In this document: piece by piece, positions 1-64,000 of the stretch
Position numbering within the stretch: position 1 is the stretch's first letter
Layout of the letters: the number at the start of each line of letters is the position of its first letter
Assembly (NCBI RefSeq): GCF_001839655.2
Contig: NZ_CP056087.1
Location: 3,968,001 to 4,032,000 of the forward strand
DNA: 64,000 nt
Direction: 5' to 3'
Origin: Pseudomonas argentinensis
GTDB lineage: Bacteria > Pseudomonadota > Gammaproteobacteria > Pseudomonadales > Pseudomonadaceae
Notes under the pieces: generated by a model
Database searches by the model: none
The model's input: only the letters and a program-made list of their open reading frames with translations
What the model was told of the DNA's origin: nothing
Program-made: the position numbers and the translations under genes

Positions 1-76
1 GCGCAATTAATCCGGGAGCGCCGCGGCCACGCCCGTGGTCAGATTTCGTCTGCAGCCCTGATTCCGAGACCCGTCC

Positions 77-1102
77 ATGCCCGTACCCCGCATTGGCTTC
101 GCCTGCCAGTACCGCCACCCTGACCGCAGCCTGCCAGCCGGCGAGCTGAAGATCATCGAGGCTGCCTTCAACCCGCGCACCACCACCCTGCGCTGGATGG
201 ACAGCGTGGCGCCCGCCGTGGCCCACGACAAGCTCGCGGAAATCGTCGAGCACAACCTGCTGGCCCAGTTGCGCCTGCTCGCCTATGTGGTCACCCTGCC
301 CGAGCCGCTGCAGATGCTGCGCCTGAGCAGTGACCTGCTGCCGTTCTACAGCCACCCCAAGGTCGCCGCCTTCTACCAGCAAGCGGAGATGCAGCAGCGC
401 CTGATCGAGGGCTTCGCAGCCATTGGCGAGGTGGCGCGCGCCGCCAACATTCGTCTGTCCATGCACCCGGGCCAGTACTGCGTGCTGGGCTCGGATCGCC
501 CCGATGTGGTGGAAAACAGCCTCGCCGAGTTCGAATACCACGCCGACATGATCCGCATGATGGGTTACGGGCGGACCTTTCAGGACTTCAAGTGCAACCT
601 GCATATCGCCGGCAAGCTGGGCGGCGACGGCATTCGCGCGGTGTGGCCGCGGCTGTCCCATGAGGCGCGCCAGTGCATCACCTTCGAGAATGACGAGAAG
701 ACCTACGGCGTGGATGCCTGCCTGGCCCTGGCCGATCTCGCCCCCGTGGTGCTCGACGTGCACCACTGCTGGATCCACGAGGACGACTACATCGACCCGC
801 ACAGCGAGCGCGTGGCGCGGATCATCGACAGCTGGCGCGGGGTACGCCCGACCATGCACCTCTCGCAACCCCAGGAACGCCTGCAGGAACTGGGGCTGAG
901 TGCCGGGCAGAAGCTGGAAATGCCCGAGGTGCTGGCGGTGGCGCCCAAGCGCGAGCTGTACGGCCACAGCGCGCGGATGTGGAACGAATGGACGAATCGC
1001 TACGTGCTGCAGTTCCTGGATCGCTTCGACATCATGTTCGAAGCCAAGGACAAGAACGTGGCGACCCTGGAGTTCTACGCGCTCTACCTGAAAAGCGCCT
1101 AG
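77..1102 (+). CDS. uvsE: UV damage endonuclease, UvdE/UvsE family
   Basis: The 341-residue product matches the UvdE family of TIM-barrel, metal-dependent endonucleases that nick DNA 5' to UV photoproducts and start an excision repair pathway independent of UvrABC. Visible family motifs are the N-terminal RIGFACQYRHPD, HPGQYCVLG near residue 132, the acidic FENDEK near 203, DVHHCWIH near 232 and HLSQ near 262, which supply the His/Glu/Asp metal ligands. Length is normal for the family (about 300-350). The ATG at 77 follows a short leader with no strong ribosome binding site. It is convergent with the efflux operon, 29 bp away. Function is confident; the symbol is by family. Confidence 0.88.
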   Translation: MPVPRIGFACQYRHPDRSLPAGELKIIEAAFNPRTTTLRWMDSVAPAVAHDKLAEIVEHNLLAQLRLLAYVVTLPEPLQMLRLSSDLLPFYSHPKVAAFYQQAEMQQRLIEGFAAIGEVARAANIRLSMHPGQYCVLGSDRPDVVENSLAEFEYHADMIRMMGYGRTFQDFKCNLHIAGKLGGDGIRAVWPRLSHEARQCITFENDEKTYGVDACLALADLAPVVLDVHHCWIHEDDYIDPHSERVARIIDSWRGVRPTMHLSQPQERLQELGLSAGQKLEMPEVLAVAPKRELYGHSARMWNEWTNRYVLQFLDRFDIMFEAKDKNVATLEFYALYLKSA

Positions 1103-1131
1103 CTTGCCGATGCCGCTTCCTTGGCCTGGGT

Positions 1132-2568
1132 TTATGCGCCTGCGGCGTGCTGCTCCCAGCCGCCACCCAGGGCGCGGTACAGGCCGACCAGCGCCAGGCA
1201 GGTCGCCTGGCGGCTGTCCAGCAAGTCTTCCTCGCTGCTCAGCAAGGCCTGCTGCACGCTCAGCACGTTGAGGTAATCCACCGTGCCCTGCTGGTATTGC
1301 AACTCGGCGTTGGCCAGGGCCACGCGGCTCTGCTCGACCGCTTCCTGCAATCGGTCATGGCGACGTTGCTGGGCCTGGTAGGCGGCCATGGCGTCGTCCA
1401 CTTCGTGCCAGGCGCCGAGCACGGTGCGCTGGTAGGCGACGGCCGATTCCTGCTGCTGCGCCTCGCGCAATTGCAGGGTGCCGCGCCGGCGTCCGCCATC
1501 GAACAGCGGCACGCTGATCGCCGGGCCGATGGCGAAGCGATGGGCGGACCAGCCGTCCAGGTCCCCCAGCTGCAACGCCTGCAGGCCGAGGTCGCCGGAC
1601 AGGGTGATGCGCGGATAGAAGTCCGCCTCGGCCACGCCGATGCTGGCGGTGGCCGCATGCAGTTGGGCCTCGGCCTGGCGAATGTCCGGGCGGCGGCTGG
1701 CCAGTTCGCTGGGCAGGCCGACCGGCACGCGTAGCGGCCCCCTGGGAATCTCGGTCGTCTCGCCCAATTCCGCCTGCAGGCTGCCGGGGGCCTGGCCGAG
1801 CAACAGCGCCAGGGCGTTGCCCAGCCGCCGTTCGCGCAGGCGCAGCGGCTCCAGGCGTGCCTCCAGGGACGCCACCCGGGAGGCCGCCTCGGCCACTTCC
1901 AAGTGGGTGGCCACGCCGTCGTCCAGGCGCGTCTGGTTGAGGGTCAGGCTGCGCTGGGCGATCTGCAGGTTCTGTTCGGTGATCAAACGCAGTTGCTGGG
2001 CGCCGCGCAGCTGGATGTAGTCGCTGGCAGTTTCCGCCAGCACCGACAGCGCCACGCCGTCGCGCAGTGCCTGGCTGCCGGCGAGCTGCGCATCGGCAGC
2101 CTCCACTTGCCGGCGCACGCGGCCCCACAGGTCCAGCTCCCAGCTGGCACCCAGGCCGGCCTGCCAGAGGCTGTAGTCGTCCTTGCCGGCATTGCCGGAC
2201 GGGTCGTTGAGGCCCACCTGGCTGTTGCGGGCGCGGCTGTAGCCGGCCTGGCCATCCAGGCTCGGCCCCTGGGCGGCGCCGCTGCTCCGGCGCACGGCGC
2301 GGCTTTGCTGAACGCGGCTGGCGGCCAGTTGCAGGTCAAAGTTGCCGGCCACGGCGCGCTGCAGCAAGGCCGAGAGCTGCGCATCGGCGAAGCTGTCCCA
2401 CCAGCGCGCCTGCACCTGGGCCGCCTCGGGCTGGCTGCGTACCGGGGCCTGCTGCAAGGCCCAGGCGTCCGGCAGGTGGACCTCGGGGCTGCGGAAATCC
2501 GGGCCCAGGGTGCAGGCACTCAGGGCGACGCTGAGGCCGAGCAGCGTCAGTCGATGAAATCGCTGCAT
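1132..2568 (-). CDS. Outer membrane efflux lipoprotein, OprM/NodT family
   Basis: A 478-residue TolC-like outer membrane channel of a tripartite efflux pump. Starting at the ATG at 2568 gives a lipoprotein signal (MQRFHRLTLLGLSVALSACTLGPDF) with lipobox LSAC, so Cys18 should be lipidated, followed by the typical GPDFRSPEV motif. Two outer-membrane-efflux repeats follow, with the family motifs LASRRPDIRQAEAQL and SVPLFDGGRR. A longer reading from 2673 would add sequence before the signal peptide and is unlikely. It begins one base after the stop of the HlyD gene, so it is the last gene of a lysR-MFS-hlyD-oprM order. Substrate unknown. Confidence 0.9.
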   Translation of the reverse strand: MQRFHRLTLLGLSVALSACTLGPDFRSPEVHLPDAWALQQAPVRSQPEAAQVQARWWDSFADAQLSALLQRAVAGNFDLQLAASRVQQSRAVRRSSGAAQGPSLDGQAGYSRARNSQVGLNDPSGNAGKDDYSLWQAGLGASWELDLWGRVRRQVEAADAQLAGSQALRDGVALSVLAETASDYIQLRGAQQLRLITEQNLQIAQRSLTLNQTRLDDGVATHLEVAEAASRVASLEARLEPLRLRERRLGNALALLLGQAPGSLQAELGETTEIPRGPLRVPVGLPSELASRRPDIRQAEAQLHAATASIGVAEADFYPRITLSGDLGLQALQLGDLDGWSAHRFAIGPAISVPLFDGGRRRGTLQLREAQQQESAVAYQRTVLGAWHEVDDAMAAYQAQQRRHDRLQEAVEQSRVALANAELQYQQGTVDYLNVLSVQQALLSSEEDLLDSRQATCLALVGLYRALGGGWEQHAAGA

Positions 2569-2569
2569 G

Positions 2570-3640
2570 TCAGTGCGCCTGCGCCAGTTGGCGGTCATCG
2601 AGTTGGTGGGTGTCGATGCTGGCCTCCACCGACATGCCGACGCGCAGGTAACCCACCACGGGCTGGTCGGCATCGAGCACGATCTTCACCGGGATGCGCT
2701 GCACCACCTTGGTGAAGTTGCCGGTGGCGTTGTCCGGCGCCACGGCGGCGAAGGTCACGCCGGTGGCCGGCGCCAGGCTCTCGACGTGGCCGCGCAGTTG
2801 CAGGTCCGGGTAGCTGTCGACGCGGATGCTCACCGGCTGGCCCGGGCGCACGCGGTTGAGCTGGGTTTCCTGGAAGTTGGCGACCACGAAGGCCTGCTCC
2901 AGCGGCACCACCGCCAGCAGCGGGTTGCCGGGGCTGACGTAGGCACCGACGCGCAGGGCGCGGCGGCCGACCATGCCGTCCATGGGCGCGTGCAGCTCGG
3001 TGTAGGACAGATCCAGCTCGGCCCGCTGCAGCTCGGCCGCGGCCCGCTCGACCGCGGCAGCGGCGGCATCGCGCTGGGCGACGAGGATCGCCGTCTGCTG
3101 GCGGCTGGCGGCCAGCGCCGCCTGGTTCTGCTGCTGGCGCGCCAGGGCAGTATCGAAACGGCTCTGCGCCTGCTGGGCATTCTGCAGGGTGCCGGCGCCC
3201 TGCCCGGCCAGGTGCCTGTAGCGCTGCAGTTCGTGCTCGGCGAAGCGCACCTCGGCCTGGTCGGCCTTGACCGTGGCGGCGGCCTGGTCGATCACCGACC
3301 GCTGGCGCTGCACGCTGGCCTCGGCATTCACCCGCTGCGCCTCGGCGCTGGCCACGCCGGCCTTGGCCACGTCCAGCGCGGCGCGGTAATCGCGGTCGTC
3401 GATACGCGCCAGCAGCTGGCCGGCCTTGACGCGCTGGTTGTCCTCGACCAGCACCTCGCTGACGAAGCCGGCGATCTTCGGCGCCACCAGGGTGAAGTCG
3501 GCGCTGATGAAGGCGTCGTTGGTGCTTTGCTGGTAGTGCTCGGCGAACAGCAGTTGCCAGGCGCCCCAGACCAGCAGGCCGGCGACTGGCAGGCCGATCA
3601 GCAGAGCGGGTTTGCGCAGGGTAGTCATGGTGGTGTCCAT
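2570..3640 (-). CDS. HlyD/EmrA-family membrane fusion protein
   Basis: Periplasmic adaptor joining the inner membrane MFS pump to the outer membrane channel. About 356 residues: one N-terminal membrane segment (KPALLIGLPVAGLLVWGAW), a biotinyl-lipoyl half-motif (VAPKIAGFVSEVLVEDNQ), a long coiled coil of Ala/Gln-rich heptads at about residues 85-190, the second lipoyl half (LHAPMDGMVGRRALRVGAYV) and a beta-barrel domain. The ATG at 3640 starts four bases after the MFS stop; an in-frame GTG at 3658 and an ATG at 3628 are alternatives and no ribosome binding site decides strongly. The closest functional class is EmrA-like multidrug or organic-acid export. Confidence 0.9.
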   Translation of the reverse strand: MDTTMTTLRKPALLIGLPVAGLLVWGAWQLLFAEHYQQSTNDAFISADFTLVAPKIAGFVSEVLVEDNQRVKAGQLLARIDDRDYRAALDVAKAGVASAEAQRVNAEASVQRQRSVIDQAAATVKADQAEVRFAEHELQRYRHLAGQGAGTLQNAQQAQSRFDTALARQQQNQAALAASRQQTAILVAQRDAAAAAVERAAAELQRAELDLSYTELHAPMDGMVGRRALRVGAYVSPGNPLLAVVPLEQAFVVANFQETQLNRVRPGQPVSIRVDSYPDLQLRGHVESLAPATGVTFAAVAPDNATGNFTKVVQRIPVKIVLDADQPVVGYLRVGMSVEASIDTHQLDDRQLAQAH

Positions 3641-3644
3641 CGGT

Positions 3645-5194
3645 TCAGTGGGCGGCACGCGGCGGGTAGATGCGCGTGGGCACCAAGGGAATGATCAGGA
3701 TCAGGGCGAAGGCGACCAGCGCCACGCACAGGTAGAGGTCGGCGTAGGTCAACACCAGGGCCTGCTGATGCAGGCGGCTGGCCAGGTGACTCGCTGCGCC
3801 GTCGGGCAGCAGCGGCTGGTTACCGAGGCGATCGACCAGGTTGTTGGAATGCAGGTGCAGGCGCGCGGTGGTCAGCAGGTCGAGAACCGCGGTGGCCACT
3901 ACCGCGGCCAGGCCCTTGACGGTGTTGAACCAGGCCGAGGCGAACGGCCCCTGGATCGGCTGGATGCTGCCGGTGGAGAGCATCAGCAGTGGCAGCACCG
4001 ACATCGGCTGGCCGAAGATCTGCAGCAGCTGGATCAGCAAAAAATCATCGCGAATCCACGCCGAGGTCAGCTGCGAGCCGAGCACGCAGGCCAGGCCCAT
4101 CATCCCCAGCCCCGCGGCCAGCACGTAGCGGCAATCGACCTGGCGCAGGTTGCACAGCGCCGCCACCAGGGGCAGCGCGAGCAGTTGCGGCACGGCCACC
4201 CAGAGCAGCATCGGTGCGGTTTGCAGTGGCCGGTAGCCCTGCACCTGGGCCAGGTAGGACGACGGAATCAGGCTCGCAGCCAACAGCACCAGCAACACCC
4301 CGGCCAGGGTGAACAGCGCGAAGGCGAGGTTGCGCGCCTTGAGCAGCTGCAGCTTGAAGAACGGCAGGGGGTGGCGCCATTCGTTGAGCAGGAACAGCAC
4401 CAGCAACAGGCTGCCACCGCCGAGCAGGCTGACGATCAGCGGCGAGTGCAGCCAGTTCAGGCGCTCGCCCTGCAGCAGGCCGATGACCAGCAGGTTGATC
4501 GCCGGCAGGCCGAGCAGCAGGCCGCGCCAGTTGAACTGGGCGAAGCGCTCCAGGGGCAACGGATCCTGGGGCAGGCCCCAGGCCACGGCGGCCATGGCCA
4601 GCAGGCTGCCGGGGATGATCTGCCAGAACGCCCACTGCCAGCCGGCATATTCCACCCAGAAGGCGGCCAGGGGCGTGCCCATGCTGGGGCCGAAGGTCGC
4701 CGTCAGCGCATAGGCGGCCAGGCCGTAGAGCTTGACGTTGGCCGGCAGGAAGCGCAGCGCCACGCTCATCAGCATCGGCGGCAGTGCCCCGCCGGCCAGC
4801 CCCTGCAGGGCGCGCAACAACATCAGCACGCGCTCGTTGGGCGCCAGCGGCGACAGCAGGCCGAGCAGCATGAAGGCGCCTATGGCGCACAGGGTGAAGC
4901 GGCGAATCGACAGGGTTACCGCGAACCAGGGGCGAAGGCCATGGCACTGACCGAGGCGGCCATGTACAGCGCCAGCAGCCAGCTGCCCTCGTCATGGCCG
5001 ATGCCCATGGCGCCGCGGATATCGACCAGGGCGATCTTGGTGACGTTCTCGTTGAAACCCGACACCAGCACGGCCAGCAGCACGCCGAGCAGGCCGACGA
5101 CGATGCGCAGCCCGAAGGGGCTCGCCTGCATCGGTGCGGCCTGTGGCGTGGAGGGCGCGGAAAGGGGTAAAGGCGTGAGCGCAGGCGCATTCAT
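3645..5194 (-). pseudogene. EmrB/DHA2-family MFS transporter gene with a one-base frameshift
   Basis: The inner membrane pump of the tripartite system is read in two frames. The N-terminal part (ATG at 5194 to 4916) has TM1 and TM2 (GLRIVVGLLGVLLAVLVSGF, then the DHA2 motif NENVTKIALVDIRGAMG and SWLLALYMAASVSAMAFAP) and stops a few codons later. The rest, entered at Trp (codon 4928-4926), continues WFAVTLSIRRFTLCAIGAFM through TM14 to the stop at 3645. Adding one C to the CCCC run (GGGG at 4929-4932 on the plus strand) would restore a single product of about 515 residues, the normal EmrB size. It is either a true inactivating or phase-variable mutation or a homopolymer sequencing error. Downstream genes remain intact. 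Confidence 0.85.
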
Positions 5195-5333
5195 GACGAT
5201 GCGCAGCCGCCCGCCTGGCAAGTGCAGAGCATGCGGAAATATCCGGTAACGTGTTTAGCCCGGCAGTCTAGGGAAAACGACCATTACCGAAAATTGCAAT
5301 GTTTCTAATAGATGATTGCGCCAGACGCAGCAT

Positions 5334-6242
5334 TCAGACGCCCAAAGCGTTCTCTTCGCAGCAACGCTTGATCAGGCCGCGCAGCCAGCGATGGGCCGGG
5401 TCGTTGTCGAAGCGCGGGTGCCAGGACTGGTGGACCCGCACCGGCGACAGCGGCAAGGGGATCTCGAAGCTGCGCAGGGCCAGGCCCAACTGGTTGCACA
5501 CGGCGACCACCGGGTTGGGCATGGGCAGGATCAGGTCCGAATCGCGCAGCGCCAGCACGGCGGAAAAGAAGCTCGGCGACACCGTGACCACCCGGCGCGC
5601 CAGGCCCTGCCGTTCGAGCACCTGGTCGATGGGCCCGCGGGCCAGGCCACGGCGCGACACGCTGATCTGGTCGAAGGCGGCGAACCGTTCGGCGTTGATC
5701 ATCTCGTCGAAGATCGGGTGGTCGGCCCGCGCCAGGCCCACGAAGCGGCTCATGAACAGGCCCTGGTGCTTGATCTCCGGCGGCAGCTGCAGCGAGGCGC
5801 CGATGGCCAGGTCGATGCGCCCGGCGCGCATGGCGTCGTCGTCGCCGTCGATTTCCGGCACGAAACGCAGCATCACCCTGGGCGCCTGCTCGCGGATCAA
5901 TTCCACCAGCCGGCCGCCGTAACAGACCATGAAGATGTCGTTGGTGCGGATGTTGAACGCCCGGTCGAGGCTGGCCAGCTCCACCTCCTGGGAGCGGAAC
6001 ACGCCACTGGCCTGCTCGACCAGGTCGCGCACCTGCTCGCGCAGCTCCAGGGCCCGGGGCGTCGGCACCAGGCCACGGCCGGCACGCACCAGAATCGGGT
6101 CGCCCACCGCCTCGCGGATGCGCGTCAGGGTGCGGCTCATGGCCGGCGGGCTGAGGTGCATGCGCCGCGCGGCGCCGACCACGCTGCCCTCCTCCAGCAA
6201 CACGTCGAGGGCGACCAGCAGATTCAGATCCGGCAATTGCAT
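5334..6242 (-). CDS. LysR-family transcriptional regulator
   Basis: A 302-residue LysR regulator. The N-terminal winged helix-turn-helix begins MQLPDLNLLVALDVLLEEGSV and contains GAARRMHLSPPAMSRTLTRIRE; the C-terminal periplasmic-binding-like effector domain follows. Starting at 6242 fits the family; the upstream in-frame extension lacks homology features. It lies upstream of the MFS-hlyD-oprM genes in the same direction, with 139 bp between its stop and the MFS start, rather than in the more usual divergent layout. Control of the efflux operon is an inference from proximity. Confidence 0.88.
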   Translation of the reverse strand: MQLPDLNLLVALDVLLEEGSVVGAARRMHLSPPAMSRTLTRIREAVGDPILVRAGRGLVPTPRALELREQVRDLVEQASGVFRSQEVELASLDRAFNIRTNDIFMVCYGGRLVELIREQAPRVMLRFVPEIDGDDDAMRAGRIDLAIGASLQLPPEIKHQGLFMSRFVGLARADHPIFDEMINAERFAAFDQISVSRRGLARGPIDQVLERQGLARRVVTVSPSFFSAVLALRDSDLILPMPNPVVAVCNQLGLALRSFEIPLPLSPVRVHQSWHPRFDNDPAHRWLRGLIKRCCEENALGV

Positions 6243-6335
6243 CGTGGGCACGCCTCCAGCGCCGACCAGTGCACAGGGCGCAAGTCTAGGCCTATTGCGC
6301 TGCAGGCAAAAGCCCTCTGGCAAATCACCCAGGAA

Positions 6336-6364
6336 CGAAAAAGGCCCTGCACTGCAGGGCCTTG
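6336..6364 (-). terminator. Rho-independent terminator downstream of fadD1
   Basis: Inverted repeat AAGGCCCTGC / GCAGGGCCTT with a very short loop, followed on the minus strand by a run of five T (the plus strand shows AAAAA at 6336-6340). It lies 17 bp beyond the fadD1 stop. Confidence 0.85.
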
Positions 6365-6380
6365 GTGTGCAGCGTGACGC

Positions 6381-8069
6381 TTACTTATTGCCGAGCTTCT
6401 TGAGCTCTTCGTCACGCAGCTCGCGGCGCAGGATCTTGCCGACATTGGTGGTCGGCAGGCTCTCGCGGAACTCGACCTGCTTGGGCCGCTTGTAGCCGGT
6501 GAGGTTGTCGTGCATGTGCTGCATGACCTGTTCCTTGGTCAGGGTCATGCCCGGCTTGACCACCACGAACACCTTGATCGACTCGCCCGAGCGCTCGTCC
6601 GGCACGCCGATGGCGGCGCACTGCAGGACGCCCGGCAGGGTCACCAGCACGTCTTCCAGCTCGTTCGGGTAAACGTTGAAGCCGGACACCAGAATCATGT
6701 CCTTCTTGCGGTCGACGATGCGAATGTAGCCGTCGGGCTGGATGATGCCGATGTCGCCGGTCTTGAACCAGCCGTTGGCGTCGATCACCTCGTCGGTGGC
6801 TTCCTGGCGCTGCCAGTAGCCCTTCATCACCTGCGGGCCCTTGATGCACAGCTCGCCGGTTTCGCCCAGGGCCAGGTCGTTGCCCTGGTCATCGATGACC
6901 TTGAACTGAGTGGAGGGCGCAGGGATGCCGATGCTGCCCATCTGGATATTGGTGATGGGGTTCACCGAGGCCACCGGGCTGGTTTCGGTCAGCCCATAGC
7001 CTTCGCAGATCGGGCACCCGGTAACCTGTTTCCAGCGCTCGGCGGCGGCCTGCTGCAGCGCCATGCCGCCGGAGAGGGTGACCTTGAGCCTGGAGAAGTC
7101 GAGCTTCTGGAACCCTTCGTTGTTGCTCAACGCCACGAACAGGGTATTGAGGCCGACGAAGCCGCTGAACTTGAACCTGGACAGGTCCTTGACCATGGTC
7201 GGCAGGTCGCGCGGATTGGTGATCAGCAGGTTGTGGTTGCCGCAGTGCATCATCGCCATGCAGTGAAAGGTGAAGGCGTAGATGTGGTACAGCGGCAGCG
7301 GCGCAACGAGGATCTCGCTGCCCTCGCCCAGGTTCGAGCCCATCAGCTCGCGGCACTGCAGCATGTTGGCGATCAGGTTGCGGTGGGTGAGCATGGCGCC
7401 CTTGGCCACCCCGGTGGTGCCGCCGGTGTACTGCAGCACGGCCACGTCCCGGGACCCGGGGCTGGCCTCGCTGACCGCCTTGCCACGGCCCTGGCTCAGG
7501 GCGTCGGTGAACTTGACCGCGCCTGGCAGGTTGTAGGCCGGCACCATCTTCTTCACGTACTTGACCACGGCATTGACCAGCAGGCGCTTGAGCGGCGGCA
7601 GCATGTCGCCGACCTCGGTGACGATCACCGTCTTCACGCCGGTCTTGGGCACTACCTGCTCGGCCAGGTGCGCCATGTTGGCCAGGCACAGCAGCGCCTT
7701 GGCGCCGGAGTCGTTGAACTGGTGTTCCATTTCCCGCGCGGTGTACAGCGGGTTGGTGTTGACCACCACCAGGCCGGCACGCATGGCGCCGAATACCGCC
7801 ACCGGGTATTGCAGAACGTTGGGCAGTTGCACGGCGATGCGGTCGCCGGGCTTGAGATCGGTGTGCTGCTGCAGGTACGCCGCGAAGTGACCGGACAGCT
7901 CGTACAGCTGGCCGTAGGTAATCGTCCTGCCCAGATTGGTAAACGCGGGCTTGTCGGCAAAACGCTGGCAGGACTGCTTCAGCACCGCTTGAACGTTGGG
8001 GTACTGGTCGGGATCGATCTCGGCCGCGACCCCCTCGGGATATTTGTCCGTCCAGAAGTTTTCGGTCAT
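6381..8069 (-). CDS. fadD1: Long-chain fatty acid-CoA ligase (FadD1)
   Basis: A 562-residue AMP-forming acyl-CoA synthetase that activates long-chain fatty acids to acyl-CoA for beta-oxidation, acting at the inner membrane face. ANL-superfamily motifs are present: YTGGTTGVAKGAMLTH (P-loop A3), GYGLTETSP (A5), TGDIGIIQPDGYIRIVDRKKDMILVSGFNVYP (A7-A8 and the FACS signature) and the C-terminal catalytic Lys in NVGKILRRELR. The ATG at 8069 is preferred: AGGAG stands nine bases upstream, while the GTG at 8075 is only three bases from it. It is the second of two tandem fadD paralogues, as in PAO1 (PA3299/PA3300). Confidence 0.95.
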   Translation of the reverse strand: MTENFWTDKYPEGVAAEIDPDQYPNVQAVLKQSCQRFADKPAFTNLGRTITYGQLYELSGHFAAYLQQHTDLKPGDRIAVQLPNVLQYPVAVFGAMRAGLVVVNTNPLYTAREMEHQFNDSGAKALLCLANMAHLAEQVVPKTGVKTVIVTEVGDMLPPLKRLLVNAVVKYVKKMVPAYNLPGAVKFTDALSQGRGKAVSEASPGSRDVAVLQYTGGTTGVAKGAMLTHRNLIANMLQCRELMGSNLGEGSEILVAPLPLYHIYAFTFHCMAMMHCGNHNLLITNPRDLPTMVKDLSRFKFSGFVGLNTLFVALSNNEGFQKLDFSRLKVTLSGGMALQQAAAERWKQVTGCPICEGYGLTETSPVASVNPITNIQMGSIGIPAPSTQFKVIDDQGNDLALGETGELCIKGPQVMKGYWQRQEATDEVIDANGWFKTGDIGIIQPDGYIRIVDRKKDMILVSGFNVYPNELEDVLVTLPGVLQCAAIGVPDERSGESIKVFVVVKPGMTLTKEQVMQHMHDNLTGYKRPKQVEFRESLPTTNVGKILRRELRDEELKKLGNK

Positions 8070-8428
8070 GGACACCCACTCCTAAGCAACAGCTTGTCGT
8101 CACCGCCAAGGCGGTTGTTTGTTGTATGTATGCCTGGCTGTTCGCCCCTGAGGAGCGCAAAGCGGGCCGAGATTAGCAGAGTTGCCGGATACCGACCAGA
8201 GCACGAAAAGGCCGGCCGGTATCGGAAATGACCAGATTGAAAATATTGGTCACACGCTTTTTTTACCGAGGCGGTCCGGCGGACAACACTCGTCTGGCGG
8301 CGGCAACGCCCATGATAGACGCCTGGGCACTTTCCTGCAGATCGGGATTCGAAGGCAGGAAGGGTAAGATCCGATACTCGCACCGGCTATGTCATGCGCG
8401 GCAACACCGGATATCACCAAAGAGCGAG

Positions 8429-8503
8429 CCTGTAGCCCGGATCGAGCGTAGCGACACCCGGGAAACTGCCCTGGGTATCGCTGCGCTCAACGCCAGGCTA
8501 CGG
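8429..8503. repeat. REP-like dispersed repeat (GTAGCC...GGCTAC)
   Basis: Imperfect palindrome running from GTAGCCCGGATCG to AACGCCAGGCTAC, with the inner motif GGGTATCGCTGCGCT. A related copy in the other orientation is at 16783-16817 (GTAGCCTGGCGTTGCGCGCA...CGGGCTAC). Such elements are common between Pseudomonas genes. Confidence 0.7.
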
Positions 8504-8529
8504 AATCGAGACGGCGCCAGTTGTCACAA

Positions 8530-8557
8530 AGCAAAAGGCCCCGCAGTGCGGGGCCCT
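8530..8557 (-). terminator. Terminator downstream of fadD2
   Basis: GC-rich inverted repeat AAGGGCCCCGC / GCGGGGCC followed on the minus strand by TTTTGC, about 25 bp beyond the fadD2 stop. Confidence 0.75.
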
Positions 8558-8579
8558 TGTCGTTGAGTCATGCAGCTGA

Positions 8580-10289
8580 CTAGGTCTTGGCAGGCGTCTT
8601 CAACGCCTCGTCGCGCAGCTCGCGGCGCAGGATCTTGCCGACATTGGTCATCGGCAGCGACTCCCTGAACACGATCTGCCGCGGCACCTTGTAGCCGGTG
8701 AAGTTCTCCTTGCAGTAGGCCTTGAGCTCCTCGGCGGTCAGGCTGTCGTCACGCTTGACCACAAACAGCTTCACCGCTTCCCCGGACTTTTCGTCCGGCA
8801 CGCCGATGGCCGCGCAGCTGGCCACCTTGCTGTGGGCCATCACCACGTCCTCGATCTCGTTGGGGTACACGTTGAAACCGGAGACGATGATCATGTCCTT
8901 CTTGCGGTCGACGATGCGCACGAAGCCATCCTCGTCGATCACCGCGATATCGCCGGACTTGAACCAGCCCTCGTCGTCCAGCACCTCGGCGGTGGCCTCC
9001 GGGCGATTCCAGTAGCCCTTCATCACCTGCGGACCCTTGATGCACAGCTCGCCCCGCTCGCCCAGCGGCAGCTCGTTGCCGTCGTCATCGATGACCTTGA
9101 ACGCCGTGGCCGGCACCGGAATGCCGACGGTGCCCAGCCGTGCCCGCTCGCCATAGGGGTTGGCACTGGCGATGGGCGAGGTTTCGGTGAGCCCATAGCC
9201 TTCCACCACCGCGCAGCCGGTCAGGCGCTGCCAACGCTCGGCGGTGGCCTTGACCAGCGCCGTGCCGCCTGAGTTGGTGACCTTGAGGTGGCTGAAGTCG
9301 AGCTTGTCGAAATCCGGATGATCCATGAGCGCCACGAACAGGGTGTTGAGCCCCAGCAGCGCGGAGAATTCCCATTTCCCCAACTCCTTGATGAAGCCGG
9401 GAATGTCCCGCGGGTTGGTGATCAGCACGTTGTGGTTGCCGTTGACCATCATGCACATGCAATTCACGGTAAAGGCATAGATGTGGTACAGCGGCAGCGG
9501 CGCGATCATCACCTCCTGGCCACGCTTCATCAGCGACGAGCCGTCGGGGCCGTGCTGCGACATGCAGGCATCGGCCTGCAGCATGTTGGCGATCAGGTTG
9601 GCGTGGGTGAGCATGGTGCCCTTGGCCACCCCGGTGGTGCCGCCGGTGTATTGCAGCACTGCAATGTCGTCCTGGGCCGCGCTGACCGGCCCCAGGCCGA
9701 GCCGCGCGCCATCGGCCAGCACCTGCTTGAACGACAGCGCCTGGGGCAGATGGTAGGCGGGCACCATCTTCTTGACCTTCTTGACCACGGTGTTGACCAG
9801 CCAGCCCTTGAGGGTGGGCAACAGATCGCCCATGCGCGCTTCGATCAGATACTCGATCTGGCTGTCGGGCAGCACCTCCTGCACCAACCTGCCGAACATG
9901 TTCAGGTACACCAGGGCGCGCACGCCGGCGTCCTTGAACTGGTGGCGCATCTCGCGGGCGGTGTACAGCGGGTTGGTGTTGACCACGATCAGCCCGGCGC
10001 GCATCGCCCCGAACACGGCGATCGGATACTGCAGCACGTTGGGCATCTGCACGGCGATGCGGTCACCGGGTTGCAGGTCGGTGCGCTGCTGCAGGTAGGC
10101 GGCGAAGGCGGCGGACAGCCTGTCCAGCTCGCCGTAGCTCAGCGTCTTGCCCAGATTGCTGAACGCGGGGCGGTCGGCAAAGGTCTTGCAGGAGCGTTCG
10201 AACACCTCGACCACCGACTGGTAGGCGTCCATGTCGATGTCGTTGGCCACGCCGGGGGCGCGTTTGTCGTTCCAGAAATCGGGCTGCAT
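8580..10289 (-). CDS. fadD2: Long-chain fatty acid-CoA ligase (FadD2)
   Basis: A 569-residue paralogue of FadD1 with the same ANL motifs (YTGGTTGVAKGTMLTH, GYGLTETSP, SGDIAVIDEDGFVRIVDRKKDMI, catalytic Lys in NVGKILRREL). The reading frame stays open to 10550, but homology with FadD1 starts at MQPDFWNDKRAPGVANDI, so the ATG at 10289, preceded by AAGGGATAACAAC, is taken as the start. It lies upstream of fadD1 in the same direction and divergent from the lipase gene. In P. aeruginosa the two enzymes differ in chain-length use and growth phase; that is family knowledge and is not visible here. Confidence 0.94.
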   Translation of the reverse strand: MQPDFWNDKRAPGVANDIDMDAYQSVVEVFERSCKTFADRPAFSNLGKTLSYGELDRLSAAFAAYLQQRTDLQPGDRIAVQMPNVLQYPIAVFGAMRAGLIVVNTNPLYTAREMRHQFKDAGVRALVYLNMFGRLVQEVLPDSQIEYLIEARMGDLLPTLKGWLVNTVVKKVKKMVPAYHLPQALSFKQVLADGARLGLGPVSAAQDDIAVLQYTGGTTGVAKGTMLTHANLIANMLQADACMSQHGPDGSSLMKRGQEVMIAPLPLYHIYAFTVNCMCMMVNGNHNVLITNPRDIPGFIKELGKWEFSALLGLNTLFVALMDHPDFDKLDFSHLKVTNSGGTALVKATAERWQRLTGCAVVEGYGLTETSPIASANPYGERARLGTVGIPVPATAFKVIDDDGNELPLGERGELCIKGPQVMKGYWNRPEATAEVLDDEGWFKSGDIAVIDEDGFVRIVDRKKDMIIVSGFNVYPNEIEDVVMAHSKVASCAAIGVPDEKSGEAVKLFVVKRDDSLTAEELKAYCKENFTGYKVPRQIVFRESLPMTNVGKILRRELRDEALKTPAKT

Positions 10290-10440
10290 TGTTGTTATCC
10301 CTTGTTTTCCGAAGGTGCGTGAGGTCACCCGAACGAAGTTAGCAGCCGGCCAGAGCCTGGCAAAGCCACAATCAATACCGTGAATTTCAGCACCTGCAGG
10401 GTCTACAATGCCTGGCACTTGGCGGCTAAAGGACTTTGCC

Positions 10441-11403
10441 ATGCAGCACCGCAGCTTCTGGCTCGATAGCAGTGACGGCGTGCCTCTGTACGTCAACCAC
10501 TGGCACGCCCAGCAGGAGCCCAGGGCCGTGGTGATGCTCGCCCACGGCATGGCCGAGCACAGTGGCCGCTACGCACGTTTTGGCGAGGCGCTGGTCGCCG
10601 CCGGCCTCGAGCTCTACGCCCTCGACCACCGCGGCCACGGGCAGACTGCCCGGCAGGGCCTGCTCGGCCATTTCGCCGACGAGAACGGCTGGAACCATGT
10701 GGTTGGCGACCTCTCCGTCCTCAACCATCATATTCGCCATCAGCGGCCGCAGACGCCGATCATCCTGTTCGGCCACAGCATGGGCAGCTTCATCGCCACC
10801 GCCTACCTGATGCACCACAGCAGCAGTGTGCAGGGCGCCATTCTCAGCGGCTCCAACCACGGCAAGCTGGGCACCTACCGGGCGGCGGCGCTGGTTGCCC
10901 GTTTCGAGCGCTGGCGCCAGGGCGCGGCCGGGCGCAGCGCGCTGATCCACTGGCTGTCGTTCGGTTCTTTCAACAAGGCCTTTGCACCTGCGCGCACGCC
11001 GTTCGACTGGCTCAGCCGTGACAACGACGAAGTCGATCGTTACATTGCCGACCCCCTGTGCGGTTTTCGCTGCACCAACGGGTTGTGGCTCGACCTGCTG
11101 GAGGGGTTGCAGCGCATCACCCCGCGCGCCTCGCTGAAACAGATCGCCCCGCAGTTGCCGATCCTGATCATCGGCGGTGACCATGATCCGGTCAGCCAGG
11201 GCCACGGCCTGCAACGCCTGGCCGATGCCTTGAGGCATGCAGGCCACAGCCGCACCACATTGAAACGCTATTCACAGGCCCGCCACGAACTGCTCAACGA
11301 GCTGAACCGCGACGAGGTCACCCGCGACCTGATCGACTGGCTGGAACAGACGCTCTCGCAGCCCCAGCAGCGACCTTCACATCCTCAGGAATCCACCCTA
11401 TGA
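10441..11403 (+). CDS. Alpha/beta hydrolase, monoacylglycerol lipase / lysophospholipase type
   Basis: A 320-residue Hydrolase_4-family enzyme. Visible are the oxyanion motif LAHGMAEHSGRYARF near residue 38, the nucleophile elbow GHSMGS near 117, the acid in GGDHDPV near 243 and the catalytic His in ARHELLNE near 281. It is expected to release fatty acid from monoacylglycerols or lysophospholipids, feeding FadD2/FadD1 encoded on the other side of a shared 150-bp divergent promoter region. Its stop overlaps the phaJ1 start (ATGA at 11400-11403), so the two are translationally coupled. Orthologue position matches PA3301. Confidence 0.88.
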   Translation: MQHRSFWLDSSDGVPLYVNHWHAQQEPRAVVMLAHGMAEHSGRYARFGEALVAAGLELYALDHRGHGQTARQGLLGHFADENGWNHVVGDLSVLNHHIRHQRPQTPIILFGHSMGSFIATAYLMHHSSSVQGAILSGSNHGKLGTYRAAALVARFERWRQGAAGRSALIHWLSFGSFNKAFAPARTPFDWLSRDNDEVDRYIADPLCGFRCTNGLWLDLLEGLQRITPRASLKQIAPQLPILIIGGDHDPVSQGHGLQRLADALRHAGHSRTTLKRYSQARHELLNELNRDEVTRDLIDWLEQTLSQPQQRPSHPQESTL

Positions 11404-11870
11404 CGCAAAGCAGCAATACCCCGTACGAAGCCCTGGAAGTCGGCCAGACCGCCAGCTACAGCAAGGCCGTGGAAGAGCGCGACATCCTGCTGTTCGCCGC
11501 CGTCTCCGGTGACCACAACCCGGTGCACCTGGACGCCGAATATGCGGCCACCACCCTGTTCAAGGAGCGCATCGCCCACGGCATGTTCAGCGGCGCGCTG
11601 ATCAGTGCGGCGGTGGCCTGTACCCTGCCGGGCCCGGGCACCATCTACGTGGGCCAGCAGATGAGCTTCCAGAAGCCGGTCAAACTCGGCGACACCCTGA
11701 CCGTACGCCTGGAAATTCTCGAGAAGCTGCCAAAATTCCGCGTGCGTATCGCCACCCGCGTGTTCAACCAGCACGACGAACTGGTGGTCGACGGCGAAGC
11801 TGAAATCATCGCGCCACGTAAAGCCCTTACCGTCGAGCTGGCCACCCTGCCGCCGATCAGCATCGGCTGA
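11400..11870 (+). CDS. phaJ1: (R)-specific enoyl-CoA hydratase, MaoC family
   Basis: 156 residues, the same length as P. aeruginosa PhaJ1 and closely similar to it by recall. The hydratase-2 motif with catalytic Asp and His is present as FAAVSGDHNPVHLD (residues about 31-44), followed by FKERIAHGMFSGALIS. It hydrates trans-2-enoyl-CoA from beta-oxidation to (R)-3-hydroxyacyl-CoA, the precursor of polyhydroxyalkanoate. ATGA overlap with the upstream lipase and proximity to the fadD pair make a small fatty acid to PHA-precursor neighbourhood. Function confident. Confidence 0.93.
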   Translation: MTQSSNTPYEALEVGQTASYSKAVEERDILLFAAVSGDHNPVHLDAEYAATTLFKERIAHGMFSGALISAAVACTLPGPGTIYVGQQMSFQKPVKLGDTLTVRLEILEKLPKFRVRIATRVFNQHDELVVDGEAEIIAPRKALTVELATLPPISIG

Positions 11871-11918
11871 TTTTTTGCAGCCTTAGAACCTGTTCACGAT
11901 CTCTAGCTGGACGTAGAC

Positions 11919-11993
11919 GTAGGGTGGACAACGCTTTTTTGTCCACCATTACAAGTGCGAAACGGTGGACGGATGAAGCGTCGTCCACCCTAC
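11919..11993. repeat. GTAGGGTGGAC palindromic repeat, copy 1
   Basis: 75-bp imperfect palindrome with ends GTAGGGTGGACAACGC and GCGTCGTCCACCCTAC. A second copy at 12691-12766 lies in the opposite orientation, so the pair flanks the DUF1993 gene. Could fold as a long hairpin and act as a terminator or mRNA stabiliser. Confidence 0.75.
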
Positions 11994-12021
11994 AAAAGGC
12001 CACTGAGGCCATAGATAGTCC

Positions 12022-12084
12022 GTAGGATGGGTGAAACCCATCACCGGATCGATGGGTTTCACCTACGCCGCCCGACCCATCCTG
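12022..12084. repeat. GTAGGATGGGTGAAACCC palindromic repeat
   Basis: Inverted repeat with arms GTAGGATGGGT / ACCCATCCTGC and an inner GTGAAACCCATC / GATGGGTTTCAC hairpin, directly upstream of the DUF1993 gene. Distinct in sequence from the neighbouring GTAGGGTGG element. Confidence 0.7.
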
Positions 12085-12120
12085 CGATTTCATACAACGT
12101 ACATTTTTCTGGAGCCTTCC

Positions 12121-12627
12121 ATGCCACTGTCCATGCATTCCATTTCCATCCCGGTATTCACTCGCCAGCTGACCAACCTGTCGACCATCCTCGGCATCGC
12201 TGCGGCCAACGCCGAAGCCCGCAAGATCGAGCAGAGCGTGTTGCTCGCCTCGCGCCTGGCGCCGGACATGTTCCCGCTCAGCCGCCAGGTGCAGATCGCC
12301 TGTGACACCGTCAAGGCCGGTGCAGCCCTGCTGGCCGGCGTCGAGGCGCCGAGCCATGCCGATGACGAAACCAGCTTCGCCGAGCTGCAGGCACGCATCG
12401 CCAAGACACTGGAGTTCGTGCAGGGCATCAGCGCCGCCCAGCTCGACGGCAGCGAAGACCGCACCGTGACCCTCAAGCGCCGTGACAAGGAAACCCACTT
12501 CCAGGGTCAGGCCTTCCTGCTCGATCACGTGCTGCCGAACCTGTATTTCCACATCACCACCACCTACGCCATCCTGCGCCACAACGGCGTGGAGCTGGGT
12601 AAGCGCGACTTTCTCGGCACCCGCTGA
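12121..12627 (+). CDS. DUF1993 family protein
   Basis: 168 residues, matching the DUF1993 family of small helical proteins that resemble DinB-like four-helix bundles; biochemical role unknown. Conserved features seen are the N-terminal SISIPVFTRQLTNLSTIL, a middle acidic helix and LPNLYFHITTTYAILRHNGVELGKRDFLG at the C-terminus. The ATG at 12121 has GGAG six bases upstream; the open frame extends to 12031 only through the upstream palindrome. It corresponds in position to PA3303 and is flanked on both sides by palindromic repeats. Confidence 0.85.
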   Translation: MPLSMHSISIPVFTRQLTNLSTILGIAAANAEARKIEQSVLLASRLAPDMFPLSRQVQIACDTVKAGAALLAGVEAPSHADDETSFAELQARIAKTLEFVQGISAAQLDGSEDRTVTLKRRDKETHFQGQAFLLDHVLPNLYFHITTTYAILRHNGVELGKRDFLGTR

Positions 12628-13026
12628 GGGCTCTCGCAGTATCCAGTGATACCGTGTGAAGCCACTGCTACAAGGCGCAAGCGGCCTGTCGTAGGGTGGA
12701 CGACGCCCCATCCGTCCACCGCTCTGCGATCGCAATGGTGGATGAAAAGAGCGTCATCCACCCTACATCTAGCGAACGGCTGCACCCGCCAATTAGCAGG
12801 CAAAAACGTATCGAGGCGCCCAGTGACCTCTTGGTGCATGCCCGTCGGCATCGCACCAAGACAGGTCAAATCTGTTCATTTCACACAACCATAATCCCCA
12901 TAAAAAGCCGAAAAACCTCGTTTCATTGTGCACATCGCACAACCCGCACTGTACGTGCTGCCAAACCGATCAGTTGGCACGTGGCCTGCTATATCCCTGG
13001 CTTCCCTCATCCTGTGGAGCCAGGCC
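12628..13026 (+). promoter_or_regulatory. codB control region with sigma-54 promoter and a long palindrome
   Basis: 399 bp without a gene. It holds palindromic repeat copy 2 (12691-12766), a near-perfect inverted repeat at 12830-12860 (CTTGGTGC-ATGCC, loop CGTC, then GGCAT-C-GCACCAAG; one base of bulge), and a -24/-12 promoter match at 12974-12990 (TTGGCACGTGGCCTGCT, with GG and GC separated by exactly ten bases). Transcription would start near 13001, about 25 bp before the codB ATG. The palindrome sits about 115-145 bp upstream of the -24 box, a normal place for a bacterial enhancer binding protein. Confidence 0.7.
12691..12766. repeat. GTAGGGTGGAC palindromic repeat, copy 2
   Basis: 76-bp imperfect palindrome, reverse-complement relative of the copy at 11919-11993 (shared GGTGGACGGATG...GCGTCGTCCACCCTAC). 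It lies 63 bp after the DUF1993 stop. Confidence 0.75.
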
Positions 13027-14298
13027 ATGACCCATCCCACCAGCGACAGCGACTACCCCTTGAGCGAAGTGCCGGCCGGCGCCCGCAAGGGGCTGTTCTC
13101 CACCTCGATCATGCTGTTCTCCTTCACCTTCTTCACCGCCACCATGTTCGCCGGCGGCAAGATCGGCATGGCCTTCGACTTCACCACGCTGATCTGGGCG
13201 GCGATCATCGGCAACCTGCTGCTCGGCGCCTACGCCGCGGTGCTGGGCCTGATCGCCTGCCGCAGCGGCCTCAACTCGGTGCTGATGGGCCGCTTCTGCT
13301 TTGGCGAGGCCGGCAGCAAGCTCTCCGACGTGTTGCTCGGCTTCACCCAGATCGGCTGGTACGCCTGGGGCACCGCCACGGTGGCCATCGTGCTGGTGAA
13401 GATTCTTGGCCTGCCTCAGGGTCTGACCATCCCCCTGATGGTGCTGTTCGGCTTCGGCTTTTGCCTCACTGCTTTCATCGGCTACAAGGGCCTGGATATC
13501 CTCTCGCGCATTTCCGTGCCGGCCATGCTCGCCCTGCTGGTCTGTTCGCTGTGGATCGCCACCGATGACATCGGCGGCCTGAGCGCGCTGATGGCCATCG
13601 AGCCGACCCAGAGCATGACCCTCAGCGTGGCCATCACCATGGTCTTCGGCACCTTCGTCAGCGGCGCCACCCAGGCCACCAACTGGACGCGCTTCGCCCG
13701 CACCGGACGCATCGCGGTGATCGCCAGCATGGTCGGCTTCTTCCTGGGCAACGGCCTGATGATCGTCGCCGGTGCCTATGGCGCCATCGTCTACCAGCAA
13801 CCGGACATCGTCGAAGTGCTGGTGCTGCAGGGCCTGTCCATGGCGGCGGTGGTGATGCTGTTCCTCAACCTGTGGACCACCCAGGACAACACCATCTACA
13901 ACTTCGCCGCCGCCGGCTGCAACCTGCTGCGCACCGGCCGGCGCAAGACGGTAACCCTGGTCGGCGCCGGCATCGGCACCCTACTGGCCATCGGCGGCAT
14001 GTACGAGCTGCTGATTCCCTTCCTGATCCTGCTCGGCTCGATCATCCCGCCGTTTGGCGGGGTGATCATGGCGGACTATTTCTACGGCCATAAGAGCCGC
14101 TACCCGCTGCTCGCCGAGGCGCGCATCCCGGCCTTCAACTGGGTCGGCCTCGGCGCCTACGGCGTCGGCGCGCTGTGCGCCTACCTCTCGCCCTGGGTTG
14201 CGCCACTGGTGGGCATCGCCGTCGCTGCCGTGGTGTACATCGCCCTGTTCGAGGCGAAGAAAGTCTTCTCTGCACGTGGCGTGGTCGCCCGCGCATGA
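13027..14298 (+). CDS. codB: Cytosine permease, NCS1 family (CodB)
   Basis: A 423-residue inner membrane nucleobase:cation symporter of the NCS1/CodB class with about twelve hydrophobic segments. Recognisable stretches are SFTFFTATMFAGGKIGMAFD, the NCS1 motif around GATQATNWTRFARTGR, and IPPFGGVIMADYF near the C-terminus. The ATG at 13027 has GGAG seven bases upstream. Its stop overlaps the start of the PucR regulator by ATGA, and codA follows with a second ATGA overlap, so codB-pucR-codA is one coupled operon for cytosine uptake and deamination. The sigma-54 promoter in front suggests nitrogen control. Confidence 0.93.
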   Translation: MTHPTSDSDYPLSEVPAGARKGLFSTSIMLFSFTFFTATMFAGGKIGMAFDFTTLIWAAIIGNLLLGAYAAVLGLIACRSGLNSVLMGRFCFGEAGSKLSDVLLGFTQIGWYAWGTATVAIVLVKILGLPQGLTIPLMVLFGFGFCLTAFIGYKGLDILSRISVPAMLALLVCSLWIATDDIGGLSALMAIEPTQSMTLSVAITMVFGTFVSGATQATNWTRFARTGRIAVIASMVGFFLGNGLMIVAGAYGAIVYQQPDIVEVLVLQGLSMAAVVMLFLNLWTTQDNTIYNFAAAGCNLLRTGRRKTVTLVGAGIGTLLAIGGMYELLIPFLILLGSIIPPFGGVIMADYFYGHKSRYPLLAEARIPAFNWVGLGAYGVGALCAYLSPWVAPLVGIAVAAVVYIALFEAKKVFSARGVVARA

Positions 14299-15536
14299 GC
14301 CTGAGCGTCGCCGACGTACTGACCCTGCCCGGCCTGCAGGCGCTGCGCCTGCGCGCCGGCCAGGCGGCCTTGGGCAACCCGGTGCGCTGGCCCTACGTGG
14401 CCGAGAACGCGGACATCGCCGACTGGGTGATGGGCGGCGAGCTGGTATTCGTTACCGGCATCAACCATCCGCGTGATGAAGCCAACCTGCTGCTTCTGGT
14501 GCGCCAGGCGGTCGAACGGGCCACCGCCGGGCTGGTGATCCTCACCGGCGCCGAGTACATCCAGGCGATTCCGGCCAGCGTGATCGCCGAAGCCGAACGC
14601 CTGGGCCTGCCGCTGCTGGAACAGCCCTACGGGTTGAAGATGGTGGTGGTCACCCAGGCCATCGGCACGGCACTGGTACGACAGCAGATGCTCGGCAGCT
14701 CGCGCCAGCACGTGCTGGAGCAACTGCTGGAAGGCGACTACCAGTCCATCGATATCCTGCTGCAGCGCGCCGCCAGCCTCGATCTGCCACTGAACGTGCC
14801 GCGCCAGGTCGCCCTGCTGCGCCTGCAGAACAGCGAACAACTGTTCGACGGCGAGGCGGCCGCCAGTGGCGAACGCCTGCTGCGCGACGCCCGCCAGTGC
14901 CTGCAGCAACGCCTCGAGCAGTGCCTGCAGGCACTGGGTGACGCCCTGCCACTGATCGGCCAGGGCGAGCACTGGGTCGCCCTGCTGCCCTGCACGAACA
15001 ATCACGACGAACAACGCAATCGCACGCTGCTGAGCGAACTGCTCGGCGAGCTGGACGAGCGCCTGCAGCCGCAACGCGCGGTGCTCGGCCTCAGCACCGG
15101 CGGCCACCCTCCCCAGCGCTTCGCCCTCGCCCTCGGCCAGGCGCGCCAGGCACTGGTCGCCGCCCAGGCCTTTCCCGAGCGGCTGGGCTCGTGCAGCTTC
15201 AACGAACTGGGGGCGATCGAACTGCTCGCCGCGATCCGCGACCGCAGCCTGCTCGAGCGCTTCGTCGAGCGCACCCTGGGTCCGCTGATCGGCGATGATT
15301 CACGCCACGAGCCGGTGCTGATGCCGACCCTGGAAGCCTGGTTCTTCGAGAACGCCAACCTCGCCCTGGCCGCGCAACGCCTGGGCGTACACCGCAACAC
15401 CCTGAGCTACCGTGTACAACGTATCGAAGCGCTGACCGGCTGCTCGTTCGATGATCCTCACGACCGGCTCAATATCAGCATCGCCCTGCTGATCCGTCGC
15501 CTGTCGTCTCATAGCCTGCCAAGGAGTACCCCATGA
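14295..15536 (+). CDS. PucR-family transcriptional regulator
   Basis: 413 residues with the PucR layout: N-terminal purine catabolism regulator domain (SVADVLTLPGLQALRLRAG, VFVTGINHP), a central linker, and a C-terminal PucR-type helix-turn-helix (NLALAAQRLGVHRNTLSYRVQRIEALTG near residues 355-383). It sits between codB and codA with four-base overlaps at both ends (ATGA at 14295-14298 and 15533-15536). The codA ribosome binding site AAGGAG (15521-15526) lies inside its last codons. It probably senses a pyrimidine or purine nitrogen signal and controls this operon; that is inference. Confidence 0.9.
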   Translation: MSLSVADVLTLPGLQALRLRAGQAALGNPVRWPYVAENADIADWVMGGELVFVTGINHPRDEANLLLLVRQAVERATAGLVILTGAEYIQAIPASVIAEAERLGLPLLEQPYGLKMVVVTQAIGTALVRQQMLGSSRQHVLEQLLEGDYQSIDILLQRAASLDLPLNVPRQVALLRLQNSEQLFDGEAAASGERLLRDARQCLQQRLEQCLQALGDALPLIGQGEHWVALLPCTNNHDEQRNRTLLSELLGELDERLQPQRAVLGLSTGGHPPQRFALALGQARQALVAAQAFPERLGSCSFNELGAIELLAAIRDRSLLERFVERTLGPLIGDDSRHEPVLMPTLEAWFFENANLALAAQRLGVHRNTLSYRVQRIEALTGCSFDDPHDRLNISIALLIRRLSSHSLPRSTP

Positions 15537-16768
15537 ACATCGTCAACGCCCGCCTGCGTGGCCGCGAAGGTCTTTTCCACATTGCCCTGGACGGCGCACG
15601 GATTGCCGCCATCAGCGAGCAGCCGACGGTGGTGGGCGCCAGCGCAGGTGATCTCGATGCCGCCAGCAACCTGGTGGTCGCGCCCTTCGTCGAGCCGCAT
15701 ATTCATCTGGACGCCACCCTGACCGCCGGCGAGCCGGCCTGGAACATGAGCGGCACGCTGTTCGAAGGCATCGAGCGCTGGGCCGAGCGCAAGGCGCTGG
15801 TCACCCATGAAGACACCAAGAGCCGCGCCAGGAAGACCATCGATATGCTGGTCGACCATGGCATCCAGCACGTGCGCACCCACGTCGACGTCACCGACCC
15901 GAGCCTGGCTGCGCTGAAAGCGATGCTCGAAGTACGCGAGGAAACCCGCCACCTGATCGATTTGCAGATCGTCGCCTTTCCCCAGGAGGGCATCGAGTCC
16001 TACGCGGGCGGTCGCGCGCTGATGGAACAGGCCGTGGCGCTGGGTGCCGATGTGGTCGGCGGTATTCCGCACTTCGAGAACACCCGCGACCAGGGCGTCA
16101 GCTCGATCAAGTTCCTGATGGACCTGGCCGAGCGCACTGGTTGCCTGGTGGACGTGCACTGCGACGAGACCGACGACCCGCAGTCGCGCTTTCTCGAAGT
16201 GCTGGCCGAAGAAGCCCGGGTGCGCGGCATGGGCGCGCGGGTCACCGCCAGCCACACCGTGGCCATGGGCTCCTACGACAACGCCTACTGCTCCAAGCTG
16301 TTTCGCCTGCTGAAGATGAGCGGCATCAACTTCGTCTCCTGCCCCACCGAGAGCATCCACCTGCAGGGGCGCTTCGACAGCTACCCGAAACGCCGTGGCC
16401 TGACCCGCGTGGCCGAGATCGACCGCGCCGGCATGAACGTCTGCTTCGGCCAGGACTCCATCGTCGACCCCTGGTACCCGCTGGGCAACGGCAACATCCT
16501 GCGCATCCTCGAAGCCGGCCTGCATATCTGCCACATGCTCGGCTACGAAGACCTCAAGCGCAGCCTGGACCTGATCACCGACAACGGCGCCCGCACCCTG
16601 CACCTGGGTGAGCGCTACGGCATCGCAGTGGGTCGCCCGGCCAACCTGCTGATTCTCTCGGCGCCCGACGATTACGAGATGATCCGCACCCAGGGCCATG
16701 CCCTGGTCTCGGTGCGTCATGGGGAAGTGCTGATGCGCCGGACTCCGGCAAGCGTGCAGCGCGGCTGA
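15533..16768 (+). CDS. codA: Cytosine deaminase
   Basis: A 411-residue amidohydrolase-superfamily enzyme that converts cytosine to uracil and ammonia. Metal and catalytic motifs are in order: PHIHLDATL (HxH, near residue 59), VDVHCDETDD (near 206), the following ASHTVAMGSYD, and the Asp ligand in GQDSIVDPWYPLG near 310. Length equals that of the E. coli type. Start ATG at 15533, seven bases after AAGGAG. Last gene of the codB-pucR-codA operon; the released ammonia explains a nitrogen-responsive promoter. Confidence 0.95.
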   Translation: MNIVNARLRGREGLFHIALDGARIAAISEQPTVVGASAGDLDAASNLVVAPFVEPHIHLDATLTAGEPAWNMSGTLFEGIERWAERKALVTHEDTKSRARKTIDMLVDHGIQHVRTHVDVTDPSLAALKAMLEVREETRHLIDLQIVAFPQEGIESYAGGRALMEQAVALGADVVGGIPHFENTRDQGVSSIKFLMDLAERTGCLVDVHCDETDDPQSRFLEVLAEEARVRGMGARVTASHTVAMGSYDNAYCSKLFRLLKMSGINFVSCPTESIHLQGRFDSYPKRRGLTRVAEIDRAGMNVCFGQDSIVDPWYPLGNGNILRILEAGLHICHMLGYEDLKRSLDLITDNGARTLHLGERYGIAVGRPANLLILSAPDDYEMIRTQGHALVSVRHGEVLMRRTPASVQRG

Positions 16769-16782
16769 ACAATCGCCGCCCG

Positions 16783-16882
16783 TAGCCTGGCGTTGCGCGC
16801 AGCGATACCCGGGCTACGAAACCGTGGGAGGGGCTTTAGCCCCGATATGCCGTGGGGAGCTCGGGGCCAAAGCCCCTCCCAC
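16783..16882. repeat. REP-type repeats between codA and the efflux adaptor gene
   Basis: Two elements in tandem: 16783-16817 is a short copy of the GTAGCC...GGCTAC repeat also found at 8429-8503, and 16824-16882 is a hairpin with arms GTGGGAGGGGCTTTAGCCCC and GGGGCCAAAGCCCCTCCCAC. The second probably terminates or insulates the convergent codA and aaeA-like transcripts. Confidence 0.75.
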
Positions 16883-16898
16883 ATTGACCAAACGCGCC

Positions 16899-17750
16899 CT
16901 ACTCCACCCGCACGCTGGCGGTCATGCCGGCACTGAGCTGAACGCTCTCGGGCATGGCATCGAGCTTGATGCGCACCGGGATGCGCTGGGCCAGGCGCAC
17001 CCAGTTGAAGGTCGGCTCGACGTTGGCCAGCAGCTGGCCGTCCGGGCTGGCGTTGCGGTCGGTGATGCCGCGGCTGATGCCTTCCACCTGGCCGCGAATC
17101 TCCTGTTCGCCGCCCATCAGCCAGATCTCCACCGGCGCGCCGATCTGGATGCGCGGCAGCTTGGTTTCCTCGAAATACGCCTGCACGTAGAACGAGGCGG
17201 TATCGACCAAGGCCATCACCGCCTGCCCGGCCGTCACGTAGTTACCCTGGGCCAGCCGCAGGTTGGTGACCTGACCGTCGCGCGGTGCGCGCACTTCGCT
17301 GCGCGCCAGGTTGAGCTGGGCAATGCGCAGGTCGGCCTGGGCCTCGCGGTATTCGCTACGGGCCATCTCGGCGTTGATCTGTGCGTTCTCGCGCAGCTCA
17401 GCGCTGATCGCCTGGCTACCCAGGCGCGCGCGACGGGACGCTTCGTGCTCGCGCAGGCTGAGCTGCTGCCTGCGGATATCCACCACGGCCTGGGCCTTTT
17501 CCAGGGCGGCCTGGTAGCGATCACGGTCGATGGTCATCAACAGGTCGCCGGCTTTCACCTGCTGGTTGTCGCGCACCTTGAGTTCCAGCACCCAGCCGGA
17601 CACGTCCGGGGCGATGGTCACCACATCGGCGCGCACCCGGGCGTCCCGGGTCCAGGGCGAATACATGTAGTGCTGCCAGATCCACGAGCCAGCCAGGATC
17701 GCCGCTACCACCACAGCCAGGGTGATGCCGACGCGAATGGTCGAACGCAT
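16899..17750 (-). CDS. aaeA: HlyD-family adaptor of an AaeAB-like efflux system
   Basis: A 283-residue membrane fusion protein: N-terminal transmembrane helix (VGITLAVVVAAILAGSWIW), YSPWTRDARVRADVVTIAPDVSGWV typical of the AaeA/YibH group, an alpha-helical hairpin at about residues 75-145, and a beta-barrel with QAYFEETKLPRIQIG. Start ATG at 17750 with GGAGA seven bases upstream. It is the third gene of a FUSC-DUF1656-HlyD set, separated from the DUF1656 gene by a 140-bp palindromic element. By family it exports aromatic carboxylic acids such as hydroxybenzoates; the substrate here is not proven. Confidence 0.88.
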   Translation of the reverse strand: MRSTIRVGITLAVVVAAILAGSWIWQHYMYSPWTRDARVRADVVTIAPDVSGWVLELKVRDNQQVKAGDLLMTIDRDRYQAALEKAQAVVDIRRQQLSLREHEASRRARLGSQAISAELRENAQINAEMARSEYREAQADLRIAQLNLARSEVRAPRDGQVTNLRLAQGNYVTAGQAVMALVDTASFYVQAYFEETKLPRIQIGAPVEIWLMGGEQEIRGQVEGISRGITDRNASPDGQLLANVEPTFNWVRLAQRIPVRIKLDAMPESVQLSAGMTASVRVE

Positions 17751-17774
17751 ATCGCTCTCCTTAATGTCTCCGCA

Positions 17775-17914
17775 AAGCTTGTTCAGCATCTCGCGAGCTA
17801 GAGCCATGCAAGGCAAGAACAAGCGAGGAAGCGGAGTTTACGAGTTTGTAAATGAGCATTCCGACCCTGTTTTTAACGCAGCAGGGCCGACGCGCAGCAG
17901 ATGCTGGCAAGCTT
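17775..17914. repeat. 140-bp MITE-like element inside the aaeBXA operon
   Basis: Bounded by imperfect terminal inverted repeats AAGCTTGTTCAGCATCT and AGATGCTGGCAAGCTT. The right end touches the stop codon of the DUF1656 gene (17915) and the left end is 24 bp before the HlyD start. It contains GGAGTTTACGAGTTTGTAAATGAGCATTCC-like sequence that I recall as recurrent between Pseudomonas genes. No coding potential beyond a short accidental frame. Confidence 0.65.
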
Positions 17915-18118
17915 TTAAGCCCCAAGAACGGCTATGACCGCCGCCAGGACGCAAACAAACAGGGCGCAGTCGAACAGCGCTTCGTGCCAGATCCACCGTG
18001 CCAAACCGACACGCTGCAGCCCGAGGCGAATCACGCCGGTGAGCAGCAGCGCCAAAACCGCATAGGCCGCCATGGGGCTCAGCAATACGCCGCCCAGCGA
18101 CCACTCATGCAAGCCCAT
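17915..18118 (-). CDS. aaeX: DUF1656 small membrane protein (AaeX-like)
   Basis: A 67-residue protein with two hydrophobic helices (LLSPMAAYAVLALLLTGVI and LFDCALFVCVLAAVIAVLG), as in the DUF1656/AaeX family that always accompanies FUSC and HlyD genes of aromatic acid efflux pumps. Its start overlaps the end of the FUSC gene by 14 bp (18105-18118), so the two are coupled. The role of the family in the pump is unknown. Confidence 0.88.
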   Translation of the reverse strand: MGLHEWSLGGVLLSPMAAYAVLALLLTGVIRLGLQRVGLARWIWHEALFDCALFVCVLAAVIAVLGA

Positions 18119-20090
18119 GATCCGCTCCTCTCAAGTGGCACCAATGACGCCAGCCGTTCTGCAGCTGCAACAGCGCCGCCTCGGCCAGGCGCTTGTCGAT
18201 GCTTGGCGTGCAGGCGCGCAGGGCCTCTTGCAGTTCGGCCACCGGTGCGTTCAGCGCGTCCTCGCGGCCCGGTGCGGGGCCGCGCTCCAGGGCATCATCG
18301 AGACGTTCCAGAAAGCGCCGCTGCGAGCGCGCCAGACCGGCATCGGCCTTGGCCAGGCAGGCGCGCAGGTGCAGCAATTCATCGCCCAGGTCGAGACCGG
18401 CCACGCCCTCGTCCCAGCGGCTGCGCGCCTGATCCGGGCGCGCCGGGTAGTGGCGCGCCAGCTGCAGCAGGCGGTCGGCCATGCGCCCGCCAAACCAGTT
18501 TTCCGCCCGGCCCAGGTCGCGACGGGTGAGCCGGCCGAGGTCGACCAACATGGCATGCACCAGCCGGCGACCATGCCAAACCGGGTTGCGCAGCACGATC
18601 ACGCGAAATGCCATGACCGCCACGGCCACGCCCATGAGCATGCCCGGCGCCTCGTTGAGGAAGAATTCGACGTTGTAGCCGACGCCTGGTGGCGGCAGGC
18701 AGAGGACGATGAAGTGCAGGCAGAACGCCGTGGAGGTAGCCGCCACCGCCGGCTTGGCCATGCCCAGCACGCCAAAGAACAGCGGCACGCCGAGTACCAT
18801 GCAGAGCATCACGAAACCGTCGATCTGCGGCATCAGGATCTGCCCGACGAAGAACGCCACCGGCAGCGCGTAGAGAATGCCACGCAGGAACATCAGGCCG
18901 ATCTGCGGCGCCGCCTCCAGCCGCGCGAACAGGCTGCACACCACGCAGGCCAGCAGCATGGCGCCGGTGGCGTGGGTCCAGCCGGTGGCCAGCCAGAAGC
19001 TCGCCAGGGTCAGGAAGGCCAGCGCGCTGCGCGAGCCGTAGACCAGCGCGCTCTGCCAGTCGTAGTGCCAGGACAGCGCCCGCGGCGCATCGGCCGGCGC
19101 CCTGCCCTGCTCGACGGCCAGCAGCGCACGGCTGGCGTCCTCGATACGCATCAGCAGCACCGCCATGCGCTCCAGGCACAGCTGCTGGCCGCCGTTGAGT
19201 TCGTCATCCCCGGCAGCCTGCCGCAAGCGCTCGATCAGCTGCGCCCGGTCGCCTGCATCGTCCTGCAGGCGCTCGTCGACCTCCTGCAGCCAGGGCGCCA
19301 CGGCCTCCGCCTCGCGGCCGTTCAATTGCCGCCACTGGCGCGCCACACCGCGGGCCAGGCGCAGCACGCCGAGCAGGTCGCGGCTGAGCACCCGCAGGGC
19401 GATGGCCCGCTGGCGACCCCGCTCGCCTTCGAACCAGGCGTGCTCGCGCTGGGCATCCACGGCGACGATACGTGACAAGGCTTCGAGCAGGCCCTTGCGC
19501 GCCTCCTCCTCCCCGGTCAGCGCCTGGCGCGCCGCCTTCAGGCCGGTCTCCCAGGCATCGCGGGCCTGCTGGGCCAGCTGGCGCTCGACCCGCTGCGGCC
19601 ACAGCAAGGCGCTGCTCAGGGTGGCGCAGACGATGCCCAGGCAGATTTCCGTGGAACGGGCGATGGCTTCGTCGAAGATCACCTGGGGCTTGCCGATGGC
19701 CGGCAAACCGATGATCGCCACCGTATAGCCGGCCAGCACGAAGGCGTAGGACCAGGCGCTGCGCAGCATGGTCGAGGCCGCCGTGCACAGGCCCAGCCAC
19801 AGCGCGAAGGCCAGCACGAACAGCAGCGGCATCTGCGCGAACAGCGCCATCATCACCACCGCCATGAAGGTGCCGACCAGGGTACCCGACAGGCGCGCCA
19901 GGCCCTTCTGCACCACCATGCCGGACAGCGGCTGGGCGACGATAAAGGCGGTCATCAGGGCCCACTGCGGCTGTTCGAGGCCCAGGCGCAGGGCGAGCCA
20001 GAGCGCCAGACCACCGCCAAGCAGGGTCTTGATCGCGAACTGGAGGGCTTGGGTGCTCGGCGCAACGAACGCCAGCAAGGAATCACGCAC
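18105..20090 (-). CDS. aaeB: FUSC-family inner membrane efflux protein (AaeB-like)
   Basis: A 661-residue member of the FUSC / p-hydroxybenzoic acid efflux family. It has two bundles of hydrophobic helices (about residues 12-165 and 345-495) separated by a soluble alpha-helical region, with the family stretch QPQWALMTAFIVAQPLSGMVVQKGLARLSGTLVG near the N-terminus. First gene of the aaeB-aaeX-aaeA order. A palindrome TTAGCTAGCTAA lies 78 bp upstream of its start. The substrate class (aromatic acids) is by family. Confidence 0.88.
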   Translation of the reverse strand: MRDSLLAFVAPSTQALQFAIKTLLGGGLALWLALRLGLEQPQWALMTAFIVAQPLSGMVVQKGLARLSGTLVGTFMAVVMMALFAQMPLLFVLAFALWLGLCTAASTMLRSAWSYAFVLAGYTVAIIGLPAIGKPQVIFDEAIARSTEICLGIVCATLSSALLWPQRVERQLAQQARDAWETGLKAARQALTGEEEARKGLLEALSRIVAVDAQREHAWFEGERGRQRAIALRVLSRDLLGVLRLARGVARQWRQLNGREAEAVAPWLQEVDERLQDDAGDRAQLIERLRQAAGDDELNGGQQLCLERMAVLLMRIEDASRALLAVEQGRAPADAPRALSWHYDWQSALVYGSRSALAFLTLASFWLATGWTHATGAMLLACVVCSLFARLEAAPQIGLMFLRGILYALPVAFFVGQILMPQIDGFVMLCMVLGVPLFFGVLGMAKPAVAATSTAFCLHFIVLCLPPPGVGYNVEFFLNEAPGMLMGVAVAVMAFRVIVLRNPVWHGRRLVHAMLVDLGRLTRRDLGRAENWFGGRMADRLLQLARHYPARPDQARSRWDEGVAGLDLGDELLHLRACLAKADAGLARSQRRFLERLDDALERGPAPGREDALNAPVAELQEALRACTPSIDKRLAEAALLQLQNGWRHWCHLRGADHGLA

Positions 20091-20167
20091 GGTGCTTACC
20101 TGAAAGGGTCTCAGCTCTGAACATAGCCGTAGCCAAAGGGTTCCGCCTCCGTGCAGGGGGCAAATTA

Positions 20168-20179
20168 TTAGCTAGCTAA
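20168..20179. promoter_or_regulatory. Perfect palindrome TTAGCTAGCTAA upstream of aaeB
   Basis: A 12-bp perfect palindrome in an A/T-rich stretch between the divergent ends of the aaeB and ccoM-like regions. Its form is like MarR-family operators that often control HlyD/FUSC pumps, but no marR gene is adjacent. Operator function is inferred. Confidence 0.4.
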
Positions 20180-20239
20180 GCATATGCTGTCCAGAGGGTC
20201 GCGTGGCCCCAGGTGATTGATGCGCCGAATGCGGAACGA

Positions 20240-20263
20240 AAAAAAGGGCGACCGAAGTCGCCC
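20240..20263 (-). terminator. Terminator of the ccoM-like gene
   Basis: Stem GGGCGAC with tetraloop TTCG and GTCGCCC on the minus strand, followed by seven T. It lies 30 bp beyond the stop of the small membrane protein gene, which supports that gene being real. Confidence 0.9.
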
Positions 20264-20293
20264 CAATGCCTTGCGTGCTCGTGAGTCCGGTGG

Positions 20294-20677
20294 TCACTGC
20301 GGCTTGTTCTTGCGCGCATCCTTCCAGACGAAATAGGTGAATCCGGCGCCAAACAGAATCATCAGTGCAACGGTGCCGATACCGGCGAGAACCACCACAT
20401 TTAGGGTCTGTTCCCGTTTCAGCGCGAGCCGCGTTGCCGCGAGAAATGGCCTCCGGTTAGGCGCAGGACGCAGGGAATGGTCGTTCCCTTGCCAAGTCCT
20501 GCAACGACAGCGGAGGTCATTTCCCGCGCAACCCGAAGGGCCGGGCCAGTTTTTACGCGAGGCGGCGTTACTCGATGGCTCATTTGGCCCGCCAAACCTC
20601 GCATCTCGTGCCTTGCCTCGCGCAAAAACTGGCTCCGGCGCGGCCGTGCGTGAAACGGGAACAGACCCTAGGAACAT
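20294..20677 (-). CDS. ccoM: CcoM-like single-helix membrane protein carrying an in-frame MITE insertion
   Basis: The strong ribosome binding site AGGAGG (20682-20687), ATG at 20677, and codons for Met-Phe-Leu are followed by a MITE (20402-20670), after which the frame resumes NVVVLAGIGTVALMILF and ends AGFTYFVWKDARKNKPQ with its own terminator. Removing one TA and the element restores a 38-residue protein with one membrane helix and a WKDARK tail, very like CcoM, the small accessory subunit of cbb3 cytochrome oxidase of P. stutzeri (recognition from memory). The element plus TA is 267 bp, so the frame stays open and a 127-residue chimera with 89 inserted residues is encoded. Whether that chimera is made or works is unknown. 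Confidence 0.6.
   Translation of the reverse strand: MFLGSVPVSRTAAPEPVFARGKARDARFGGPNEPSSNAASRKNWPGPSGCAGNDLRCRCRTWQGNDHSLRPAPNRRPFLAATRLALKREQTLNVVVLAGIGTVALMILFGAGFTYFVWKDARKNKPQ
20402..20670. mobile_element. MITE copy 1 (GGGTCTGTT ends) inside the ccoM-like gene
   Basis: Core 20404-20668 (265 bp) with inverted ends GGGTCTGTTCCCGTTTC / GAAACGGGAACAGACCC and a TA on each side (20402-20403, 20669-20670), consistent with TA target duplication. It contains two long internal hairpins (for example GAAATGGCCTCCG / CGGAGGTCATTTC) and no transposase. It lies in codon 3 of the host gene. Confidence 0.88.
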
Positions 20678-20700
20678 GCTGCCTCCTGGCACCTGCTGCT

Positions 20701-21020
20701 CGGGTATGGCGCTACGTTAACAGCCAGGCGCCGCCGGCCATTGACCCAGGTCAACGGCCAGGCACGCGCGAGCCTCAGTGCCAGACAGCGACTGATCTGC
20801 ATCAATTTGGATAGGTGTGGGGCCGCGAAAACAGATACGCAGCAATGCGGCGAGCAGAGCGTTCCATTGGTAGGAGCGGCTTCAGCCGCGAGCCCTTTGC
20901 ACCTCAAAGCTCGCGGCTGAAGCGGATCGCCGCCGGCCCCTCCCGCGATCGTGACCGGGTCGCTACGCTACTTTGCAGCCAGCATCGATGAAATCCAGCT
21001 CAGGGATGCTGAGCAGGGTC
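20701..21020. other. 320-bp spacer with a REP hairpin
   Basis: No gene is seen. A palindromic repeat at 20871-20945 has arms GCGGCTTCAGCCGCGAGC and GCTCGCGGCTGAAGCGG, a common Pseudomonas REP type; a related partial copy lies at 30190-30236. The left end should contain the promoter of the ccoM-like gene. Confidence 0.7.
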
Positions 21021-21182
21021 TTATCGTTTCTTCGGTTTGCTCTTGGGCTTCTTCTTGCCTTTGGGCAGTGGTAGCGCCTGTTCGAAGGCGTTGCGCATCT
21101 CCTCGAGCTTCCTGTCGCGCAGGTCGTGGATGCGCTTGTCGCGCTCGGCGGCGAAATCGATCAACTTCACATCATTGCTCAT
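21021..21182 (-). CDS. Small basic hypothetical protein
   Basis: A 53-residue conserved-looking protein, MSNDVKLIDFAAERDKRIHD and onward, ending in a Lys/Pro/Arg-rich tail (KGKKKPKSKPKKR). Its ATG overlaps the stop of the AlkB-like gene by four bases (21179-21182), so it is the third gene of a coupled operon. The charged tail suggests nucleic acid contact, but no domain is recognised. Position corresponds to the small gene next to the alkB-like gene in PAO1. Confidence 0.7.
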   Translation of the reverse strand: MSNDVKLIDFAAERDKRIHDLRDRKLEEMRNAFEQALPLPKGKKKPKSKPKKR

Positions 21183-21811
21183 AGCGGCGTCCGGATCAGA
21201 CGAAACGTCAGGTTCAGGCGAGGGGCACAGGGCTGGCGCGTCTTGGCCACCTGGTGCTGCCAATGATGCTGCGTCTGGCCGCTCATGACCAGTAGCGAGC
21301 CGTGCTCCAGCTGCAGGGAGTGTTCGATGCGCGTGGCGCCCTTGCGGCGCAGGTCGAAGCGCCGCACGCCGCCCAGGCTCAGGGACGCCACCAGCGGCTC
21401 GGCGCCGAGTTCGCGCTCGTCATCGCTGTGCCAGCCCATGGAGTCCTGGCCATCACGGTAGTAGTTGAGCAGTGCGCCATTGAGCGGCTGGCCGAGAGCG
21501 TCGACCAGGTGCTGGCGAATCTCGGCCAGCAGCGGCGTCCAGGGCAGCGGCTGGTGGGTCATGCCGGAATAGCGGTAGCGCGCCTCGCTGTCGCCGTACC
21601 AGGCCACCAGACGCGGCACCGGCAACTGGCGGCCGAACAGCACCACCTCGGGTTGCTGCCAGGGCGTCTGCCCGACCAGCCGCCGTAGCCAGTCATCGGC
21701 CGTGGCGGCGTCGAGCCAGCGGGGCCGATACGCGAGTTCGGCATCGGCCAGGTGCAGCGCGCCGCCGTCGAACAGGCCGCCCTGGGCAGCACTCGCATCC
21801 ACCGGCGTCAA
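21179..21811 (-). CDS. AlkB-like Fe(II)/2-oxoglutarate dioxygenase
   Basis: A 210-residue 2OG-Fe(II) oxygenase of the AlkB family, which removes alkyl groups from N1-methyladenine or N3-methylcytosine. Iron ligands are visible as the HxD motif in MGWHSDDE near residue 130 and the distal His in QTQHHWQHQV near 187; the 2OG-binding Arg pair is in RLNLTFR at the C-terminus. NYYRDGQDSMGWH and SLSLGGVRRFDLRRK are family stretches. It overlaps both neighbours by four bases (21808-21811 and 21179-21182). DNA versus RNA preference cannot be told. Confidence 0.9.
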   Translation of the reverse strand: MTPVDASAAQGGLFDGGALHLADAELAYRPRWLDAATADDWLRRLVGQTPWQQPEVVLFGRQLPVPRLVAWYGDSEARYRYSGMTHQPLPWTPLLAEIRQHLVDALGQPLNGALLNYYRDGQDSMGWHSDDERELGAEPLVASLSLGGVRRFDLRRKGATRIEHSLQLEHGSLLVMSGQTQHHWQHQVAKTRQPCAPRLNLTFRLIRTPL

Positions 21812-22104
21812 ACCTCGACGTCCACCCAGAGGCCCTGGCGCGGCAGTTGATCGATCCCCGGTTCATCCGCCTCGTCGACCTCGCCCTCGGCCAACTCGGC
21901 GGCCGTGTAGCCACGTCGCTGCTGGCGGCGCTGCTCTTCACGCAACCGCTCCGCCACTTCGTCGGGGTGACGTTTGTCCAGGCCGACCGAGTCTTCCTGA
22001 GCCGTTTCGGCGGTCGGCGTCACCGGCGCGATCTCCGGGCGCGGCTTGACCACGTCCTGCTGGGCGGTGACGGGAATCAGGCTGTGAGGAATCGGCGGCA
22101 GCAT
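21808..22104 (-). CDS. Conserved hypothetical protein, first gene of the alkB-like operon
   Basis: 98 residues: a Pro-rich N-terminus (MLPPIPHSLIPVTAQQDVV), an acidic linker, a charged helix (DEVAERLREEQRRQQRRGYTAAE) and an acidic C-terminus ending LPRQGLWVDVEV. No domain recognised. It is found next to alkB-like and rapA genes in pseudomonads, where it is sometimes misnamed aspartate-semialdehyde dehydrogenase (memory). Its stop overlaps the alkB-like start by ATGA. Divergent from rapA. Confidence 0.7.
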   Translation of the reverse strand: MLPPIPHSLIPVTAQQDVVKPRPEIAPVTPTAETAQEDSVGLDKRHPDEVAERLREEQRRQQRRGYTAAELAEGEVDEADEPGIDQLPRQGLWVDVEV

Positions 22105-22230
22105 GGAGGACCTCCCTTTGCAGCGTTATCGGCCTTACGGCAGGCGACTTTACGGCTGCGTTACTACCCTGTCTGACCGGACGCGCGTCGGTAAGTGCCA
22201 AATCGGCCCTGATGCACCTTTGGCAGAGCA

Positions 22231-22410
22231 AGGGGTTCGTTGCCGTTGCACCCACGGCCGCACCGGAGCCCTACGGGTGGGGCCGCCCAGGCTGCGCGAG
22301 AAATCCCGCCATGCGTCGTTGCAGCAGCACTTGGATCGGGGACGCCATTGCCTGACCTGGCGAGATTTCCCGCGGCGACGCGGCTCGCGTTGAAATGGCA
22401 ACAGACCCTA
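22231..22410. mobile_element. Decayed, shortened MITE copy 2 upstream of rapA
   Basis: The right end GCGTTGAAATGGCAACAGACCCTA matches the other copies in pieces; the left end is degraded (GGGTTCGTTGCCGTT instead of GGGTCTGTTGCCGTT), the left TA is lost, and only about 180 bp remain. It sits in the 353-bp divergent space between the hypothetical gene and rapA and ends 47 bp before the rapA ATG, so it may lie in the rapA promoter. Confidence 0.75.
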
Positions 22411-22457
22411 GCCCTGCGGTAACATAGTCGGCTTTTTCACAGGTGGAGACAGGCAGC

Positions 22458-25301
22458 ATGGCGGAGTATCAACCGGGGCAACGCTGGATCAGCGACAGCG
22501 AAGCGGAACTGGGCTTGGGCACCATCCTCATGCAGGACGGCCGCATGCTCACCGTGCTCTACCCCGCCACCGGCGAAACCCGCCAGTACGCGGCCCGCAA
22601 TGCGCCGCTGACCCGCGTGCGTTTCTCGCCGGGCGACGAGATCACCCACTTCGAAGGCTGGAAGCTGACCGTCCGCGAAGTCGACGACGTCGATGGCCTG
22701 CTGGTCTATCACGGCCTCGACGCCAAGAACCAGGCCGTCACCCTGCCGGAAACCCAGCTGTCCAATTTCATCCAGTTCCGCCTGGCCAGCGACCGCCTGT
22801 TCGCCGGGCAGATCGACCCGCTACCGTGGTTCTCGCTGCGCTACCGCACCCTGGAGTTCACCAGCAAGCAGGTGCAGTCCTCGCTGTGGGGCCTGGGCGG
22901 CGTGCGTGCGCAACCCATCGCGCACCAGTTGCACATCGCCCGTGAAGTGGCCGACCGTATCGCCCCGCGCGTACTGCTGGCCGACGAAGTGGGCCTGGGC
23001 AAGACCATCGAAGCCGGCCTGGTGATCCATCGCCAACTGCTCTCCGGGCGCGCCAGCCGCGTGCTGATCCTGGTGCCGGAAAACCTGCAGCACCAGTGGC
23101 TGGTGGAAATGCGCCGGCGCTTCAACCTGGAAGTGGCGCTGTTCGACGCCGAGCGCTTTATCGAGAGCGACGCCAGCAACCCGTTCGAGGACGCGCAACT
23201 GGCGCTGGTTGCGCTGGAGTGGCTGTGCGAGGACGAAAAGGCCCAGGACGCGCTGTTCGCCGCCGGCTGGGACCTGATGGTGGTCGACGAAGCCCACCAC
23301 CTGGTCTGGCACCCGGAAAAGGCCAGCCGCGAGTACAGCCTGGTCGAGCAGCTGGCCGAAGTGATCCCTGGCGTGCTGCTGCTCACCGCCACCCCCGAAC
23401 AGCTCGGCCAGGACAGCCACTTCGCGCGCCTGCGCCTGCTCGACCCGAATCGCTTCCATGACCTGGACGCCTTCCGCGCCGAGAGCGCCAGCTACAAACC
23501 GGTGGCCGAGGCGGTGCAGGAACTGCTCGACCAGGGCCAGCTCAGCGCCCAGGCCCGCGATGCCATCGGCAGTTTCCTGGGCGATGATAGCCGCCAATTG
23601 CTCGACGCCGCCGACGGTGGCGACAGCGACGCCCGCGCCCGCCTGGTACGCGAGCTGCTCGACCGTCATGGCACCGGCCGCCTGCTGTTCCGCAACACCC
23701 GCGCCGCGGTGCAGGGTTTCCCGGAGCGCGAGCTGCACCCCTACCCGCTGCCGAGCCCGGACGAGTACATGGAGCTGCCCCTGGGCGAGCACGCCGAGCT
23801 GTACCCGGAAGTCAGCTACCAGGGCCAGGCCGATATCGAGGAAGACCAGCGCTGGTGGCGCTTCGACCCACGCGTCGAGTGGCTGATAGACACCCTGAAG
23901 ATGCTCAAGAAATTCAAGGTACTGGTGATCTGCGCCCACGCCGAAACCGCCATGGACCTGGAGGACGCCCTGCGCGTGCGCTCCGGCATCCCGGCCACGG
24001 TGTTCCACGAGGGCATGAGCATCCTCGAGCGTGACCGCGCCGCCGCCTACTTCGCCGACGAAGAATTCGGCGCCCAGGTGCTGATCTGTTCGGAAATCGG
24101 CTCCGAAGGCCGCAACTTCCAGTTCGCCCACCACCTGGTGCTGTTCGACCTGCCGGCCCACCCGGACCTGCTCGAGCAGCGCATCGGCCGCCTCGACCGC
24201 ATCGGGCAGAAGCACAGGATCCAGCTACACGTGCCGTACATGGAAAACAGCCCCCAGGAGCGCCTGTTCCAGTGGTACCACCAGGCGCTGAACGCCTTCC
24301 TGGCCACCTGCCCGACCGGCAACGCCCTGCAGCACCAGTTCGGCAGCCGCCTGCTGCCGATGCTGGAGAACGCCGACGATGGCCAGTGGCAAGCGCTGAT
24401 CGACGAAGCCACCGCCGAGCGCAAGCGCCTGGAAGGCGACCTGCACGCCGGTCGCGACCGCCTACTGGAACTCAACTCCGGCGGCGCCGGTGAAGGCGAG
24501 GCGCTGGTCGAGGCGATCCTCGAGCAGGACGACCAGTTCGCCCTGCCGATCTACATGGAGCAGCTGTTCGACGCCTTCGGCATCGACAGCGAAGACCATT
24601 CCGACAACGCCCTGATCCTGCGCCCCAGCGAGAAGATGCTCGATGCCAGCTTCCCCCTCGGCAACGACGAAGGCGTGACCATCACCTACGACCGCGACCT
24701 GGCCCTGTCCCGCGAAGACATGCAGTTCCTGACCTGGGAACACCCCATGGTGCAGGGCGGCATGGACCTGGTGCGCTCCGGCTCGATGGGCAACACCTCG
24801 GTGGCGCTGATCAAGAACAAGGCGCTCAAGCCTGGCACCGTGCTGCTCGAACTGCTGTACGTCAGCGAGGTGGTGGCGCCGCGCAAGCTGCAACTGGGCC
24901 GCTACCTGCCACCTGCCGCCCTGCGCTGCCTGCTCGACGGCAACGGCAACGACCTGGCCTCCAAGGTGTCCTTCGACACCCTCAACGATCAGCTCGAAGC
25001 CGTGCCGCGCGCCAGCGCCAACAAGTTCGTGCAGGCCCAGCGCGATGCCCTGACGCCGAAGATCGCTGCCGGCGAGGCCAAGATCTCGCCGCGCCACGTT
25101 GAACGCGTCACCGAGGCCAAGCGCCGCCTGGCCGCCGAACTGGACGAGGAGCTGGCCCGCCTGACCGCCCTGCAGGCGGTCAACCCGAGCGTACGTGACA
25201 GCGAGCTGGACGCCCTGCGCGAGCAGCGCGAGCAAGGCCTGGCCATGCTCGACAAGGCCGCCCTGCGCCTGGAAGCCATACGGGTACTGGTTGCCGGCTG
25301 A
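22458..25301 (+). CDS. rapA: RNA polymerase-associated Swi2/Snf2 ATPase RapA (HepA)
   Basis: A 947-residue helicase-like ATPase that binds RNA polymerase and helps recycle it after transcription. N-terminal tandem Tudor-like domains start [21 protein letters not shown]; the Snf2 core carries Walker [13 protein letters not shown] near residue 176, the DEAHH box near 278, the [21 protein letters not shown] motif, and C-terminal helicase motifs [21 protein letters not shown] and [13 protein letters not shown]. Length agrees with about 950 in P. aeruginosa. Start at 22458 is eight bases after GGAGA. Confidence 0.96.
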
Positions 25302-25346
25302 AAACCCTCCCGCCCGCTCTGCGCAGAGAGTGAGGCGGCAGACTTA

Positions 25347-25420
25347 AGCCATAAGCTGCAAGCGGCAAGTCAAAGGCGGTTCAGGGCGGATACCCATGCT
25401 CTGGCTTGAAGCTTGTGGCT
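25347..25420. repeat. AGCCATAAGCTGCAAGC palindromic repeat (bidirectional terminator-like)
   Basis: Arms AGCCATAAGCTGCAAGC and GCTTGAAGCTTGTGGCT lie between the convergent ends of rapA and the aldo/keto reductase gene. A related palindrome is at 61087-61157, after yebC's start side. Probably terminates both transcripts. Confidence 0.7.
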
Positions 25421-25424
25421 GCTC

Positions 25425-26249
25425 CTATACCATCTGCAACCGCTGCTTGCGCGTCGGCGCCGGGTAGGCGCTGTCGATCGCCTGCAGATCGGCGGCGCTG
25501 AGTTGCAGTTCAGCGGACGCGGCGTTTTCGGCCAGGTGCCTGGGGTCGCTGGCCTTGGGAATCACCAGCACGTTGGGCTGGCGCAGCGCCCAGGCCAGAG
25601 CGACCTGGGCGGTGCTCACGCCATGCCGCTGGGCCACCTGTCGCAGTGCCGCGTCCGCCAGCAGCGCACCACCCTGCCCCAGCGGACAATAGGCCATCAG
25701 GGGCATGTTCTGGCGCTGCTGCCAGGGCAACAGGTCGAACTCCACGCCGCGCTCCTCGGGGTTGTAGAGCACCTGGTTGGTGGCGCAGGCCGGTTCGCCG
25801 AGTTCCTGCAGGTCATCCAGGTCGAAGTTGGATACGCCCCAGCGGCCGATCTTGCCCTGCTCGCGCAGGCGCTCGAAGGCTTCGACCGTTTCGTCCAGCG
25901 GGTGCTGGCCACGCCAGTGCAGCAGATAGAGGTCGAGGTATTCGGTGCCCAGGCGTTGCAAGCTGCGCTCACAAGCCGCCACCACGCCACTGCGGCTGGC
26001 GTTGTGCGGGTAGACCTTGCTGACCAGAAACACCTGATCACGCTTGCCGCTGATCGCCTCGCCGACGACCGTTTCGGCGCCGCCTTCGCCGTACATTTCG
26101 GCGGTATCGATCAGCCGCAAGCCGCGCTCGATCCCTTCACGCAGCGCAGCGACTTCGTCTTTGCGCTGATCGCGGTTTTCGCCCATGCGCCAGGTGCCCT
26201 GGCCTATCACCGGTACCTGAGTGCCGGCCAACTCGAGTGTGCGCATCAT
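25425..26249 (-). CDS. Aldo/keto reductase
   Basis: A 274-residue NADPH-dependent aldo/keto reductase of the AKR5-like bacterial group. Catalytic residues are Asp and Tyr in RLIDTAEMYGEGGAE near 49-56, Lys in FLVSKVYPHN near 80 and His in LYLLHWRG near 113; the cofactor-binding IPKAS is near 232. Start ATG ATG at 26249/26246 with GGAGG (26252-26256 in reverse) immediately before. The TA and end of a MITE (26259-26540) touch this ribosome binding site, so the original promoter has been separated from the gene by 280 bp. Substrate unknown. Confidence 0.88.
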   Translation of the reverse strand: MMRTLELAGTQVPVIGQGTWRMGENRDQRKDEVAALREGIERGLRLIDTAEMYGEGGAETVVGEAISGKRDQVFLVSKVYPHNASRSGVVAACERSLQRLGTEYLDLYLLHWRGQHPLDETVEAFERLREQGKIGRWGVSNFDLDDLQELGEPACATNQVLYNPEERGVEFDLLPWQQRQNMPLMAYCPLGQGGALLADAALRQVAQRHGVSTAQVALAWALRQPNVLVIPKASDPRHLAENAASAELQLSAADLQAIDSAYPAPTRKQRLQMV

Positions 26250-26258
26250 GCTTCCTCC

Positions 26259-26540
26259 TAGGGTCTGTTGCCGTTTCACGCACGGCCGCGCCGGAGCCCG
26301 TTTTGCCGCAAAGCAAGGCACGAGCCGCGAAGTTTAGCTGGCTAAATGAGCCGGCGAGAAACGCTGCATCGCGGCAAAACGGGCCTGGCCCTTTGGGTTG
26401 CGCGGGAAATCTCGCCAGGCGTCGTTGGAGGACTTGGCAAGGGAAAACGCGGACGGCTAGTCCATTCCCTGCGTCCTCCGTCTAGCCTGGCGAGATTTCC
26501 CGCGGCAACGCGGCTCGCGTTGAAACGGCAACAGACCCTA
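26259..26540. mobile_element. MITE copy 3 abutting the ribosome binding site of the aldo/keto reductase gene
   Basis: Ends GGGTCTGTTGCCGTTTCA / TGAAACGGCAACAGACCC flanked by TA at 26259-26260 and 26539-26540. Two internal hairpins are perfect: CCCGTTTTGCCGC (26297-26309) with GCGGCAAAACGGG (26371-26383), and a 20-bp arm 26401-26420 with 26485-26504 (GGAAATCTCGCCAGGC core). Orientation is opposite to copies 1 and 4. No transposase. Confidence 0.9.
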
Positions 26541-26623
26541 GTGATTGCATCCTGACCTGCCCCTGTAGCTCAGGTTCAGGCCAACGACTCAAGCCTAGGT
26601 TTATGTAAAGACTGGCTTTTTTT

Positions 26624-26635
26624 GACCGAACGGTC
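26624..26635. promoter_or_regulatory. GACCG-AA-CGGTC palindrome upstream of the PBP-like gene
   Basis: Short inverted repeat in TTTGACCGAACGGTCGGACA, of the shape bound by TetR-family repressors, 61 bp before the PBP-like start. No tetR gene is adjacent, so operator use is only inferred. Confidence 0.35.
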
Positions 26636-26695
26636 GGACAGCGCGCCACGCAGCGGCTACGCTGCATGGAAAGGACAAGCCAGGGCCAGTTGACG

Positions 26696-29600
26696 ATGGG
26701 CGCACTATGGCGATCCGACCCCGCACCGCCTGTCCGCGAACCCCAGGTCGCGACCGCGGTGCCGCGCCAATCTCGGCCCGGCAAGCATCGCGTGCGCTGG
26801 GTGGTGGGCTCGATGCTGCTGCTCGGGCTCATGGGCGTCACCGGGCTTGCGGTCTTCGAACTGCGCACCGCCCATTTCCAGTCGGCCGAGCTGAGCCGCT
26901 ACGCGGCTCAGCTCACCTACGAGGTGCAGGACGGCCCCAGCGACGCCATCGTTTATCCCGGTAACGGCCCCTTCGATCAACGCCAGGGCTACAGCCGCCT
27001 GCCGACCTTTATCGAACGCCTGCAGGGCCGCGGCTTCGAAGTGCTGCAGCAGGCCCGTTTCTCCCCCGCGCTGAGCGACTACGCCGAACGGGGCTTCTTC
27101 CCGCCCTTTGCCGAAAAGGCGCAGACCGGCGTGAACATCGAGGATTGCCGCGGCACGCCCTTCTACACCGTGCGCAACCCACGCCAGCGCTACAGCGACT
27201 TCGCCACGATTCCGCCGCTGGTGGTCGGCAGCCTGCTGTTCATCGAGGATCGCCAGTTGCTCGCCGCCGAGCCGGCCGAAGCCAACCCGGCGGTGGACTG
27301 GCCGCGTTTCGTCAAGGCGGCGCTGTCCCAGGTGGGCAAGTACGTCGGCATGCAGGACCAGTCCGCTGGCGGCAGCACCCTGGCCACCCAGCTGGAGAAA
27401 TACCGTCACTCGCCGGACGGCATCACCCATGCGCCGGCCGAAAAACTGCGGCAGATGATCTCCGCCAGCGTGCGTGCCTATCAGGGCGGACCCCAGACCC
27501 TCGAAGCCCGGCAGAACATCGTGCGCGACTACCTCAACAGCGTGCCGCTTTCGGCCGCCCCCGGCCATGGCGAGGTGCACGGCCTGGCCGACGGCCTGCG
27601 CATCTGGTTCGGCGTGGATTTCCTCACCACCAACCGCCTGCTCAGCGCCGAGCAGGCCGGCGATGCCAACCTGGCCGAACGTGGCCTGGCGTTGCGCCAG
27701 GTGCTGTCGCTGATGATCGCCCAGCGCCGGCCGTCGTACTACCTCGCCCAGGGCCGGGCGGAACTGGCCGCCCTGGTCGACAGCCACCTGCGCCTGCTGG
27801 CCGAGGGTGGCGTGCTGGACAAGCGGCTGCGCGACGTGGCCCTGGCCCAGCAGGTAGCCTATCGCGACTGGCAGACCGATCCCAACCTGCAGCGCATCGA
27901 CGGCGACAAGGGCATCAGCATGGCGCGGGCGCGGCTGGCCGGGCTGCTCAACCTGTCCTACTACGAACTCGACAGGCTCGATCTGGAAGCGCGCTCGAGC
28001 CTGAATTCGGACCTGCAGCAACAGGTCAGCCTGTACCTCGAACAACTCGCCGACCCGGCCTTCGCCGAGGGCGTTGGCCTGTTCGGCGACCGCTTGCTGT
28101 CGCCCAGCAAGACCGCTGACGTGCGCTACAGCTTCACCCTGTTCGAGCGCACGCCCAACGGTAATCAGGTGCGCGTGCAGACCGACAACACCCACCAGCC
28201 CTTCGATATCAACGAGAGCAGCAAGCTGGAGCTGGGCTCCACCGCCAAGCTGCGGGTGATGGCCACCTACCTGGAAGTGATCGCCGAACTGCATGGCCGG
28301 CTCGCCGGCATGAGCCCGACGCAGCTGCGGGGCCAGGGCGTGGCCGATCAGGACCTGCTCAGCCGTTGGGCCATCGACTACCTGCTGAGCAACCCGGCTG
28401 CCGACCTCACCCGCATGCTCGATGCTGCACTGGAGCGCCGCTACTCGGCCAGCCCCGCGGAACGCTTCTTCACCGGCGGCGGCCTGCATACCTTCGGCAA
28501 CTTCCGCAATGAGGACAATGGCCGGCGCCCGACCCTGCGCGAGTCGCTACGCGAATCGATCAACCTGCCCTTCGTGCGCCTGATGCGCGACCTGGTGCGC
28601 TACAGCACCTACCAGGCGCCGGGTAACAGCGCCGCCCTGCTCAAGGACGACAAGGACCCGCGGCGCCAGGAGTACCTGAGCCGCTTCGCCGACCGTGAAG
28701 GCACCACCTTCATGTTGCGCTTCTGGCGCAAGTACCAGGGCCAGTCCGCCCAGGAGCGCCTGGACACCTTTATCGGCGGCCTGCGCCTGACCGACACGCG
28801 CCTGGCCGCGGTACATCGCTATCTGATGCCGGGGGTCGACCAGGCGACCTTCGGCAATTTCCTCAAAGCTCACCTGCCGGGCGCACGGATCAGCGACAAG
28901 CGCACCGACGAGCTCTACAGGCGTTACGGCCCGGGCGCCTTCAGCCTGCCGGATCAGGGCTATATCGCCCGCGTGCACCCGCTGGAGCTGTGGCTGTTGA
29001 AATACCTGATCGACCACCCGCAGGCCTCCTTCAACGACGCCGTGAGCGCCAGCGCCGAGCAGCGCCAGGAGGTCTACGGCTGGCTGTTCAAGAGCCGCCA
29101 CAAGAGCGCCCGCGACAGCCGCATTCGCATCATGCTGGAGGTCGAGGCCTTTCTGGACATCCATCAGCGCTGGCAGAACCTGGGTTACCCCTTCGAGTAC
29201 CTGGTGCCGTCCCTGGCCACCGCCCTGGGCAGCTCGGGGGATCGCCCCGCAGCCCTGGCCGAGCTGATCGGGATCATCCAGAACGACGGCATCCGCCTGC
29301 CCACGGTGCGTATCGACAGCCTGCACTTCGCTGCAGGCACGCCTTACGACACGCGCCTGGGCCACGTACTCGAAGCCGGCAAACGGGTGATGGCCCCGGA
29401 AGTCGCCGCGGCGCTGCGCGAAGCCCTGTCACAGGTGGTGGATGGCGGCACCGCGCGGCGCCTGCAGGGCGCCTTCAGCCTGGCCGATGGCAGCCCGTTG
29501 ACCCTGGGCGGCAAGACCGGCACCGGCGACAACCGCATGACCAGCGTGGGTCGCGGCGGCCAGGTGATCAGCTCGCGGGTGCAGAACCGCACCGCCACCT

Positions 29601-29806
29601 TCGTGTTCTTTCTCGGCCCCGACCATTTCGGCACCCTTACCGCCTTCGTGCCGGGGCGCGCGGCGGAAAACTTCCGCTTCACCTCGGCGCTGCCGGTGCA
29701 GGTGCTCAAGGGCATGCAGCCGATTCTGGCGCCCTACCTGCAGAACGGTGCGCGCACGCAATGTGCGCCGCCACCGCAGCAGCAGACGGCGCAATTGGTG
29801 CGCTAA
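26696..29806 (+). CDS. Bifunctional class A penicillin-binding protein-like (GT51 plus transpeptidase)
   Basis: About 1036 residues. After a membrane anchor (WVVGSMLLLGLMGVTGLAVF, about residues 35-54) comes a transglycosylase-51 domain with LLFIEDRQLL, the GGSTLATQLEKYRHSP motif and the RQNIVRDYLNSVPLS motif. The C-terminal transpeptidase has the three active-site motifs: STAK (in LGSTAKLRVM), SIN (in LRESINLPF) and KTGT (in GGKTGTGDN). It is much longer than PBP1a/1b and the GT51 motif FIEDRQLL departs from the usual EDxxFxxHxG, so it is a divergent class. Start uncertain: ATG 26696 is chosen; ATG 26666 is possible. Function inferred from domains. Confidence 0.82.
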   Translation: MGALWRSDPAPPVREPQVATAVPRQSRPGKHRVRWVVGSMLLLGLMGVTGLAVFELRTAHFQSAELSRYAAQLTYEVQDGPSDAIVYPGNGPFDQRQGYSRLPTFIERLQGRGFEVLQQARFSPALSDYAERGFFPPFAEKAQTGVNIEDCRGTPFYTVRNPRQRYSDFATIPPLVVGSLLFIEDRQLLAAEPAEANPAVDWPRFVKAALSQVGKYVGMQDQSAGGSTLATQLEKYRHSPDGITHAPAEKLRQMISASVRAYQGGPQTLEARQNIVRDYLNSVPLSAAPGHGEVHGLADGLRIWFGVDFLTTNRLLSAEQAGDANLAERGLALRQVLSLMIAQRRPSYYLAQGRAELAALVDSHLRLLAEGGVLDKRLRDVALAQQVAYRDWQTDPNLQRIDGDKGISMARARLAGLLNLSYYELDRLDLEARSSLNSDLQQQVSLYLEQLADPAFAEGVGLFGDRLLSPSKTADVRYSFTLFERTPNGNQVRVQTDNTHQPFDINESSKLELGSTAKLRVMATYLEVIAELHGRLAGMSPTQLRGQGVADQDLLSRWAIDYLLSNPAADLTRMLDAALERRYSASPAERFFTGGGLHTFGNFRNEDNGRRPTLRESLRESINLPFVRLMRDLVRYSTYQAPGNSAALLKDDKDPRRQEYLSRFADREGTTFMLRFWRKYQGQSAQERLDTFIGGLRLTDTRLAAVHRYLMPGVDQATFGNFLKAHLPGARISDKRTDELYRRYGPGAFSLPDQGYIARVHPLELWLLKYLIDHPQASFNDAVSASAEQRQEVYGWLFKSRHKSARDSRIRIMLEVEAFLDIHQRWQNLGYPFEYLVPSLATALGSSGDRPAALAELIGIIQNDGIRLPTVRIDSLHFAAGTPYDTRLGHVLEAGKRVMAPEVAAALREALSQVVDGGTARRLQGAFSLADGSPLTLGGKTGTGDNRMTSVGRGGQVISSRVQNRTATFVFFLGPDHFGTLTAFVPGRAAENFRFTSALPVQVLKGMQPILAPYLQNGARTQCAPPPQQQTAQLVR

Positions 29807-29884
29807 AGGCGGCTGCGATATAGGCTGGCCACTATGGCATGAGCAGCCGGTCGACCGCTTTGGCTTTTCGGTGCTCCTCATGCC

Positions 29885-30180
29885 GAAAAATTAGCAGGCG
29901 ACAGCAATCGCCCCTTCAGGAGGCCAAGCGGAATCGTTGCGGAGAGGGTTGAGCGACATGGATGTCGCGAGAGCCGCGATGGGCCAAGGATGGCCCTTCG
30001 CGGCGGGCCCTCGGAGCAACGATGTAGCGAGGGAACCCCGGCGAAGCCGGGGCCGGATGTCGGGGCTAGACCTTTTGGTTTCTTTTGGGGCGATGCCAAA
30101 AGAAACCCGCTCGACAGAGCGGAACCGAACGTATGAACAACGCAACAACGCTGGCAAACCACAGCTCACGCATCGCGTAT
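29885..30180. repeat. Structured dispersed element of about 300 bp
   Basis: No credible gene in 29807-30291. This stretch has several hairpins: ACCCCGGCGAAGCCGGGGC, a perfect 12-bp stem GGTTTCTTTTGG / CCAAAAGAAACC at 30077-30107, and CGCTCGACAGAGCG next to it. I recall very similar blocks between genes of many pseudomonads. A partial REP (GCTCGCGGCTAAAGCGGATCG) follows at 30190-30236. Possibly a mobile repeat or a transcribed structured RNA. Confidence 0.55.
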
Positions 30181-30291
30181 GGAACGTAAAGAGCTCGCGG
30201 CTAAAGCGGATCGCCGCCCGGCCCCTCCTACGAGTTACGCGCACGCCCGCTTCTGCCTTATGCGCATCTCTCTAACTACCACCAACAATCG

Positions 30292-30504
30292 CTAGCGCTT
30301 CTGTCTCAGATACAACGCCTCGACCTTCTCCCGCGCCCAGGGCGTCTTGCGCAGAAAGGTCAGGCTCGACTTGAGGCTCGGGTCGCTCTTGAAGCAGCGG
30401 ATATCGATACGCTGGGCCAGGCCGTCCCAGCCCAGCTGGTCGACCAGTTCGGTCAGGATGGCCTGCAAGGTGATGCCGTGCAGCGGGTCTTTGGAGGGGG
30501 TCAT
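30292..30504 (-). CDS. VF530 (DUF2132) family protein
   Basis: A 70-residue protein of the VF530/DUF2132 family, small helical proteins for which DNA binding has been suggested. Family stretches seen are [28 protein letters not shown] and [28 protein letters not shown]. Start at 30504 has GGAG eight bases upstream; the frame upstream is only the terminator region. Single gene between the PBP-like gene and putP. Confidence 0.88.
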
Positions 30505-30552
30505 GGCGGGCTCCTGATGGCTGGGCAACAAGCTTACCAGCAGCCACCAAAG

Positions 30553-30583
30553 AAAAGGCCCGGACACTGTCCGGGCCTTTTCT
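30553..30583. terminator. Bidirectional terminator after putP
   Basis: Perfect stem AAAAGGCCCGGACA / TGTCCGGGCCTTTT with a three-base loop, 22 bp beyond the putP stop; T-run on either strand. Confidence 0.92.
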
Positions 30584-30604
30584 CAACAGGCTACGCAGGT
30601 GCGA

Positions 30605-32095
30605 TCAGAGATGCGCGTCCTGGTATTCCTTCTCGGCTTCGTCGAAGCGTTTGACCATCGCCGGCGAGGCCGGGCGACCGATCTTGCTGAACACCACGAT
30701 GGCCAGGGTGGCGAGGATAAAGCCTGGAATGATCTCGTACAGACCCAGACCGATGAAGTTCTTCCACAGCACCACGGTGGCCGCACCGACCACCATGCCG
30801 GCCAGGGCGCCGTTGCGAGTCATGCCCTTCCACACCAGGGAGAGGATCACCACCGGCCCGAAGGCGGCACCGAAACCGGCCCAGGCGTAGGACACCAGGC
30901 CCAGCACCTTGCTTTCCGGGTTGGAGGCGATGCCGATGGCGACCAGAGCGATCAGCAGCACCATGGCGCGGCCGACCCACACCAGTTCGGTCTGGCTGGC
31001 GTTCTTGCGCAGGAAAGCCTTGTAGAAGTCTTCGGTCAGGGCGCTGGAGGACACCAGCAGCTGGCAGCTCAGGGTGCTCATCACCGCCGCCAGGATGGCG
31101 GACAGGATCAGGCCGGCGATCCACGGGTTGAAGAGGATCTTGGTCAGCTCGATGAATACGCGCTCGCTGTTATCGCCCACCGGGCCGGCCAGGGTCGGGT
31201 TGTTGGCGAAATAGGCGATGCCGAAGAAACCGACCGCTACGGCGCCGCCGAGGCTGAGGATCATCCAGGTCATGCCGATGCGGCGCGCCGCCGGGATCGA
31301 CTTGACCGAATCGGCCGCCATGAAGCGCACCAGAATGTGCGGCTGGCCGAAATAGCCCAGGCCCCAGGCCAGCAGCGAGATGATGGCAACGAAGGACAGG
31401 CCGCGGAACATGTCGAAGTTGGCCGGGTTGGCCTGCTCGATGGTGGCCATGGCGGCATCGAAGTCGCCCAGCGCCAGTATCACGAACACCGGGGTGATCA
31501 GCAGCGCGAAGATCATCAGGGTGGCCTGCACGGTATCGGTCCAGCTCACCGCCAGGAAGCCGCCAATGAACACATAGGCGATGGTTGCGGCGGCGCCGAC
31601 CCACAGGGCCACGTCGTAGCTCAGGCCGAAGGTGGATTCGAACAGTCGGGCGCCGGCCACCACGCCCGAGGCGCAGTAGATGGTGAAGAACACCAGGATC
31701 ACCAGCGCCGAGAAGATGCGCAGCAGCTTGCTGTGGTCTTCGAAGCGGTGGGTGAAGAAGTCCGGCAGGGTCAGCGCGTTGTTGTTGTGCTCGGTATGCA
31801 CCCGCAGCCGGCCGGCGACGAACAGCCAGTTCAGCCAGGCGCCGAGGATCAGACCGATGGCGATCCAGCTTTCCGAGATGCCGGCGATGAAGATGGCGCC
31901 CGGCAGGCCCATCAGCAGCCAGCCACTCATGTCCGAGGCACCGGCGGACAGCGCGGTGACAAAGCTGCCGAGGCTGCGGCCACCGAGGATGTAGTCGGAG
32001 AAGTTCTTGGTCGCACGATAGGCAATGAAACCGATCAGCACCATGGCCAGGATGTAGACCACGAAGGTGACCAGCATGGGAGTACTTGCAGTCAT
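30605..32095 (-). CDS. putP: Sodium/proline symporter PutP
   Basis: A 496-residue SSS-family transporter with about thirteen membrane helices that brings in proline with sodium. Family markers are NFSDYILGGRSLGSFVTALSAGASDMSGWLLMGLPGA near residue 30-67 (the GGRSLG motif and Ser57-like Na site), AAATIAYVFIGGFLAVSWTD, and LAWGLGYFGQPHILVRFMA. Start ATG at 32095 follows GAGAGGGGC. It is downstream of putA on the same strand with 216 bp and a terminator-like hairpin between, so each has its own promoter. Works with PutA in proline catabolism. Confidence 0.96.
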   Translation of the reverse strand: MTASTPMLVTFVVYILAMVLIGFIAYRATKNFSDYILGGRSLGSFVTALSAGASDMSGWLLMGLPGAIFIAGISESWIAIGLILGAWLNWLFVAGRLRVHTEHNNNALTLPDFFTHRFEDHSKLLRIFSALVILVFFTIYCASGVVAGARLFESTFGLSYDVALWVGAAATIAYVFIGGFLAVSWTDTVQATLMIFALLITPVFVILALGDFDAAMATIEQANPANFDMFRGLSFVAIISLLAWGLGYFGQPHILVRFMAADSVKSIPAARRIGMTWMILSLGGAVAVGFFGIAYFANNPTLAGPVGDNSERVFIELTKILFNPWIAGLILSAILAAVMSTLSCQLLVSSSALTEDFYKAFLRKNASQTELVWVGRAMVLLIALVAIGIASNPESKVLGLVSYAWAGFGAAFGPVVILSLVWKGMTRNGALAGMVVGAATVVLWKNFIGLGLYEIIPGFILATLAIVVFSKIGRPASPAMVKRFDEAEKEYQDAHL

Positions 32096-32275
32096 TGGGG
32101 AAAGCCCCTCTCGTTTGTTTTTATTCGAACCGGGATTTCCGATCCAGTTGGCACATCACGACCAAGGTCGCGCTCCAGGTACACCACTCTTCTGGCGGTG
32201 TTACCGATTCGGGGCATTAGCCCCAATAGGACGCCTCTAAAAACTCAGTTGTTTTTCGAGGCTTCCAATAGCAAA

Positions 32276-32307
32276 ACGGGCGGAAACCTGATGATTCCCG
32301 CCCGCTT
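32276..32307 (-). terminator. Terminator of putA
   Basis: Stem CGGGCGGGAA / TTCCGCCCG around a short loop on the minus strand, five bases beyond the putA stop, followed by TTTTGCTATT. Confidence 0.8.
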
Positions 32308-32311
32308 GTGA

Positions 32312-35300
32312 TTACTCGTCGCCCAGCGACAACAGTGAGGCGTTGCCGCCCACCGCCGTGGTGTTCACCGAGGTGGTGCGCTCGTTGACGAAGCGCAACA
32401 GGTAGCTCGGGCCACCGGCTTTCGGCCCGGTGCCGGACAGGCCACAACCGCCGAACGGCTGTACGCCGACCACCGCACCGATCTGGTTGCGGTTCACGTA
32501 CAGGTTACCGACACGCGCCAGGGCTTCGATGCGGGCGGCAGTTTCCTCGTTTCGGCTGTGAATGCCAAGGGTCAATCCGTAGCCAGTGGCGTTGATGGCC
32601 GCCACCACCTTCTCCAGATCGGCGGCGTCATAGCGCACCACGTGCAGCACCGGGCCGAACTGCTCTTTCTGCAGTTCGTGAATGCCGCCGATCTCGAAAG
32701 CCACCGGCGCCACGAAGTGACCGTTCAGGTCGCCCGCCACCGTCGCCTCGGCAATCAGCTTGCCTTCGCCCTTGAGCTGCTTGATATGCGCCAGCAGGCC
32801 GTCACGGGCTTCGCCATCGATCACCGGACCGATATCGTTCTCGCGCAGGTGGGTCGGGCCGATCTTCAGTTCGGCCATGGCGCCCTTGAGCAGGTCGATC
32901 ACCCGGTCGGCGATATCGCGCTGCACGTACAGCACGCGCAGGGCCGAGCAACGCTGGCCGGCGCTGGTGAAGGCCGAACCGACGGCATCTTTGACCACCT
33001 GCTCGGGCAATGCGGTGGAGTCGACGATCATCGCGTTCTGGCCGCCGGTCTCGGCGATCAGGGTGGCGATCATGCCGTCCTTCTCGGCCAACTGACGGTT
33101 GATGATCCGCGCGGTGTCGGTGGAGCCGGTGAAGCACACGCCAGCCACCCGCGGGTCACGGCAGAACACGCCGCCCAGGGTGGCGCCGTCGCCCGGCAGG
33201 AAGGCGATCACGTCCTTTGGCAGGCCGGCTTCGAACATCAGTTCCAGGGCGCGGGCGGCAATCAGGCTGGTCTGCTCGGCCGGCTTGGCCAGCACCACGT
33301 TGCCGGCCACCAGGGCGGCGGTGATCTGGCCGAGGTAGATGGCCAGCGGGAAGTTCCACGGGCTGACGCAGACGAAGATGCCGCGGCCTTCATGGAACAG
33401 CTCATTGCGCTCGCCGGTCGGGCCCTTGAGTTCTTCACGGCCCAGTTTCAGGCGTGCCTGCTGGGCGTAGTAACGGCAGAAATCGACCGCCTCGCGCACT
33501 TCGTCGATGCCGTCCTGCATCGACTTGCCGGCTTCCACGGTGCACAGCGCCATCAGCTCGGCGCGGTGTTTTTCCAGCAGGTCGGCGAGGCGCTCGAGCA
33601 CGCTGGCCCGGGCATCGATGGTGGTGGCGTTCCAGCGCGGCCAGGCAGCGCTCAGGCCATCCAGGGCCTGGGCGGCCTGGGCGGCGGTGGCGAACTGGGC
33701 GGTGCCGACCAGCTTGTTCAGATCAAAGGGGCAGCGAACCTCCTGGGCGGTGCCGCTCAGGGTCTGGCCGTTGATCACCGGTGCGGCCTGCCACTGGCGA
33801 TCCAGCTGCGGACGGTAGGCGTTTTCGAGTTCGGTCAGCGATTTCTGGATGTTCATGTTGATGCCTTGGGAGTTTTTCCGTGTGGCCCCGTACAGCGCAG
33901 GCGGCAGCGGGATTTTGTTATTGGCGAGGCTGGCGAACTTGCGCAGCTGGGTGACCGGGTGATCGATCAGCGACTCGACCGGCACGCTCGGGTCGACCAG
34001 CTGGTGCACGAACGAGGAGTTGGCGCCGTTCTCCAGCAGGCGGCGCACCAGGTACGGCAGCAGGTCCTTGTGGGCGCCGACCGGGGCGTAGATGCGCACG
34101 GTCTTGCGGTGTTTCTCCAGCACCGTGTCGTACAGCGCATCGCCCATGCCGTGCAGGCGCTGGAACTCGAAGTCGCGCGGCGACGCCTGCTCGGCCGCCA
34201 TGGCCAGGATGCAACTGACGGTGTGGGCGTTGTGGCTGGCGAACTGCGGGTAGATCACCCCGCGAGTGAAGTCACTGAGCAGGTAGCGCGCACAGGCCAG
34301 ATAGGAGGTATCGGTACCTTCCTTGCGGGTGAACACCGGGTAGCCGTCGAGGCCCCACACCTGGCACTGCTTGATCTCGCTGTCCCAGTAGGCGCCCTTG
34401 ACCAGGCGCAGCGGCATCTTCTCGCCCAGCTCCTTGCCCAGCAGGGTCAGCCACACCAGCACCGGCAGGCAACGCTTGGAGTACGCCTGGATGACCAGCC
34501 CGAACTCGCCCCAGCCAGCAATGGCCGGATCACGCAGCAGTTTTTCGTAGAGCTCCAGAGACAGCTCCAGGCGATCCGCCTCTTCGGCGTCCACCGAGAT
34601 GCCGACATCGAGCTTGCGGGCACGGATGGCCAGTTCGCGCACGTTGGCGAACAGCTCGCTCAGCACCCGCTCGCGCTGGGCCACTTCATAACGCGGGTGC
34701 AGCGCGGAGAGCTTGATCGAGATCGACGGCTTCGGGCCCGGGCCGACCTGCGGCTCGGCGCCGACGGTGTCGATGGCCTTGCGGTAGTCGGCCATGTACT
34801 TCTCGGCGTCTTCGGCGGTCAGCGCCGCCTCGCCGAGCATGTCGAAGGAATAGGTGTAGCCCTTCTCGCGCTCCGGGCGGCCGTTCTTCAGCGCTTCGCT
34901 GATGGTGCGACCGAGCACGAACTGCTTGCCCATCAGCTTCATGGCCTGGTTCATCGCCGCACGAATCACCGGCTCGCCGGAACGCTGGATCAGCCGGCCG
35001 AGCACCTTCTTCGGGCGACCGTCAGCGGCTTGCGGGTCGACCACCTTGCCGGTCATCACCAGGCCCCAGGCCGCGAAGTTGACCAGCAGGTTGTCGCTCT
35101 TGCCCAGGTGCCGCTCCCACTCGGCGGCGCTGAGCTTGTCGCGAATCAGCGCATCGGCGGTGCTGGCATCCGGCACACGCAACAGCGCCTCGGCCAGGCA
35201 CATCAGCATCAGGCCTTCCTGGGTGTCCAGGCTGTACTGGCGCAGCAACGCGTCGAGGGTGTCGACCGCATTATCGCGGCCGCGCACGTCCTGGATCAGG

Positions 35301-35488
35301 CTACGCGCCTGCTGACGAATGCTGTCGATACCGGCAGCGCCAGGGTCGGCCAGCTGCAGCAGTTCCTCGAGATAAGCGCTCTCGTCGACGTTGTAGTTGG
35401 CACTGATGGCGGGGAAAAAATCGGCGGCTCTGGCAGCGGAAACCTGCGCGAGAAACTCCGGCTGCAAGACCTGGCTGGCTTTGAACAT
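32312..35488 (-). CDS. putA: Bifunctional proline dehydrogenase / L-glutamate gamma-semialdehyde dehydrogenase PutA
   Basis: 1058 residues. An FAD proline dehydrogenase barrel (RGNDAVDT region, then LSALHPRYEVAQRERVLSEL, SVDAEEADRLELSLEL, RLVKGAYWDSEIK and FATHNAHT-like FASHNAHTVSCI) oxidises proline; the C-terminal aldehyde dehydrogenase (FVCVSPWNFPLAIYLGQ, GFTGSTD-like CFTGSTDTARII, TGGQNAMIVDS, catalytic Cys in SAGQRCSALRVLY) makes glutamate. There is no N-terminal ribbon-helix-helix domain, so unlike the about 1315-residue PutA of P. putida it should not repress its own gene; PAO1 uses the AraC-type PruR. ATG 35488 is favoured by GAGG upstream. Confidence 0.96.
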   Translation of the reverse strand: MFKASQVLQPEFLAQVSAARAADFFPAISANYNVDESAYLEELLQLADPGAAGIDSIRQQARSLIQDVRGRDNAVDTLDALLRQYSLDTQEGLMLMCLAEALLRVPDASTADALIRDKLSAAEWERHLGKSDNLLVNFAAWGLVMTGKVVDPQAADGRPKKVLGRLIQRSGEPVIRAAMNQAMKLMGKQFVLGRTISEALKNGRPEREKGYTYSFDMLGEAALTAEDAEKYMADYRKAIDTVGAEPQVGPGPKPSISIKLSALHPRYEVAQRERVLSELFANVRELAIRARKLDVGISVDAEEADRLELSLELYEKLLRDPAIAGWGEFGLVIQAYSKRCLPVLVWLTLLGKELGEKMPLRLVKGAYWDSEIKQCQVWGLDGYPVFTRKEGTDTSYLACARYLLSDFTRGVIYPQFASHNAHTVSCILAMAAEQASPRDFEFQRLHGMGDALYDTVLEKHRKTVRIYAPVGAHKDLLPYLVRRLLENGANSSFVHQLVDPSVPVESLIDHPVTQLRKFASLANNKIPLPPALYGATRKNSQGINMNIQKSLTELENAYRPQLDRQWQAAPVINGQTLSGTAQEVRCPFDLNKLVGTAQFATAAQAAQALDGLSAAWPRWNATTIDARASVLERLADLLEKHRAELMALCTVEAGKSMQDGIDEVREAVDFCRYYAQQARLKLGREELKGPTGERNELFHEGRGIFVCVSPWNFPLAIYLGQITAALVAGNVVLAKPAEQTSLIAARALELMFEAGLPKDVIAFLPGDGATLGGVFCRDPRVAGVCFTGSTDTARIINRQLAEKDGMIATLIAETGGQNAMIVDSTALPEQVVKDAVGSAFTSAGQRCSALRVLYVQRDIADRVIDLLKGAMAELKIGPTHLRENDIGPVIDGEARDGLLAHIKQLKGEGKLIAEATVAGDLNGHFVAPVAFEIGGIHELQKEQFGPVLHVVRYDAADLEKVVAAINATGYGLTLGIHSRNEETAARIEALARVGNLYVNRNQIGAVVGVQPFGGCGLSGTGPKAGGPSYLLRFVNERTTSVNTTAVGGNASLLSLGDE

Positions 35489-35887
35489 CACGCCCATCCT
35501 CTTGTAGGGATTATGTATGGGGTACCCCTGCTTTGGGTCTAGCCCAGGTACGAGGATCTGGCGATCTCGGGCTTGCAGAAGTGGATGGCGGAATTTAGAG
35601 GCAGAACGATGACGGCTTCTTGCGGAAAGCTCTGGAGTTTTTGCGGAAAACTCCGAAACCCATCAACCCCCGAAGCGAATCTGACCGCGCGACTGTGGGT
35701 CAGGTGACTTGGGCCCCATCGGGCTTTATGCCCCTGTTTGCTCCGTTTTACTCATCGGGCAGCCGAAAAGGTATTCTTTCCGGCATCTCATTGTGAGGCG
35801 TACTCGTGCTGCCCAGGGCGTAGCGCGAGGATCCAGCCCTGGAATGCCTCGCCAACCGAATCAATCCATTTGCGCGGAGTTGAACGC
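35489..35887. other. 399-bp divergent region between putA and the dehydratase gene
   Basis: No gene is supported. It contains the putA promoter with the direct repeats described at 35618-35655, and an A/T-poor leader for the dehydratase gene. A frame open from 35738 into the dehydratase gene lacks family homology before 35888. Confidence 0.6.
35618..35655 (-). promoter_or_regulatory. Candidate AraC/PruR-type operator of putA
   Basis: Two direct repeats on the minus strand, GAGTTTTCCGCAA and GAGCTTTCCGCAA (12 of 13 identical), spaced exactly 21 bp (two helical turns), the usual layout for a dimeric AraC-family activator next to the -35 region. They lie about 130-165 bp upstream of putA. In P. 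aeruginosa putA and putP are activated by the AraC-type PruR; binding here is inferred. Confidence 0.5.
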
Positions 35888-36799
35888 ATGTCGCTGAGCA
35901 TCAAGACCCCTCTTCTGCAATCACTGCCCCTGAGCCACCGCGTCGGTGCCAGGGTATGGATGAAGATGGAGGCCATGCAACCAGGCGGCTCCTTCAAGAT
36001 CCGTGGTGTCGGCTTCGCCTGTGAGCAGCACCATGCCCAGGGCGCCCAGCGTTTCATTTCCTCCTCGGGTGGCAATGCCGGCCTCGCCGTTGCCTATGCC
36101 GGGCGGCGCCTGGGTGTACCGGTCATCGTGGTGGTTCCCGAGACCACCACGGCGCGGGCACGGAACCTGCTGGCTCTGGAGGGCGCTGAAGTGATAGTGC
36201 ACGGCAAGTCCTGGTTCGAGGCCAACGAGCTTGCGCGTTCCTTGCAGACGGCAGCGGACGCCTTCATTCACCCCTTCGACGATCCACTGCTGTGGGAGGG
36301 CCATGCCTCGATGATCGACGAGGTGCTGGCCGATGGCGTGCGCCCGGATGCCGTGGTGCTGTCGGTCGGCGGTGGCGGCCTGTTGGCTGGTGTCGACGAG
36401 GGCCTGCGCCGCAATGGCCTGGGCAGCGTACCGGTTTATGCCGTCGAGACGCAGGGAACGGCCTCGCTCAATGCCTCGATCGACGCCGGCCAGGTGGTGG
36501 AGATCCCGTCGGTTTCCGGGGTGGCGACCTCCCTCGCCGCTCGCCAGGTGTGCCGCCGAGCGTACGAGGTGGCCAGGGAACGCCCGGTAATTCCCGTGCA
36601 GGTGACCGACCGAGAGGCGGTAGATGCCTGCCTGGCCTACCTGGATGACCACCGCACCCTGGTCGAGCCAGCCTGTGGGGCCTCCCTGGCGCTGCTGTAT
36701 GGAAACAAGGTGTCCCTCGGCGAACTGGACAACGTGCTCGTGATCGTTTGCGGCGGTTCCACGACCACCATCGAATCGCTGTTCGCCATGCGTGGCTGA
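35888..36799 (+). CDS. Serine/threonine dehydratase-like PLP enzyme (fold type II)
   Basis: 303 residues of the tryptophan-synthase-beta-like PLP family, closest in layout to L-serine/L-threonine dehydratases (SDH). PLP Lys is in GGSFKIRG near residue 38, the substrate loop SSGGNAGLA near 60, the phosphate-binding VGGGGLLAGV near 164 and the C-terminal VCGGSTTT near 295. It would deaminate serine or threonine to pyruvate or 2-oxobutyrate. Start ATG at 35888 with GGAG eight bases upstream; slightly shorter than the 318-327 residues usual for SDH. The dipeptidase gene follows after 94 bp in the same direction. Confidence 0.82.
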   Translation: MSLSIKTPLLQSLPLSHRVGARVWMKMEAMQPGGSFKIRGVGFACEQHHAQGAQRFISSSGGNAGLAVAYAGRRLGVPVIVVVPETTTARARNLLALEGAEVIVHGKSWFEANELARSLQTAADAFIHPFDDPLLWEGHASMIDEVLADGVRPDAVVLSVGGGGLLAGVDEGLRRNGLGSVPVYAVETQGTASLNASIDAGQVVEIPSVSGVATSLAARQVCRRAYEVARERPVIPVQVTDREAVDACLAYLDDHRTLVEPACGASLALLYGNKVSLGELDNVLVIVCGGSTTTIESLFAMRG

Positions 36800-36893
36800 T
36801 GCCTGCCCTCAATGCACCACCCACGCTCTACCCTCGGCCATGGGTGATCGGTCGGGAGGTAGGTGACGGTCGAGAGCCGAGGTACTACTCAAG

Positions 36894-37865
36894 ATGAACG
36901 ACACTACTGCGTTTCGATGGGAAGCCCACGCCTGCCTGCCCCTGGTTGCCGGGCAGGACATGTACGGCCTGGCCCGTTACCGGGATGCCGGCTTCCACCA
37001 CGTGTCGGTCAATGTCGGCATGGACATGACCCCCTTTTCCACCGTGATGCAGGTAATCGCCGGGTTTCGAAACTGGTTGAGCCAGCATCACGAGGCGTTC
37101 GTACTGGCCGGCACCATCGCCGACCTGAACGAGGCCCGGGAGGCAGGAAAGCTGGCCATCTCGTTCGATCTGGAAGGCTCGAACATGCTGCTCCAGGACC
37201 CTGCCATGGTCGAGCTGTATGGAGCACTGGGCGTGCGCCAGCTCCTGCTCGCCTACAATCGCGACAACGGTTGCGCCGGTGGCTGCCACGGAGCAGGTAC
37301 CGGCCTGACGCCAGTTGGCCGTGATGTCGTACGCGCGGCCAATGCCTCGGGCATCGTCATCGACTGCGCCCATGCCAGCAAACGCTCGAGCCTCGAAACC
37401 CTGGAGCTATCCAGCCGACCGGCCATCTTCTCCCACAGCAACGTCAAGGCAATTTTCGATCATCCGCGCACCATCGACGATGAGCAGATCGATGCATGCG
37501 CCGCCCAGGGAGGCGTTATCGGCCTTACCGGCCTGGGCATTTTCATGGGCGACCCCGAGGCATCGGTAGACGCCTTCGTCCGGCAGATCGACTACCTGGC
37601 CGAGCGCGTCGGGACAGCTCACATTGGCCTGGGCCTGGACACCGAACTGCATCCCGACCACCAGGATCTGCCGGAGGATGCGCTCGAGGAGGACTGGTGG
37701 CCCCAGGCATACTACGGGCAGATGAACGGCCATCGGCAGTTGCAGCCAGAAGATCTCGACGGGGTAGCCGAGCGCCTGCAGAATCTCGGTTATGCGCCTT
37801 CCGATATCCGCGCCATCTTCGGTGACAACCTCATGCGCATTGCACAGGCCACATGGCCCGGATAG
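36894..37865 (+). CDS. M19 (membrane dipeptidase) family protein with a variant metal motif
   Basis: 323 residues of the renal dipeptidase-like TIM-barrel family. Expected metal and catalytic residues are present at Glu94 (FDLEGSN), His160 (IDCAHAS), His181 (FSHSNVKAI), Arg192 (HPRTI) and Asp249 (GLDTE), but the first ligand motif HxD reads His12-Ala-Cys14 (EAHACLPL), and the usual THN motif is AYNRDN. There is no signal peptide, so it should be cytoplasmic. With the upstream dehydratase it could release and then deaminate an amino acid from a dipeptide; that is inference. Confidence 0.8.
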   Translation: MNDTTAFRWEAHACLPLVAGQDMYGLARYRDAGFHHVSVNVGMDMTPFSTVMQVIAGFRNWLSQHHEAFVLAGTIADLNEAREAGKLAISFDLEGSNMLLQDPAMVELYGALGVRQLLLAYNRDNGCAGGCHGAGTGLTPVGRDVVRAANASGIVIDCAHASKRSSLETLELSSRPAIFSHSNVKAIFDHPRTIDDEQIDACAAQGGVIGLTGLGIFMGDPEASVDAFVRQIDYLAERVGTAHIGLGLDTELHPDHQDLPEDALEEDWWPQAYYGQMNGHRQLQPEDLDGVAERLQNLGYAPSDIRAIFGDNLMRIAQATWPG

Positions 37866-37901
37866 ACAGGCCGTTAGCGCGGCGCCTTGGCAAGCGGCGG
37901 C

Positions 37902-39014
37902 TTACAAGGGTCTAGTCAGGGGCGTATAGCTGCGTTTGTACAGCCGGTTGCCCGCCAGCTTCAACAGCATGGCACGGCCCCAACCAGGTAGCCGGCGCAT
38001 CTTGTCCCGCGCGACGCATTGCCGTTGCACCCAGTCGACGCGGGGCTTGCGTTGGCGCGTGTATTCGGCCAGCGCCTCGCTGATGCTCGAAGCGCTGGCA
38101 AGGGCTGCAGCCAGGACCAGCGCATCTTCCATCGCCATCCCGGCCCCCTCCGCCATGCTCGGGGACGAAGCGTGCGCCGCATCGCCGATCAGCACCCTGT
38201 TGCCCTTCACCCACTCTTGCATGACGACCTGCTCGATTGGGCTGACGTGAACCTGGGTGTGATCGGGTTGCTGGGCGACAAGCGGCGCCAGGGGGGCTGC
38301 GAAAGCGGCGAGCAGCGCCTCGTGTGGAAGGTCGGGCAGCTTGCCCAGTAACTGGGACTCGCCCACTGCCATGTCCGCGTAGACGTAAACCTCGTCATTA
38401 CCGATCGGGATGGCCAGCAAACTCATGCCGTCCGCCAGCATGACGGTCCAACCCTCGACCCCGACGATGTCCTTGGTAATAAAACGCCAGCACAGATTGC
38501 CGGTGTAAGACGGCCTGACAGCAGGGAACAGGTTCTGGCGCACCTGGGAGTTGACGCCGTCCGCGCCGATGACCAGGTCGTACTCGCCTACAGTGCCATC
38601 GGAGAATGTCGCCAGGCTGGTGGCGCCAAGGGGCTCGATAGCGGTAATCGAGGTGCCGAAGCGAAGTCCGGTGTTACCCAGCGAATCGCGCAATGCGCGG
38701 TGCAGCGCGGCGCGAGGCAGCGCCATGCACGGCCCGCAGGACGACCAGACATCCTCGGTGCGCGTCACGCTCAGGGGCCTGCCTCGGCTATCCAGGATGC
38801 GCTGGGTAGCAATCGGCATGGCGAGCGCTGCAATCGAGTCGAGCAGTCCCAGGGCCTGCAAGGCTCGGGCGGCATTGCCCGGCAGGTAGAGGCCGGTTCC
38901 CCCTTGTGCAACATCGGCCCGGTGTTCGATCAGCTCGGCGCTGACGCCCTGCAGCTCCAGAGCCCTGGCCATGGCAAGGCCGGCGATACCGCCGCCCACT
39001 ATCAATATTCTCAT
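37902..39014 (-). CDS. FAD-dependent aromatic-ring-type monooxygenase
   Basis: 370 residues of the PHBH/salicylate hydroxylase class. N-terminal Rossmann motif RILIVGGGIAGLAMARALE, the DG motif in LVIGADGVNSQVRQNLFP near residue 155, and the second FAD motif LIGDAAHASSPSMAEGAGMAMEDA near 285 are clear. Start ATG at 39014 gives the canonical N-terminus. It converges with the dipeptidase gene (36 bp). Substrate cannot be read; such enzymes use NAD(P)H and oxygen on aromatic acids or related compounds. Confidence 0.87.
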   Translation of the reverse strand: MRILIVGGGIAGLAMARALELQGVSAELIEHRADVAQGGTGLYLPGNAARALQALGLLDSIAALAMPIATQRILDSRGRPLSVTRTEDVWSSCGPCMALPRAALHRALRDSLGNTGLRFGTSITAIEPLGATSLATFSDGTVGEYDLVIGADGVNSQVRQNLFPAVRPSYTGNLCWRFITKDIVGVEGWTVMLADGMSLLAIPIGNDEVYVYADMAVGESQLLGKLPDLPHEALLAAFAAPLAPLVAQQPDHTQVHVSPIEQVVMQEWVKGNRVLIGDAAHASSPSMAEGAGMAMEDALVLAAALASASSISEALAEYTRQRKPRVDWVQRQCVARDKMRRLPGWGRAMLLKLAGNRLYKRSYTPLTRPL

Positions 39015-39125
39015 CCGCCTGCTCGCTCTGTGCTCGGGCTGTAACGATACCACCCTGCGCCATGCGGATAAGGTCTACCGCTCACCCGCCGAGTCCTAGG
39101 GGGTGGCAAAATCGCCCCTGCCGGG

Positions 39126-40970
39126 TCAGATATCCAGCGACACGGACAGATTCAAGCCATACTGAAGCTCGTCGTCGGCGTGTCGGTAACTGTAGCTGCC
39201 GCGCAGTGACAGGCCCTCGCCGAGGCGGTGACTGACCCCGAGGTGGCCGCGCAGGCTGCGCTCGTCCGGGCGATGACCGGGCAGCTCGAAGCCGACTGCT
39301 GGCAGGCTGTTCAGCGACATGCGCAGCTCGGCGGGTTCATCCTCGTATTCGCGCTCGATTGCCAGCTCGCCGAACACCCGGGTGCGTGGGCTCAGGTCGT
39401 ACAGCCCTTGCAGACCAGCCCCCAGCCGCCGGGATTTGCGCGTCTGGTCGGCGAAGCCCAGTGCCGTGGAGCGCTGGCCTTTCTCGCGGTAACCGTCCAC
39501 ATCGATATGCACGTAGTCGGCGCTGACGAAGGGACTCAGGTGCCATTGATTGCCCGGCTGGGCGATGTCATAACCGAAGCGGCCGCTGACGGCCCAGAGC
39601 TTGCCGTCGGTGTCGCCCTTCTCCGAGTTGGTGGCCGGGCCAGCGGCGAACTTGCGTTCCAGGTCGTCATAGTCGAGGTGACCGGCACTGGCCGACAGAT
39701 CGCCCCACCAGCGATCGTGCTGATACTGAGCGAACGCGGTAGCGATGTAACTGCGCAGGTGGTAATCGGAGTCCGCCGCGCCGGCCTCGAGATTCTGTTC
39801 ATGCAGCCCGGCGGCCAGACCGAGGCGCCAGGCGTCGTCGAGACGATAGCTGGCGCCGAAGTTGAGGCTGTAGCCATTGCCATCGGCATTGCCGCCCTGA
39901 CGGTCATATTCCAGCCGTTGGCCGCCGCCATTGACGAAGGTGCGCCACTGACCGACCGCCTGCCAGGCCTCCCAGTCCGCCAGCCATTGGGCGCGCAGCT
40001 GATCCTGATGGCCACGCAGCGTGCCCAGGGCCATTTCCGGCAACAGGGTGACCTCCCCAGGCGCCGCCAGCAGCGAGTAGGCGTAGTCGGCGATCAGGCG
40101 CTGGCCGGCAATCGTCGGGTGTACACCATCGTTGAACAGCAGTTTCGTCGGGTCCGGTGCGCTGCCATTGAGCCCGAAGATCGGGTTGGGGTTGCTGCAC
40201 CCCGAGAAGCAGGTACCGATCACCGTGGCGCGATCGGCAACCAGGCCGTAGCGCCCAGGGTCACTGACTACCTCGGAGAGGTAGAGCGGGATATTCAACG
40301 GAACCACATTGGCATCCAGCGCGGCCAATTGGCTCACCAGCTCGGCGTTGAAGGCTGCCCCAAGCGCACTGAGCTGGCCCTGCAGGGGGCTGCCGAAAAA
40401 GTTCGGCGTCAACCCAAGGTCCGGCAGTACCCACACCATGATGTAACGCGCCCCCGCCTGGTGCAGCGCCTCGGCGCTATCGACCAAGCGCCCCGCTGCA
40501 GCCTGAGCGCTGGGCCCATCGACGACCTGAAACTGCAGGAAGTCGTTGCCGCCGCCCGTCAGGTAGTACAAGGCATCGGGATCGGCTCGGCCACCCGTGG
40601 ACTGCAGATAGCCGCCGGGCCCGGTGATGGCATCGAGGATCTGATCGGTTCGATAGCCGCCAACTGCCCAGTTGTTGCCACCGACCACGGTATTGGCCGA
40701 CCCCAGGCCGGGGCCCGACAGCCCGAGTGCATTGCCCAGCAACATGGGCGATACCTCACCGAACACTTCCCCGCTGCCATCCCCGTAGGTCGGGCCGGTG
40801 CGGTTGGTGAAGCGAGTGGTCGCACCGGCCGGACCATCGGCATCGGCAAACCACCCGGCATCGCTGAGGCTGTCACCAAATATGTAGAGCGCGCTGTACG
40901 GCGCGGCACCAAGCGAGGTGGCGCTGGCCAGCAGACAGGCAGCCGCCAAGGGCGTGAGCAAGGGTTTCAT
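39126..40970 (-). CDS. estA: Autotransporter esterase EstA (SGNH hydrolase plus beta-barrel)
   Basis: 614 residues. A Sec signal ([22 protein letters not shown]) is followed by a GDSL/SGNH lipase passenger: FGDSLSDAG (catalytic Ser), [19 protein letters not shown] and the Asp-His pair in FNDGVHPT near residue 285. The C-terminal autotransporter barrel, about residues 330-614, ends with the outer membrane signature LNLSVSLDI. Very close to P. aeruginosa EstA (646 residues, by recall), which is surface-anchored and needed for rhamnolipid production and motility; this copy lacks roughly 30 residues in a passenger loop. Confidence 0.94.
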
Positions 40971-41169
40971 GGCAAGTCCTTTTATTATTGGAGTGAACCG
41001 CCCGACAACTGTAGCCAGTGTTCGATGAAAAGCGCAGCCTGATGAAAAGGGGCCGACGTATTGGCTGGGATGACTGCCCGCTTGTGGCCGGTTACCGTAG
41101 CCCACCCACCTGCTCCGGAAAAAAATGCTGCCGGCACGGCTGATGACCGCGGCGCATCGGTTACAGGCG

Positions 41170-41573
41170 CTATTTCTCCATCCGTCGCAGCGCCCGATAG
41201 AGCGTGGAGCGGTGCACCTTGAGCACCTTGGCGGCCTGCTCGACCGAGTACCCATCCTGGTTGATCAACCGTTTCGCCTGGTCGATCTGCTCGCGGGTCA
41301 GCGTGGGCTTGGCGCCGAACTTCACGCCACGGGCCTTGGCCGCCTCGCGGCCGTCCCTGGTTCGTTCGAGGATCAGCGAGCGCTCGAACTCGACGATACC
41401 GGCGAATACCGCCAGCACGGCCAGGCCATTCTCGGTGGTGGTGTCCGCCGGGGGTTCGGACAGGCTGCGCAGGCCCGCGCCGCTGATATGAATGCGCTCG
41501 GCGATTTCCAGCAGCTCCCGCGTGCTGCGCGCCAGGCGGTCGAGCTTGGTCAGGGTGAGCCCGTCGCCAGGGC
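41170..41573 (-). pseudogene. Truncated serine recombinase (resolvase/invertase) remnant
   Basis: From GDGLTLTKLDRLARST onward the frame encodes the distal catalytic-domain motifs (TKLDRLARS, FAGIVEFERSLILERTRDGREAAKARGVKFGAKP) and the C-terminal helix-turn-helix ([26 protein letters not shown]). The N-terminal 50-60 residues with the catalytic Ser (YxRVST motif) are missing and replaced upstream by unrelated sequence, so it is inactive. It marks the scar of a mobile element between estA and purC. Confidence 0.85.
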
Positions 41574-41664
41574 CATGCGCGATACAGGTCGCCGACGGAT
41601 TTCGCCCCCTGACGACGGCGCTACCCACAACCCTGACGAACAAAACAGGCGAGAACAACGAAAA

Positions 41665-41694
41665 CGCCGCCGTTACCTTGCGGTGACGGCGGCG
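41665..41694 (-). terminator. Terminator of purC
   Basis: Thirteen-base stem CGCCGCCGTCACC / GGTAACGGCGGCG with a four-base loop on the minus strand, followed by TTTTCGTTGTT, 20 bp beyond the purC stop. Confidence 0.88.
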
Positions 41695-41713
41695 CTGGGC
41701 GTAACTCGGCCGA

Positions 41714-42580
41714 TCAAGCAGTCAGGCGAGTCAGCGCTTCGCGGTATTTATCGGCGGTCTTCTGGGCGACGTCGGCCGGCACGGCGGGAGCTGGCGGCTC
41801 CTTGTTCCAGCCGGTGGATTCCAGCCAGTTGCGCACGAACTGCTTGTCGAAGCTCGGCGGATTGGTGCCCTCGGCGTAGCTGTCGGCCGGCCAGAAGCGG
41901 CTGGAGTCGGGGGTCAGCACCTCGTCCATCAGGGTCAGGGTGCCGTCTTCGTCGAGGCCGAATTCGAACTTGGTGTCGGCGATGATGATGCCGCGGGTGG
42001 CTGCGTACTCCACCGCTGCCTTGTACAGGGCGATGGAGGTGTCGCGCACCTGGGCGGCCAGCTCGGCGCCGATGATCGCCTCGCACTGGGCGAAGCTGAT
42101 GTTCTCGTCATGGTCGCCCACGGCGGCCTTGGTCGACGGCGTGAAGATCGGCTCGGGCAGCTTGGCCGCCTCCTTGAGGCCGGCCGGCAGCTGGATACCG
42201 CATACGGTGCCGCTCTTCTGGTATTCCTTCCAGCCGGAGCCGACGATGTAACCACGCACGATGGCTTCCACGGCGACCGGTTTGAGACGTTTGGCGACCA
42301 CGGCGCGGCCTTCGACCAGCGGTAGTTCGGCGGCCGGCACCACGTCTTCGACGTGATCACCGGTGAAGTGGTTGGGCACCACGTGGGCCAGCTTGTCGAA
42401 CCAGAAGTTGGAGATGGCGGTGAGGATCTTGCCCTTGTCCGGAATCGGCTGCTCGAGGATCACGTCAAAGGCCGACAGGCGATCGGTGGCGACCATCAGC
42501 ATGCGCTTGTCGTCGATCTCGTAGAGGTCGCGGACTTTGCCCGAATAGATCTTTTTCAGGCTCAGGGAAGGTGTGGTCAT
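41714..42580 (-). CDS. purC: SAICAR synthetase (PurC), long form
   Basis: 288 residues. It catalyses ATP-dependent joining of CAIR and aspartate in purine synthesis. Family motifs: [90 protein letters not shown] and [13 protein letters not shown]. This is the about 290-residue type of Neisseria, beta-proteobacteria and fungi, strikingly like Neisseria PurC by recall, whereas the PurC that follows dapA-bamC in PAO1 is a 236-residue form with different motifs. The enzyme looks complete, with its own terminator and a terminator separating it from bamC. Confidence 0.93.
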
Positions 42581-42679
42581 GTCGAGCTAGCGCCTCGTCG
42601 CGGGAAAGTCGCGCCGCACGGCGTCAAAGCGGACGCGTCACGGCTGTAAGGGTCGGCAGAAAAACGCCCTGCCTGTGAA

Positions 42680-42711
42680 AACAAAAGGCGAAACCCAGGG
42701 GTTTCGCCTAT
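42680..42711 (-). terminator. Terminator of bamC
   Basis: Stem AGGCGAAACC / GGTTTCGCCT with loop CCTG on the minus strand, followed by TTTTGTTTTC, between bamC and purC. purC must therefore use its own promoter. Confidence 0.9.
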
Positions 42712-42734
42712 CGCCAACCACGTGCCAGGAATCC

Positions 42735-43853
42735 CTAGCCGAGGTTCTCCTGGATCATGTCCAGCACCCGGCGGGCCACGTCGGCCGGCGCCACGGTGTT
42801 GATGTCCTTCTCGACGGTCACCTGCACGGTGTCGCCCACGGCGGTCAGGCGCACCTGGTAGCGCTCGGCGCGTGCCTCGACGGCGTCCTTGTCCTCCGAG
42901 CCGCCGAACAGCCGCTTGAAGAAGCCCGGCTTCTCGTTGTTGCGCTGCGGGCCTTCGGCCAGGTTGACGTAATAGACGCCCAGGGTGCGGTTGATGTCGT
43001 CGACGCGCAGGTCGGCCATGCGCAGCGAGCGGCCCACACCGGACCAGGCGCGGTCGAAATCGGTGCTAAGGTTGAGGATCGGGTTACCGTTGCCGTCCTG
43101 GGACAGGGCTACGCGGTTCGGTGCATCGAAATCGCGACCGGCCAGCAGCGACACCGAACCGCCCTGCTCCACGCTACGCGTCAGGCTGGCCTGCAGCTCG
43201 TCGAGCAGTGCGGCGTCGAGGGTCTTGTTGACGCTGCGTTCGGTGAACGGCACATCGGCGCTACTGCCGGCCGGACGCTGCGCGGTGACCACGAAGATTT
43301 CGCTGGTGTTGCGCTGCACGCCAGGCTCGAGGCGTACGTGCACACGGGTTTCGGTATTGCTGTCCAGACCACCCACGCGGCCCGTCAGGCGGCTCTGCAT
43401 GCTGCTCGACAGGGCGTCGAAACGCTGCCAGTCGGTGCTGAACTCACCGGTCTGCGGGCGTTCGTCGACGATGCGGAAGCCGCCGTCCTCGAAGAACTGG
43501 CGAGCCCCTGGCCAGACTTCGGCCGGCACGCGCTGGGCGACCAGCCAGCTGGAGTCGCCGCTGTTCTGCAGGCTGAACTCGCTGACGTTGTCGCTGACCA
43601 CCAGTGCCTGCGGGCGCGGCACCTCGTATTCGTCCTTGGCATCGCTGTCGCGAATCTGCTGGGGAACCGGCAGCAGCGGGTCGAGACGCTTGGCCTCGAC
43701 GTCGGCCGGCAGCTGCATCGGCGCGGTCTGCCGTGCGCCCAGGTAGTCACTGCCGCGGTCGCGGAAGTAGCCATTTTCGCCCCAGATCCAGCCACAGCCA
43801 CTGGTGCTGGTGATGATCAGGGCAAGTGCGGAAAATCCGGCCAGTCGCTTCAT
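42735..43853 (-). CDS. bamC: Outer membrane assembly lipoprotein BamC (NlpB)
   Basis: 372 residues, BamC subunit of the BAM complex that inserts beta-barrel proteins. Signal and lipobox [20 protein letters not shown] give lipidated Cys20; the unstructured N-terminal segment ([38 protein letters not shown]) that binds BamD is present, followed by two helix-grip domains. Start ATG at 43853, GAGGA eleven bases upstream. It follows dapA by 17 bp and shares its transcript, as in other gamma-proteobacteria. A following metallo-beta-lactamase gene known from PAO1 is absent. Confidence 0.93.
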
Positions 43854-43870
43854 GCGTCGTAGTTCCTCGA

Positions 43871-44749
43871 TTAGACCAATACACCGGACTGGCGCAGGGC
43901 CTGACGCAGCGGTTCGTGACAACGGGGGCTCAACCAGGTCAGCGGCAGGCGAATGCCGTCGGCCATCATGCCCATTTCATTCAGGGCCCACTTCACCGGA
44001 ATCGGGTTGGCTTCGATGAACAGGTTCTTGTGCAGGGGCATCAGGCGATCGTTGATGGCCCGGGCGATGGCCGCTTCGCCGCGCATGGCGGCCGAGCACA
44101 TGTCGCTCATGGCACGCGGCGCCACGTTGGCGGTCACCGAGATATTGCCCTTGCCACCGAGCAGGATCAGTTCGACCGCAGTGGGGTCGTCCCCGGAGTA
44201 CAGGTGGAAGTTCGAGCCGACGCGGTCGAGGATGTCACGGGCGCGCTGCAGGTCGCCGGTGGCTTCCTTGATGCCGATGATGTTGTCGACCTTGGCAAGG
44301 CGTTCGACGGTCTCCGGCAGCATGTCGCAGGCGGTACGGCCCGGCACGTTGTAGAGGATCTGCGGGATGGCCACGGCTTCGGCGATATGGCGGAAGTGCA
44401 GGTACAGGCCTTCCTGGGTCGGCCGGTTGTAGTACGGGGTGACCAGCAGGCAGGCATCGGCGCCGGCGGTCTTGGCATTCTGGGTCAGCTCGACCGCTTC
44501 GCGGGTGGAGTTGGCACCGGTGCCGGCGATGACCGGAATGCGCCCGGCGACCTGATCCACCACGCGGCGGATGACTTCGATGTGCTCGTTGACATCGAGC
44601 GTCGCCGACTCGCCGGTAGTGCCGACCGCGACGATGGCATGGGTGCCCTCTTGCAGGTGGAAGTCCACCAGTTTGCTCAGGGCCTCCCAATCGAGATTAC
44701 CCTGCGCATCCATGGGCGTGACCAGTGCCACCATACTGCCCGCAATCAT
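43871..44749 (-). CDS. dapA: 4-hydroxy-tetrahydrodipicolinate synthase
   Basis: 292 residues, first committed enzyme of lysine and diaminopimelate synthesis, condensing pyruvate with aspartate semialdehyde. Motifs: GTTGESATL near residue 43, [14 protein letters not shown] with the catalytic Tyr near 133, [10 protein letters not shown], and the Schiff-base Lys in GIKEATGD near 161. Start ATG at 44749 with AGGAG seven bases upstream. Divergent from gcvR over 211 bp that contains both promoters but no other feature that I can name. Confidence 0.96.
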
Positions 44750-44960
44750 GCAACCGCTCCTGCCGAAAAAGAGAGCCGTAATGGTACTGGCGCCACCAGC
44801 CTTGCACAAGCGACCAGGTGGCTGTAGTTACCGCCATTACGCGCGTTCGACAGCACGGTCGAGCGTATCTGGTCATTCCCCTGGCGGGCGCTTTTCGCTA
44901 CCCTGCGAGTTTGTTTGGCGCTCTCTATTGCGCCGGGCGTCCAACGTTTAGGAAGGCTGC

Positions 44961-45518
44961 ATGTCCACCCCCCCAGTTCGCGAACAATTCCTCGTCATCA
45001 GTGCGCTCGGCAGCAATGCCATGGAACTGACCAATGTGCTGTGCCGGGCCAGCCATGAAAACCGCTGCGCGGTCATCAGCACGCGCCTGAGCCGCCACGG
45101 CGAGCTCAGCGCCCTGGTCCTGCAGGTGTCTGGCAACTGGGATGCCCTGGCGCGGCTGGAAGCCGGCCTGCCGGCACTGGCCAAGAAGCACGAGTTCACC
45201 GCCAACGTGATCCGCAGCGCCGCCCAGGAAGTGCGCCCCCAGGCGCTACCTTACGTGGCCTACGTGAGCTCGGTGTACCGCCCGGACATCCTCAACGAGC
45301 TGTGCCAGTTCTTCATCGACCACCGTGTCGAGCTCGAAGCCCTGACCTGCGATACCTATCAGGCGCCGCAGACCGGCGGCACCATGCTCAATGCCACGCT
45401 GACCGTCACCCTGCCAGCGGGCACGCAGATCAGCTGGCTGCGCGACCAGTTCCTGGATTTCGCCGACGCCCTGAACCTGGATGCCCTGATCGAACCCTGG
45501 CGCCCCCAGAATCCATAA
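44961..45518 (+). CDS. gcvR: Glycine cleavage system transcriptional repressor-like ACT protein (GcvR)
   Basis: 185 residues with two ACT-like domains and no DNA-binding motif (REQFLVISALGSNAMELTNVLCRA at the start of the first, YVAYVSSVYRPDILNELCQFFIDHRVELEAL in the second). In enterics GcvR acts through GcvA; in pseudomonads the role of this protein is less certain. ATG at 44961 has AGGAAGG upstream. Bcp follows after 13 bp, so the two are likely co-transcribed, as in PAO1 (PA1009-PA1008). Confidence 0.85.
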   Translation: MSTPPVREQFLVISALGSNAMELTNVLCRASHENRCAVISTRLSRHGELSALVLQVSGNWDALARLEAGLPALAKKHEFTANVIRSAAQEVRPQALPYVAYVSSVYRPDILNELCQFFIDHRVELEALTCDTYQAPQTGGTMLNATLTVTLPAGTQISWLRDQFLDFADALNLDALIEPWRPQNP

Positions 45519-45531
45519 GGAGCCCTGCCCC

Positions 45532-46002
45532 ATGGCCATCGCCATCGATTCCCCCGTTGCCGATTTCAGCGCCCCAGCGACGGGCGGTGATTTCAACCTG
45601 GCGGCATGCAAGGGCAAGCAGCTGGTGATCTATTTCTACCCGAAGGACAATACGCCCGGCTGCACCACCCAGGGCCAGGGTTTTCGCGATGCCCATGAGG
45701 CCTTCGCTGCCGCCAATACGGTGATCGTCGGCGTGTCCCGCGACAGCCTGAAGACCCACGAGAACTTCAAAGCCAAGCAGGGCTTTCCCTTCGAGCTGAT
45801 CTCGGACAAGGACGAAAGCGTCTGCGCACTGTTCGACGTGATCAAGCTCAAGAAGCTCTACGGCAAGGAATACCTGGGCATCGACCGCAGCACCTTTCTG
45901 ATCGACAAGCACGGCGTGCTGCGCCAGGAATGGCGCGGGGTGAAAGTGCCCGGCCATGTCGACGCGGTACTGGCCGCCGCCCAGGCCCTGAACAAAGCTT
46001 GA
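45532..46002 (+). CDS. bcp: Thioredoxin-dependent thiol peroxidase (Bcp/PrxQ)
   Basis: 156-residue peroxiredoxin that reduces hydroperoxides. The peroxidatic Cys is Cys44 in YPKDNTPGCTTQ; the Cys five residues later found in E. coli Bcp is Gly here (GQGFRD), so this is the one-Cys or alternative-resolving form. GIDRSTFLIDKHGVL is the family C-terminal motif. Ribosome binding site AGGAG nine bases upstream of ATG 45532. Confidence 0.94.
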   Translation: MAIAIDSPVADFSAPATGGDFNLAACKGKQLVIYFYPKDNTPGCTTQGQGFRDAHEAFAAANTVIVGVSRDSLKTHENFKAKQGFPFELISDKDESVCALFDVIKLKKLYGKEYLGIDRSTFLIDKHGVLRQEWRGVKVPGHVDAVLAAAQALNKA

Positions 46003-46010
46003 TACAGTTG

Positions 46011-46038
46011 AAAAATGCCGCTCTCGAGCGGCATTTTT
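46011..46038 (+). terminator. Terminator of the gcvR-bcp operon
   Basis: Perfect stem AAAAATGCCGCTC / GAGCGGCATTTTT with T-run, nine bases after the bcp stop. Confidence 0.95.
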
Positions 46039-46051
46039 CATGGCTTGGCGT

Positions 46052-46413
46052 CAGGGTCTGTTGACGTTTCAACGCGAGCCGCGTTGCCGCGAGAAATCTC
46101 GCCAGGCCGGGCGGCGATCCGCTAGGCCGAGGACGCAGGTAATGGACTAGCCGTCCGCGCTTTCCCTTGCCAAGTCCTCCAACGACGCATGGCGAGATTT
46201 CTCGCACAACCTAGGCGGCCCCACCCGTAGGGCCGGGCCCGTTTTGTCGCGATGCGGCGTTACTCGATGGCTCATTTGGCCCACCAAACTTCGCGGCTGT
46301 GTGACCCACATGGATGTGGGAGATGCCGCAAGCCCGCCGGGAGCGGGCGCGGCCCTTGCCTCGCGACAAAACGGGCTCCGGCGCGGCCGTGCGTGAAACC
46401 TCAACAGACCCTA
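46052..46413. mobile_element. MITE copy 4 between bcp and the tusA-like gene
   Basis: Ends GGGTCTGTTGACGTTTCA / TGAAACCTCAACAGACCC; TA remains at the right (46412-46413) and CA at the left (46052-46053). At about 360 bp it is the longest copy because of an extra hairpin block (CCACATGGATGTGG, GCCCGCCGGGAGCGGGC) at about 46303-46355. Internal hairpins as in copy 3 (GAGAAATCTCGCCAGGC and a distant partner). The right TA forms part of the stop codon of the tusA-like gene. Confidence 0.9.
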
Positions 46414-46662
46414 GGCCTTGCGCAGCCAGTAGCGAAACACCCCGCCCTCGCTCTCCTCGCGCAGCAGCGCGTGGCCGGCCAGGCGCGCAAAGGCACGAAA
46501 GTCGCGCTGCGACCCGGCATCCGTGGCCGACACCTTGAGCACCTCGCCACTGGCCAGACCATTGAGCGCCACCTTGGCCTTGAGCAGCGGCAGCGGGCAA
46601 TTCAGCCCACAGGCATCCAGCTCGGCCTGATGCTCGCCCTGCCAACTCGACACATCACTCAT
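46411..46662 (-). CDS. TusA/SirA-family sulfur carrier protein
   Basis: 83 residues of the TusA-like family with the Cys-Pro motif in LDACGLNCPLPLLKAKVAL (persulfide-carrying Cys near residue 20). Corresponds to PA1006 of P. aeruginosa, linked there to molybdenum cofactor-dependent respiration and virulence (memory). Start ATG at 46662 with GAGGGTGGT upstream. The TAG stop is made of TA plus the first G of the MITE end, so the element inserted exactly at the stop codon without changing the protein, which ends in the family-typical LRKA. Confidence 0.88.
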   Translation of the reverse strand: MSDVSSWQGEHQAELDACGLNCPLPLLKAKVALNGLASGEVLKVSATDAGSQRDFRAFARLAGHALLREESEGGVFRYWLRKA

Positions 46663-46771
46663 ACCACCCTCCCGTTTGCAGGCCGACAGCATAACCCAGG
46701 GCCCGTCGGCGCTGGTCAGGCAAGTGCCCGCCCGGCTACAGTACGGCACTGATCAAACAAGAGCCTTGTGC

Positions 46772-48208
46772 ATGAATGTTCTGCGCCCCACCCTGCTGAC
46801 GCTCGCCTGCCTGCTGGCCCAACCGGCCATGGCCAGCGACCTGCCCTCCCTCGGCGACGCCAGCTCCGCACTGGTGTCTCCGCAACAGGAATACCAGCTG
46901 GGCCGTGCCTGGCTGAGTATCGTGCGTGGCCAGGTCAGCCAGCTGTCGGACCCGCAGCTCAAGGACTTCGTCGAAAGCAGCGTCTACCGCCTGGCCGAGA
47001 CCAGCCAGGTGCAGGATCGGCGCCTCGAATTCGTGCTGCTCAACAGCCCGCAGATCAACGCCTTCGCCGCACCCGGCGGGATCATCGGCGTCAATGGCGG
47101 CCTGTTTCTCTATGCGCAGACCGAAGGCGAATACGCCTCGGTGCTGGCCCACGAACTGGCGCACCTGTCGCAGCGCCACTTCGCCCGCGGCCTGGAAGCC
47201 CAGCAACGCATGCAGCTGCCGGTGATGGCTGCCATGCTCGCCGGTATCGTCGCCGCTGCCGCCGGTGCCGGCGATGCCGGTATCGCCGCCATCGCCTCGA
47301 CCCAGGCGGCGGCCATTCAGGAACAGCGGCGCTTCTCCCGGCAGAACGAGCAGGAGGCCGACCGTATCGGCCTGGTCAACCTGGAGAAAGCCGGCTACGA
47401 CCCGCGCTCGATGCCGAGCATGTTCGAGCGCCTGATGCGCCAGTACCGCTACGACCGTATGCCGCCGGAATTCCTGCTCACCCACCCGGTGTCCGAATCG
47501 CGGATCGCCGATACCCGCAACCGCGCCGAGCAGTTTCCTGGCGGCGGCACCGAAGATAGCCTGCGTTACCAGCTGATGCGCGCTCGCGTGCAGCTGACCT
47601 ACGAGGAAACGCCCGGCATCGCCGCCAAGCGCTTCCGTGCCCAGCTCGATGAAAACCCGAACATGGACACGGCGCGCTATGGTCTGGCCATCGCCCTGAC
47701 CAAGGGCGGCCAGTTCGACGAGGCACGCGACGTGCTCGCGCCGCTGCTACAGAAGGCGCCCAACGACATCACCTACAACCTGGCGCAGATCAGCCTGGAC
47801 TCGGCGGCCAATCGCCTGCCGGCCACCGAGCAACGCGTCACCCGCCTGCTCGAGCTGTACCCCAACAACTACCCGGTGAACCAGGCGCGCATCGACCTGC
47901 TGCTCAAGCAGCGCAAGATCCCCGCCGCCGAACAGGCACTCAACGACCTGCTCAAGCGGCGCATGAAGGATCCGGATGTCTGGTATCAGGTGGCGGAAGT
48001 GCGCGGGCTGAGCGGCAATACCATTGGCTTGCACCAGGCCCGTGCCGAATACTTCGCCCTGGTCGGCGACTTCAACCAGGCCATCGAGCAGCTCGATTTC
48101 GCCAAGCGTCGCGCGGCCAACAACTTCCAGATGGCCTCGCGCATCGACGCGCGGCAGAAGGAGTTGATCGAAGAAAAACGCATGACCGAGGAAATGCTGC
48201 GCGGCTGA
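46772..48208 (+). CDS. bepA: Periplasmic M48 metalloprotease with TPR domain (BepA-like)
   Basis: 478 residues. Signal peptide MNVLRPTLLTLACLLAQPAMA; M48 zinc protease with HELAH near residue 128 (third ligand Glu in RQNEQEADRIG near 196) and membrane-facing glycine/alanine-rich loop MAAMLAGIVAAAAGAGDAG; C-terminal TPR repeats at about 275-470. In E. coli BepA degrades or helps assemble stalled LptD and BAM substrates. Starting at 46772 gives the signal peptide; earlier in-frame codons lack one. Divergent from the tusA-like gene. Confidence 0.92.
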   Translation: MNVLRPTLLTLACLLAQPAMASDLPSLGDASSALVSPQQEYQLGRAWLSIVRGQVSQLSDPQLKDFVESSVYRLAETSQVQDRRLEFVLLNSPQINAFAAPGGIIGVNGGLFLYAQTEGEYASVLAHELAHLSQRHFARGLEAQQRMQLPVMAAMLAGIVAAAAGAGDAGIAAIASTQAAAIQEQRRFSRQNEQEADRIGLVNLEKAGYDPRSMPSMFERLMRQYRYDRMPPEFLLTHPVSESRIADTRNRAEQFPGGGTEDSLRYQLMRARVQLTYEETPGIAAKRFRAQLDENPNMDTARYGLAIALTKGGQFDEARDVLAPLLQKAPNDITYNLAQISLDSAANRLPATEQRVTRLLELYPNNYPVNQARIDLLLKQRKIPAAEQALNDLLKRRMKDPDVWYQVAEVRGLSGNTIGLHQARAEYFALVGDFNQAIEQLDFAKRRAANNFQMASRIDARQKELIEEKRMTEEMLRG

Positions 48209-48221
48209 TGGCGCCGCAATG

Positions 48222-48250
48222 AGCGGCACGAGCGATAGCCCGTGCCGCTG
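48222..48250. terminator. Bidirectional hairpin between bepA and nadA
   Basis: Arms GAGCGGCACG and CGTGCCGCT around a short loop in the 46-bp space between convergent bepA and nadA; weak T-run, so likely terminator for both. Confidence 0.55.
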
Positions 48251-48254
48251 ATGA

Positions 48255-49313
48255 TCAGGCGTTGCCGGCCAGCTTCAGGCGGGCGGCCTGGGTGAAGTCC
48301 AGCATGCGCTTGAGCGGCTTGATGGCCCGCGGAATCAGGGCCGGATCCACGAACACTTCGTTGCTGCCCTCGCGCAGGCACTGCAGGGTGCGTTGCAGGG
48401 TGTTCATGGCCATCCACGGGCAGTTGGCGCAACTGCGGCACGCCGCGCCGTTGCCGGCGGTCGGTGCGGCGACGAACGCCTTGTCCGGGCACAGCTGCTG
48501 CATCTTGTAGAAGATGCCGCGGTCGGTGGCGACGATAAAGGTCTTGTTGGGCATGCGCTGGGCGGCGGCGATCAACTGGCTGGTCGAGCCGACCGCGTCG
48601 GCCAGTTCGATCACCGCGGTTGGCGACTCGGGGTGCACCAGCACGGCGGCGTCGGGGTACAGCGCCTTCATCTGCTCGAGCTGGCGGGCCTTGAATTCCT
48701 CGTGAACGATGCAGGCACCGTCCCAGAGCAGCATGTCGGCGCCGGTCCTGTTCTGGATGTAGCGGCCCAGGTGCTGGTCCGGTGCCCAGATGATGCTTTC
48801 GCCGTTGTCCATCAGGTGCTCGACGATCTCCACCGCGCAGCTGGAGGTCACCACCCAGTCGGCGCGGGCCTTCACGGCAGCCGAGGTGTTTGCATAAACA
48901 ACCACGGTGCGCTGCGGATGCTGGTCGCAGAAGGCGGCGAACTCGTCGACCGGGCAACCCAGATCCAGCGAACAGGTGGCCTCCAGCGTCGGCATCAGCA
49001 CGCGTTTTTCCGGGTTGAGGATCTTCGCCGTCTCGCCCATGAACTTGACGCCGGCGACCAGCACGGTCTGCGCTCCATGCTGGTTGCCGAAACGCGCCAT
49101 TTCCAGGGAGTCGGACACGCAGCCGCCGGTCTCTTCGGCCAACGCCTGAAGCACCGGGTCGCAGTAATAATGGGCGACCAGAACGGCATTCTGGCGCTTC
49201 AGCTCTTTGCCAATTTCATCACGGTAGAACGCTTCCTGCTCCGCCGTCAGCGTCTCTGGCTGCTTGGCATCGAGGTGAGCCTGGACAAGAAGTCGTTCGG
49301 CAATCTGCGTCAT
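48255..49313 (-). CDS. nadA: Quinolinate synthase
   Basis: 352-residue [4Fe-4S] enzyme making quinolinate from iminoaspartate and DHAP in NAD synthesis. Cluster cysteines are visible in [20 protein letters not shown] and [13 protein letters not shown]; also [10 protein letters not shown] near residue 47, [14 protein letters not shown] and HPESP. Length matches the family. Followed on the other side by ilvE, divergent. Confidence 0.96.
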
Positions 49314-49690
49314 GTCGTCAGGGCCTATCGAGGTCTATCTGCACGGGGCGTGGAGTATACCGCCAGACGCGCTGCGCCGGTCGGCCCCCTGCACGGCCGA
49401 GGTACCCGACAATGGGCGACGCAGGCCTTGCGCGGGCGCGCATGGTAAGGGCATTGACCCGTTTTTTTCAATCTCGCCCCACCTGCTGGCGCGACACCGG
49501 TTGATCGCCGCGATAATCCGCCGCATCATCACCCCTACGGCCATCAATCCGTCAGGCAAGCCTGCATCAGGCCTGACCGACCATGCAGCCCACCCTTTTA
49601 CCTGACCGCACAGGCCCGCGCCTGCGTGATCACCCTGGAAATCAACGGACATACGCACGCCGCAGTGGCCGTTCAGCGATTGAGGATGTC
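49314..49690. other. 377-bp divergent region between nadA and ilvE
   Basis: Contains the two promoters; I see no gene, repeat or clear leader peptide. The ilvE start at 49691 is chosen by GAGGA six to ten bases upstream and by homology; the frame open from 49583 has no homology before it. Confidence 0.5.
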
Positions 49691-50710
49691 ATGGCTTACG
49701 AAAACATCGAATGGGACAAGCTGGGTTTCGACTACATCAAGACCGACCAGCGCTACCTGTCGCACTGGCGCGACGGTGACTGGGATCAGGGCACGCTGAC
49801 CGAAGACAACGTGCTGCACATCAGCGAGGGCTCGACCGCCCTGCACTATGGCCAGCAGTGCTTCGAGGGCCTCAAGGCCTACCGCTGCAAGGACGGTTCG
49901 ATCAACCTGTTCCGCCCCGATCAGAACGCCCTGCGCATGCAGCGCAGCTGTGCGCGCCTGCTGATGCCGGCGCCGTCGACCGAGCAATTCATCGAAGCCT
50001 GCAAACAGGTGGTCAAGGCCAACGAGCGTTTCATCCCGCCCTATGGCTCGGGTGGCGCACTGTACCTGCGCCCCTTCGTGATCGGCGTGGGTGACAACAT
50101 CGGCGTGCGCACCGCACCCGAGTTCATCTTCTCGGTGTTCTGCATCCCGGTCGGCCCGTACTTCAAGGGCGGCATGAAGCCGAACAATTTCGTGATCTCC
50201 AGCTACGACCGCGCCGCGCCCCAGGGCACCGGCGCCGCCAAGGTCGGCGGCAACTATGCCGCCAGCCTGATGCCGGGATCGCAGGCCAAGAAGAACAACT
50301 TCGCCGACTGCATCTACCTCGATCCGCAGACCCACACCAAGATCGAGGAAGTCGGTTCGGCCAACTTCTTCGCCATCACCCATAACGACGAATTCATCAC
50401 CCCGAAATCGCCGTCGGTGCTGCCAGGCATCACTCGCCTGTCGCTGATCGAGCTGGCGCAGAGCCGCCTGGGCCTGAAGGTCATCGAGGGCGACGTGTTC
50501 ATCGACAAGCTGGGTGACTTCAAGGAAGCCGGCGCCTGCGGCACCGCCGCGGTGATCACGCCGATCGGTGGCATCGAGTACAACGGCAAACTGCACGTGT
50601 TCTACAGCGAGAAGGAAGTGGGCCCGGTGGTCAGCCGCCTGTACGCCGAGCTCACTGGCGTGCAGTCCGGTGACGTCGAGGCGCCGCAAGGCTGGATCGT
50701 CAAGGTGTAA
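49691..50710 (+). CDS. ilvE: Branched-chain amino acid aminotransferase
   Basis: 339-residue fold-type IV PLP aminotransferase that makes leucine, isoleucine and valine. Motifs: STALHYGQQCFEGLKAYR near 47, the PLP Lys in GAAKVGGNYAAS near 187, and the family EVGSANFF near 225. It is the long (about 340 residue) type. In PAO1 ilvE is elsewhere (near PA5013, by recall); here it lies between nadA and tRNA-Lys. Confidence 0.95.
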   Translation: MAYENIEWDKLGFDYIKTDQRYLSHWRDGDWDQGTLTEDNVLHISEGSTALHYGQQCFEGLKAYRCKDGSINLFRPDQNALRMQRSCARLLMPAPSTEQFIEACKQVVKANERFIPPYGSGGALYLRPFVIGVGDNIGVRTAPEFIFSVFCIPVGPYFKGGMKPNNFVISSYDRAAPQGTGAAKVGGNYAASLMPGSQAKKNNFADCIYLDPQTHTKIEEVGSANFFAITHNDEFITPKSPSVLPGITRLSLIELAQSRLGLKVIEGDVFIDKLGDFKEAGACGTAAVITPIGGIEYNGKLHVFYSEKEVGPVVSRLYAELTGVQSGDVEAPQGWIVKV

Positions 50711-50767
50711 ACCGCGCAGCTGGCAGCTCCCTGAGCTGCCAGCCCGACCCAGCGAAGCGGAAACTGA

Positions 50768-50802
50768 AAAGCCCGAACCTCTGTCGAGATTCGGGCTTTT
50801 CA
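50768..50802 (+). terminator. Terminator of ilvE
   Basis: Stem AAAAGCCCGAA / TTCGGGCTTTT with a twelve-base loop, about 57 bp after the ilvE stop, followed by T-rich sequence. Confidence 0.85.
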
Positions 50803-50829
50803 GTGCGCCTCCGCTTGGAAGGCTTGAAA

Positions 50830-50905
50830 TGGTGGGTCGTGTAGGATTCGAACCTACGACCAATTGGTTAAAAGCCAACTGCTCTACCAACTGAGCTAAC
50901 GACCC
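50830..50905 (-). tRNA. tRNA-Lys (anticodon TTT)
   Basis: 76-nt cloverleaf on the minus strand: acceptor GGGTCGT pairs with ACGACCC, D arm GCTC/GAGC, anticodon loop CTTTTAA with anticodon TTT, T arm GTAGG/CCTAC with GGTTCGAATCC, encoded CCA. In PAO1 the tRNA-Lys next to queC is the insertion site of PAPI-1/pKLC102-like islands; here it is directly followed by the ilvE terminator region, with no integrase. Confidence 0.97.
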
Positions 50906-50964
50906 GTGGTGCGAGCGGTATAATACTGATTTAATTCAGGAATTCAACACCCACCGAAAATTTT

Positions 50965-51639
50965 TTACTGATAGCGCGTGGGGTCGGGCATACCGGCCGC
51001 GGCAAAGCCTGCGGCGCGCAGTCTGCAGCTGTCGCACTTGCCGCAGGCGCGGCCGTCGGCATCCGCCAGGTAGCAGGAAACCGTCAGGCCGTAATCCACG
51101 CCCAGGCGCGAGCCGGCCTGCACGATCTCGGCCTTGCTGAGCATCTGCAACGGCGCCTGGATACGAATGCGCTGCCCTTCCACACCCATCTTGGTCGCCA
51201 GGTTGGCCATGTGCTCGAAGGCGTTGACGAATTCCGGCCGGCAGTCCGGGTAGCCCGAATAGTCCACCGCATTGACACCGATAAAGATGTCCTGGGCCTC
51301 CAGCACCTCGGCCCAACCCAGCGCCAGGGACAGAAACACGGTATTGCGAGCGGGCACGTAGGTGACCGGGATGCCGGTGGTCGGACTCTGCGGCACCTCG
51401 ATGCTGGCATCGGTCAGCGCCGAGCCACCAATGCCGTCGAGGTTGATGCCAATGACCTTGTGCTCGATCACGCCGAGCTGACGCGCCACCCGCTCGGCTG
51501 CCTGCAGTTCGGAGCGATGACGCTGCCCATAGTCGAAACTCATGCTGTAGCAGCTATACCCCTGCTCTCTGGCCATCGCCACGACGGTGGCGGAATCAAG
51601 ACCGCCCGATAGCAGGATGACCGCTTTCTTTGCGCTCAT
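50965..51639 (-). CDS. queC: 7-cyano-7-deazaguanine synthase (QueC)
   Basis: 224 residues. Makes preQ0 from 7-carboxy-7-deazaguanine for queuosine synthesis. PP-loop SGGLDSAT near residue 11, zinc-binding Cys cluster [14 protein letters not shown] near 198. Start ATG at 51639; queE ends two bases upstream (51641), so the two form an operon. Confidence 0.96.
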
Positions 51640-51640
51640 A

Positions 51641-52288
51641 TCAGTGCCCCGGCTCGTCGTTCCAAAGAATCTTGTGCAGCTGCAGCTGCATGCGTACCGG
51701 CAGGTTGTCGGCAATCACCCACTCGGCCAGCTGACGCCCACTGACCTGCCCGTGGCTGGGCGAAAACAGCACTTCACCGACTCGCTCGGAAAGGTCGTAC
51801 TGGATGACCTTGCTGACCGACCAGTCGTAATCCTCCCGCGAACAGATCACGAACTTGACCTGGTCGCGCGGCTGCAGGTGCACGATGTTCTCGTAGCGGT
51901 TGCGGCCCATCTCGGCCGAGCCGGGGGTTTTCAGGTCCACGACCTTGCTGACCCGCGAGTCGACGGCCGATACGTCCAGCGCGCCACTGGTCTCCAGGGA
52001 CACGTCGTAGCCGGCGTCGCACAGCTTCTCGAGCAGGGGGATGCAGTTCGGTTGCGCCAGCGGTTCACCGCCGGTCACGCAGACGTAGCGGGGGCGATAG
52101 CTCGCCACCTGCTCGAGGATGGCATCCAGGGTAAGCAGCTCGCCGCCGCTGAACGCGTAGGCGGTGTCGCAGTATTGACAGCGCAGGGGGCAGCCGGTCA
52201 GGCGCACGAATACCGTCGGCAAGCCGGCGGTACGCGCTTCCCCCTGCAGCGAGAAAAAGATCTCGGTGATGCGCAGGGTATCTTTCAT
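51641..52288 (-). CDS. queE: 7-carboxy-7-deazaguanine synthase (QueE)
   Basis: 215-residue radical SAM enzyme of queuosine synthesis. The SAM cluster motif is [12 protein letters not shown] near residue 32; GGEPLAQ near 72 is the SAM-binding GGE. Start ATG at 52288 with homology from [17 protein letters not shown]. Upstream partner of queC and downstream of the tol-pal operon terminator. Confidence 0.95.
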
Positions 52289-52420
52289 TGGGGCACCGGG
52301 CGTGACGGCGAAACAGGCCATCCGCCTCCGTTGCGAAAAAGGGCGGCAATTCTAAACGAAATAAACCGCGACAAGCCATTTTTCAGGTAACGCGCGACGC
52401 TGCGCTTTCAACGGGCAGAA

Positions 52421-52445
52421 AAAACCCGCGACAGGCGCGGGTTTT
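52421..52445 (-). terminator. Terminator of the tol-pal operon
   Basis: Perfect stem AAAACCCGCG / CGCGGGTTTT with a five-base loop, 15 bp beyond the cpoB stop. Confidence 0.95.
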
Positions 52446-52459
52446 CATAAGGTTTCAGC

Positions 52460-53281
52460 TTAGCGGATTCGCTGCAGATCGCGCTGTGCCAACTGGGCGG
52501 CAGAGGTACCGGGGTACTGGGCGATGACCTGCTGGAGAATGCCCTTGGCCTTGTCGTTGTTGCCCAGGCGAATCTCCACATCGGCCAGCTTGTACAGGGA
52601 GTCCGGCACCTTGGAATGCTGCGGGTAGGCCTGGCTGACCTTGGCAAACGCCTGACCGGCACCTTGCAGGTCGCCCTTGGCCAGGTTCACTTCACCCAAC
52701 CAGTACTGCGCATTGCCGGCGTACTGGCTGCTGGGATAGCGGCGCAGGAAAGCGGCGAAGGCCTGGCTGGCCTTGTCGAAATCCTTGGCTTTGATCAGGT
52801 CGAAAGCTGCATCGTAGAACAGCTTTTCCTTCGCTGGATCGGCCGGCTCGCCGGAGGCTTGCGCCCCTGCGTCACCGGCACCCGCGGAAGCACCACCGGC
52901 ACCATTGCTGGCACCCGCGGCTGGAGAATTCTGGGTGGCGGCTGCACCAGCGGCGGCCCCACTGCTCAGTCGTTTGTCGAGGTCCTGATAACGCTCCAGG
53001 CCTTCCTGCTTCAAACGCTGAATATCGTTCTGCTGCTCTTCGAGCATGCCACGCAGTTGCGCAATTTCCTGCTGCATCTGCTGGAGCTGACTGAACAGCA
53101 TGCCCTGCGCTGTAGATGGAGTTTGCACTCCACCTCCAGCGTAGGCGCCGGACGTGCCGCCACCGCCTGCCGGATAACCGCTACCGTTGCCGGTACCGCC
53201 ATCCTGAACGGGAACCTGAGCCCAGGCCGCAAGCGGCAGGCTCAGAGCCAAAACGGTTACTACACGTCGGCACGTTCGCAT
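52460..53281 (-). CDS. cpoB: Cell division coordinator CpoB (YbgF)
   Basis: 273 residues, periplasmic. Signal peptide MRTCRRVVTVLALSLPLAAWA, a Gly-rich linker (YPAGGGGTSGAYAGGGV), a coiled coil for trimerisation (FSQLQQMQQEIAQLRGMLEEQ at about 63-83), a second low-complexity Ala/Gly linker and C-terminal TPR repeats. It links PBP1b and Tol-Pal at the septum. Starts six bases after pal. Confidence 0.93.
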   Translation of the reverse strand: MRTCRRVVTVLALSLPLAAWAQVPVQDGGTGNGSGYPAGGGGTSGAYAGGGVQTPSTAQGMLFSQLQQMQQEIAQLRGMLEEQQNDIQRLKQEGLERYQDLDKRLSSGAAAGAAATQNSPAAGASNGAGGASAGAGDAGAQASGEPADPAKEKLFYDAAFDLIKAKDFDKASQAFAAFLRRYPSSQYAGNAQYWLGEVNLAKGDLQGAGQAFAKVSQAYPQHSKVPDSLYKLADVEIRLGNNDKAKGILQQVIAQYPGTSAAQLAQRDLQRIR

Positions 53282-53287
53282 ATCGAA

Positions 53288-53785
53288 TTACTTACGCAGT
53301 TCGACGCGACGGTTCTGAGCCCAGGATTGCTCGTCGTTGCCAGTGGCAACAGGACGCTCTTCACCGTAGGAAACAACTTCCAGCTGAGCTGGGGAAACGC
53401 CCTGCAGAACCAGGTAACGTTGAACGGCCTTGGCACGACGCTCGCCCAGAGCCATGTTGTACTCGCGGGTACCGCGCTCGTCAGCGTGGCCTTCCAGAAC
53501 GACGCGAGCGCCGTTGCCTTTCAGGTCCTTGGCATGAACGTCCAGAGCGCGCATGGCTTCCGGCTTCAGGTCGGAGCTGTCGTATTCGAAGTAGAAAGTG
53601 GTGATAGCGCGCAGAGCGGCTTCTTCACTCAGGCTACCGTCAACGGCACCGGTGTTAGCACCGTAGCCAGCGTTAGGATCTACAGCGCCTTCGCCAGCGG
53701 TGTCACCGCCTTTGGAGGAACAACCAACAGCCACGGCGAGAGCCAGGCTCAGTGCAGCAAACTTGCCAAATTTCAGCATTTCCAT
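53288..53785 (-). CDS. pal: Peptidoglycan-associated lipoprotein Pal (OprL)
   Basis: 165 residues. Lipobox VAVGC gives lipidated Cys22; the OmpA-like domain has [15 protein letters not shown] and [23 protein letters not shown] that bind peptidoglycan. Part of the Tol-Pal system holding the outer membrane; 57 bp after tolB. Confidence 0.97.
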
Positions 53786-53842
53786 GTGTAACTCCTAATG
53801 AACCCCAGTGTGTTAAGCATCAAACAGGTAAAGCACCGCGCA

Positions 53843-55141
53843 TCAGTTCAGGAAGGGGGACCAGGATGGCTCTCGAACTTCGCCTTGAGCGGTAGGAAGA
53901 GGGAGCCTAACGCGACCATTGGTGGACGCTAACATCAGGACTCCCCGCCCCTGCTGGCGGGTAGCGTAGATTAGCATGGTGCCATTGGGCGCAACAGTAG
54001 GCGACTCATCCAAACTTGTGTCGGAAAGAATACGCAGATTGCCACGCTCGAGGTCCTGAGCCGCTACCTTGAACACGGTGTAACCATCCTGGCGATGAAT
54101 CATCACCAGGGTCTTTTCGTCGGCAGACAATTTAGGGTTGGCATTGTAGTTGCCGACGAAGGTCACTCGTTCGACCGCACCAGAGTTGATGTTGGTCTTA
54201 TAGATTTGTGGCTTACCGGAACGGTCGGAGGTGAAGTAGATGGTCTGGCCATCCTTGCCCCAGAACGGTTCGGTATCGATGGCCGAATGATTGGTGACGC
54301 GGCGCAGGTTACGCGAACCCATGTCCATCACGTAGATTTCCGGGTTGCCGTCGCGCGACAGGGTGAACGCCAGCCTGGTACCGTCCGGCGACCAGGCCGG
54401 TGCGCCATTGAGGCCTTCGAAGTTGGTGACCTGCTCGCGACGACCGGTGTCGATGTGCTGCACGAAGATACGTGGGCGCTTCTGCTCGAACGACACGTAG
54501 GCAATACGCTTGCCGTCGGAGGCGAACGAAGGCGACAGGATCGGCTCACGAGACTGCAGCAGGGTCACCGCACGGGCGCCGTCATAGTCGGAACGCTGCA
54601 GGGTGTAACGGGTGTTGTTGACACCGAAGCGTTCTGCGGTGACGTACAGCATGCGAGTAGAGAACGCACCTTTGACGCCGGTGAGCTTCTCGAACGACTG
54701 GTCGGCGATATGGTGAGCCATGTCGCGCAGCTGATCGACACCGCCGCCCACGGTACCGGTGAGCACCTGCTGCTCGGTCGCCACGTTGAACAAGGCGAAC
54801 TGTACCTGCAGGCGCGCGCCATTGGGCACGATGTTACCGACCAGTACGTACTGGGCGCCGAGGGCTTTCCAGTCACGGTAGATGACTTCGCTGCCTTGGG
54901 TCGGCAGGCTGATCATGTTCTGCCGCGGAATCGGCTCGAACACGCCGGAGTTGCGCAGGTCGTTACCGACGATGGTGGCGATGTCTTCCGGCAGCACGTT
55001 GCCGCCCTGCCAGCCGAACGGCACCACGGCGATGGGAGTGGCTCGATCAGTACCGGTACTGATGACCAAAGGGTCAGCCGCTTGCACGCTACCGACCAGC
55101 ATGGCCAGACCCAGTACAACGATTCGCATCAGGGTATTCAC
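53843..55141 (-). CDS. tolB: Tol-Pal system beta-propeller protein TolB
   Basis: 432 residues. Signal peptide, N-terminal domain ([34 protein letters not shown]) and six-bladed propeller with repeated [26 protein letters not shown] and [14 protein letters not shown] start at 55141 overlaps the tolA stop (GTGA); the ATG four codons later is possible. Confidence 0.96.
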
Positions 55142-56151
55142 AGACCTAAATCCTCCGGTTTGAAGACGGCACGACGCTGCCGGTAAAGCCGATCGAACGT
55201 GGCACGATCAAGTTGCTGCATTTCCGCAATACGCCCCACGTTGCGTACTGCCTGTACCGCCGAACTGTCGAAAGGCGAGTCGCCACTGGAGCGACTGACG
55301 CTGGCATTGACGATGGTGCCGTCCGGCAGCATTTCGATCAGCACTTCAACGCTCATACCATTACGTGCCGATGGCGGGCGTCGCCACTGCTCGCTCACCA
55401 GCTTGACGATCAGATCGTCGAGGCTGCCAGCTACCTGGTCACCCTGGGTTTCGGCCAGCGCCTGCTGCCGCTCGGTATCCTCGGACAACAACTCGGCCAG
55501 CGCCGCTGCTTTCTTGTCCTCGACCGCCTTGCGCTCGGCAGCCTGCGCATTGGCCTTTTTCTTGGCGTCTTCAGCAGCTTTCTTCTTCGCTGCATCTGCC
55601 GCTGCTTTCTTCTTCGCCTCTTCGGCTGCCTTTTTCTTGGCATCCTCGGCAGCTTTCTTCTTCGCTTCGGCTTCAGCGGCCTTCTTCTTGTCGGCCTCCA
55701 ACGCGGCCTTCGCCTTGGCGACGTCAGCCAGCTTTTTCTGCTCGGCGGCTTTCGCCGCGGCGGCATCGGCCTCTGCCTTTTTCGCCGCATCCGCCTTTCG
55801 AGCTTCCTCGACTTTCTTTTGTTCCGCTGCTTTCGCTGCCTGCTGCTTTTGCGCTTCGGCCTGCGCCTGCTTTTCCTGCTCGGCCTTTTTCTGCTCGAGT
55901 TGTTCAGTTTCGAATTGCGGCGCAGCGGTCTTCTTGGCCTCACCCGCAATCTTCTGGTTGGTCTGGGTGGTGGCCTGGCTCTGCGACTTCAATTGGTACA
56001 GGGTAGCCTGCACGATCGGTTTTGCAGGCGGCAGCTCGGGCGCGAAGGCAAAACTGACGAACAGCATGCCGAACATCAGCAGGTGCAGCCCTACGGCCCA
56101 GACCACCGGCCAGAACAGGCTTTCCGAAGGTGAGCGTTCACGCTGCTGCAT
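55138..56151 (-). CDS. tolA: Cell envelope integrity protein TolA
   Basis: 337 residues. One N-terminal membrane helix ([21 protein letters not shown]), a long Ala/Lys/Glu-rich helix (about 60-215, many [15 protein letters not shown] units) that spans the periplasm, and a C-terminal TolAIII domain ([48 protein letters not shown]). It overlaps tolR by one base and tolB by four. The repetitive coding gives misleading frames on the other strand. Confidence 0.95.
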
Positions 56152-56609
56152 CAGGGCGCCTCGGTGATCAGGCCGACGTTACCCACGCCCGCCTGCTGCA
56201 GGCCGCCCATGGCGGACATCACGGTACCGTAGTCGACGGCCTTGTCGCCGCGCACGAACACCTGCACCTGCTTACCCTGGCTGCGGGTCTGGTTGATGAT
56301 GGCGGTCACCGCGCGGGTCATCTCGTCGAGGGTCAGTGCACGATCCTGAACGGTATCGGTGTCCACCTCGGTGCCCATGTTCCAGTAGTACGACTTGTCG
56401 GACTTGATGGAGATGGTCAGCACCTGGGAGTCGTTGTCCTGGGGCAGCACTTCGCTGCTGACCTGCGGCAGGTCGACCTTGACCCCCTGGTTGAGCATCG
56501 GCGCCGTGACCATGAAGATGACCAGCAGCACCAACATCACGTCGATGTAGGGCACCACGTTCATCTCGGCGACGGGCTTGCGTCTGTTGCGAATTCTGGC
56601 TCTGGCCAT
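56151..56609 (-). CDS. tolR: Tol-Pal proton-channel subunit TolR
   Basis: 152 residues, ExbD family: one membrane helix containing the essential Asp in PYIDVMLVLLVIFMVTAP near residue 24, then a periplasmic domain. Starts 33 bp after tolQ and overlaps tolA by one base (TGATG). Confidence 0.95.
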   Translation of the reverse strand: MARARIRNRRKPVAEMNVVPYIDVMLVLLVIFMVTAPMLNQGVKVDLPQVSSEVLPQDNDSQVLTISIKSDKSYYWNMGTEVDTDTVQDRALTLDEMTRAVTAIINQTRSQGKQVQVFVRGDKAVDYGTVMSAMGGLQQAGVGNVGLITEAP

Positions 56610-56642
56610 GGTCTTGAAACCTGTATTGAGTGCGCCGGAAGC

Positions 56643-57344
56643 TTATTCTTCGCTGCTGTGTACTTTGCGGTGCAGGATCGCCTGGAACTCGTCGGCGAAG
56701 GTGTAATAACGACCGATCAGCATCTCGCCGCGCGCGGCGAAGCGGTTGTAGGCGATAACCGCCGGGATGGCCGCGAACAGGCCGATGGCCGTGGCGATCA
56801 GCGCCTCGGCGATGCCCGGCGCAACGGTGGCCAGGGTGGCCTGCTGCACCTGCGCCAAGCCGCGGAAGGAGTTCATGATCCCCCACACGGTACCGAACAG
56901 ACCGATATACGGGCTGGTGGAACCGACGGTGGCGAGGAACGGCAGGCTCTGCTCGAGCTTCTCTTCCTCACGGGAAATGGCGACGCGCATGGCACGCGCC
57001 ACGCCATCCATCACCGCATCCGGGTCCATGCCAGGCTGCTGACGCAGGCGGGAGAACTCCTTGAAACCGGCACGGAAGATCTGTTCCAGGCCCGAGTCCG
57101 GATCCGGGTTGCTGCCGGCCTGGCGATAGAGCTTGGACAGGTCGATACCCGACCAGAAGCGCTCCTCGAAGCTGTCGAGCGAACGTTTGGCCGAGCGCAG
57201 GAAATTGCTGCGCTGGAAAATCATCACCCACGAGATGACCGATGCGGCCACCAGGGTCAGCATCACCAACTGCACCACCAGGCTGGCGTTGCTGATCAGA
57301 CTCCACATCGACATGTGGTCAACGGCATTTGCGTTGGCTTCCAC
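56643..57344 (-). CDS. tolQ: Tol-Pal proton-channel subunit TolQ
   Basis: 233 residues, ExbB/MotA family with three membrane helices; FLATVGSTSPYIGLFGTVWGIMNSF and ALIATAIGLFAAIPAVIAYNRF are the signature. The start is GTG at 57344: AGGAG stands seven bases upstream and homology begins at MEANANAVDHMSMWSL. Two bases after the ybgC stop. Confidence 0.96.
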   Translation of the reverse strand: MEANANAVDHMSMWSLISNASLVVQLVMLTLVAASVISWVMIFQRSNFLRSAKRSLDSFEERFWSGIDLSKLYRQAGSNPDPDSGLEQIFRAGFKEFSRLRQQPGMDPDAVMDGVARAMRVAISREEEKLEQSLPFLATVGSTSPYIGLFGTVWGIMNSFRGLAQVQQATLATVAPGIAEALIATAIGLFAAIPAVIAYNRFAARGEMLIGRYYTFADEFQAILHRKVHSSEE

Positions 57345-57346
57345 GC

Positions 57347-57802
57347 TTACTCTCCTGCAGTAGATGTACCGGCACCGCCACCCTGCTCAGCGAACGCCGT
57401 TCGCAGAGACGGGGGCATGGCCCGGGGTTTGAAATTATCGGCGCGCACACAGGCCACCAGAAACTGCCCTTCGCAAAGCAGCACGTCATCCGCGGCCCGC
57501 CTGACCTGTTGACGAAAGCGCAGGCTGGCGCGGTTCAACTCATACACTTCAGCACTGACCAGCAACTCGTCGTCCAGTCGGGCCGGCGCGTGGTAGCGCG
57601 CTTCGCTGGAGTGCACGACGAACAGCAGCCCCTCACCGGCCAACGTCGACTGGGAAAAACCCAGTTCACGCAGTCGCTCGGTACGGGCCCGCTCCATGAA
57701 TTTGAGGTAGTTGACGTAATAGACGACTCCGCCCGCATCGGTGTCCTCGTAATAGACACGACAGCGATGGGCGAACGGCTGACCGGCATCTTGCGCGCGC
57801 AT
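57347..57802 (-). CDS. ybgC: Acyl-CoA thioesterase YbgC
   Basis: 151 residues, hot-dog fold thioesterase, first gene of the tol-pal operon. Catalytic motif [24 protein letters not shown] near residue 17 and [13 protein letters not shown]. Start at 57802, 50 bp after ruvB. Confidence 0.94.
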
Positions 57803-57852
57803 ACTCTAGTGCCAGCCCCGTGTCTTGCCAATCGGGCGCGCAAGTATTTTTT

Positions 57853-58908
57853 TCATGGCGCGCCTCCATCACTGAACAGGTCGAGCGTCGGCCGCTCGTC
57901 CATGCGCTTGGGCGCATTGAGGCCGAAGTGCAGGTAAGCGTGACGGGTCACCACGCGCCCTCTCGGCGTACGCATGATGTAACCCTGCTGGATCAAGTAC
58001 GGCTCGAGCACGTCCTCGATGGTGTGCCGCTCTTCGCTGATCGCCGCAGCCAGGCTGTCGACCCCTACCGGGCCGCCGTCGAACTTCTCGATCATGGTCA
58101 GCAGCAGGCGTCGGTCCTGGTGATCGAAACCGCGCTCATCGACGTCCAGCAGGTTCAGCGCCAGGTCGGCGACCTGCTGAGTGATCGCGCCCTGGCCACG
58201 CACCTCGGCAAAATCGCGCACGCGGCGCAACAGCCGGTTGGCGATCCGCGGCGTGCCGCGGGCGCGACGGGCGATCTCCACGGCGCCGCGCGCCTCGATG
58301 GGCAGGCCGAGGATGCCGGCGGCACGGCTGACGATGGTGGCCAGATCCTCGGTGTTGTAGAACTCAAGGCGCTGGACGATGCCGAAGCGGTCGCGCAGCG
58401 GATTGGTGAGCATGCCGGCCCGCGTGGTGGCGCCGACCAGGGTGAACGGCGGCAGGTCGAGCTTGATCGAGCGGGCTGCCGGCCCTTCGCCGATCATGAT
58501 GTCGAGCTGGAAATCCTCCATCGCCGGGTACAGCACTTCCTCGACGATCGGCGAGAGGCGATGGATCTCGTCGATGAACAGCACATCGCCCGGCTCGAGA
58601 TTGGTCAGCAGCGCCGCCAGGTCGCCCGGGCGTTCGAGTACCGGGCCCGAGGTGCTCTTGATGGAAACCTGCATTTCCTGGGCGATGATGTTGGCCAGGG
58701 TGGTCTTGCCGAGGCCGGGTGGGCCGAAGATCAGGGTGTGATCCAGGGACTCCTTGCGCCCGCGCGCCGCCTGGATGAACAGCTCCATCTGCTCGCGCAC
58801 CACCGGCTGGCCGATGTACTCGGCCAGCTTGAGCGGGCGAATGGCGCGGTCGACCTGCTCGTCGCGGTCGCGAGTGCCCGCCGTCACCAACCTATCGGCG
58901 TCGAGCAT
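57853..58908 (-). CDS. ruvB: Holliday junction DNA helicase RuvB
   Basis: 351 residues, AAA+ motor of branch migration. Walker [12 protein letters not shown] near residue 64, Walker [10 protein letters not shown] near 112, sensor [18 protein letters not shown] and arginine finger region, winged helix at the C-terminus. The ATG follows the ruvA TAG directly. Confidence 0.97.
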
Positions 58909-59514
58909 CTAGAGCATTCCTTTCAGCGCGCGGCGGATCATGTCTTCACTACTCAAACCATCTTCTTTGACTGCCGAAACGGCACGACTGGCTTCCTGAG
59001 GCTTGTAGCCCAGGGAGATAAGCGCACTCACCGCATCATTCTCCGCGCTTGAGACTGCGCCCCCGGCACGAGGTTCAACCACCAGTGGCGCCATGCCAGG
59101 TACCGCTTCCCAGGCCTTGAAGCGATCCTTGAGCTCGACCAGCAGGCGCTCGGCGGTCTTCTTGCCGACCCCGGGAATTTTCACCAGCGCGGCGGTATCC
59201 TGGGCCTGCACGCAGCGCACCAGCTCGTCGATCTCCAACCCGGACATCAGCGCCAAGGCCAACTTGGGGCCGACGCCATTGAGGCGGATCAGCTCGCGGA
59301 ACAGCTCACGCTCGCGCTTCTCGAAAAAGCCGTACAGCAGGTGAGCATCCTCGCGCACCACCAGATGGGTGTGCAGCGTCAGCGGCTCGCCTACCGGAGG
59401 CAAACGGTACAACGTGGTCATGGGGACTTCCAGCTCATAGCCCAGACCGTTCACATCCAGAATCAAATGTGGCGGCTGCTTCTCCGCCAGGGTGCCGCGT
59501 AAACGTCCGATCAC
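58909..59514 (-). CDS. ruvA: Holliday junction-binding protein RuvA
   Basis: 201 residues, tetrameric junction binder. OB-fold N-terminus ([27 protein letters not shown]), HhH motifs [12 protein letters not shown] and [13 protein letters not shown], and C-terminal RuvB-binding domain. GTG at 59514 is taken as start (AGGAA seven bases upstream and the family N-terminus); GTG at 59529 would add five residues without a ribosome binding site. Confidence 0.96.
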
Positions 59515-59597
59515 CGACGCATTCCTCACATAGAAGATTCAATACCGCCCAGGGTCACGCGTGGCTGCAACAAGCTGCCACCGATCTGAACGCCTGC

Positions 59598-60122
59598 TTA
59601 TAAACGAAGCCGGCCACCACGCCGCTTGGCGCTGGCCAGGCCATGGGGAATCAGGCTCTGCCGGTGGTGGGCGTGGCACAGGGCGATACCCAGGGCATCG
59701 GAGGCATCGATCTGCGGTTTCTGCACCAGCTTGAGCAGGTGCATGACCATCATCTGCACCTGTTCCTTGTCGGCCCCACCGGTGCCGACCACCGCCTGCT
59801 TGACCTGCGTGGCGGTGTATTCGCTGACCTCGAGGCCCGCCTCGACGGCGGCGACGATGGCAGCGCCCCGCGCCTGGCCGAGCTTGAGTGCGGAGTCGGC
59901 ATTGCGCGCCATGAACACCTGCTCGATGCCCATGGTCACCGGCCCGAAGGTACGAATCACCTCACTGACGCCACGAAACACGATCTGCAAGCGCTCGGCC
60001 AGGGGCCCGGCGCCGGTGCGGATGCACCCGGAAGCCACGTACTCGCAGGTGCGCCCGGTATCGCGTATCACCCCATAGCCGGTAATGCGGGAACCGGGGT
60101 CGATTCCCAGAATCAGCGTCAT
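59598..60122 (-). CDS. ruvC: Holliday junction resolvase RuvC
   Basis: 174 residues. Acidic active-site residues in [12 protein letters not shown] (Asp7), [15 protein letters not shown] (Glu about 67) and [14 protein letters not shown] (Asp about 140). Start ATG at 60122; an ATG three codons earlier is also in frame. First of ruvC-ruvA-ruvB. Confidence 0.96.
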
Positions 60123-60267
60123 GCCAGTCATCCACCCGTGGCTCTGGTCGCCACACTGTCTATTTATCCAGGCGCGAGTATAGGGGCGCCGAGCGCCAGC
60201 CGTCACTCAAAGGATTCGCCCAGACGACCCTCGATCAGCCAGCGCCAGCCAACGAAAGGCGCCCATA

Positions 60268-60303
60268 AAAAAGCCGGAAGCGCACAGCGGCAGACTTCCG
60301 GCC
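60268..60303 (-). terminator. Terminator of yebC
   Basis: Stem GCCGGAAG / CTTCCGGC with a fourteen-base loop, followed on the minus strand by TTTTTTATGG, 17 bp after yebC. Confidence 0.85.
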
Positions 60304-60319
60304 TGGATGCAGCGCTGGA

Positions 60320-61066
60320 TCAGCCCAGCTGCTCCATGATCTCGTCGGAGACTTCGGCGTTGTGATAGACGTTCTGCACGTCATCCAGGTCTTCGAGCAT
60401 ATCGATCAGCTTGAAGACTTTCTGCGCGGTTTCCAGGTCGGTGATCGGCGCACTGATCGACGGGATCATGGCGATCTCCGCCTCATCGGCCTTGAAGCCC
60501 GCAGCCGCCAGGGCTTCGTTGACGGCATGAAATTCGGTGAAGCTGGTCGATACCAGGGCAGCGCCCTCTTCGCTCATCTCCACGTCATCGGCGCCCGCTT
60601 CCAGGGCCGCTTCCATCAGCGCATCTTCATCAACGGAGGCGAAGCTGATCTGCCCCTTGCGCTCGAACATATAGGCGACCGAGCCGTCGGTGCCGAGGTT
60701 GCCACCACACTTGGTGAAGGCATGGCGCACTTCGGCAGCCGTACGGTTACGGTTGTCGGTCATCACTTCGACGATGATCGCCACGCCACTCGGCGCGTAA
60801 CCCTCGTAGCTGAATTCGACCACATTGTCGGCTTCGTTGTTACCAGCGCCACGGGCGATGGCGCGGTCGATCACGTCGCGCGACATGTTGTTGGTCAGCG
60901 CCTTGTCGACGGCCAGACGCAAACGCGGGTTATCCGCCGGGATCGGACCGCCGTGCTTGGCGGCGACCGTCAGCTCGCGAATCAGCTTGGTGAAGATCTT
61001 GCCGCGCTTGGCGTCCTGACGCCCCTTGCGGTGCTTGATGTTGGCCCATTTGGAATGACCAGCCAT
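60320..61066 (-). CDS. yebC: YebC/PmpR-family regulator and translation factor
   Basis: 248 residues of the YebC family; N-terminus [28 protein letters not shown] is diagnostic. In P. aeruginosa the homologue PmpR lowers quorum sensing through pqsR; newer work links YebC proteins to relief of ribosome stalling on proline runs. Between aspS and ruvC, as in many gamma-proteobacteria. Confidence 0.95.
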
Positions 61067-61086
61067 AACTCACTCCTATCAACTTC

Positions 61087-61157
61087 TGAGCTGCAAGCCG
61101 CAAGCTACAAGCCTCAAGCAAGGCTCTTGCAGCTTGAAGCTTGTAGCTTGCCGCTGC
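61087..61157. repeat. CGCAAGCTACAAGC palindromic repeat between aspS and yebC
   Basis: Imperfect palindrome with arms GCCGCAAGCTACAAGC and GCTTGTAGCTTGCCGC, similar to the element at 25347-25420. It fills the 97-bp space between the aspS stop and the yebC start. Confidence 0.7.
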
Positions 61158-61163
61158 CTTTAT

Positions 61164-62939
<1,776 letters not shown>

Positions 62940-63224
62940 GATCGGGTTCGCTTCTCTGATCGGTTCTGAATTCGTCGACATCGCCTGCCATTTGGGCAAG
63001 GCACCTGAGCCGCACGCGTGAAAAGGGCGGAATTATATAGCCTTTATCGACAGGGCGCAGCACGTGATATATCCCATCGCTGCAGCAAAAGAGGTGAACC
63101 CGATGCGTTGCGATTGATTCAAAGCATGATCGTCATTGAGACGAACCCGGAGCATGTGACGAACGGTCATGATAGGCTTTTTGCCATCGTCTCTTTACCC
63201 GTTGGCCCATTTAGGAGAGCAACC

Positions 63225-63695
63225 ATGGAAATCAATATCGGTATCGCCGAACAGGATCGCGAAGCCATCGCCGAAGGCCTGTCGCGCCTGCTCGCGGACA
63301 CCTACACCCTGTATCTGAAAACCCACAACTTCCACTGGAACGTTACCGGGCCGATGTTCAACACCCTGCACCTGATGTTCGAAGGTCAGTACACCGAACT
63401 GGCACTTGCCGTCGACGCCATCGCCGAACGCATCCGTGCCCTGGGCTTCCCTGCGCCAGGCACCTATGCGGCGTACGCCCGCCTCTCCTCGATCAAGGAA
63501 GAGGAAGGCGTGCCGAGCGCCGATGAGATGATCAAGCTGCTGGTGCAGGGCCAGGAAGCAGTGGTACGCACCGCGCGCGGCATCTTCCCGCTGCTCGACA
63601 AGGTCAGCGACGAGCCGACCGCCGATCTGCTGACCCAGCGCATGCAGGTTCACGAGAAAACCGCGTGGATGCTGCGCAGCCTGCTGGCTGCCTGA
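63225..63695 (+). CDS. dps: Dps-like ferritin-family DNA-binding/iron storage protein
   Basis: 156-residue four-helix ferritin-like protein. Ferroxidase-type residues are in [26 protein letters not shown] (His/Asp/Glu near 33-58). It resembles PA0962 of P. aeruginosa, next to aspS. ATG at 63225 has TAGGAGAGC upstream. Divergent from aspS over 285 bp, with no clear operator seen. Confidence 0.9.
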
Positions 63696-63704
63696 CCGTT
63701 GCGC

Positions 63705-63733
63705 CAACAGGGCTGCCGCGGCAGCCCTGTTTC
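63705..63733 (+). terminator. Terminator of the Dps-like gene
   Basis: Perfect stem ACAGGGCTGCC / GGCAGCCCTGT with loop GC, followed by TTCGTTT, ten bases after the dps stop. Confidence 0.9.
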
Positions 63734-63739
63734 GTTTCA

Positions 63740-63937
63740 CCTCGCCGCGACCGACAGCGCAGCGCCGTCCATTTGAGTAGCCCTTCTCTTTGCTGTTAAA
63801 TACGCCCCGTGCCGCCATCCCAACTGCTGGGCCGGTGCATAGGCTGGCCCTCCCGAACCTTCATCGCCCTTACGTCACGGCAAATCGCGTGGAGCCAGCT
63901 GTTCCTGGTGATCCTTTATCGAGTGAGTGCGTTGAAC
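63740..63937. other. Spacer before the last partial gene
   Basis: About 200 bp with no recognisable gene; presumably the promoter of the partial gene starting at 63938. Confidence 0.4.
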
Positions 63938-64000
63938 ATGTTGAAAATCGTCCACCTGCTGGTGGGGCTGTCGGCCCTGCTGTTATCCATCGCCCCCGGC
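63938..64000 (+). CDS. Partial CDS with N-terminal membrane helix, cut by the window end
   Basis: The last 21 codons of the window read MLKIVHLLVGLSALLLSIAPG, a membrane helix, with GAGTGAGTGC upstream of the ATG at 63938. In PAO1 the gene next to the dps homologue is annotated as a cold-shock domain protein with membrane helices; this could be its orthologue, but the window ends too soon to say. Confidence 0.5.
   Translation, partial: MLKIVHLLVGLSALLLSIAPG

Follow-up and report, generated by a model that had tools for sequence, protein, structure and literature searches.

A palindromic mobile element within the putative dual-function gene phrS/ccoM of Pseudomonas argentinensis

A 265-bp palindromic mobile element was found in a small gene of Pseudomonas argentinensis, within the 64,000-nt stretch of DNA analysed here (the window; NZ_CP056087.1, positions 3,968,001 to 4,032,000). 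The main interest lies in the target, which appears to be a dual-function gene for the cbb3 oxidase subunit CcoM and the regulatory RNA PhrS, and the halves of which separate in nature. As read from the sequence, the insertion parts this dual-function RNA, PhrS/CcoM, into two. The initial annotation had placed a MITE-like element within codon 3 of ccoM, which direct reading, genome copies and terminal repeats upheld. It had missed that the same gene is also that of PhrS, so that a dual-function RNA is split. A functional chimera between element and CcoM is unlikely.

Direct reading of the minus strand gave, in this order, AGGAGG, ATG-TTC-C, TA, the 265-bp element, TA, AAT-GTG-GTG, a membrane helix, TGA and a terminator (Table 1). 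The promoter, the Shine-Dalgarno sequence and ATG lie upstream of the element, and the helix, creg and the terminator lie downstream. The helix ends in FVWKDARKNKPQ, which is followed by the stop codon TGA. The termini of the element are perfect inverted repeats, GGGTCTGTTCCCGTTTCA. The element plus one TA amount to 267 bp, or 89 codons, and translation confirmed the earlier claim that they contain no stop in the ccoM frame. The frame from ATG is open over 127 codons.

Upstream of ATG, the sequence contains an ANR-like box, the centre of which is at -40.5 relative to the inferred transcription start (20707). Its motif resembles that of ANR/FNR, and ANR would presumably bind at TTGACCTGGGTCAA. 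The inferred transcript is about 468 nt long here versus 202-205 nt in six relatives.

Table 1. Features of the interrupted locus, in window positions
Feature	Position	Strand	Basis
ANR/FNR-like box TTGACCTGGGTCAA	20741..20754	-	Centre at -40.5 of inferred transcription start; sequence and spacing
-10-like region TGTTAACG (putative function)	20715..20722	-	Between box and inferred start; in relatives' alignment
Inferred interrupted phrS/ccoM transcript, ~468 nt	20240..20707	-	Start, alignment and box spacing; end, terminator U run
Shine-Dalgarno AGGAGG	20682..20687	-	Sequence
5' ccoM piece, ATG TTC C and first TA	20669..20677	-	Sequence; aligns with start of 38-aa ORF of nine relatives
265-bp palindromic MITE-like element, ends GGGTCTGTTCCCGTTTCA	20404..20668	-	Genome copies, terminal repeats, RNA fold
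Second TA, target-site duplicate	20402..20403	-	Relatives' alignment; TA on both sides in 19/30 copies
3' ccoM piece, codon 4 to stop, membrane helix	20294..20401	-	NF041600 and 5djq_N matches
127-aa open frame across element, hypothetical chimera	20294..20677	-	ORF translation; prediction only
Rfam RF01673 PhrS match, 131.2 bits (cut-off 37)	20237..20440	-	Covariance-model scan
creg element of PhrS GAGCACGCAAGGCA, intact	20267..20280	-	Located by description in accessible part of PMC9308961
Intrinsic terminator stem, U run after	20246..20263	-	Sequence

Alignment of the locus with close relatives, a comparison already suggested in the initial annotation, showed an empty site in nine of them (P. 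straminea, P. sp. PA27, G34, P. punonensis, PA15, URMO17WK12:I2, P. flavescens, P. daroniae and one more genome). All nine have an uninterrupted 38-aa ORF, in agreement with the 38-residue CcoM-like protein foreseen for the gene without the element. The proposed likeness of the last 35 residues to CcoM was also borne out. These residues matched NCBIfam NF041600 (CcoM) with 54.7 bits (cut-off 40) and chain N of PDB 5djq with E 8e-9, and the whole 127-aa frame matched NF041600 with 51.4 bits (cut-off 40). CcoM is a 36-aa cbb3 subunit according to the accessible part of PMC10433244, in which the word sRNA is absent. A free-standing single-helix CcoM of 36-38 aa from its own ATG was not found at this locus, with the element in codon 3. 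Codon 4 is N here and D in all nine relatives.

The P. argentinensis genome gave one ccoM match at E 0.01; a second CcoM match, at E 0.4, was not counted as ccoM. It also gave two ccoN above cut-off and one PhrS match. This indicated a cbb3-bearing genome of which the sole detected ccoM is interrupted.

Scanning with cmscan placed PhrS (RF01673) across the ORF in 40/40 ccoM loci, the interrupted one included (L032 and L146 are one place, leaving 39 distinct loci). The ORF of the Rfam PhrS consensus is 38 codons by translation, and matched NF041600 with 67.2 bits and 5djq chain N with E 1e-14. The accessible parts of two reviews (PMC8395346, PMC9308961) give the PhrS ORF of P. aeruginosa as 37 aa, and call the function of its peptide unknown. 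The same parts describe PhrS in P. aeruginosa as a dual-function, ANR-dependent RNA (PMC8395346), with creg at nt 169-182, downstream of the ORF (PMC9308961). Association with Hfq and action on pqsR or the CRISPR leader in P. aeruginosa are also described there and in the accessible part of PMC8545117.

The PhrS match at the interrupted locus scored far above the Rfam cut-off, though its first 37 nt (20440-20404) belong to the element, on the far side of which the true 5' end is located. Downstream of the ORF, GAGCACGCAAGGCA was found at 20280-20267, as expected of creg. On the other hand, the contiguous RNA of about 200 nt, comprising leader, ORF, creg and terminator, was not found, since it is split by 267 nt.

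We give roughly even chances to the following general interpretation. The PhrS peptide would be CcoM, and PhrS would be the mRNA of an oxidase subunit with a regulatory 3' end. The two halves would separate in nature, by a mobile element here and by ORF loss in about 14 other genomes of the genus, and the insertion here would have made a protein-free PhrS. No link between PhrS and CcoM was found among the literature matches listed, or in the accessible parts of PMC12491237 and PMC3272035. It may be in print elsewhere, for example in the CcoM discovery paper.

The element belongs to a family. In the P. argentinensis genome (5.08 Mb, one contig, completeness 100), the query matched 54 pieces, including that of the window and several partial or reverse pieces, and the closest other copy was 97% identical. 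The terminal repeat occurred 85 times at no more than one mismatch, and the reversed control 0 times. From 41 loci, 30 distinct repeat-bounded copies of 157-359 bp were extracted, and TA flanked both ends in 19 of them. The terminal inverted repeats, the target-site duplication, the many copies and the lack of room for a transposase gene are those of a MITE. Two further copies lie in the window, at 26261-26538 (278 bp) and 46054-46411 (358 bp). A lone terminal repeat with one mismatch is at 22391-22408, just upstream of a 952-aa ORF (22443-25301) that, to our eye, presumably resembles a helicase.

Among the best 80 of 144 loci, kin of the element came from many Pseudomonas and also from Salinicola. 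Plasmid matches were in Halomonas (one record), Azotobacter (two) and P. aeruginosa (one), and these four records had no annotated feature under the element matches listed. Phages gave no match to the element. The search of Rfam produced a sub-threshold match only (MIR3627, 19.1 bits, cut-off 64). No autonomous partner with the same ends was found in the P. argentinensis genome, where facing repeat pairs were at most about 360 bp apart, and no parent transposase appeared among the matches listed in two other genomes. Literature matches listed for the first nine bases of the element included none that was related, judged by title and start of abstract.

The predicted RNA fold of the element was -170.5 kcal/mol (z -9.9). 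Covariation was examined in the 17 copies (of 30) with a length of 251-278 bp (loci among L001-L022). Two-sided changes were present at 30/97 predicted pairs, and 97.7% of cells pair, values somewhat favoured by deriving the structure from the rows tested, all of one genome. When the partner was slid by 1-3 columns, only 2-5 two-sided pairs were left. Not one of 500 shuffles matched the observed value on four measures; five matched the number of further pair types. These comparisons indicate that the whole body of this MITE-like element, beyond its ends, is maintained as a paired fold. The two-sided changes, alike in both arms, exceed the need of simple terminal repeats.

We propose the following explanation for the interrupted gene. 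A single phrS/ccoM gene with an ANR-type promoter would give one transcript, from which CcoM, the single-helix cbb3 oxidase subunit, would be translated and which would also act as the regulatory RNA PhrS with creg and terminator. The palindromic element inserted at a TA within codon 3. Transcription would start at the intact promoter and read through to the old terminator. The hairpin of the element, the foot of which is 6 nt past the start codon, would strongly reduce initiation, and any protein made would bear 89 foreign, positively charged residues before the helix, on the presumed periplasmic side. CcoM would be lost, and the regulatory half may persist on a longer RNA. The element would tend to uncouple coding from regulation in a dual-function RNA. 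Taken as a whole, the explanation that CcoM was lost, that the RNA half may survive and that a dual-function gene was split is in our judgement a probable one. It builds on direct observation of the anatomy, the empty site, the family identities and a search that found no second copy.

Folding predictions were made for the start site and for creg. On the presupposition of equilibrium folding, the energy for opening the region from -16 to +15 around the start was 28.7 kcal/mol with the element, compared with 11.8-15.2 in six relatives. With the first 90-93 nt alone, the predicted penalty was smaller (18.0 versus 13.1-14.6), and for the Shine-Dalgarno sequence alone the opening was unchanged (4.6 versus 4.1-5.0). 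The predicted opening of creg was 3.2, compared with 1.9-4.9 in the relatives. Since creg and the terminator are unchanged and predicted to be equally accessible, the regulatory half may survive.

The 92 residues ahead of the helix contain 16 K+R and 6 D+E. They form no second helix, their top Kyte-Doolittle mean being 0.73 versus 2.37 for the helix. The positive C-terminus of CcoM suggests an N-out placement, which, under the positive-inside rule of membrane topology, would be hindered by this charged tail. From the hairpin near the start and the charged tail we infer the loss of CcoM. Loss of CcoM with possible persistence of the RNA half is thus the most likely outcome on these predictions. 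The initial annotation had offered two outcomes. The probable loss of a cbb3-oxidase subunit stood, and the functional 89-residue chimera was not supported, in view of the open-frame rate, the homologues, the predicted fold and the charge.

The frame remained open, which is not required of a null allele and speaks against regarding the gene as one. On the other hand, the nearest copy in the genome is 97% identical, which points to a probably recent insertion, and little can be read from the absence of further decay.

Changes on the P. argentinensis branch, defined as sites at which P. argentinensis departs from a state shared by six near relatives, were counted along the locus. There were none in the 14 sites of the ANR-like box, two in 63 from the box to ATG, five in 117 of the CDS, one in 13 from the stop to creg and none in the 44 of creg plus terminator. 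Four of the five CDS changes alter amino acids, including D4N. The distribution is no more than suggestive of relaxed selection on ccoM, the contrast between 5/117 and 0/44 being too small for proof.

The separation of the two halves was also followed in 298 genomes of the same genus. PhrS matched in 294 of them, in 290 above cut-off, and the CcoM tail of the window matched in 271 at E 0.01, P. argentinensis included. The 27 genomes without a match to the CcoM tail had a PhrS match in 23 cases, 19 of them above the Rfam cut-off. That all 27 lack CcoM was rejected: six hold a diverged CcoM above the NCBI cut-off at the PhrS locus (L206-L211), so diverged CcoM elsewhere is possible in the other 21. 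At L212, a 38-aa ORF scored 18.9 bits only as CcoM, and at L213 the ORF is mostly deleted. L213 has lost the ORF start and most of the helix and keeps the box, leader, creg and terminator, as a possible intermediate would.

In 14 of the 298 genomes, creg and terminator are kept, and no CcoM-like ATG ORF was found within 225 nt before creg. These are L214-L224, all above the Rfam cut-off (two match the 3' end only), and L226-L228, below the cut-off and recognised through the creg letters. L225, also below cut-off, does not have the exact creg letters. A loosely defined, candidate ANR-like box was found 79-98 nt before creg in 13 of the 14, and the fourteenth has a strict one. In 23 of the 26 other loci examined outside P. 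argentinensis, the box is 208-218 nt from creg; the exceptions are L213 (144), L149 (262) and L033 (no creg letters). The ORF-less loci with creg and terminator support separable halves, and judging from these loci the peptide seems to be lost before the RNA end.

Some further observations were made on the PhrS loci and the window. In 12 of the 14 ORF-less 'mini-PhrS' loci, a motif of the upstream gene of the window precedes creg. In genome G014, CcoM matches at two places some 5 kb from each other (C1:2484968-2485063, which is L033, and 2480164-2480259), and PhrS also matches twice. L035 (genome G012) carries matches to a group II intron at 748-1300 of the minus strand; they begin some 130 bp downstream of the PhrS end and share its strand. 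The window also holds a weak TwoAYGGAY RNA match (29945-30010; 45.3 bits, cut-off 43) and a tRNA (50833-50905).

The presence of CcoM was compared with that of the oxidase. A ccoN match (E 1e-3, not solely above cut-off) was missing in four of the 298 genomes, and all four were among the 21 without CcoM above cut-off, an absence that is based on one short query and the PhrS locus. At most one ccoN match was found in 17 of these 21, compared with 15 of the 277 with CcoM, P. argentinensis being counted among the latter. The Fisher p-values (1.9e-5 and 1.4e-15, respectively) are overstated, since species are not independent. Unlike most of the 21, P. argentinensis has two ccoN above cut-off. This suggests that the break of ccoM here is recent and accidental, and no long-standing loss.

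Other fates of the gene were weighed against the loss of CcoM with a surviving RNA half. The long, GC-rich hairpin might terminate the transcript or expose it to decay, in which case neither CcoM nor a working PhrS would be made. The fold of the element (-170.5 kcal/mol, z -9.9) points in this direction, a PhrS with its 5' part so distant may not function, and total loss seems tolerated somewhere, as four of the 298 genomes are without a PhrS match. On the other hand, no T run follows the element stem, which makes it unlike an intrinsic terminator, and the box, creg and terminator have no changes on the P. argentinensis branch. The frame is also open, so that translating ribosomes could hold off Rho. 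We regard such a double loss as unlikely, yet to be taken seriously. Re-initiation at a GTG just past the element (ccoM codon 5 or 6) would give CcoM minus about four residues, and the in-frame AAT-GTG-GTG lies directly 3' of the element. No properly spaced Shine-Dalgarno sequence was seen there by eye; GGGA is about 16 nt upstream, within the stem, and the N-terminus that would be lost, MF[LV]D, is common to all nine relatives. This outcome is improbable.

Quite improbable, and slightly more so than re-initiation, is a 127-aa CcoM with an 89-residue N-terminus derived from the element, made and working in the oxidase. The Shine-Dalgarno sequence, ATG, unbroken 127-codon frame and length change divisible by three would allow it, the helix retains its 51.4 bits as CcoM, and in-frame fusions of small elements are described for Rickettsia (accessible part of PMC10969869). 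Four of the eight copies of exactly 265 bp are also open in frame; these are close kin. Over all 30 copies, on the other hand, the frame is open in six, compared with a fraction of 0.204 in 2000 dinucleotide shuffles of the window's copy, and a length in multiples of three adds a factor of about 3. The open frame is therefore hardly special, being at about the chance rate. For the same reason (6/30 overall, 4/8 of those of 265 bp), chimera formation as a Rickettsia-like family trait was rejected. Given the topology of the parent protein and the positive-inside rule, a net charge of about +10 would need to be translocated across the membrane in front of the helix. The start site is predicted to be far less open, and four of the five CDS changes on this branch alter amino acids. 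None of the seven database homologues of the 127-aa frame had a CcoM match, and no other chimera was found among them. Repeats are a common assembly hazard, and the element might be absent from the culture or present in part of it only. This is hardly credible for a one-contig genome of completeness 100 with TA on either side of the element and flanks that match the relatives.

Insertion of a MITE in a gene is commonplace, whereas the splitting of a dual-function RNA into its protein and regulatory halves by a mobile element is not. The NCBI CcoM model and the 5djq structure, applied to the consensus ORF, offer an answer to the unexplained PhrS peptide. If true, low-oxygen respiration and PhrS regulation would be joined on one transcript, and an oxidase subunit may have been lost along with PhrS in phrS deletions. 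The genomes with an ORF-less PhrS provide a set for testing the role of the RNA itself.

Compared with known systems, the locus is like CcoM (NF041600, 5djq chain N) in the match of its C-terminal 35 residues and in the 38-aa length in nine relatives. It is unlike ccoM of these relatives in that the ORF is broken in codon 3, and the start and the helix are 267 nt further apart. It resembles PhrS (RF01673) in its 131.2-bit match, its intact creg and terminator and its ANR-like box at -40.5, and differs in that the 5' end is set apart from the remainder by the 265-bp element. For the element itself, the accessible part of a review of bacterial MITEs (PMC10969869) served as the source of comparison, both for MITEs and for the palindromic elements of Rickettsia. 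Like the former, the element is short, with terminal inverted repeats, TA duplication and many copies; unlike them, its entire body is paired, with two-sided changes at 30/97 pairs. The Rickettsia elements are described there as carrying a conserved peptide, often in frame. Our element is like them in being palindromic and in-frame within a coding gene, and unlike them in that an open frame occurs among its copies roughly as often as expected by chance.
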